Shown piece after piece: positions 1 to 23,459 of a stretch of DNA of 23,459 bases. Under the pieces are notes generated by a model, which was given only the letters and a program-made list of their open reading frames with translations, was not told the DNA's origin and did no database searches. Position 1 is the stretch's first letter, and the number at the start of each line of letters is the position of its first letter. The DNA comes from a virus. The stretch lies in IMG/VR virus record IMGVR_UViG_3300038361_000065, positions 1 through 23,459 of that record, one strand, 5' to 3'. The position numbers and the translations under genes were made by a program.

Positions 1-1212
1 TCCGGCATAGTCAGAATAAACAAGACTACGCTCTACTCCTGCCCCATCTTGCCAGTAAGCTAAATTATCTGCTTTGCCGTAGATTGACCAGTATGACGCA
101 ATCGCTGTTGGAGTGGTGATTTCTGGCCAGTGAGAACTAACACCCCAAGTATCTTCAACCCATCTCTGCCCTTCACCACTATTGGCAATCATTGAAACAT
201 AGCCACTTGAAGGTAATCCACCAAGTCCATAAGTATTATTATTTGTGAATGAATGCACAGGATTTGTCGCAGAGGATGTTTCTTTTTGCAATGATCCTGA
301 ATCTGTCAAGTTGCCTTGAAATCCTGATCCTGACATTGTGAATGCTGTACCACCTGCTACATCAAACAACATAGCTGACCCATTTGAACTTATTCTTTCC
401 TGCCCACTATCAAGATGAATCTTGTTGCCCTGTGGGACTATGATGTCACCACCGAAGGTTGCTTCAAGATTAAAACCATTATTATTTAATTTTAGCTGTT
501 CAATCCAAGATACTGCTCCATCTGCCGCACCTGATATTGCTGTCTTAAATATTGTTTGTCCATTTGTTAAAGAAATAATACTTGCTTGGTCGTCAGTGTT
601 AGTAGATAAATATTTCCACACATCTGTCCCACTATCGTGATAAACATTGTGGGATAACCATGTAATTGACCCATTCGCCTGCGTTGTCGTACTTGATAAC
701 CCTGCTGTTCCACCAACTTGTAATGCACTAACTGTTGATGTCCATGTGGCGAGGTTTTCGGTTTGGATACCCACAACTATGTTAGTTGCTTCCTTGATTG
801 TTAGAGCTTCGACTCCGCCTACGAAATGAGAGGATACATCAGCCGCCGATTCTGACCAATAGGTATCAGCCGCCATATAGTATTTACCTGTGGCTGCGAT
901 AGTGACATCACCTGTAAACGCATTAGTCCCACCTGCCGTTAAGTCTAAAGTGGCGTTCCCACCATTTACCTTAAGATTTAAAACCCTGTCGGAACTATCA
1001 TCTTCATTCCAGAATAAGGCCAAGGTGTCTGAATTATCGGTGTCATTAAGTTGTAATTCAATGGTTGTGACTTTGTTTATATAATCTGGCCCTGTAGCGT
1101 TTTGGGTTAATACCTTGCCAGCCAATTTTGTTCCAGCTGTTACGCCGGTTAATAAAGCGGATTCTGCATCTGTTAATATGCTTGCTGGAAAATCTTGTGT
1201 CATTTGTCCCAT
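1..1212 (-). CDS. Fibre-like virion protein, 3' end cut by the window edge
   Basis: The frame is open from an ATG at 1212 to the left edge (404 codons, no stop), so the C-terminus lies outside the window. The start follows a good ribosome site (AGGGG, then six bases, then ATG), 9 bases after the stop of the preceding gene. The protein is rich in Gly, Ser, Thr and Asn, with short beta-like stretches such as TNAFTGDVTIAATGKYYMA and FGGDIIVPQGNKIHLDSGQE. This is the style of long beta-structured phage fibre or appendage proteins. No enzymatic motif is visible. Its place at the end of the head operon fits a structural, possibly receptor-binding, role. That role is inferred from composition and position, not from a recognised family. 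Confidence 0.8.
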   Translation of the reverse strand, partial: MGQMTQDFPASILTDAESALLTGVTAGTKLAGKVLTQNATGPDYINKVTTIELQLNDTDNSDTLALFWNEDDSSDRVLNLKVNGGNATLDLTAGGTNAFTGDVTIAATGKYYMAADTYWSESAADVSSHFVGGVEALTIKEATNIVVGIQTENLATWTSTVSALQVGGTAGLSSTTTQANGSITWLSHNVYHDSGTDVWKYLSTNTDDQASIISLTNGQTIFKTAISGAADGAVSWIEQLKLNNNGFNLEATFGGDIIVPQGNKIHLDSGQERISSNGSAMLFDVAGGTAFTMSGSGFQGNLTDSGSLQKETSSATNPVHSFTNNNTYGLGGLPSSGYVSMIANSGEGQRWVEDTWGVSSHWPEITTPTAIASYWSIYGKADNLAYWQDGAGVERSLVYSDYAG

Positions 1213-1221
1213 AATAAACCC

Positions 1222-1581
1222 CTAGATTTTTTTGCCTTGAACGCCAAAGATAAATTCATCACCTGTCATTATTGTAAGGCTTGTGGGCGTTGAACTTGCT
1301 GCTATATAAAGCCCGCTTCTAAAGTGGACGGGTGCATCCGGGCTGAATCCAAAAGAATATCCTTTGGAAACCCTTACAGATATTCCAGCCAGTGGGAAAA
1401 CCCCATTGGCAGGCCTGGAAGCGCTATCAAATACCATTATATAAGCCACGGCAAGGCTGTTATTGAAGCCTTGGAATCCGTAGAAATTGCCTTCCCCAGA
1501 ATAAGCTTGCGCGTCATCTTCTTCTGCAGCGCTTTGATAAGCTTCAACTGCGTTTTCTGCTCTGCCACTTGGTATTAACAT
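1222..1581 (-). CDS. Small virion-type protein, unknown
   Basis: 119 residues from the ATG at 1581. An upstream TTG at 1620 would lengthen it, but that start lies inside the preceding gene. The ATG follows AAGG at eight bases and begins one base after the TAA of that gene. The protein opens with MLIPSGRAENAVEAYQSA. It then has an aromatic and glycine-rich core (GNFYGFQGFNN) and beta-like segments near the end (HFRSGLYIAASSTPTSLT). No signal peptide or membrane segment is present. It lies between capsid-linked genes and the fibre gene, so a decoration or appendage-joining protein is plausible. I do not recognise a named family. Confidence 0.75.
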   Translation of the reverse strand: MLIPSGRAENAVEAYQSAAEEDDAQAYSGEGNFYGFQGFNNSLAVAYIMVFDSASRPANGVFPLAGISVRVSKGYSFGFSPDAPVHFRSGLYIAASSTPTSLTIMTGDEFIFGVQGKKI

Positions 1582-1582
1582 C

Positions 1583-2029
1583 TTAATTACCTTTTTTAAA
1601 GTATGTGAAAATTTGTTCAATCGTCATTCCAAAGGCAATCCGAATTCCTTCGAATGTAATAAGCGATTTGTTCAATGAATCATTTGGTGGGAAGAATACG
1701 CCAAAGGGCTTCTTTCCGAATTCTGGGTAAGTGGGATCTGGCACAATCTGGGCAATTATTACGCCCTTGATCGGATATTTTAATCCCATAATAATAGTGT
1801 GGCTGGAATCAAAGGGGGAAGGGCAAGCAACTATTGAATTATTTTTTGAGAAAATATAGTTCTTGCTCCCGGCCCGGATATCAAGGCCCTTCAAAACGTC
1901 GGTTAAATATTCGTTATTTTGCCCGGATATTGGCGCGTGCTTTATTGCGTCGCGCTGTTCGATTTGCTCCTTGCTTAAAGGAACGGGCCGAATTTCTTTT
2001 CCGTTTTTCTTTGTCCAGCCTTGGATCAT
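1583..2029 (-). CDS. Hypothetical protein of the head operon
   Basis: 148 residues. The ATG overlaps the stop of the upstream coiled-coil gene as ATGA, which suggests translational coupling. The N-terminal third is charged (MIQGWTKKNGKEIRPVPLSK). The middle and end contain beta-like hydrophobic runs (GVIIAQIVPDP, FGVFFPPNDS) and a Gly/Phe-rich stretch. No catalytic motif, membrane segment or cysteine pair is seen. Position two genes after the major capsid gene suggests a structural or assembly role, but nothing in the sequence proves it. Confidence 0.75.
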   Translation of the reverse strand: MIQGWTKKNGKEIRPVPLSKEQIEQRDAIKHAPISGQNNEYLTDVLKGLDIRAGSKNYIFSKNNSIVACPSPFDSSHTIIMGLKYPIKGVIIAQIVPDPTYPEFGKKPFGVFFPPNDSLNKSLITFEGIRIAFGMTIEQIFTYFKKGN

Positions 2030-2517
2030 TTTTTCTTAGCTTCTTTTAAATCGCCTGTGAGTTTGACGTTTTTATCTTTTTCCTTAACCAAAGCAGCATC
2101 TGATTTTTTCAACGCTTCTTCTGTCATGGTTTGCTTGCCTTCAAGTTCTGCCATGCGTTTAAGGATGTTTTCAGTTTCCTTTTCCTTTTCAATCTTATCC
2201 TTCAATTCAGCTTTCAAATCATCTTCTGTTTGCTGCCGCTTTTCATCGCGGATTTTTCGCAGTTCTGCTTTCTCTGGCTTCTTTTCAACCTGTAAGGATG
2301 CTGGTATCACATCGGCCAAGTCAAGTGGATCATCTACAATTTTAAAGCCCTTGGCTTCATAATATTTTACATATTGCGCTTGAACTGGCGCTGGCTGGCC
2401 GTCTGGCCTTACCATCAAAACTTCTGAATCATCGACAACGCGCCCTTGTTCGTCGTTTGATCCTGTGAAACTCCATCCGTTACTTAATGGATAATTTTTT
2501 TCGCTTGGTTTAGACAT
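2026..2517 (-). CDS. Coiled-coil protein next to the capsid gene
   Basis: 163 residues, with a clear ribosome site (AAAGGGG six bases before ATG). The N-terminal half is globular, with motifs such as NGWSFTGSNDEQGR and QAQYVKYYEAKGFKIVDDP. From about residue 75 to the end it is almost wholly Lys/Glu/Asp/Leu and should form a long coiled coil. It directly follows the major capsid gene, separated by a GC-rich hairpin. The true function is unknown. A head accessory or assembly protein fits the position. The coiled coil is seen; the role is inferred. Confidence 0.75.
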   Translation of the reverse strand: MSKPSEKNYPLSNGWSFTGSNDEQGRVVDDSEVLMVRPDGQPAPVQAQYVKYYEAKGFKIVDDPLDLADVIPASLQVEKKPEKAELRKIRDEKRQQTEDDLKAELKDKIEKEKETENILKRMAELEGKQTMTEEALKKSDAALVKEKDKNVKLTGDLKEAKKK

Positions 2518-2530
2518 GAAATCCCCTTTA

Positions 2531-2558
2531 GAAAGCGGGGGAAAATCCCCCCGCTTTT
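2531..2558 (-). terminator. GC-rich hairpin after the major capsid gene
   Basis: A perfect 10-bp inverted repeat (AAAGCGGGGG with CCCCCGCTTT) has a six-base loop. It lies between the capsid stop and the ribosome site of the next gene. The run of U after the stem is short (UUU, then CUAAAGG), so termination may be partial. It could instead protect the 3' end of capsid mRNA. Confidence 0.55.
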
Positions 2559-2570
2559 AGTTCGCTTTAT

Positions 2571-3440
2571 TTATGAAACGTCACTTAGGGCGTAAACGCC
2601 GTAAGTGTCTACCGCTTCAACTTCTTTCCACAATCCCTGAACGACCATTTCGAAGCCGCGCATAGATGCGTTACGTTCAAGTTCGACATTAAAGAAACCT
2701 TTATCTGTCAAACCTATTGCCATGTGAGAGAAGATCCCGGCTGCAGCATCGCCGCCACTGGCCACATCATCATTAATTTCTGGCGTGAAATCAATTCCAA
2801 GGCCGGCGTATTGACTCAAGATTCCCGAAGTCTGCAATTGTTCTGCTAGCGCGGTGCGCTGTGAATTGCTAGAAACTGCGGTTGTATCTAATATGCCGGT
2901 GAAGCCTTTCGGCCCCCAGATCTGTTTAGGGTGGAATACACCATAAAACGGGCCAGGCGCGTTTGCTGTGTGCAATTGCTGCAGGGCTGCCATAATATGA
3001 TCATTGATAAGAGTTGTTCCTGCTCCACAAACTGTTTGTGAAAACCCGGTAAATAATCCGACAAGATCATCGTCCAGCTTGGCTGCCATCGCATTTCCAA
3101 GCAAGATTCCTGCACCATCACCAACGTTTTCAACGCTAGAATTTACTGCAAGATCGGTAATCACGGACATTAAAAGGTGTTCATCTACGGAGCCGGCAAC
3201 GGTACTGGAAGATAACTGCTTAACCGTGGAATAATCCGTTCCTTCTGTGCCTGACTGAACGTCAGAAGAAGCAAGGGCATCCCATTTATTGAAGTTTGCA
3301 GCTTTTCCGGGGAATCCGATAATTGATTCGCGGTGAACCTTATCGGGCATTACGCCAGCCCTGTTTAGCTGGAAGATAGCATCTGCAAGCAGAGTATCAA
3401 CGTAATCATTTAACGAAGTGGTGGTCGTTTCGTTGGCCAT
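2571..3440 (-). CDS. Major capsid protein, probably HK97-fold
   Basis: 289 residues, after an AAAGG ribosome site. The order scaffold then capsid is typical of phage head operons. The N-terminal arm is Thr-rich, followed by a helix (LNDYVDTLLADAIFQLNRAG). The middle has Gly/Ala-rich helices typical of the family's spine region. The second half has a pattern often seen in phage capsids of the P22/N4-like branch of the HK97 fold: AALQQLHTANAPGPFYGVFH, then KGFFNVELERNASMRGFEMV near the end. There is no obvious N-terminal maturation protease segment and no nearby protease gene, so the neighbouring separate protein probably serves as scaffold. The exact subfamily cannot be set by eye. Confidence 0.85.
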   Translation of the reverse strand: MANETTTTSLNDYVDTLLADAIFQLNRAGVMPDKVHRESIIGFPGKAANFNKWDALASSDVQSGTEGTDYSTVKQLSSSTVAGSVDEHLLMSVITDLAVNSSVENVGDGAGILLGNAMAAKLDDDLVGLFTGFSQTVCGAGTTLINDHIMAALQQLHTANAPGPFYGVFHPKQIWGPKGFTGILDTTAVSSNSQRTALAEQLQTSGILSQYAGLGIDFTPEINDDVASGGDAAAGIFSHMAIGLTDKGFFNVELERNASMRGFEMVVQGLWKEVEAVDTYGVYALSDVS

Positions 3441-3452
3441 AAGAAAGCCTTT

Positions 3453-4130
3453 CTATCTTATAGAACCATCCGGCATTCTTATTGTTCCGATGGAGTTTCC
3501 GCCGGATTTCTGCGAATCTCGCCATTCCCCAAATTTCTTTGGATCTTTGGCTGCAAATTCAGCACGGGAATTATACCCGCCAAATTTGCCATCGCCTACG
3601 GATGCCGGGTGGGCGGGATCAACTTCAACGTCCTTGGTTGCTTCGAAGATCCCAATTTTTTGATATTCGGCATATTTAGTAATATTGGATTGGATATCAG
3701 CATCCGTTAATTCAGCCCCATCTGCAGCAAAAACAAAATTGTCCTTCACTGTTTCAAAACCCTTATGTTCTTTTAAGGTTTTTAATTTAGCTTCCCAATT
3801 TGTCTTTGCTTTGCCCGCTTGATCCTTTTTCCATGTTTCCATTTTTCCCAGCTGCGCTTGCAGGTCTGGAAATTTCGCTTCTGCTTCTGTAAGGCGGGTT
3901 GTTAAGGCTGTATTTTCCGTTTCTAAAGTGCCAATTTTCTTACGCCTAGTAATGGTTTCATCCTTTAAAAAAGATATGTTCCGTTTATCATCAGCGATAA
4001 TTATATCTTTTTCTTCATTAGCTAGAATAAGAGCGCTATGTCCAGATTCAAGAACCTTCAAATCTGCTTCGTGTGGGGAACCTTCCCCTTGACTTTCGCG
4101 TATCCGCGCGAGTGATTCCTTAAACCCCAT
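3453..4130 (-). CDS. Probable capsid scaffolding protein
   Basis: 225 residues, starting at an ATG in a TAATG overlap with the upstream gene and ending just before the capsid gene. Residues about 40 to 115 are highly charged and heptad-like (FLKDETITRRKKIGTLETEN and following), consistent with a coiled coil. A short C-terminal region contains SGGNSIGTIRMPDGSIR and several basic residues, which could be a capsid-binding tail. Scaffolds of P22- and GP20-type phages share this size, composition and location directly before the capsid gene. The assignment rests on position and coiled-coil character rather than a recognised motif. Confidence 0.75.
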   Translation of the reverse strand: MGFKESLARIRESQGEGSPHEADLKVLESGHSALILANEEKDIIIADDKRNISFLKDETITRRKKIGTLETENTALTTRLTEAEAKFPDLQAQLGKMETWKKDQAGKAKTNWEAKLKTLKEHKGFETVKDNFVFAADGAELTDADIQSNITKYAEYQKIGIFEATKDVEVDPAHPASVGDGKFGGYNSRAEFAAKDPKKFGEWRDSQKSGGNSIGTIRMPDGSIR

Positions 4131-4678
4131 TAATCCGCATCCTTTATAAATTTATTTGATTTTGGAAACATTGTTAAAAAAGAATTGCTTGAGCAATTGA
4201 GAATTTTGAGCCTGCCAATATATTTGGAAAAGTAATCAAAGTGTGATCCTTTAATATGTTGGTAATACTGGGGGTTGTTTCGTTCTATGATTGGATTTCC
4301 CCCCCAAAAATAATTTCCTATCATGTCAACGCCGCACAAATATACGACTTTGAAATGTAATAATTCAGCCAAATCTAAAGAAATAATTATGCTGGGTTTC
4401 TTCTGCGTTCCCAGATTGATATAATTTGGATCCTTATAATTTCCCCAGCTTACTTTTAAAGGGGCCTTGGATTCGCAGGCCGGCAGATCTACGGAAACGT
4501 GAGCGTCAGGCGTGAATAGTTTTCCAATCCGATTAACTCCAATTGTAAAGAACTTCTGTATTTTATTTATATCTAAATCGTTTAAGGAAGATCCATTTCC
4601 CAGCACAATGCAAGGCTTGGATGTGTCGATTTCCCGGCGGGCTTCTTCGATGCTGCCATAATGGGAATTCTTAAGCAT
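4130..4678 (-). CDS. Glycosyltransferase-like protein, second of a tandem pair
   Basis: 182 residues, closely similar to the gene before it. Shared elements lie at matching positions: VLGNGSSLNDLD (25-36), TIGVNRIGK (45-53), FTPDAHVSVD (55-64), KVSW (75-78), YLCGVD (113-118) and GNYFWGGNP (121-129). The GNG-S-S..DLD start, the following VN and the later CG-D motif resemble the nucleotide-sugar fold of GT42 sialyltransferases and of DUF115/MptE-like proteins. The gene starts 8 bases inside the stop of its paralogue and has no clear ribosome site, so it is probably translationally coupled. Substrate is unknown. Modification of a virion protein or of host surface glycan are both possible. Enzymatic activity is an inference. 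Confidence 0.7.
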   Translation of the reverse strand: MLKNSHYGSIEEARREIDTSKPCIVLGNGSSLNDLDINKIQKFFTIGVNRIGKLFTPDAHVSVDLPACESKAPLKVSWGNYKDPNYINLGTQKKPSIIISLDLAELLHFKVVYLCGVDMIGNYFWGGNPIIERNNPQYYQHIKGSHFDYFSKYIGRLKILNCSSNSFLTMFPKSNKFIKDAD

Positions 4679-5228
4679 TGAATAGGCTAGAATACTCTAG
4701 GAATTCGATTTCGGTATCCTTGGAGCAATTGAACATTTGGCCGCCTTTATGGATAAGGCTTTCGGATATGCTGTGGATGTGGGTAAGCTGGGCTTTGATT
4801 ATTGAACGATAATATAAATGGTTTCCGCGTTCCTTCCGGGGATCCGCGCCCCAAAAGTAATTGCCCTTATAATCCGCACCACATAGATAAATAAATTTTA
4901 TATTTAGATATACTGCAAAATAGCAGGCCAGCGTTACGCTTGGAACTTTGGTTCTTCCGATAAATGGAAGGTAATCTTCTTCCGGGTACCTATCCCAAGA
5001 AACCTTGGCCGGGGAATCAGATTCACAAACCGGCGCATCGACGCATATATGAATATCAGGTGTAAAGATCTTGCCTATCCGATTAACCCCAATGGTTAAA
5101 TGATCGCTGATCTTTGAGAAATCCAAATCATTTATTGAAGATCCGTTCCCCAGAATTACGCAAGAATCTAGGTTGATCTCTTGTCTTATTTCGTCGGTAG
5201 ATTTATAAGTTGAACGTTCTAGTTTCAC
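4671..5228 (-). CDS. Glycosyltransferase-like protein, first of a tandem pair
   Basis: 185 residues from a GTG start (GGGG four to five bases upstream), overlapping the previous gene by 26 bases. Conserved elements are VILGNGSSINDLD (24-36), TIGVNRIGK (45-53), FTPDIHICVD (55-64), YLCGAD (114-119), GNYFWGADP (122-130) and an NCS near the end (167-169). The pattern is that of a Rossmann-like domain with a Gly-rich first loop, seen in GT42 sialyltransferases and DUF115/MptE-like proteins. At about 185 residues it is shorter than typical GT42 enzymes, so it may be a minimal form. It sits among head genes, an unusual place for sugar enzymes. Alternative: another nucleotide-binding Rossmann protein without transferase activity. 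Confidence 0.7.
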   Translation of the reverse strand: MKLERSTYKSTDEIRQEINLDSCVILGNGSSINDLDFSKISDHLTIGVNRIGKIFTPDIHICVDAPVCESDSPAKVSWDRYPEEDYLPFIGRTKVPSVTLACYFAVYLNIKFIYLCGADYKGNYFWGADPRKERGNHLYYRSIIKAQLTHIHSISESLIHKGGQMFNCSKDTEIEFLEYSSLFNA

Positions 5229-5655
5229 TTTTCCCCAGCATATTATCCATTGCTTTTAAAACAAACCCCTGTACTATCCCGTCCATCTTTCCGGGAACTA
5301 ATTGGCTTGGGCTAGATATTACCCGGCCGTTATCAGCCAGCCACTTAATTTTTGCACCCTCGCTTGTCCAGCCCAGCTTAAAGCCCTTAGATGTGATTCC
5401 TTTGACTTCCAGATCCCTTAATAGGTCAGAAGTAAGAACCGGGGCCGTTTTATCCTTAAATTGCGTTGCCTGCCGTTTAAAGCTATTGCCGCGCTTCCTT
5501 TCCCCGTATCCTTCGGAATAGTCATTGAACTTATCGCCGTTTACGTCTAGGCTATCTATAAACGTCCACTTCCGCCAGAAGTCCCGCGTTCTAGCGCCCA
5601 TTCTCAACCAATCAGCTTTTTTTAATACTCCCATTATTCTGGAACTGGTTCCCAT
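5203..5655 (-). CDS. Possible head or tail completion protein
   Basis: 150 residues from ATG 5655, or 143 from the ATG at 5634, which forms a TAATG overlap with the upstream stop. Neither start has a close ribosome site. The protein is basic at the N-terminus (KKADWLRMGARTRDFWRKW). It carries a pattern loosely like virion morphogenesis or gpG-type tail completion proteins: LTSDLLRDLEVKGITSKGF, then WLADNGRVISSPSQLVPGK near the C-terminus. Position after the MuF gene supports a connector or completion role. Homology is weak by eye, so the name is tentative. Confidence 0.65.
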   Translation of the reverse strand: MGTSSRIMGVLKKADWLRMGARTRDFWRKWTFIDSLDVNGDKFNDYSEGYGERKRGNSFKRQATQFKDKTAPVLTSDLLRDLEVKGITSKGFKLGWTSEGAKIKWLADNGRVISSPSQLVPGKMDGIVQGFVLKAMDNMLGKSETRTFNL

Positions 5656-5795
5656 CTGATGCCGTTATCGTCCTTGAACGGCTCCCTGTGATCAAAGCCC
5701 TCAATATAAATTTCATCTGGAATTTCTTCTGGATAGGCTTCACAAGTCTTTGCCCCTAAATAATGAATACACCCAACGCATTGATCCCCTTGCAT
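5634..5795 (-). CDS. Small Cys-rich protein beside the MuF gene
   Basis: A 53-residue gene starting at ATG 5795, one base after the stop of the MuF gene, and ending in TAA at 5634. It reads MQGDQCVGCIHYLGAKTC, then EAYPEEIPDEIYIEGFDH and REPFKDDNGIRWEPVPE. C6, C9, H11 and C18 could bind a metal. From memory of phage genomes, a C..C.HY....C.A.P..IP..I..G...H..P...D.GI..EP pattern is common near head-morphogenesis genes, so this is very likely a real gene. Function is unknown. Its last bases overlap the start of the next gene. Confidence 0.8.
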   Translation of the reverse strand: MQGDQCVGCIHYLGAKTCEAYPEEIPDEIYIEGFDHREPFKDDNGIRWEPVPE

Positions 5796-7355
5796 TTATA
5801 CCCCCTCTATTGTTTCCTCAAACGCCTTTTTTACGTTTGCAGGAATTTTTATTTTTAATTCAATCGCCGTTCCTGTTTCTGCGAATAGTTCAGCGTCTTT
5901 TGATGCTGCATATTCGCTGACTTTATATTTATCCGCTAAAGTTACGTTGTTACGCTTTAAGGCTTGCTGCCATTTTCCGTTTAATTTTTTATGGTGATCT
6001 ACGGCGTGCCAAGCTTCATGGATTGCTGTAGAAGTTACCCTATCAGGGGCAACGGTTGAAATTGTAAACCGTTCCGCATTATCAATAAATACTTGCCGCC
6101 TGTCGAATGCTGTTTTCCTTGATGTTGGCATGGATCGCCCGCTCCATTCTAGGCGCTCGTTTTGCTGCATTACTTTAGCGCGCTGCTTCATGCTTAAATA
6201 TTGGCTGGGGGTTTGCGGTCTATAAGAATTGGAAACGTAATTTTTGCGGAATCTTATCCCGTCCCATTTCATCTTGCCGCCGACCATATATCTTTCATAT
6301 TGGGCGGCGTTCCTTGATCGGCCCCTTATCAATCCAAGATTATCAACTTTTACGTTATACCTATTAAGAATTGGTGAAAGGCCGTTTGTAATGCTCCGCA
6401 GCATATTATTTGGAACGCCCGCAAGTCCCACTTTTGCTTTGAATGCCGGGTTCCCTGCTGTGGCTCTTGTTAATCTTTGCAAGTGTTCTGGTAATTCTTT
6501 TGTGACGGTTGTCAGCCCTTCCAAGTTGTTCAATAAACCTTTTCTGTTTAGCTTGGTAATATCTGGACCCTTAACTGCTGCAGGCGCTTTTATTCCAGCT
6601 TGGGTTTGCCTTAAGGTTCTGGGCTTCTTCCATTTATCGTTTAATATCTTATCATCCTTAATCTTCTGGGCATTCTTTGGATCGTGCAAGACATTTTCCC
6701 CGGTGTCTAGTTCCCAATTATGCCGGCAATTGAAACCCCCGCCATCTACTAAAGCGCCGGGGAATTGTTCTTCTATTTCTTCAACTGTAAGCGGCCCAGC
6801 TGCCATCATTTCAATACATACATCCCGCGTTTTTTCATCCATTGGCCCAATATAAACAAATTTCTCGTCTGCTGGAAGTTCCTTTGCCATTGTTGCATTA
6901 ATGGTTCTTGAGAAAGTAGATAAGCCGGTATTTACTAGGGTTTCTAATTGGTCGGGGCGGAGCGTGGAACCATTGATGGCCTGCATTATTTCCTTACGCC
7001 CGGCCCCGGATAGTATCCCCCGCGCAACTTCTGCTTTTACTGTGCCTGCTAGATCCCCAATTCTGGATAAGAATTCAGCGGATCCGATATTCACATAAGA
7101 AGTAATTACGGCTGCCTGAATTGGAGCAATTGCGGTGGTTACTTTAAGCTTTGAAATATAGCCAGCATCAAGCGCGGATTTTATTTTGGTGTTCATATCA
7201 TCAATAATTTTACCCGTTGGCAAATTACTTATTATTCTAGCTGCTTCGCTAGGGGGAAGCCCTGCGGAAACATCAAATAAAACCCCGCTTATTATGTTCG
7301 TGGTTTCTTCTATTATCTTCTGGATTTCTTGTTCAGGCGTTGGCATCGCTGTCAT
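5796..7355 (-). CDS. MuF-type minor head protein with C-terminal zinc-metallopeptidase-like domain
   Basis: 519 residues, overlapping the portal gene by 23 bases. Residues about 1-215 are a MuF-like head morphogenesis domain: a helical N-terminus, then PMDEKTRDVC (171-180) and GGGFNCRHNW (205-214), the conserved Cys pattern of that family. MuF proteins sit inside the capsid near the portal and can be injected. The C-terminal part contains TAIHEAWHAVDHH, with HEAWH at 446-450, a zincin HExxH site. SEYAASKDAELFAET follows at 480-494, whose E489 or E493 could be the third ligand. This matches the known habit of MuF proteins to carry toxin or enzyme domains at the C-terminus. The metal-binding residues are seen; protease activity and its target are inferred. 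Confidence 0.85.
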   Translation of the reverse strand: MTAMPTPEQEIQKIIEETTNIISGVLFDVSAGLPPSEAARIISNLPTGKIIDDMNTKIKSALDAGYISKLKVTTAIAPIQAAVITSYVNIGSAEFLSRIGDLAGTVKAEVARGILSGAGRKEIMQAINGSTLRPDQLETLVNTGLSTFSRTINATMAKELPADEKFVYIGPMDEKTRDVCIEMMAAGPLTVEEIEEQFPGALVDGGGFNCRHNWELDTGENVLHDPKNAQKIKDDKILNDKWKKPRTLRQTQAGIKAPAAVKGPDITKLNRKGLLNNLEGLTTVTKELPEHLQRLTRATAGNPAFKAKVGLAGVPNNMLRSITNGLSPILNRYNVKVDNLGLIRGRSRNAAQYERYMVGGKMKWDGIRFRKNYVSNSYRPQTPSQYLSMKQRAKVMQQNERLEWSGRSMPTSRKTAFDRRQVFIDNAERFTISTVAPDRVTSTAIHEAWHAVDHHKKLNGKWQQALKRNNVTLADKYKVSEYAASKDAELFAETGTAIELKIKIPANVKKAFEETIEGV

Positions 7356-8703
7356 TTAAAGCAGCTGCAAATCTGTCTGCTGGGGTTGCCTTGGCTGGAT
7401 CCCGGTATCCTCTTATTTCCATATAAGCGATTGCTGCAGCACGGTTTTTAAATTTATCTGGATCCCGTTCCATAAAGATATCAACTTCATCTTTGATAAA
7501 TAATTTCATATCATGTTCATCTTGCGCGCGCTTTTCGTCTGGCGTGAGGATGTTTTCGGTTTCCCTGAAATCAATGCTGAATACGCTTCCAATTTCAATT
7601 TTATTGGCCTTAAGGATTGCCTTGTCAATTTGAAAGGCTTTGTTTTCATCTTCGCGCTTTCTGGCGATATCGGAAATTCTATCATCTTGTAATTCTTGGC
7701 ATCTTATGGCCTTGGCGGTTCCTGACTCTGCGGTCGTGCCTTCGAAGAAATCACCGGGTAAGTGGTAGCTTAAGCTTAAGCGCTTTTGCATTCCGTTTAA
7801 GGCGGTTTCTATGCTTTCAACTGTATCAGGTGGGCTGACCATTTCAACCCTAGCATCTACTGGCAAAACGCCTGAATGGCCCGGCCCTGTTTTAACTGCA
7901 TCAAGATCAATTCTAGTTCCGAAATAATATTCCCTGCCAAACGATTGAAGAATGCAGTTCCCATATTTGGCGGTTTCAATTACATTCATTGCCAGATTGG
8001 TTTGAATTATATCCCTAGTTACATCCACCGCAAGAAAGCTTCTTTCTGGAACGCCATCCCGGAAGCTGATCCATCCCGGAAGCAAGCCGTAAGGGTTGAC
8101 GTGTTCGGGGTTCTTTTCATCAGGTAAGATTTTAGTAACTATCCCTGAATCATCGCCAATAGTTCCGCGCTCATATTTGTAAGTGTGATCCTTGTCCCAA
8201 TAAACCCATACTTCCGCATCCGCGTTTGGCTGCGCTCTGGATGAAATCGGGTAAGTGAAGGCTATTGGTTCCATTGGATTGAACTTGGAAAACAATAGTT
8301 CATACTGCCAAATAAGATCCGTTTCAATTTTGCCATCCCGCCAAACCCGCATATTTAAAACGGCATCAAGCAGATTGGTTATCTTTTCGGATCGCTGCAT
8401 TTTAGGATCAAGCCCGCGCCAATATTTTTTATAAAGATCAGCTGCGTTCTTTTCGTCAATCATCCTTATTGGTTCATATAAATAAACAAGGCTGATTCTG
8501 TCGATTATTCGCTTTGTGATATTAATTATGGCGGTGGGCGTATTATCAACTTCAATAAATTCTTTCGTGTAATCTTCTGTATCAGCATGGAAGTAATCAA
8601 GGGCGATTCTTCTATCCCTGAACCATGATTTAATGGTTTGCTTATCGAATCCAATTTTAGTGGCTGCAAGCAGCAATTTTCCTAGTTCTGATTTTACTAT
8701 CAT
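7333..8703 (-). CDS. Portal protein, SPP1 gp6-like
   Basis: 456 residues. The ATG overlaps the terminase stop as ATGA. The protein forms the ring at the capsid vertex through which DNA enters and leaves. The N-terminal region has IINITKRIIDRISLVYLYEP. The later conserved stretch is LSLSYHLPGDFFEGTTAES followed by GTAKAIRCQELQDDR, close to the pattern of SPP1-type portals, followed by a charged helix. Length is normal for the family (about 440-500). Position between large terminase and MuF gene is the standard order. Confidence 0.9.
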   Translation of the reverse strand: MIVKSELGKLLLAATKIGFDKQTIKSWFRDRRIALDYFHADTEDYTKEFIEVDNTPTAIINITKRIIDRISLVYLYEPIRMIDEKNAADLYKKYWRGLDPKMQRSEKITNLLDAVLNMRVWRDGKIETDLIWQYELLFSKFNPMEPIAFTYPISSRAQPNADAEVWVYWDKDHTYKYERGTIGDDSGIVTKILPDEKNPEHVNPYGLLPGWISFRDGVPERSFLAVDVTRDIIQTNLAMNVIETAKYGNCILQSFGREYYFGTRIDLDAVKTGPGHSGVLPVDARVEMVSPPDTVESIETALNGMQKRLSLSYHLPGDFFEGTTAESGTAKAIRCQELQDDRISDIARKREDENKAFQIDKAILKANKIEIGSVFSIDFRETENILTPDEKRAQDEHDMKLFIKDEVDIFMERDPDKFKNRAAAIAYMEIRGYRDPAKATPADRFAAALNDSDANA

Positions 8704-9956
8704 CTTTTTACGCTCCCGTAAAATGGTTTTATAATTGGGAATTCATAATCGGCGGCATATCTGCAGCCGTCGCTTGAGTGGGTTAGTAATAAATTTGATT
8801 TATCAATTTCTCTCGTGCCGGGCTTATTAATCACTTGTTCAAAATCTGTGATCAGTGGCTTACATCTTGCATCCATAATACAATCATCTTGCAGCATAGT
8901 ATTCATTGCGTTTACTGAATCAACTATTGAAGGATGGGCCGGCTTAAATCGGATTTCGAAGCCGTTGTTTTCTATTATTTGGTGGTCTGATTCTTTTGAA
9001 TTCGTGGATCTATCTTTCCCGGATGTATCGGGATAAGCTATAAGACTCCAATATTTGGGATATCTTCTAAAAACTTCTTTGCAAGCATCATCTGTAAGTA
9101 ATCTGTTTGGGGAATGGGACATTGAAATCGTATCAAAGATTCGCATTCTAGGCTTTTTATCATACTTCTGCCATAACACTAATTCCATCGGGTGAACGTT
9201 AAAATCAAAGCAAACCCGCAGTGGAAGCATTGGATTATATTCAACTGGCTTCACGTTATCGGCCCGGCTGAAATTGTAATAAGTAGACCCTGCTTGCAGA
9301 TTAACAAATTCCCCGTCCCTGTAAGCCTTGATTAATGTATCATCATAAGTGGATTCAATCAGGCGGATATAATTCTCTGGAAGGTGGGGGTTGTCAGTGG
9401 TCTTGCCTTGGATCAAGTGCCGGCTACCGTCGTTATCTTCAACAAATATTTTATGGGTGTATTTGAACCCTTCCGGGCTGGTAACAAAAAAGATTTTAAT
9501 GTTTTCAGATCCGCGCATCCTTCCGATTGCTTTCTTCCATGCCATATCGCAATTTTTCCAGCTTTCAACGTCGAATTCATCAAAGCCAATCCAAGTTAAT
9601 TCTGTGCCTACAATATATTTTGGTTTCTGCAGCTGGTATATTTTTATCTTCCCATAATCAGATTCGAAGCGATGTTTGGCGATGTTATAATCATAATCAA
9701 TATAATTGCTGGATAGAACTTCTTGAAATGGTTCAATGAATAATTCTTCTGCTAGGTCGTAAGTTGGATAAATAACCCAGCCATTTGAAAGGCCCATCTT
9801 GTTTTTAAGGAAGATATGATTGATAAGGGCTTCTGCTAGAAACACATAAGTTTTACCACCACCAAGGCCAGTAACTAGCGCCTTAATTTGGTATTGACTG
9901 GTTAGGAATTCCCATTGGTGCGGAAGATAATCTTCTTGTCTGACTTGTAATTGCAT
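8700..9956 (-). CDS. terL: Terminase large subunit
   Basis: 418 residues: an ATPase and nuclease that pumps and cuts DNA during packaging. Walker A is GLGGGKT (30-36) and Walker B is WIGFDEFD (122-129), with D126 and E127 as metal and catalytic residues. A coupling motif FFVTSPEG follows (156-163). The nuclease domain begins at RVCFDFNVHP, with D251 as the likely first acidic residue. It continues with IAYPDTSGKD (306-315, D310) and an Asp near the C-terminus in SSDGCRYAADYEF. The start lies in a TAATG overlap with the small terminase gene. Length is in the normal range. Confidence 0.95.
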   Translation of the reverse strand: MQLQVRQEDYLPHQWEFLTSQYQIKALVTGLGGGKTYVFLAEALINHIFLKNKMGLSNGWVIYPTYDLAEELFIEPFQEVLSSNYIDYDYNIAKHRFESDYGKIKIYQLQKPKYIVGTELTWIGFDEFDVESWKNCDMAWKKAIGRMRGSENIKIFFVTSPEGFKYTHKIFVEDNDGSRHLIQGKTTDNPHLPENYIRLIESTYDDTLIKAYRDGEFVNLQAGSTYYNFSRADNVKPVEYNPMLPLRVCFDFNVHPMELVLWQKYDKKPRMRIFDTISMSHSPNRLLTDDACKEVFRRYPKYWSLIAYPDTSGKDRSTNSKESDHQIIENNGFEIRFKPAHPSIVDSVNAMNTMLQDDCIMDARCKPLITDFEQVINKPGTREIDKSNLLLTHSSDGCRYAADYEFPIIKPFYGSVKR

Positions 9957-10351
9957 TACTGCTTCATCGTTATAAATGTAAGTTCTGTAAAATCAGGTTT
10001 GTTGGAATCTTTCTGGATAATGGTTTGCGCTGGGCGGCCTTCGGATCTGTCGGTAAGAAAGTTTACTGCGGGCATATCCCCGGCAAGTGCTTTTTCAATT
10101 TGAATAACAGCCACGGCATGACGAATTGATTTTTGGGATTTAATTAGCTTTTTTATTGGTGTGCCTTCTTGGGGTGTGATTGTTAATCTTATGCTTTTTG
10201 CGCTTAATAATTCGTTGCAAATATCGGCCATAGAATCGCCCTTTTTAGGTCGGCCGTTGGGGTTTCCGCTGGTTCCTTTTTGGAAGGGTCGGCCGGGGTT
10301 TTTCCGGCTGTTCGTTGGCTGTTTATCAGCCAACAGCTTACACCGTGCCAA
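9956..10351 (-). CDS. terS: Terminase small subunit-like protein
   Basis: 131 residues, directly before the large terminase with TAATG coupling. Residues 21-38 (RPFQKGTSGNPNGRPKKG) form the FxxGxSGNPxGRP motif of the DUF5681 family, often found in the small-terminase position. The rest is helical, with SRKN and KKLIKSQK basic patches suitable for DNA binding. The start is uncertain. The listed TTG overlaps the preceding gene and has no ribosome site, and an in-frame TTG six codons later is equally weak. The conserved motif is downstream of both, so the product is safe. Role in recognising packaging sites is inferred from family and place. Confidence 0.75.
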   Translation of the reverse strand: MARCKLLADKQPTNSRKNPGRPFQKGTSGNPNGRPKKGDSMADICNELLSAKSIRLTITPQEGTPIKKLIKSQKSIRHAVAVIQIEKALAGDMPAVNFLTDRSEGRPAQTIIQKDSNKPDFTELTFITMKQ

Positions 10352-10631
10352 TCAATGATTCTGGGTTTCTATCCTTTGTTACCATGCGGGAAATATACAA
10401 AGGAATGAATAATCTTTTGAAGCAATTAGTAGGGCTTCTGCAGCGACTTTCCAATTTCAGGAGAAATATATTTAGTTTAAATTTGCTTATATAGGCCGTT
10501 AAATGGTTAATTATTATTTGGATATCTTCAAGGTAATCCGGGAATGAGCAAGCCACATAAATTTCATGGAATCCTTGATCGGAATATTCCTGATTGGTTG
10601 CGGTGCAATCATCAATGAAAACTTGAATCAT
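10338..10631 (-). CDS. Hypothetical protein
   Basis: 97 residues, ATG in an ATGA overlap with the small membrane-protein gene before it. It begins MIQVFIDDCTATNQEYSDQG, then FHEIYVACSFPDYLEDIQII. The C-terminal half is basic with several Cys and Arg (LKLESRCRSPTNCFKRLFIP). I recognise no domain. It lies between small Cys or membrane genes and the small terminase. It is probably translated because of the coupled start and because the next gene starts at its stop. Confidence 0.6.
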   Translation of the reverse strand: MIQVFIDDCTATNQEYSDQGFHEIYVACSFPDYLEDIQIIINHLTAYISKFKLNIFLLKLESRCRSPTNCFKRLFIPLYISRMVTKDRNPESLIGTV

Positions 10632-10744
10632 TTTTTCTTAACAGCCAAATAAATAAGATGCGCCGGGACTGTAATAAACAAAGCCCAGAAGCCAAACAGT
10701 ATGGCCATTACATGAAGTATTATAAATATGGTGCTAGGTTTCAT
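10628..10744 (-). CDS. Small single-span membrane protein
   Basis: 38 residues, coupled at both ends. The ATG at 10744 overlaps the previous stop as ATGA, and its TGA overlaps the next ATG in the same way. It reads MKPSTIFIILHVMAILF, then GFWALFITVPAHLIYL, ending AVKKK. One hydrophobic helix spans about residues 5-33, with a basic C-terminal tail that should stay in the cytoplasm. It may be a small phage membrane effector or a superinfection-exclusion type protein, but no family is recognised. The double coupling makes chance unlikely. Confidence 0.7.
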   Translation of the reverse strand: MKPSTIFIILHVMAILFGFWALFITVPAHLIYLAVKKK

Positions 10745-10989
10745 TTTTCCCCTATTTCCATTTGGTTTTTGTCTATAAAAAAGTCATGCTTGAATGCTTT
10801 ATACATCTCACAAGTACCATCATCTTTTACAAGGCTGTTTAGTATTGCCCCTGCTGTTTTGTTATTGCAGGCATCATAATTGAATGTAACTTGCACAAGC
10901 GCTATTGGGCAGGGTTGCTGCCCATATTTGCATTCGCTGCATTGGGCATCAAATACGGAGCCGTCAGAACTATTTGAGAAGTAAGCCAT
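10741..10989 (-). CDS. Cysteine-rich protein, probably metal-binding
   Basis: 82 residues. The cysteines are C17, C20, C27, C41 and C60, arranged CSECKYGQQPCPI, then FNYDACNN, then DGTCEMYKAF. This C..C......CPI...Q...NYD.C......L..LV...G.C.M pattern recurs in phage hypothetical proteins, from memory, near terminase genes. A structural zinc site is likely. The start has a fair ribosome site (GGTGG). No membrane segment is present. Function is unknown. Confidence 0.75.
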   Translation of the reverse strand: MAYFSNSSDGSVFDAQCSECKYGQQPCPIALVQVTFNYDACNNKTAGAILNSLVKDDGTCEMYKAFKHDFFIDKNQMEIGEK

Positions 10990-11001
10990 TAAACCACCAA
11001 T

Positions 11002-11193
11002 TTAGATTTTATTTGCTCTAAAATTGACTTTGTATCTATTCCACCAATGCTGGATCTGCCTTCCTACCCTGATAAGATAGTTTATTGGTATGATGTGCAT
11101 TACCATTTCGCACCTTGCAGGATCCCGGTAAGAATTGCCAAAATACCAAGCAGGCAGCATTTGCCCCTCTCTGACTATACGTTTAAGTTTCAT
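11002..11193 (-). CDS. Small basic hypothetical protein
   Basis: 63 residues from ATG 11193, which forms an ATGA overlap with the previous stop and has a strong ribosome site (AAGGGGCGGGGA). A start further upstream at 11217 would lie inside the previous gene and is less likely. The protein has GQMLPAWYFGNSYRDP, MVMHIIPINYLIRVGRQI and HWWNRYK. The PxN-hydrophobic-R...W pattern is met in small phage proteins of this region. It may be a short amphipathic or membrane-bound protein. Function is unknown. Confidence 0.65.
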   Translation of the reverse strand: MKLKRIVREGQMLPAWYFGNSYRDPARCEMVMHIIPINYLIRVGRQIQHWWNRYKVNFRANKI

Positions 11194-11471
11194 TCCCCGC
11201 CCCTTATTGAATAGCAATACTGCATTTCAACGTTCAATAAATTATCAGTTCTTAAGGCCGTTATCTGCTTTAAAACCGACGTTTTATTTGCATTTACAGC
11301 GCGTTCATGTAGGTAAGATATTACCGAAGAAATAAGCATGGGCTGCGTAATGTTTGGCTTTCGTTCCACGTGAAACAATATAGCTTCCCGGATGAATTTA
11401 CCATTGCCCTTCCTAGGCTTTTGCTTCTTTTGGTTGTTCATAATTGATTGACATTTTTTATTTAATTGCAT
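11190..11471 (-). CDS. Possible winged-helix DNA-binding protein
   Basis: 93 residues from ATG 11471, chosen because AAGGGG lies five to six bases upstream. An ATG at 11489 lacks such a site. The first 25 residues are basic and disordered-looking (KKQKPRKGNGK). The rest looks like a compact helix-rich domain of winged-helix type: IREAILFHVERKPNITQPML, then NANKTSVLKQITALRTDNLL, ending in a beta-like NVEMQYCYSI. This could bind DNA or a partner. It could be a middle or late transcription regulator because it precedes the packaging genes, but no family is certain. Confidence 0.6.
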   Translation of the reverse strand: MQLNKKCQSIMNNQKKQKPRKGNGKFIREAILFHVERKPNITQPMLISSVISYLHERAVNANKTSVLKQITALRTDNLLNVEMQYCYSIRGGE

Positions 11472-11716
11472 CCGTACCCCTTTTTGCATTTTCTTATTAC
11501 CTGATTCCGTGGAAAACTATCTGGATAAACTATTATCGTCGTTTTCCTTACTGGAATATAATCCAGCCACCAAACTTTTTGGCAGTCCGGGCAGAACCAA
11601 ACCGAATTCTTAACCGCTGGGCTTCTGTGGTTGTGGTTATTATCGTCATATAATGAACCGATTAATGTAGGGGGAAGCGGGTTCCCTGCCTGTTTTCTTA
11701 TCTGTGCTTGAGTCAT
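11462..11716 (-). CDS. Small zinc-ribbon-like protein
   Basis: 84 residues, ATG in an ATGA overlap with the HNH gene. Cysteines at 42 and 45 (WFCPDCQKVWW), 77 and 83 form a likely four-Cys zinc site. The N-terminus has MTQAQIRKQAGNPLPP. The middle is hydrophobic with aromatic residues (VWWLDYIPVRKTTIIVYP). Such small zinc ribbons are common beside phage nucleases, but function is unknown. Confidence 0.7.
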   Translation of the reverse strand: MTQAQIRKQAGNPLPPTLIGSLYDDNNHNHRSPAVKNSVWFCPDCQKVWWLDYIPVRKTTIIVYPDSFPRNQVIRKCKKGYGCN

Positions 11717-12075
11717 TTTATCCCTTCTTTTATCTTATCTTCAAACCATGAATCAAACATGGTTCCTTTTTTTAAATTATCAATTCTTTGTTGTTCAATA
11801 TAAAGAAACCGTTCTGGAAATTTCTGCTTAAACCATTCCTTCCCGGCTTCCTTGTTTCCTTCATATTTGGCGTGGCATTGGGTGCATAAAACCTTCATGT
11901 TCATTGGATCGTAAGCCAATCGAAGATCTATCCTTATGGAAATAACATGACTTGCTTGGCAGAAGAAGCCCTTCAAGTGATCCCGGCCGCACCATTGACA
12001 AGTATGATTATCTCTTTCTTTTACGAAAGCCTTCACCATACCCATCAATTTTCCTTCTAGGCGCTTACGGTTCAT
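11713..12075 (-). CDS. HNH-type endonuclease, NinG-like
   Basis: 120 residues, coupled to the gene before by ATGA. The core has C26..C29 (TCQWCGR), ASH at 41-43, N59 (PMNMKVLC) and C64..C67 (CTQCH), followed by a helix. This is the CxxC..H..N..CxxC layout of HNH nucleases. It is close to the lambda NinG/Rap type, in which a loop reads LR...D..N....C..CH..EGN. Here LRLAYDPMN and KYEGNKEAGKEWF occupy those places. Rap-type proteins cut branched DNA during recombination. HNH proteins near terminases can also aid packaging. Either is possible, and the metal-binding site is visible. Confidence 0.8.
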   Translation of the reverse strand: MNRKRLEGKLMGMVKAFVKERDNHTCQWCGRDHLKGFFCQASHVISIRIDLRLAYDPMNMKVLCTQCHAKYEGNKEAGKEWFKQKFPERFLYIEQQRIDNLKKGTMFDSWFEDKIKEGIK

Positions 12076-12257
12076 TTATTCCGCATATCCGATAGTGAAT
12101 TACTCAATTCCAAAGATTGGCGTTTCAATGATGCCGCTGCCTTGGATGAATTCGTCAGGAAGTGAGGATCTTTCTTTTCTCCCTTGATAACCTTGTCGGC
12201 CCTATCCAGAAACCTTAAGGCTTCTTCTTTGGCTTGCTTGATTTTATTAATTTTCAT
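12072..12257 (-). CDS. Small helical hypothetical protein
   Basis: 61 residues, with a strong AAGGGG ribosome site five bases before ATG. It overlaps the previous gene by 11 bases and the HNH gene by 4. It is helical and Lys/Ser-rich: KQAKEEALRFLDRADKVIKG, then SSKAAASLKRQSLELSNSL. No catalytic motif is seen. It looks like a coupled accessory of the HNH gene, but that is only position-based. Confidence 0.7.
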   Translation of the reverse strand: MKINKIKQAKEEALRFLDRADKVIKGEKKDPHFLTNSSKAAASLKRQSLELSNSLSDMRNK

Positions 12258-12450
12258 CTTTGCCCCTTATGTTTTTTATTGCTTTTCTGAACTCGTTTTT
12301 TAATTCATTTATGGCTTGCTCTAATTTCCACAATGCGAACCCGGAACTTCTTTCTAGCATTGCCCTATGTGCTGGCTTTAGATCCTGCCAAGGCGGAAGG
12401 AAGCCCTTCTTGTGCTGGTCATGGTGATATTTTAAAATGTCCTTATCCAT
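12247..12450 (-). CDS. Small hypothetical protein, His/Trp-rich N-terminus
   Basis: 67 residues, starting one base after the stop of the large coiled-coil gene. It begins MDKDILKYHHDQHKKGFLPP with WQDLKPAHRAMLERSS following, then a charged helix (LEQAINELKNEFRKAIKNIR). The pattern H.QH..GFLPPW..L.P.HRAM could be a short interaction motif. No ribosome site stands out, so coupling is likely. Function is unknown. Confidence 0.7.
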   Translation of the reverse strand: MDKDILKYHHDQHKKGFLPPWQDLKPAHRAMLERSSGFALWKLEQAINELKNEFRKAIKNIRGKDEN

Positions 12451-12451
12451 G

Positions 12452-13342
12452 CTAAAGATTTTCTATTGCAGTTGTAAGATATTGATCTAATTCAGTCAGC
12501 CCTTTAAATACATTTTTTTGTATTAATAAACCCCTTTCACTTTTTATTAAGTGGGTGGGATCAATTTGTCGAAGCAATTGCTGCAGATTGTTTAAATGTT
12601 CTTTGTCAGAAGCGCCCTTCAATTTTTCCGCTGCATCCTTCCTAGCTTGTTCTTCCTTGGCTTCTTTGTCCTTCTGGGCCTGCAGCACCTTTTGAATTTC
12701 TTCAAGTTCTTTGTTTTTTTTCAGAAGCGCCACATCCTTTTTCGCTGATTCCTTTTTAAGTTTCATGTTTTCTTTGCGCTGGGCTTCTTGGCGCTTTCTT
12801 TCAGCCTTCCGCTTTGCCATCATTTCTTCCGCTTTTACTTTCGCTGCAGCTTCATCAATCTTGAATTGTTCTTCCACCGCGGATAAGTAATTCAACCAAA
12901 CTTCTGTGGCCATTTCCCCAAGATTCATTGCAGCACCATCAACCTTAAACTTTTTTAGTTCTGCGATGCGTTCCCGCTTGATCTTGATAATCAATTCTGC
13001 TTCGATGCGTTCATAATGCTTTTCAAGTTGTTCAAGTTGAAATTCATTTTCCTGCGAAGCCATTATCTGGGCATTCTTCCAGCCATCAACAAAGCGCCCG
13101 AAGTTTAAGGAATGCGCTTTTAATTTTTTATGGATGTCTGCCGTTCCAGTTCTGACTTTTACATACTTCCACCGCAAAGCGCCAGCCTGCTTACATACCG
13201 CCTTTGATGGTTCTTGGCAGATCAATTGATTGAATTCGCCTTCAAGTTCCACCATCTTATCAAGCATTGGCTTAAACAGATCGCTTATTTCTTTGGCCTT
13301 GTTTGTGTCTAGGCCGTTTGGTTCAACTTTTATCAGTTGCAT
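12452..13342 (-). CDS. Coiled-coil protein of the recombination and replication block
   Basis: 296 residues, with a good AAGGGG site five bases upstream. It overlaps the replication-type gene by 20 bases. Residues about 1-130 are helical with LRWKYVKVRTGTADIHKKLK. Residues about 155-250 are a long Lys/Glu/Ala coiled coil, and the C-terminus ends in ERGLLIQKNVFKGLTELDQY. Similar large coiled-coil proteins often lie near ERF or RecT genes in phages and may organise annealing complexes. That is an inference from genome context; no enzyme motif is visible. Confidence 0.75.
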   Translation of the reverse strand: MQLIKVEPNGLDTNKAKEISDLFKPMLDKMVELEGEFNQLICQEPSKAVCKQAGALRWKYVKVRTGTADIHKKLKAHSLNFGRFVDGWKNAQIMASQENEFQLEQLEKHYERIEAELIIKIKRERIAELKKFKVDGAAMNLGEMATEVWLNYLSAVEEQFKIDEAAAKVKAEEMMAKRKAERKRQEAQRKENMKLKKESAKKDVALLKKNKELEEIQKVLQAQKDKEAKEEQARKDAAEKLKGASDKEHLNNLQQLLRQIDPTHLIKSERGLLIQKNVFKGLTELDQYLTTAIENL

Positions 13343-13811
13343 TTTTTCCCCTTCTTTTTTTTATTAATCCTGAATTATTAATTATGGTTCTTATTTCTTC
13401 TTGGCTTGCTTCCTTATCTTCTTCCTTACCTTTATCTATATCTTTATCTTTAATCCTTTCAATACCCTTTAAATACTCTATAAACAGTTTATGCTTTTTT
13501 AACAAATTAATTGAATGAAGATGGGGTTTGCAGGTTTCTTTTAGTTGTCCGTATTGGAAAGAAATAAAATCTATAAGCCACCACTTAGAACCGTTGTTCA
13601 ATATTTTAATATGATTTTTAAATATCTTTTCCACTTCTGGCCAATCAATATCCTTACCGATTAAGAATTCAGCTAGTTCTTGATCAACGTCCCAAACCCC
13701 GGCATTATCACAATTAGTAAATAAATAAGTCCAGAAAACTTTATGCTCTGGGCTTAAGGATCTGAACCACTTCTTCCGCCAAATATCGGTATCAATAAAT
13801 CTTTTGCTCAT
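13323..13811 (-). CDS. Replication-initiator-like N-terminal domain protein
   Basis: 162 residues. The first 60 match the winged-helix N-terminus of phage replisome organisers and primosome proteins: SKRFIDTDIWRKKWFRSLSP, then HKVFWTYLFTNCDNAGVWDV and DQELAEFLIG. The rest (LIDFISFQYGQL, then a basic Lys/Asp-rich tail ending KKRRGKNATDKS) lacks the usual DnaD or helicase-loading domain. It may bind the phage origin or be a shortened paralogue of a longer initiator. The frame is intact, so it is not a broken gene by frameshift. Role as origin binder is a family-based inference. Confidence 0.7.
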   Translation of the reverse strand: MSKRFIDTDIWRKKWFRSLSPEHKVFWTYLFTNCDNAGVWDVDQELAEFLIGKDIDWPEVEKIFKNHIKILNNGSKWWLIDFISFQYGQLKETCKPHLHSINLLKKHKLFIEYLKGIERIKDKDIDKGKEEDKEASQEEIRTIINNSGLIKKRRGKNATDKS

Positions 13812-13936
13812 AGTATTATAAAAAAGGATCCCCCCGCATAAGACCGATTAACAGCGCTAAACTGCCGCAAGCCTTCCGGGTATGCGAATCTTAATTTGGG
13901 GGGAAATGGTGGGTAGGTGTTATATTTAGCTTTCAT
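13808..13936 (-). CDS. Possible 42-residue ORF before the replication gene
   Basis: ATG 13936 to TGA 13808-13810, overlapping the next ATG as ATGA. The product reads MKAKYNTYPPFPPKLRFAYP, then EGLRQFSAVNRSYAGGSFFI and ends IL. It has a Pro-rich start and no clear domain. The ribosome site is weak (AAAGA). The ATGA coupling with a good downstream gene supports it, but it could be a chance leader ORF. Confidence 0.4.
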   Translation of the reverse strand: MKAKYNTYPPFPPKLRFAYPEGLRQFSAVNRSYAGGSFFIIL

Positions 13937-14078
13937 AATCTTTTGTAATATATTAATGCTTTCTTATAAGTTCATAATAAAATATGATTGTGTCCTTTTA
14001 GGCTTTTCATGCGTTGTTGGTACCAGCTGACGGATTTTTAATAAGTCATTGATATTATTCAATCGCTGGAATTGCCGT
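13937..14078. other. 142-bp intergenic stretch, AT-rich
   Basis: No gene longer than 12 codons is seen on the coding strand. It holds TGGTACCA and CAGCTG palindromes next to each other (about 14020-14033) and several AT-rich runs. No convincing promoter spacing or terminator could be made out. A replication origin next to the initiator-like gene is a possibility, but I see no iterons. Confidence 0.35.
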
Positions 14079-14303
14079 TTATTGGGATTCTTCTATCTTA
14101 TTAATATGCTTTTTGATCTTCTTAAAAGCTTCTTCGTCGCTTTCATTATCCATTTTCTTATATAAGAAATGTTCTGGCCCCTTTGATGCTGCAATTCTCA
14201 AGTGCTTTATATCGCCGGGCTTCCAGCATGGATCAATTTCAGAATAGCGTTCTGTTTCAAAACTCCATCCTTTGAAGATGCTATCAAATATGTATGTAGT
14301 CAT
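14079..14303 (-). CDS. Hypothetical protein
   Basis: 74 residues, ATG in an ATGA overlap with the previous membrane gene. It begins MTTYIFDSIFKGWSFETERY and ends in a charged helix (DEEAFKKIKKHINKIEESQ). No signal peptide, Cys pair or known motif is seen. It is the last gene before the AT-rich gap. Confidence 0.65.
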   Translation of the reverse strand: MTTYIFDSIFKGWSFETERYSEIDPCWKPGDIKHLRIAASKGPEHFLYKKMDNESDEEAFKKIKKHINKIEESQ

Positions 14304-14680
14304 TTAACTTCCTTGAACCATGTAGGATTGGCTTCCACATATTGCGCTTCAAATTCAATAATTCCAACTTGATCAACTTCTGGAATATCTGACGAAATAG
14401 GAATTCCGCAGAAGTAAACAAAATCACTATACTTGGATTGGTAAAAGTAATTAAACAGCCCTATCCCCGGAAGTGGGCGCTGCAATGAAAAGATTCTGGG
14501 CTTCCATCCCGGCGGCCTTGTGTCTGGCTTATTACCCCGCAGCTGCAGCTTTAAAAGCATGATATCTTCTTCTAGGCTTGCCCGGCCCCCAGCTGCTAGA
14601 ACTGCCATTATCATTAATCCCGCCATTGCGCTTACGATAATAATGCAGATTATCCATATTATATTAATTTCAATTATCAT
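14300..14680 (-). CDS. Membrane-anchored hypothetical protein
   Basis: 126 residues, with a strong ribosome site (AAAGGGG five bases upstream). One hydrophobic helix lies at about residues 8-30 (IWIICIIIVSAMAGLMIMAV). A soluble domain follows with Pro-rich RPPGWKPRIFSLQRPLPG and an aromatic stretch NYFYQSKYSDFVYFCG. The topology is probably N-out with a cytoplasmic C-terminus, or the reverse. No family is recognised. Confidence 0.7.
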   Translation of the reverse strand: MIIEINIIWIICIIIVSAMAGLMIMAVLAAGGRASLEEDIMLLKLQLRGNKPDTRPPGWKPRIFSLQRPLPGIGLFNYFYQSKYSDFVYFCGIPISSDIPEVDQVGIIEFEAQYVEANPTWFKEVK

Positions 14681-14708
14681 CTTTTCCCCTTTGTTTTTTT
14701 AATCATTC

Positions 14709-15041
14709 TTAAAAGCCAATTATCTTTTTTGGCCCAATTCTTACCGTTTCAATACCAATTTCTATGTGCTTCTTCCACCTGTTTATTTTAATCAATTCTT
14801 GGAATTCCTTTTCCTGTGCTGGATGAAGGATTATTTTAGAATAGCTATGCCGGGCCTGTAAACATTTTCTTCGTAGTTCCGCGAAATCTTCCATCGTTAA
14901 TACTCTATGCCCAAGGCCCATAAATTCAGCTTGCTTGCTGCGGATCCATATTTCCGCCGGGGCCTTCTTAATTAGAAAGCTTGGAATAAAAGCTGCTATG
15001 AAAAGCAGCCATAATCTTTTTATAAATTGTAAGCGTGTCAT
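14709..15041 (-). CDS. Membrane-associated hypothetical protein
   Basis: 110 residues. A basic start (MTRLQFIKRLW) and a hydrophobic run (LLFIAAFIPSFLI) form a signal anchor, then KKAPAEIWIRSKQAEF. The rest is soluble with RVLTMEDFAELRRK and several basic residues. There is no ribosome site before the ATG; instead a highly structured intergenic segment ends 16 bases upstream. Translation could be controlled by that RNA. Function is unknown. Confidence 0.65.
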   Translation of the reverse strand: MTRLQFIKRLWLLFIAAFIPSFLIKKAPAEIWIRSKQAEFMGLGHRVLTMEDFAELRRKCLQARHSYSKIILHPAQEKEFQELIKINRWKKHIEIGIETVRIGPKKIIGF

Positions 15042-15056
15042 ATTATTTATTGGTTT

Positions 15057-15168
15057 GGGCCGGGTGGATTTTGCAGCAATAAAGCGAATCGTTAAACTTT
15101 ATATCTGCCCCCGGCCCTTTTTAATCTCTGGGGAAGCAGCCCTAAAAATTCAAAACAGCCACTTCCCC
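15057..15168 (-). ncRNA. Candidate structured RNA or cis-regulatory element
   Basis: The minus-strand RNA can fold into two stems. Stem one (15130-15168) pairs GGGGAAGUGGCU with GGCUGCUUCCCC through 12 pairs, three of them G-U, so it is better as minus-strand RNA than as DNA or plus RNA. Stem two (15057-15117) pairs GGGCCGGG with CCCGGCCC. It contains GCAG/CUGC and AUAAAG/CUUUAU helices with a 12-base loop. The loop of stem one ends in UUUUUA, which could pair with UAAAAA in the linker as a pseudoknot. No usable start codon occurs between the stops in the minus frames here. Confidence 0.5.
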
Positions 15169-15176
15169 GACGCGAA

Positions 15177-15383
15177 TCAAATCCGCGCCCTCAATTTATC
15201 GTTCTCCGCTTTCCGCTTCTTGGCTTCTTGCTTATAAACCTCTTGGCATCTATCACAAATGCACCTTCCATCACCAATTAGGGCGGTCATGCTTAGATTT
15301 CCGCCTTCGTACATACTAAAGCCGCCTGTTTCTTTTTGCGCCCTCATAAGCCCTATTTCTGGATCTTTTCGCTCAATAGACAT
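15177..15383 (-). CDS. Small protein with a CxC..C cluster
   Basis: 68 residues from the ATG at 15383 (AAAAAGG five bases upstream). An ATG at 15398 is also possible and adds five residues. It contains SMYEGGNLSM and a cysteine cluster GRCICDRCQEVY (C41, C43, C46), followed by a Lys/Glu helix to the end. This could hold zinc. Function is unknown. It follows a small coupled ORF and precedes the structured RNA. Confidence 0.65.
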   Translation of the reverse strand: MSIERKDPEIGLMRAQKETGGFSMYEGGNLSMTALIGDGRCICDRCQEVYKQEAKKRKAENDKLRARI

Positions 15384-15522
15384 AATAACCTTTTTCATCC
15401 TTTCCTTTGTTGATCAAAACAGGAAGTTCTTTTTCCTTGGGCTTCCAGCATATCCAGCCAACCCCCTTCAAGATCCTTTTAACCCCCGGCCAGCCGTACC
15501 AATGATAAATTAACTTCTTCAC
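15373..15522 (-). CDS. Small Trp-rich ORF with GTG start
   Basis: 49 residues. The GTG overlaps the TGA of the exonuclease gene as GTGA and the ORF ends inside the start of the next gene. It reads MKKLIYHWYGWPGVKRILKG, then VGWICWKPKEKELPVLINKG and KDEKGYYVY. Basic and aromatic residues suggest a membrane-surface peptide. There is no strong ribosome site, so translation would depend on coupling. The end-to-end fit with both neighbours makes it likely real, though very short. Confidence 0.5.
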   Translation of the reverse strand: MKKLIYHWYGWPGVKRILKGVGWICWKPKEKELPVLINKGKDEKGYYVY

Positions 15523-16214
15523 AGATAAACTTTAGAGCCGGGGATCCTGCGGGCTTCCAAGGTAACGAATGGAAGATCAAGCAGCTTATCTATCTGCATT
15601 GTTACGTCAATATCTGCCATTGCATCATGGAAGTTAATTTCCGAAGTATCAATTCCCAGCGCTTCCGCCACGGTTTTAAGCTTGAAGTTTATTGGGTGTA
15701 AATGCGTTCCTTGTAAGATCCTTGCTGCCTTCTGCATTACGCAAACAGCCGGGCGGTGAACCCAAGTTGCAATTCCGTAATTATCTAAAGCCCTGAACCA
15801 ATGATAAACGAAGCCTTCATCAAATCCGGCATTGTAGGCCCGCATTGAAAATTTATCCCGCTTATCATAAGGGCTTACATAAGTTTTAAATATGCCCATA
15901 AGATCTTTACAAACCCCGCTGGCCGGGGGAAAGGTTTCCAGTTCTTCCCTAGTAACGCCGTTCACTTCAAGCGCTTCATCTTCGATATTGGATCCGGGAA
16001 GCGGTTTCATTTTGAAATTGAAGCGTTCCTTTTCTTCACCATCAATTACAATAATCCCGGCAAGCTGGATAATAGTTCCCGGTGGCTTGCGTTCAATCGT
16101 ATCTTCCAGCCTGTTTCCTTCTTCGCCTGACGGTGAAAGATCTTTCAGAAGAATTCTAAATGATTCTTCACTGTTTACGCTGGTTGTTTCTACGTCGATA
16201 TAAATTACTTTCAT
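15519..16214 (-). CDS. DnaQ-like DEDDh 3'-5' exonuclease
   Basis: 231 residues, with an AAGGGG ribosome site. The exonuclease I motif is YIDVETT, with D7 and E9. Motif II is YNAGFDEGF, with D132. Motif III is NFHDAMADID, with H196 and D201 spaced as in the DEDDh group. This is the fold of the proofreading subunit of DNA polymerase III and of RNase T. Together with the ERF gene before it, it could supply 3'-ended or blunt DNA for annealing, or take part in proofreading or host DNA breakdown. All key acidic residues are present. Confidence 0.88.
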   Translation of the reverse strand: MKVIYIDVETTSVNSEESFRILLKDLSPSGEEGNRLEDTIERKPPGTIIQLAGIIVIDGEEKERFNFKMKPLPGSNIEDEALEVNGVTREELETFPPASGVCKDLMGIFKTYVSPYDKRDKFSMRAYNAGFDEGFVYHWFRALDNYGIATWVHRPAVCVMQKAARILQGTHLHPINFKLKTVAEALGIDTSEINFHDAMADIDVTMQIDKLLDLPFVTLEARRIPGSKVYL

Positions 16215-16222
16215 GCTTCCCC

Positions 16223-17266
16223 TTAAAATGGTGGATAATCCCGGTTCTTGATTTTCTCTAATATGTCAGCAAATTCCAGCGGCTCAATGTTCTCAATTTC
16301 AACCATGAATTCGCCCTTCATTATTTTTGTAAAGAACTTATCTGGATCATCAAAAGGAACTTCACCTTCTTTGTAAGATGTTTGTAGGCCGTTCATAACG
16401 TGATCGTGGATAAGCTTTTTAAGCGTGTTAATGCTTCTAGTGGCAGCCTGAACTTTAAGCCCGTCATTCTGGGCTTTGTCGTAATAATTCTGGCAAACCT
16501 TTTTAGGAATTACCAAAGCAGCACGTTCAAGCAGAACATCCATTAATTCACGGTGATCAAGGATCCACTTTGGAACTTCTTCTTCCGGGGCATCTTCCTT
16601 TTTATCCTTGCCAGCTTTGATTTTTTCCTGCAGCGCGTTAATCATATTAATCCCAGCTTCTACGGAATGATCGCTTTCAAGCCATGTGGTTATTTTCTTT
16701 TTATCTTCATCTGTAAGGGCAGAAGATTTCTGCAGCTTGGTAATAAATGCAATCTGTTTTTCGCTCATTTTTGCAGGTTTCCCGGTAGGCTTTTTCTTCT
16801 GCTTTGCATCTGCTTTCTTTTGTTGTTCCATTTCTAGGCTTTTACTATCTGGATCATCTGGGTTGCTGTAAGGAATGCAAAAGACTTGCGCCAATAGTGT
16901 TTTATAGATTATACTATAAACTTGGGTGGTTCCCTTATCGGAAAAATCAAAGCTGGTTCCCTCAATGATTGAAGAAACCTTTGATCCATCGCTGGCTATA
17001 AATGTATAGCGAATTCTCATGTGGGTTTTTGTCATTATCTTAACAGTAATGTTACCCTTATAATTCTTTTCGCTGCGGAATTCTTCTTGATCCCGCTTAA
17101 GAGTCTTGAGCATTAAATAAACGCCATGCTTCCCAAGTAGTGGATTGATTGCGCTGGCGATATCATCAATGGAACGATAATTCCAGCCTTGCGTTTCGTT
17201 CTTGCTATCCTTACCCACCGCGCCCACATCTTTAATAATTGCGGCCATTGCTTTATGAATTAACAT
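16223..17266 (-). CDS. ERF-family single-strand annealing protein
   Basis: 347 residues, ribosome site AAGGG seven bases before ATG. The N-terminal 140 residues match ERF proteins: WNYRSIDDIASAINPLLGKH (28-47), FIASDGS (89-95), EGTSFDFSDKGTTQVYS (102-118) and YKTLLAQVFCIP (121-132). ERF proteins anneal complementary strands in phage recombination. A Lys-rich linker (about 149-166) leads to a helical C-terminus with ITKLQKSSALTDEDKKKI and FDDPDKFFTKIMKGEF. The C-terminal part is longer than in the smallest ERF proteins and may bind SSB or a partner. Neighbours include a 3'-5' exonuclease, as expected for a recombination module. Confidence 0.88.
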   Translation of the reverse strand: MLIHKAMAAIIKDVGAVGKDSKNETQGWNYRSIDDIASAINPLLGKHGVYLMLKTLKRDQEEFRSEKNYKGNITVKIMTKTHMRIRYTFIASDGSKVSSIIEGTSFDFSDKGTTQVYSIIYKTLLAQVFCIPYSNPDDPDSKSLEMEQQKKADAKQKKKPTGKPAKMSEKQIAFITKLQKSSALTDEDKKKITTWLESDHSVEAGINMINALQEKIKAGKDKKEDAPEEEVPKWILDHRELMDVLLERAALVIPKKVCQNYYDKAQNDGLKVQAATRSINTLKKLIHDHVMNGLQTSYKEGEVPFDDPDKFFTKIMKGEFMVEIENIEPLEFADILEKIKNRDYPPF

Positions 17267-17351
17267 TCTGCCGCCCTTCTATTCTGTCAAGATAACTGAA
17301 AGCATCTTCACCGAATACCATATAAATAAAATCTAAAACAGCCCTAGCCAT
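17253..17351 (-). CDS. Small ORF of 32 residues before the ERF gene
   Basis: ATG 17351 overlaps the end of the regulator gene and has a very good ribosome site (AAAGGTGG five bases upstream). The product reads MARAVLDFIYMVFGEDAF, then SYLDRIEGRQNVNS. Its TAA overlaps the start of the ERF gene. It has no known motif and looks like an amphipathic helix with an acidic patch. Good initiation and tight fit support it; the small size keeps doubt. Confidence 0.55.
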   Translation of the reverse strand: MARAVLDFIYMVFGEDAFSYLDRIEGRQNVNS

Positions 17352-17580
17352 TTTTACCACCTTTGTTTTCATTGGATCCCTTTCCTTGATTGAATATTTC
17401 CGGGCCTATATTCAATAATTTCACCAATTTTTTAATGTTCTTTTTGCCGGGAATGCTGCGGCCTGCCATATAATGGTAAATCATTGTAGATGATAAACCA
17501 ACTTCTCTGGCTATCCATGACGCATTTATCCCGCGGCTGTGAACTATTTTTCCAAAAGGTGAAATATTTCTTATCTTCAA
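17344..17580 (-). CDS. Helix-turn-helix regulator, Cro/XRE type
   Basis: 78 residues from a TTG start with AAGGG six bases upstream. A helix-turn-helix lies at about residues 19-41 (NASWIAREVGLSSTMIYHYM), followed by GRSIPGKKNIKKLVKLLNI, the usual fourth helix. The tail is rich in Gly, Asn and Lys. It is the first gene of the ERF operon and lies just after a dyad operator (17603-17618) and a promoter. Autoregulation of the recombination and replication genes is a reasonable inference. It could act as Cro-like or antirepressor-linked control. Confidence 0.82.
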   Translation of the reverse strand: MKIRNISPFGKIVHSRGINASWIAREVGLSSTMIYHYMAGRSIPGKKNIKKLVKLLNIGPEIFNQGKGSNENKGGKNG

Positions 17581-17602
17581 TTGAGGCCCTTCCCTCTTAT
17601 AA

Positions 17603-17618
17603 GTTAGAATTCTCTAAC
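17603..17618 (-). promoter_or_regulatory. Dyad operator before the regulator gene
   Basis: The minus strand reads GTTAGA-GAAT-TCTAAC, two six-base arms in perfect inverted symmetry with a four-base centre. It lies between the promoter and the start of the Cro-type gene, as expected for autorepression. The binding protein is inferred: either of the two helix-turn-helix proteins nearby. Confidence 0.5.
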
Positions 17619-17630
17619 AATTACAACCGT

Positions 17631-17659
17631 ATATTAAGAAAGGATTATTATATAAACAA
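17631..17659 (-). promoter_or_regulatory. Probable promoter of the regulator-ERF operon
   Basis: A -35 box TTGTTT (17654-17659) and a -10 box TAATAT (17631-17636) are separated by 17 bases on the minus strand. The -35 box is at the end of the U-run of the terminator before it, so the new transcript begins right where the old one stops. A second pair, TTGTAA with 19 bases to TATAAG, overlaps the operator and cannot be excluded. Confidence 0.45.
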
Positions 17660-17692
17660 AACAAAAAGAGCCGCTAGAAGGGAGCGGCTCTT
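17655..17692 (-). terminator. Rho-independent terminator after the second regulator gene
   Basis: A perfect 10-bp stem (AAGAGCCGCT with AGCGGCTCTT, loop of seven) is followed on the minus strand by TTTTTGTTTTG. It would end the transcript from the PAPS-reductase and helix-turn-helix genes. A six-base inverted repeat (ACGACA/TGTCGT, 17693-17726) lies just before it and may fold first. Confidence 0.8.
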
Positions 17693-17765
17693 ACGACATT
17701 AAGGTAGATAAGAAACAAAGGTGTCGTTGGGCGAAATTTAAAACAACTTAATTACATTACTGCAA

Positions 17766-17996
17766 TTATTTTTCCCCCCAATTATGCCACATACAAATTA
17801 CAGCTGATAAGCTGGGCTGCCTGCCTTGCTCCCAATTCTCAACTGACCTATGAGAAACCCCGCAGCGCTCCCCGAATTCCTTTGTGGATAGATTAAGGCT
17901 TCTTCTTAATAACTTGGCCCCTGTAGCCCAATCTAGTTCGCCGCCCGGTACTGCAAACGGGAAGATATACTTCCCGTCTTTTTTAATTAGTGTCAT
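17766..17996 (-). CDS. Helix-turn-helix regulator
   Basis: 76 residues. The N-terminus is MTLIKKDGKYIFPF. The helix-turn-helix is LSTKEFGERCGVSHRSVENW at 36-55, followed by EQGRQPSLSAVICMW. This is the XRE-like or plant-type SxRTxxNWExGR pattern seen in small phage and toxin-antitoxin regulators. It follows the PAPS-reductase gene by one base with a weak ribosome site, so it is probably co-translated. It could regulate the promoter 130 to 160 bases downstream. Targets are unknown. Confidence 0.8.
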   Translation of the reverse strand: MTLIKKDGKYIFPFAVPGGELDWATGAKLLRRSLNLSTKEFGERCGVSHRSVENWEQGRQPSLSAVICMWHNWGEK

Positions 17997-17997
17997 A

Positions 17998-18786
17998 TTA
18001 CATTATCCAATTCATTATTTGTTTAGGTTCATAACCATCATTAATGGCCTTCTTAACATCGCCTATGCTGGATTTCGCTTTGAATGTATGGCCAATCTTG
18101 TTTTCGATTTCGACGTATCTATTTAATAATTCTGGGTTCGCTTTCCCAGCTGTGACAAGCGCATCAAAAGGGCTGAATATACAGAAGCAGCAAGATAATC
18201 TAGGCATTCCCAAATCATACGCTGGGTGATAATCTAATTTATTATGTTTGATTATTTTCCATACATATTTTGTACTCCAATCGTGGATGGGTAAGTAATC
18301 GTGAACCAATCTTTTTTTAGTGGTGAGCATCTTGTTAATAGCTAAAACAGGTTTCTTGCTTCTGGCTGGGCTTTCTTCTTTTCTGAAACCGAATACATGA
18401 AGTATTTTGCATTCGCCAAGGCCCTTGGTAAGCATCGTAACAACTCTAGCGCCGGGCGCTCTTTTAAAATCGCTGGTGCAATACCTTTGATTGTTTGAAG
18501 GAAACTTTTTTCTTCTTTCAATATACTCAAGCAGGGTTTCTTCATATCCGTTTTTGTCGCGTCTTTTGGAAAAATATATTTTCAATCCAAAATCTGCAGC
18601 TTGTTTTCCTGCTAGTTCTCTTGTGCCTTCCCATTCCATTTCGCCAAGGTCTTGATGTGAAACTACAATTTTATGTTTTGGGTAAAATTGATCATCTGCC
18701 ATTCTGCATATTTCGAAAATAGAACATAAGCTATCCTTGCCGGCGCTGCTGTTGATAATGATTAATTCGTAATTATGTAAGTCCAT
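17998..18786 (-). CDS. PAPS-reductase-like PP-loop protein
   Basis: 262 residues, with an AGGGG ribosome site six bases before ATG. The PP-loop is SAGKDS (14-19), for ATP or PAPS. RYCTSDFKRAPG (101-112) and GFRKEESPAR (133-142) are typical of the phosphoadenosine phosphosulfate reductase family. LSCCFCIF (198-205) supplies three Cys that, with C103, could bind an iron-sulfur cluster or zinc. Family members reduce sulfate, thiolate tRNA or insert sulfur in DNA backbones (DndC type). No Dnd partner genes are visible, so the substrate is open. DNA or nucleotide modification against host defence is a hypothesis only. Confidence 0.82.
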   Translation of the reverse strand: MDLHNYELIIINSSAGKDSLCSIFEICRMADDQFYPKHKIVVSHQDLGEMEWEGTRELAGKQAADFGLKIYFSKRRDKNGYEETLLEYIERRKKFPSNNQRYCTSDFKRAPGARVVTMLTKGLGECKILHVFGFRKEESPARSKKPVLAINKMLTTKKRLVHDYLPIHDWSTKYVWKIIKHNKLDYHPAYDLGMPRLSCCFCIFSPFDALVTAGKANPELLNRYVEIENKIGHTFKAKSSIGDVKKAINDGYEPKQIMNWIM

Positions 18787-18800
18787 TTTATTCCCCTGAT

Positions 18801-18824
18801 GGCAGGGGCATTGCTGCCCCCGCC
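18801..18824 (-). other. GNRA-loop hairpin between two genes
   Basis: On the minus strand GGCGGGGGCA-GCAA-UGCCCCUGCC forms ten pairs with one G-U and a GCAA tetraloop. No U-run follows, so it is unlikely to be a plain terminator. It sits just before the ribosome site of the PAPS-reductase gene and may protect or separate the two messages. Confidence 0.55.
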
Positions 18825-18831
18825 GGTTGAT

Positions 18832-19047
18832 TTATTTTACTGTTATTACTGTAATTCTCATTTGAAGTTCTGGCCTAGGCTTTCCAACGTAAGTTCCGCC
18901 ACCATTCGCCTGTGAATTTTCCCACTGTGAATTTATTTCTGACATTCTAGCAAAAATATGATGTTCGTGAACTGACGCGTAATCGTCAAATTTTCCGTTT
19001 TTGTAAAGTTTGTATAAGTTGAATTTTTTTATTTCTGTGTAAGCCAT
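18832..19047 (-). CDS. Hypothetical protein, first gene after a promoter
   Basis: 71 residues, AAAGGA six bases before ATG. It begins MAYTEIKKFNLYKLYKNGKF. The middle has DDYASVHEHHIFARMSEINS with three His together. The end is beta-like (GKPRPELQMRITVITVK). It is first in a three-gene unit with the PAPS-reductase and a regulator. No domain is recognised. Confidence 0.72.
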   Translation of the reverse strand: MAYTEIKKFNLYKLYKNGKFDDYASVHEHHIFARMSEINSQWENSQANGGGTYVGKPRPELQMRITVITVK

Positions 19048-19084
19048 GATGTTTCCTTTGTTTTAGTGTTTCTTGCCTTGGTTA

Positions 19085-19114
19085 ATAATACGCTATTTGA
19101 GTAATGCTGTGCAA
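19085..19114 (-). promoter_or_regulatory. Sigma-70-like promoter
   Basis: TTGCAC (19109-19114) and TATTAT (19085-19090) are 18 bases apart on the minus strand. They lie directly after the terminator at 19121-19157 and about 40 bases before the next ATG. This is the best promoter in the window. Confidence 0.6.
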
Positions 19115-19120
19115 GGGTTA

Positions 19121-19157
19121 TTTAAATAAAAAAAGGCCCGCGGGGAACGGGCCTTTT
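19121..19157 (-). terminator. Rho-independent terminator after the lysis block
   Basis: A perfect ten-base stem (AAAAGGCCCG with CGGGCCTTTT, seven-base loop) is followed on the minus strand by a seven-T run and TTTAAAT. It would stop transcripts from the tail and lysis genes. The plus side has only four T after the stem, so action is mainly for the minus strand. Confidence 0.85.
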
Positions 19158-19184
19158 CTGGGTGCGGACGGTCGGATCGGAAAT

Positions 19185-19451
19185 CTATTTTTTAAACCTT
19201 CGGAAAAATTTAAACCTTATCGCCAGCAACGCTTTGCAAATATCCAAAACTTCTTTGAATATCTGCTGCTTTTCTTTGGCCGTCAATTCCTTGCCCCCCG
19301 GCCCTTTTTCATCATAGCCGCTTTTAACGGCCTGCATGAGTTCTTTTACTTGCTGCATTACATTTACATACTTCCCGCCCACAATTGTGAGTACAAAGCC
19401 CAAGATAACAATGATAAGCCCGAAGGCATTTGTTAAGTTGAATATGTCCAT
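19185..19451 (-). CDS. Small membrane protein, holin candidate
   Basis: 88 residues, AAGGGG six bases before ATG. One hydrophobic helix spans about residues 5-27 (LTNAFGLIIVILGFVLTIVG). A charged cytoplasmic domain follows (MQQVKELMQAVKSGYDEKG, KELTAKEKQQIFKEVLDICK) and a basic end. The shape fits small one-span holin-like proteins, and it lies three genes after the endolysin and last before the terminator. Holin role is inferred from location and topology; no holin family motif is certain. Confidence 0.7.
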   Translation of the reverse strand: MDIFNLTNAFGLIIVILGFVLTIVGGKYVNVMQQVKELMQAVKSGYDEKGPGGKELTAKEKQQIFKEVLDICKALLAIRFKFFRRFKK

Positions 19452-19454
19452 CTT

Positions 19455-19811
19455 TTACCCCTTTCCTTGATTCATTATAAGCTGATCCAATTTATCGTCT
19501 ATCTTCCCAACGCTTCTTTTGTGTTCTTTGGAAGATTCATGGATGCCTTTTATATTATCTTTAAAAACTGCAATGTCTTTGTCATGATCCCGGACAATAT
19601 CATCAACTGATTTTATTGTTTGATAATTATGCTTTATATTGGTGGCGTTGGTTTCGATATCTGTTTTATTTGAACCGATATCCTTTTCAAATTTCCCTGT
19701 AATCTTCGCCCATAAAAGAACTTGAGCCACAATAAAAACAATGATTGCAATGATTTCTTTGAGTTGTAAATATGTTTCGCCTAGATCCGTGCCGGCCAAA
19801 TTGGTTCCCAT
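19455..19811 (-). CDS. Membrane-anchored coiled-coil protein, possible lysis accessory
   Basis: 118 residues, AAGGA six bases before ATG, overlapping the upstream gene by 31 bases. A hydrophobic helix lies at about residues 20-35 (IIAIIVFIVAQVLLWA). It is followed by a Lys/Asp/Asn-rich coiled coil to the end (NKTDIETNATNIKHNYQTIK, then KIDDKLDQLIMNQ). Similar one-span coiled-coil proteins occur next to holins and endolysins (holin partner, XhlA-like or spanin-like). No lipobox or Pro-rich spanin end is seen, so a holin partner is slightly more likely than a spanin. Confidence 0.65.
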   Translation of the reverse strand: MGTNLAGTDLGETYLQLKEIIAIIVFIVAQVLLWAKITGKFEKDIGSNKTDIETNATNIKHNYQTIKSVDDIVRDHDKDIAVFKDNIKGIHESSKEHKRSVGKIDDKLDQLIMNQGKG

Positions 19812-20569
19812 TCTGCTTCCTTTTCGCGTTTAATATTTTCGTAAGTATCTTCCTGCCAGATATACTTCTGGCCTTCATTTGCAATTCTTGGGCTATCGCC
19901 GCGGCTGGTCCCTTGGGCGTGTCTTATGTGGCTTAAGGAAGTTGGCCTGTATTCCGGGGTTTCAATTTTAAAGATCTTGTATTTGATATTTGGGTTCAAT
20001 ATACAGAGCGCGCCGCAGCCATTGGAAACAAGCCAGTTCATCCCGGCCTTTTGATAAATAGCCATTCGCAATTCAACGTTTATATTTTCAATTGATAATT
20101 CCGTTTCATTATCCTGAATGAATAAATCGTTTGAGCCATTAAAAGCGCTCCACCATGCTTTCTTATTTGAATTCCGTAATGGATGCAATGATCTTTCCCG
20201 GAAGGTAATTACATTGTCATAAGTAGGGGAATTTTCCAAAGCGAATTCACCGGCCCGGATGTATCCGAACTTTCCAGAGCGGTAAATATTTACATCTAGT
20301 TCTAATAAGTTATAACTTAAGTTTGATCCTTCCAGCCCTATTCCAACGCCCCTGCAATTGGGCATCATTAAAGCCAGTGGAAACAATAGATGCGCAATCC
20401 GCCATTTCCAATCAAAATTGGCTTCCTTGTACCTTATCGCCACATCTGGGCTTATATATACATAAAAGGAAGAAGCGGCGTTCTGGATGCGGCTTTGTTC
20501 GCAGAGCGCCAAGAATACCACAAAGTCAAAGCTGCAATTCTGCTTTGCTAGGTCATAGTTGAATATCAT
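19781..20569 (-). CDS. Unknown protein beside the methyltransferase gene
   Basis: 262 residues, ATG overlapping the methyltransferase end by 17 bases. It begins MIFNYDLAKQNCSFDFVVFL and has WKWRIAHLLFPLALMMPNCR (around 55-74). EFALENSPTYDNVITFRERS follows near 107-126 and NWLVSNGCGALCILNPNIKY near 177-196. The last third is charged with GTSRGDSPRIANEGQKYIWQ. The start resembles proteins of environmental phages that I recall as hypothetical; no catalytic signature can be named. Coupling to a methyltransferase suggests a shared path, perhaps sugar or nucleotide related. Confidence 0.75.
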   Translation of the reverse strand: MIFNYDLAKQNCSFDFVVFLALCEQSRIQNAASSFYVYISPDVAIRYKEANFDWKWRIAHLLFPLALMMPNCRGVGIGLEGSNLSYNLLELDVNIYRSGKFGYIRAGEFALENSPTYDNVITFRERSLHPLRNSNKKAWWSAFNGSNDLFIQDNETELSIENINVELRMAIYQKAGMNWLVSNGCGALCILNPNIKYKIFKIETPEYRPTSLSHIRHAQGTSRGDSPRIANEGQKYIWQEDTYENIKREKEAEWEPIWPARI

Positions 20570-21113
20570 TAAGAGAAAACCTTAAATATTGATAGTTATT
20601 TTCTTTATATGTTTTTGATACAGAAACCAAAGTGTAATTTTTTAATATCTCTGATAAATTATTTGGCTCTGCGTAACATGAATAAATTACATTTTGTGGA
20701 TCAAACTTTAATTTACCGCGTCTTATTTGCAGGCCCAGAATTGGGATCCCGGAAATATTTAATTCAGTCAGGAAATAATAAAAATAATCTTCTGTGAAAT
20801 GCTGGATGCAGGCCAAACTTATAAGAATATCCGCGCCAATATCAAGGCTGCAGGGGGCCTTTAAGAATTCGCAATTATAGCCCTTAAGCGTTTCTTTTGC
20901 CTTTTTTATAGATCTATCTGCAATGTCAATTCCAATATATTTTTTTATTCCCTGATCAAATAAGGCTTTTCCAAACCATCCCCCGCCAATCCCGTAATCA
21001 ACAACAACTTTATTTTTGAAGCCAAAAGGGAATTCAGCCAAATCATATTCACGCGGCTCAAGATGCGCCCAGCGTGGAACGCAAGTTTCCCACCATTGTT
21101 TTCTAGTAATCAC
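20553..21113 (-). CDS. Class I SAM-dependent methyltransferase
   Basis: 186 residues from a GTG start at 21113, which overlaps the lysozyme stop as GTGA and has AAGG seven bases upstream; a TTG at 21119 is less likely. Motif I is VVVDYGIGGGWFG (36-48), the SAM loop. YIGIDIADRSIKKAKE (59-74) supplies the acidic residue that binds the ribose, and ILISLACIQHF matches motif IV/V. No target-recognition domain or DNA-methylase NPPY/DPPY motif is visible, so DNA methylation is not implied. It looks like a small-molecule, sugar or protein methyltransferase. Confidence 0.8.
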   Translation of the reverse strand: MITRKQWWETCVPRWAHLEPREYDLAEFPFGFKNKVVVDYGIGGGWFGKALFDQGIKKYIGIDIADRSIKKAKETLKGYNCEFLKAPCSLDIGADILISLACIQHFTEDYFYYFLTELNISGIPILGLQIRRGKLKFDPQNVIYSCYAEPNNLSEILKNYTLVSVSKTYKENNYQYLRFSLNDIQL

Positions 21114-21526
21114 CGGCAAGCCTTGATAATGTTTCTTAAAATCTTGGCCCGCTTAAGGTGGATCCGGCCCCAACTACTATCCATCATTTCAACCGCTGCA
21201 TTCTTATAATCTTTGGCCTTCAAGAATTCGATTGTTTTTTTGAACTTCTGAAAGCCTGTCATTCCCAGCTGATAAACCATTTCAACAACAACGCCCTTGG
21301 CTGGTCTGGGCTGATCCCGGAACCAATCAAAATTCTGATAGCAATTAATAAGGATCTTGTTTAAATCTTCATCAAGCATAAGGCCAGCAATATCTTCTGA
21401 AATATTTAAGTAATCGGTGCGCTTACCGTGTGCAATGGTATCAAACCCGTTTATGTCTTTGTAAACTGTGGCGGAATATCCTTCATGATCAATAACTCTG
21501 CCCCTGATATCTTTTATAACTCCCAT
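21110..21526 (-). CDS. T4-type lysozyme (endolysin)
   Basis: 138 residues, with an AGAGAGGA ribosome site. The start is IDHEGYSATVYKDINGFDTI and then AHGKRT. Glu15, Asp24 and Thr30 keep the spacing of the T4 lysozyme catalytic triad (Glu11, Asp20, Thr26). The second half has MVYQLGMTGFQKFKKTIEFL and AAVEMMDSSWGRIHLKRAKI, matching the later helices of GH24 enzymes. There is no signal or anchor sequence, so release would need a holin, in line with the membrane genes downstream. It cuts peptidoglycan between MurNAc and GlcNAc. Confidence 0.92.
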   Translation of the reverse strand: MGVIKDIRGRVIDHEGYSATVYKDINGFDTIAHGKRTDYLNISEDIAGLMLDEDLNKILINCYQNFDWFRDQPRPAKGVVVEMVYQLGMTGFQKFKKTIEFLKAKDYKNAAVEMMDSSWGRIHLKRAKILRNIIKACR

Positions 21527-22552
21527 TTAAAATTCCTCTCTGATTGGCCAATTGATTGTATAAACATTGGGGGAAGATGAAATTGCCGGGGCATCCTTCA
21601 AGATCCTAGCCCAAAGCCATTCATTTGTGGAAGTATTATCTAATTGGATAAGACATGGAAAATGGCGGCCTTGTGTATATTGAAGAATATTCCACATCGT
21701 ATCCCCTGTAAGAAGATTTGTTGAGGTCTGTAAATCAGCTGGTATTAAGCTGGTGTCTGGAAGCATTGACCAAGTCCAGTTTTGAAGATAGCGGCCAGAT
21801 CGAACTATTAACGACGGCGTAACATTGGCGCTTATTTCATAAGGCGCAAGGAACCAATCTGGGGCGCTGTTATATTGCATATTTGAAAACGATTGGCCAC
21901 CGTCAGTTTCATCAAGATTGCCTTTAAATTCAAGATCCAAAGGCAGATCTATATTTGGGCGTGTCGGTGGATCTATATATTTCCCGAATTGGATGGTTCC
22001 AATTTTGATATCAGCGTCGTAATTATCACTGCTTACATCGTCAAAAACTATCCTTATATATTGATTATCCCCAGCTGTTAAAGTGAACGTAAATAATGAC
22101 CATCCATTGCTGGCAGGCGTGGCGTAATTCCCATCCGTTGGATTTGTGCCGGCATCCGCTGCAACGTCGCTTCCGCCAATATTCATTACTTCGGTAAGCG
22201 CTGGATTTACTACATTCCCGGCTCCGAAGTCGGCATCATCTGAAACTTGAACCTTAAATTTTGCATCTGCTTGATTAATGTTATGCCCTAGGATCGAAAT
22301 AAAGGAAGCTTCATTTACTGAATTAGTAGAAATGTTTGTGTTTATTTTTATGATGCCTTGAGTGGATAACCCGCTGGCCGTGATCGTTTGCAGATTGTGC
22401 GGCTTATTGTCGAACATTTCAATTACCGTGGATCCCGTGGCCATTGCCAGCCCTGAAATCGTAATGTCAGAAGCTGCCATTCTTCCAAGTTGAATAAGCC
22501 AGTTCACCCAATCGCAGTAAAAGCGTGGAATCAAAGGTTGCATTCTAGTCAC
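21527..22552 (-). CDS. Tail or virion protein with beta-sandwich-like middle
   Basis: 341 residues from a GTG start (AAGGCAGGTATTTA upstream), overlapping the previous stop; an ATG at 22543 is a lesser choice. The N-terminal part is hydrophobic (PRFYCDWVNWLIQLGRM). The middle resembles a carbohydrate-binding or jelly-roll module (FISILGHNINQADAKFKVQV, then NGWSLFTFTLTAGDNQYIRI). The C-terminal part has RSGRYLQNWTWSMLPDTSLI and WARILKDAPAISSSPN. It is next to another tail gene and just before the endolysin. A distal tail or baseplate role is inferred. Confidence 0.75.
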   Translation of the reverse strand: MTRMQPLIPRFYCDWVNWLIQLGRMAASDITISGLAMATGSTVIEMFDNKPHNLQTITASGLSTQGIIKINTNISTNSVNEASFISILGHNINQADAKFKVQVSDDADFGAGNVVNPALTEVMNIGGSDVAADAGTNPTDGNYATPASNGWSLFTFTLTAGDNQYIRIVFDDVSSDNYDADIKIGTIQFGKYIDPPTRPNIDLPLDLEFKGNLDETDGGQSFSNMQYNSAPDWFLAPYEISANVTPSLIVRSGRYLQNWTWSMLPDTSLIPADLQTSTNLLTGDTMWNILQYTQGRHFPCLIQLDNTSTNEWLWARILKDAPAISSSPNVYTINWPIREEF

Positions 22553-23459
22553 TAAATACCTGCCTTGCCTTTATTTTGAGAGAATTTAATCCTCTCTTGT
22601 GATCTTCTATGAAGAAATATAAATCCGTCCAAACATAGCCAAAAGGAGCAATTGAAGCCAAGTTGAATTGAATAGTATCCCCGGTTTCTAGGCCGTACCA
22701 TTTGGGGTTTGTAATATTATAATTTACCAATACTTTCACATCCCCAAGGATATTATTTAAATATCTATATAAACCATCGTTGGGATCTGTGCCAACCGGG
22801 ATGGGATCAAGGACGTTCATATCCAAATCAATATCTTTTATATTCTCTGCGTCCTCTATTTTCCATTTTGTTCTTGCCGTGCTATTGGTTCCAGTTTTAC
22901 TTGAGATATATCTATCTTCGGCAGGGTGCTTTTCATAGTTTATATTCATTTTGGTTGTAAGTTGGGAAAATGGCGAAGCCTTAATTCCGTTCTTTTCTAG
23001 TTTGCCGTCTTTGTCGGTTATTATTGCCTGAACATCTGATGAAGAATAGCTATCTTTTATACACCAATATGAGGGTGAACCATCCACCCGCCACTTGAAA
23101 ATGAATCCGAATTCAAATTGCATTTGCTCAAGAATCTGCTTAACGGCCATCCTTTTATTCTTCCACCATCGAATAGCCCATTGCTGATTTGCATTGGCCT
23201 TGATTCCGTCCACATCCAAATTATCATTCCAGTTATAAGGATTATCCGCGCTTAAGCCTGTAAATCTGATAAGCATATCCCTATGTGCTTCATGCCCATA
23301 TTTGACGGCTGTTGTATTGTTGTAGTCACCTTCACTATTCCATGAGCCTGATTTAGTTAAACCTACACTACCTGTATAAACTTCATCTTCTACTTCAGAT
23401 GATATTCGTTTAGTTTGAATAAATACATCGTACAATCTAAATGTGGCGGATAACGAACC
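22545..23459 (-). CDS. Baseplate or tail-hub-like protein, 5' end cut by the window edge
   Basis: The frame is open from the right edge to a TAG at 22545 (304 residues seen). A TTG at 23435 could act as start, but eight further codons upstream (GSLSATFR) stay open to the edge, so the gene most likely begins outside the window. Notable stretches are WAIRWWKNKRMAVKQILEQM, FEFGFIFKWRVDGSPSYWCI and TKMNINYEKHPAED, with GLETGDTIQFNLA near the end. The sequence resembles tail-tip or hub proteins of siphophages in general style only. Function is inferred. Confidence 0.75.
   Translation of the reverse strand, partial: GSLSATFRLYDVFIQTKRISSEVEDEVYTGSVGLTKSGSWNSEGDYNNTTAVKYGHEAHRDMLIRFTGLSADNPYNWNDNLDVDGIKANANQQWAIRWWKNKRMAVKQILEQMQFEFGFIFKWRVDGSPSYWCIKDSYSSSDVQAIITDKDGKLEKNGIKASPFSQLTTKMNINYEKHPAEDRYISSKTGTNSTARTKWKIEDAENIKDIDLDMNVLDPIPVGTDPNDGLYRYLNNILGDVKVLVNYNITNPKWYGLETGDTIQFNLASIAPFGYVWTDLYFFIEDHKRGLNSLKIKARQVFSD

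Follow-up and report, generated by a model that had tools for sequence, protein, structure and literature searches.

What two short, closely similar genes are doing in the middle of a phage head operon is the question raised by this locus. The window (the entire virus record of 23,459 bases) comes from a marine-type phage, and an earlier note had placed the two genes between a completion-type gene and the scaffold gene, traced them to a duplication, and likened them to GT42- or DUF115/MptE-like sugar enzymes. Here we call them P2 (upstream) and P1 (downstream), and refer to them, together with their counterparts in related phages, as the array.

A paralogous pair embedded in the head operon

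The genes concerned all lie on the minus strand and are given here from the terminase towards the capsid gene.

8700..9956, minus: terminase large subunit (TerL), 418 aa; phrog_2 E 2.9e-31; served as the query for finding relatives
7333..8703, minus: portal-like gene, 456 aa; labelled by synteny, since it comes after TerL in relatives, with 36–51% identity in most of them
5796..7355, minus: MuF-type head morphogenesis protein, 519 aa; phrog_595 E 3.6e-8, and PF04233 at E 1.9e-5, under the cut-off
5203..5655, minus: completion-like head gene, 150 aa; labelled from gene order, as the upstream neighbour kept in terminase relatives
4671..5228, minus: P2, upstream array copy, 185 aa, GTG start; predicted MptE/Maf/GT42-like fold, with GNGSSINDLD, TIGVNRIGK, PDIHICVD, YLCGAD and GNYFWG (open reading frame, translation and AlphaFold2 model)
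4130..4678, minus: P1, downstream array copy, 182 aa (open reading frame and translation)
3453..4130, minus: scaffold-like gene, 225 aa, coiled-coil-rich; labelled from its position before the capsid gene
2571..3440, minus: major capsid protein gene, 289 aa; phrog_544 major head protein at E 0.002 (weak), plus homologues in relatives, down to 6.5e-61

P2 starts 26 bases within the 3' end of the completion-like gene, P1 and P2 overlap by 8 bases, and the stop codon of P1 overlaps the ATG of the scaffold-like gene (TTAATG); the pair is therefore embedded in the head operon and does not occupy an intergenic gap. The completion-like gene found no match among PHROG profiles, and the flanking genes were checked by synteny: in the terminase relatives a gene of ~190–200 aa comes after the same completion-like gene and before the capsid gene, and the scaffold-like gene is 34% identical to the gene at the same position in the sister phages L020 and L022. 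Coordinates, overlaps and neighbouring gene order thus agree with the placement made in the earlier note, and in the sister phages, too, transferase-fold genes sit among head genes in the slot between completion-like and scaffold genes.

As a separate observation on this operon, the MuF-type protein is 519 aa long, compared with ~240–250 aa in most relatives and in L022 (those of L011 and L013 are also longer). Its extra C-terminal part contains HEAWH, a metalloprotease-like HExxH motif at about 6004–6022, and could be a MuF-fused effector-like domain.

P1 and P2 are 43–44% identical (43% over 182 residues, BLASTP E 2e-52), and their alignment score of 391 lies far above the shuffled expectation (mean 30 and maximum 52 in 500 shuffles), which bears out an origin by duplication. 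The motifs that had been listed as common to the two, GNGSS-NDLD, TIGVNRIGK, PD-H--VD, KVSW, YLCG-D and GNYFWG, are all found in both copies at matching positions.

Copy number and distribution among relatives

Relatives of the array surfaced only through a terminase alignment scan. Scans of viral contigs with P1, P2 and their two-row alignment, a scan of genome contigs with the two-row alignment, and a tblastn search of 50,697 phage records at E 0.01 gave no matches; at E 10, P1 gave just scattered weak matches, the best at E 0.4. A scan with a six-row array alignment then added L086–L091, and an eight-row scan found no new contigs.

Five IMG/VR contigs (L020, L022, L086, L087 and L088) represent sister phages that are near-identical among themselves and whose TerL is 68% identical to that of the window. 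Those covering the slot carry the array in exactly the position that it occupies in the window, with the same fold, motifs, protein length and overlap geometry, their proteins being 40–51% identical to P1 and P2. The copy number differs: against two copies in the window, there are three in tandem, all intact, in two sister contigs (L022 and L088). The other three (L020, L086 and L087) retain copies two and three, but their first copy is disrupted by an identical, frame-shifting 325-bp deletion; in L086 the third copy runs off the contig end. The earlier description of two retained copies thus fits the window but not the array in general.

An assembly artefact was considered as the source of the deletion, but two observations speak against it: the breakpoints are identical in three contigs with three metagenome identifiers and, in these contig-level data, the deletion does not track the linked copy c SNPs. 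L020 has the same change counts as the intact L088, and L087 the same as the intact L022. Because the deletion does not follow these SNPs, the deletion and three-copy forms may well be alleles segregating with recombination, as the sequences suggest. One array copy is evidently dispensable, its loss having occurred without loss of the lineage. Among the sister contigs, the SNPs in copy c are few and all synonymous, bar a one-base indel at the 3' end, and copy b has none.

P2 is 51% identical to sister copy b and 48% to sister copy c, against 44% to its own neighbour P1. Since P2 is thus nearer to the sister copies than to P1, these identities hint that the P1/P2 duplication may predate the divergence of the two lineages. 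In a paralogue tree of five array copies and three outgroups, no branch was resolved within the five copies, and none of the pairings tested (the window pair, P2 with L022 b, P1 with L022 c, and the L022 trio) was rejected (p-AU 0.12–0.35, from few rows), so that an ancestral duplication and independent expansions are inseparable on this tree.

Beyond the sister phages, the slot is simpler. Among the first 14 terminase relatives, those that cover it have one gene of ~190–200 aa (in some with a further small gene) between the completion-like gene and the capsid gene, with no array. The wider terminase scan comprised 80 loci, and in the 42 more distant relatives that have both flanking genes no homologue of the array came up when the loci were searched with a profile; the interval from completion-like to capsid gene is 626–1269 bases there, as against 1988–2314 in the array-bearing sisters and ~1.76 kb in the window (from coordinates). 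The pair that the earlier note suggested looking for in other phages is therefore matched by an array in the sister contigs, with three copies or two plus a broken one, and has no counterpart in 42 distant relatives. Given the sisters with two or three copies and the distant relatives with none, the array is most simply regarded as a lineage-specific addition, a copy-number-variable cassette; this is simpler than loss in all the others. Separately, the intervals of L058 (1269 bases) and of L073 and L075 (1156 bases) are longer than those of other array-less relatives, and because of this length the slot may hold another insert there.

Selfish or neutral amplification, in which a duplicated gene hitchhikes with no specific head-related role, would account for the varying copy number, for the copy broken in three of the five sister contigs, and for the distant relatives that manage without an array. 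We consider it improbable: the two other copies keep intact, conserved coding frames in the same slot, in phages whose terminases are only 68% identical, and the pattern of synonymous change in copy c and of none in copy b also speaks against it.

The array may have a further relative nearby. In L022 a 205-aa gene (7235–7852, plus strand), also present in L020 and L087, directly follows the capsid gene and has a PS...GxD block in common with the array (hhalign E 4e-5 in a single comparison, probability 70%, 38 columns). It may be a divergent array member beyond the capsid gene; its single-sequence fold model was unusable (pLDDT 32.6).

Fold and predicted ligand site

An AlphaFold2 model of P2, built from a six-sequence alignment, is of moderate confidence (mean pLDDT 72.5, pTM 0.75). 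VIA-align placed it closest to the Maf glycosyltransferase 5mu5 (Z 9.9, 158 residues, 3.9 A), with Cst-I (Z 9.2) and SteA (9.0) next and CstII at 8.4; the HPPK/MptE of Methanocaldococcus jannaschii (8sd5) scored Z 8.9 over 136 residues and thiamine pyrophosphokinases Z 8–8.8, against a background of Z ~5 for unrelated Rossmann-like proteins. Plain Foldseek against the PDB returned nothing at E <= 0.001, its best match being a thiamine pyrophosphokinase at E 0.017, and because this ranking is weak our statement of the fold rests on VIA-align together with profiles. A PDB profile search matched Cst-I at E 1.9e-4 with a six-row profile and at 7.9e-6 with an eight-row profile to which larger phage homologues had been added, the GNGxS and GxD blocks being in register; the eight-row profile matched HPPK weakly, at E 0.028. 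The P2 model thus has the PF01973 (Maf/MptE) core fold, by its scores to 5mu5 and 8sd5, and structure and profile agree on a Cst-like fold with GNGxS and GxD blocks.

Family profiles reach the array proteins less readily. The cut-off of PF01973 (MptE-like/DUF115, Maf_flag10), 34.6 bits, was missed by P1 (19 bits, E 0.0013), by P2 (11 bits) and by the sister copies, and phrog_4603 ('alpha-2,3-sialyltransferase') matched P1 at E 6e-4 over only positions 89–168 of its 178 and P2 not at all. The larger phage homologues L089–L091 (255–279 aa), of which two come from contigs 219 and 351 kb long, match PF01973 at E 1e-7 to 5e-11 and phrog_4603 at E 4e-11 to 4e-15 and, judged by sequence, bridge the gap between the array proteins and these families. 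Two other matches were set aside as chance, namely PezA, the sole match in NCBIfam, and a Hemopexin Pfam match in copy c (E 0.017).

At the moderate confidence of the model, P1 and P2 are shown to be minimal single-domain proteins of the fold group that unites Maf (DUF115/PF01973), GT42 and MptE pyrophosphokinases. Of the earlier proposal, the fold therefore stands, upheld by VIA-align on the predicted structure and by the Cst-I profile, though only faintly echoed by plain Foldseek; the designation as sugar enzymes is not established by it, since the fold is common to pyrophosphokinases, the GT42 histidine varies and PF01973 stays under its cut-off. We treat "sugar enzyme" as a hypothesis for the first of these reasons.

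The pyrophosphokinases deserve weight in their own right. If the array proteins were MptE/TPK-like pyrophosphokinases, or other nucleotide-dependent small-molecule transferases carried as passenger genes in the head operon, it would be natural that the M. jannaschii and thiamine enzymes lie about as near to the P2 model as Cst-I does and that one of the latter heads the Foldseek list; D64 and D119, invariant in all eight phage sequences compared, would also suit a metal-dependent enzyme. The profile, however, favours Cst-I/CstII over HPPK by E 7.9e-6 to 0.028, and the fixed head-operon slot in both lineages suggests a head-linked role, and we regard this explanation as unlikely.

The residues that are invariant in all five array copies and all three larger homologues (in P2 numbering) are G27, N28, S31, T45–R50 (TIGVNR), P57, D64, P73, L115, G117, D119 and C168, which together look like a kept ligand site. 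Retention of the GNG and CG-D residues had been named beforehand as one of two points on which the proposal hung, and GNG-x-S and [C/S]G-x-D are present in every array copy. The general base of GT42 is H188 in CstII and H202 in Cst-I (PMC4202792). At the corresponding column, which falls in a weakly aligned region and was compared by sequence alignment only, P2 has S, P1 has H, and L022 a, b and c have R, T and D, so that P1 is the only array copy with a histidine there. As this column is not kept, and the alignment around it is weak, we do not claim membership of GT42.

Variation at this column could also be read as the relaxed active site of transferase-fold proteins that have lost catalysis and been co-opted for head assembly or decoration, a role that would explain the tandem copies. 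The divergence of the copies, the dispensability of one of them in the sister phages and the position of the array next to the scaffold gene are all in keeping with this. We nonetheless think it rather unlikely, given that GN(G/A)xS, TIGVNR, D64, GxD and C168 are invariant even in comparison with the jumbo-phage homologues, as one would expect of a ligand site that has been kept.

Possible role and comparison with known systems

We propose that P1 and P2 are minimal transferases of nucleotide-activated substrates, probably glycosyltransferases acting on virion proteins, as has been proposed for phage Corndog. A small tandem array would have entered a head operon that is standard in other respects, at a point between the completion-like and scaffold genes. 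Its products would bind a nucleotide-activated substrate in a cleft formed by the GNGxS loop, the end of the TIGVNR strand, D64 and the GxD loop (P2 numbers), and would pass a sugar, for example a nonulosonic-acid-type residue, to head proteins of the same operon before or during assembly. Each copy would have an acceptor site or activity of its own (the earlier note had also suggested a heterodimer or two sugars), and the array as a whole would be a virion-modification cassette working like Maf or a Corndog-type capsid glycosyltransferase. By analogy with Corndog, Che8 and Rita, and Maf, the mechanism that we tentatively favour is one in which copies differing in target or activity pass an activated sugar on to head proteins. 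Lying close to head genes is no proof of acting on the head, and no sugar-activation gene was recognised among the window proteins scanned, the record being a 23.5-kb fragment.

Other genes of the window are of interest for modification or metabolism. A SAM methyltransferase-like gene (20553–21119, minus strand, TTG start, PF13649 E 1.8e-6) overlaps a gene for 262 aa that has no family match (19781–20569), and it is possible that the region 19781–21119 (minus strand) is a second modification cassette; a phage lysozyme-like gene (21110–21526) adjoins the methyltransferase-like one. Elsewhere, at 17998–18786 (minus strand), lies a phosphoadenosine phosphosulfate reductase-like gene of auxiliary-metabolic type (phrog_424 E 4.6e-32, PF01507 E 7.5e-12).

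The acceptor might instead be on the host. GT42 enzymes act on lipooligosaccharide. Alteration of the host O-chain is a common proposal for phage glycosyltransferases, for example in pelagimyophages (PMC7029224), and the array behaves as an added cassette, as would a late-expressed moron whose products alter host surface glycans, for superinfection exclusion or serotype change, and leave virion proteins untouched. A location inside the head operon, with overlaps with head genes on both sides, would be unusual for such genes, and no long membrane-anchoring extension is evident by eye in these proteins of 182–190 aa; we hold this explanation, too, to be unlikely.

If virion proteins are indeed the acceptors, the system could be an undescribed one: minimal (~185 aa) Maf/GT42-fold transferases in a tandem array of variable copy number, where each copy has its own site or group on the capsid under assembly, and where gaining or breaking a copy alters the particle surface within one phage population; in this full form we think it quite unlikely. 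To our knowledge, few phage capsid-glycosylating enzymes have been characterised, and glycosylation of phage virions is regarded as rare. Transferase cassettes in phage head operons are already known from Corndog; for minimal Maf/GT42-fold proteins in a tandem array that varies in copy number and lies beside the scaffold gene, we found no description in the literature searched. A minimal transferase fold repeated two to three times by the scaffold gene, with a natural copy-loss polymorphism, would give a compact system in which to ask whether modification cassettes of their own belong to head operons and what is gained by extra copies. Should the proteins prove not to be sugar enzymes, the array still marks out a short phage branch within the Maf/GT42/MptE fold group.

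The family has been recorded before, with no function assigned: the viral structure library contains UniProt A0A0F7L6G4, an uncharacterized protein of an uncultured marine virus, compared by protein only, that resembles the array proteins in length (186 aa) and is 46% identical over its full length (Foldseek E 2.8e-15). The MptE-like proteins of jumbo or large-contig phages (L089–L091, PHROG 4603) have the GNxxS, TIGVNR, GxD and NC motifs in common with the array at 21–27% identity, but are longer, occur as single copies in the stretches seen, have non-head neighbours and keep an FYG..xxH motif. On two of these large contigs, lysine-rich VKKKA repeat proteins are encoded one gene downstream of the MptE-like gene (L089 8832–9761, L090 8899–9366).

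Among characterised enzymes, Maf (PF01973; 5mu5) has the same fold and is a cytoplasmic protein-modifying enzyme that O-glycosylates flagellin in bacteria (PMC11339370), but it is a three-domain protein of >600 aa with 16% identity to the array proteins. Cst-I and CstII of GT42 are alike in fold and in the two-block profile match; the array proteins are shorter and do not conserve the catalytic histidine column. The M. jannaschii MptE/HPPK resembles them in fold, with its weak profile match, and the chemistry of MptE/HPPK would differ. Che8 and Rita are reported to carry glycans on their capsids, in work cited in PMC11256854. The closest parallel in genome position is the cluster O mycobacteriophage Corndog, whose gp35–gp38 (an O-methyltransferase, two glycosyltransferases and a putative N-acetylglucosaminyltransferase) lie between the portal and capsid protease genes; these modification genes are expressed, their products were not found in virions, and they have been suggested to modify the capsid (PMC4351075). 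Corndog and the array thus both have glycosyltransferase or glycosyltransferase-like genes inside a head operon, with capsid modification proposed, but the Corndog genes are located between portal and protease, and the published account does not present them as tandem copies of one short fold.
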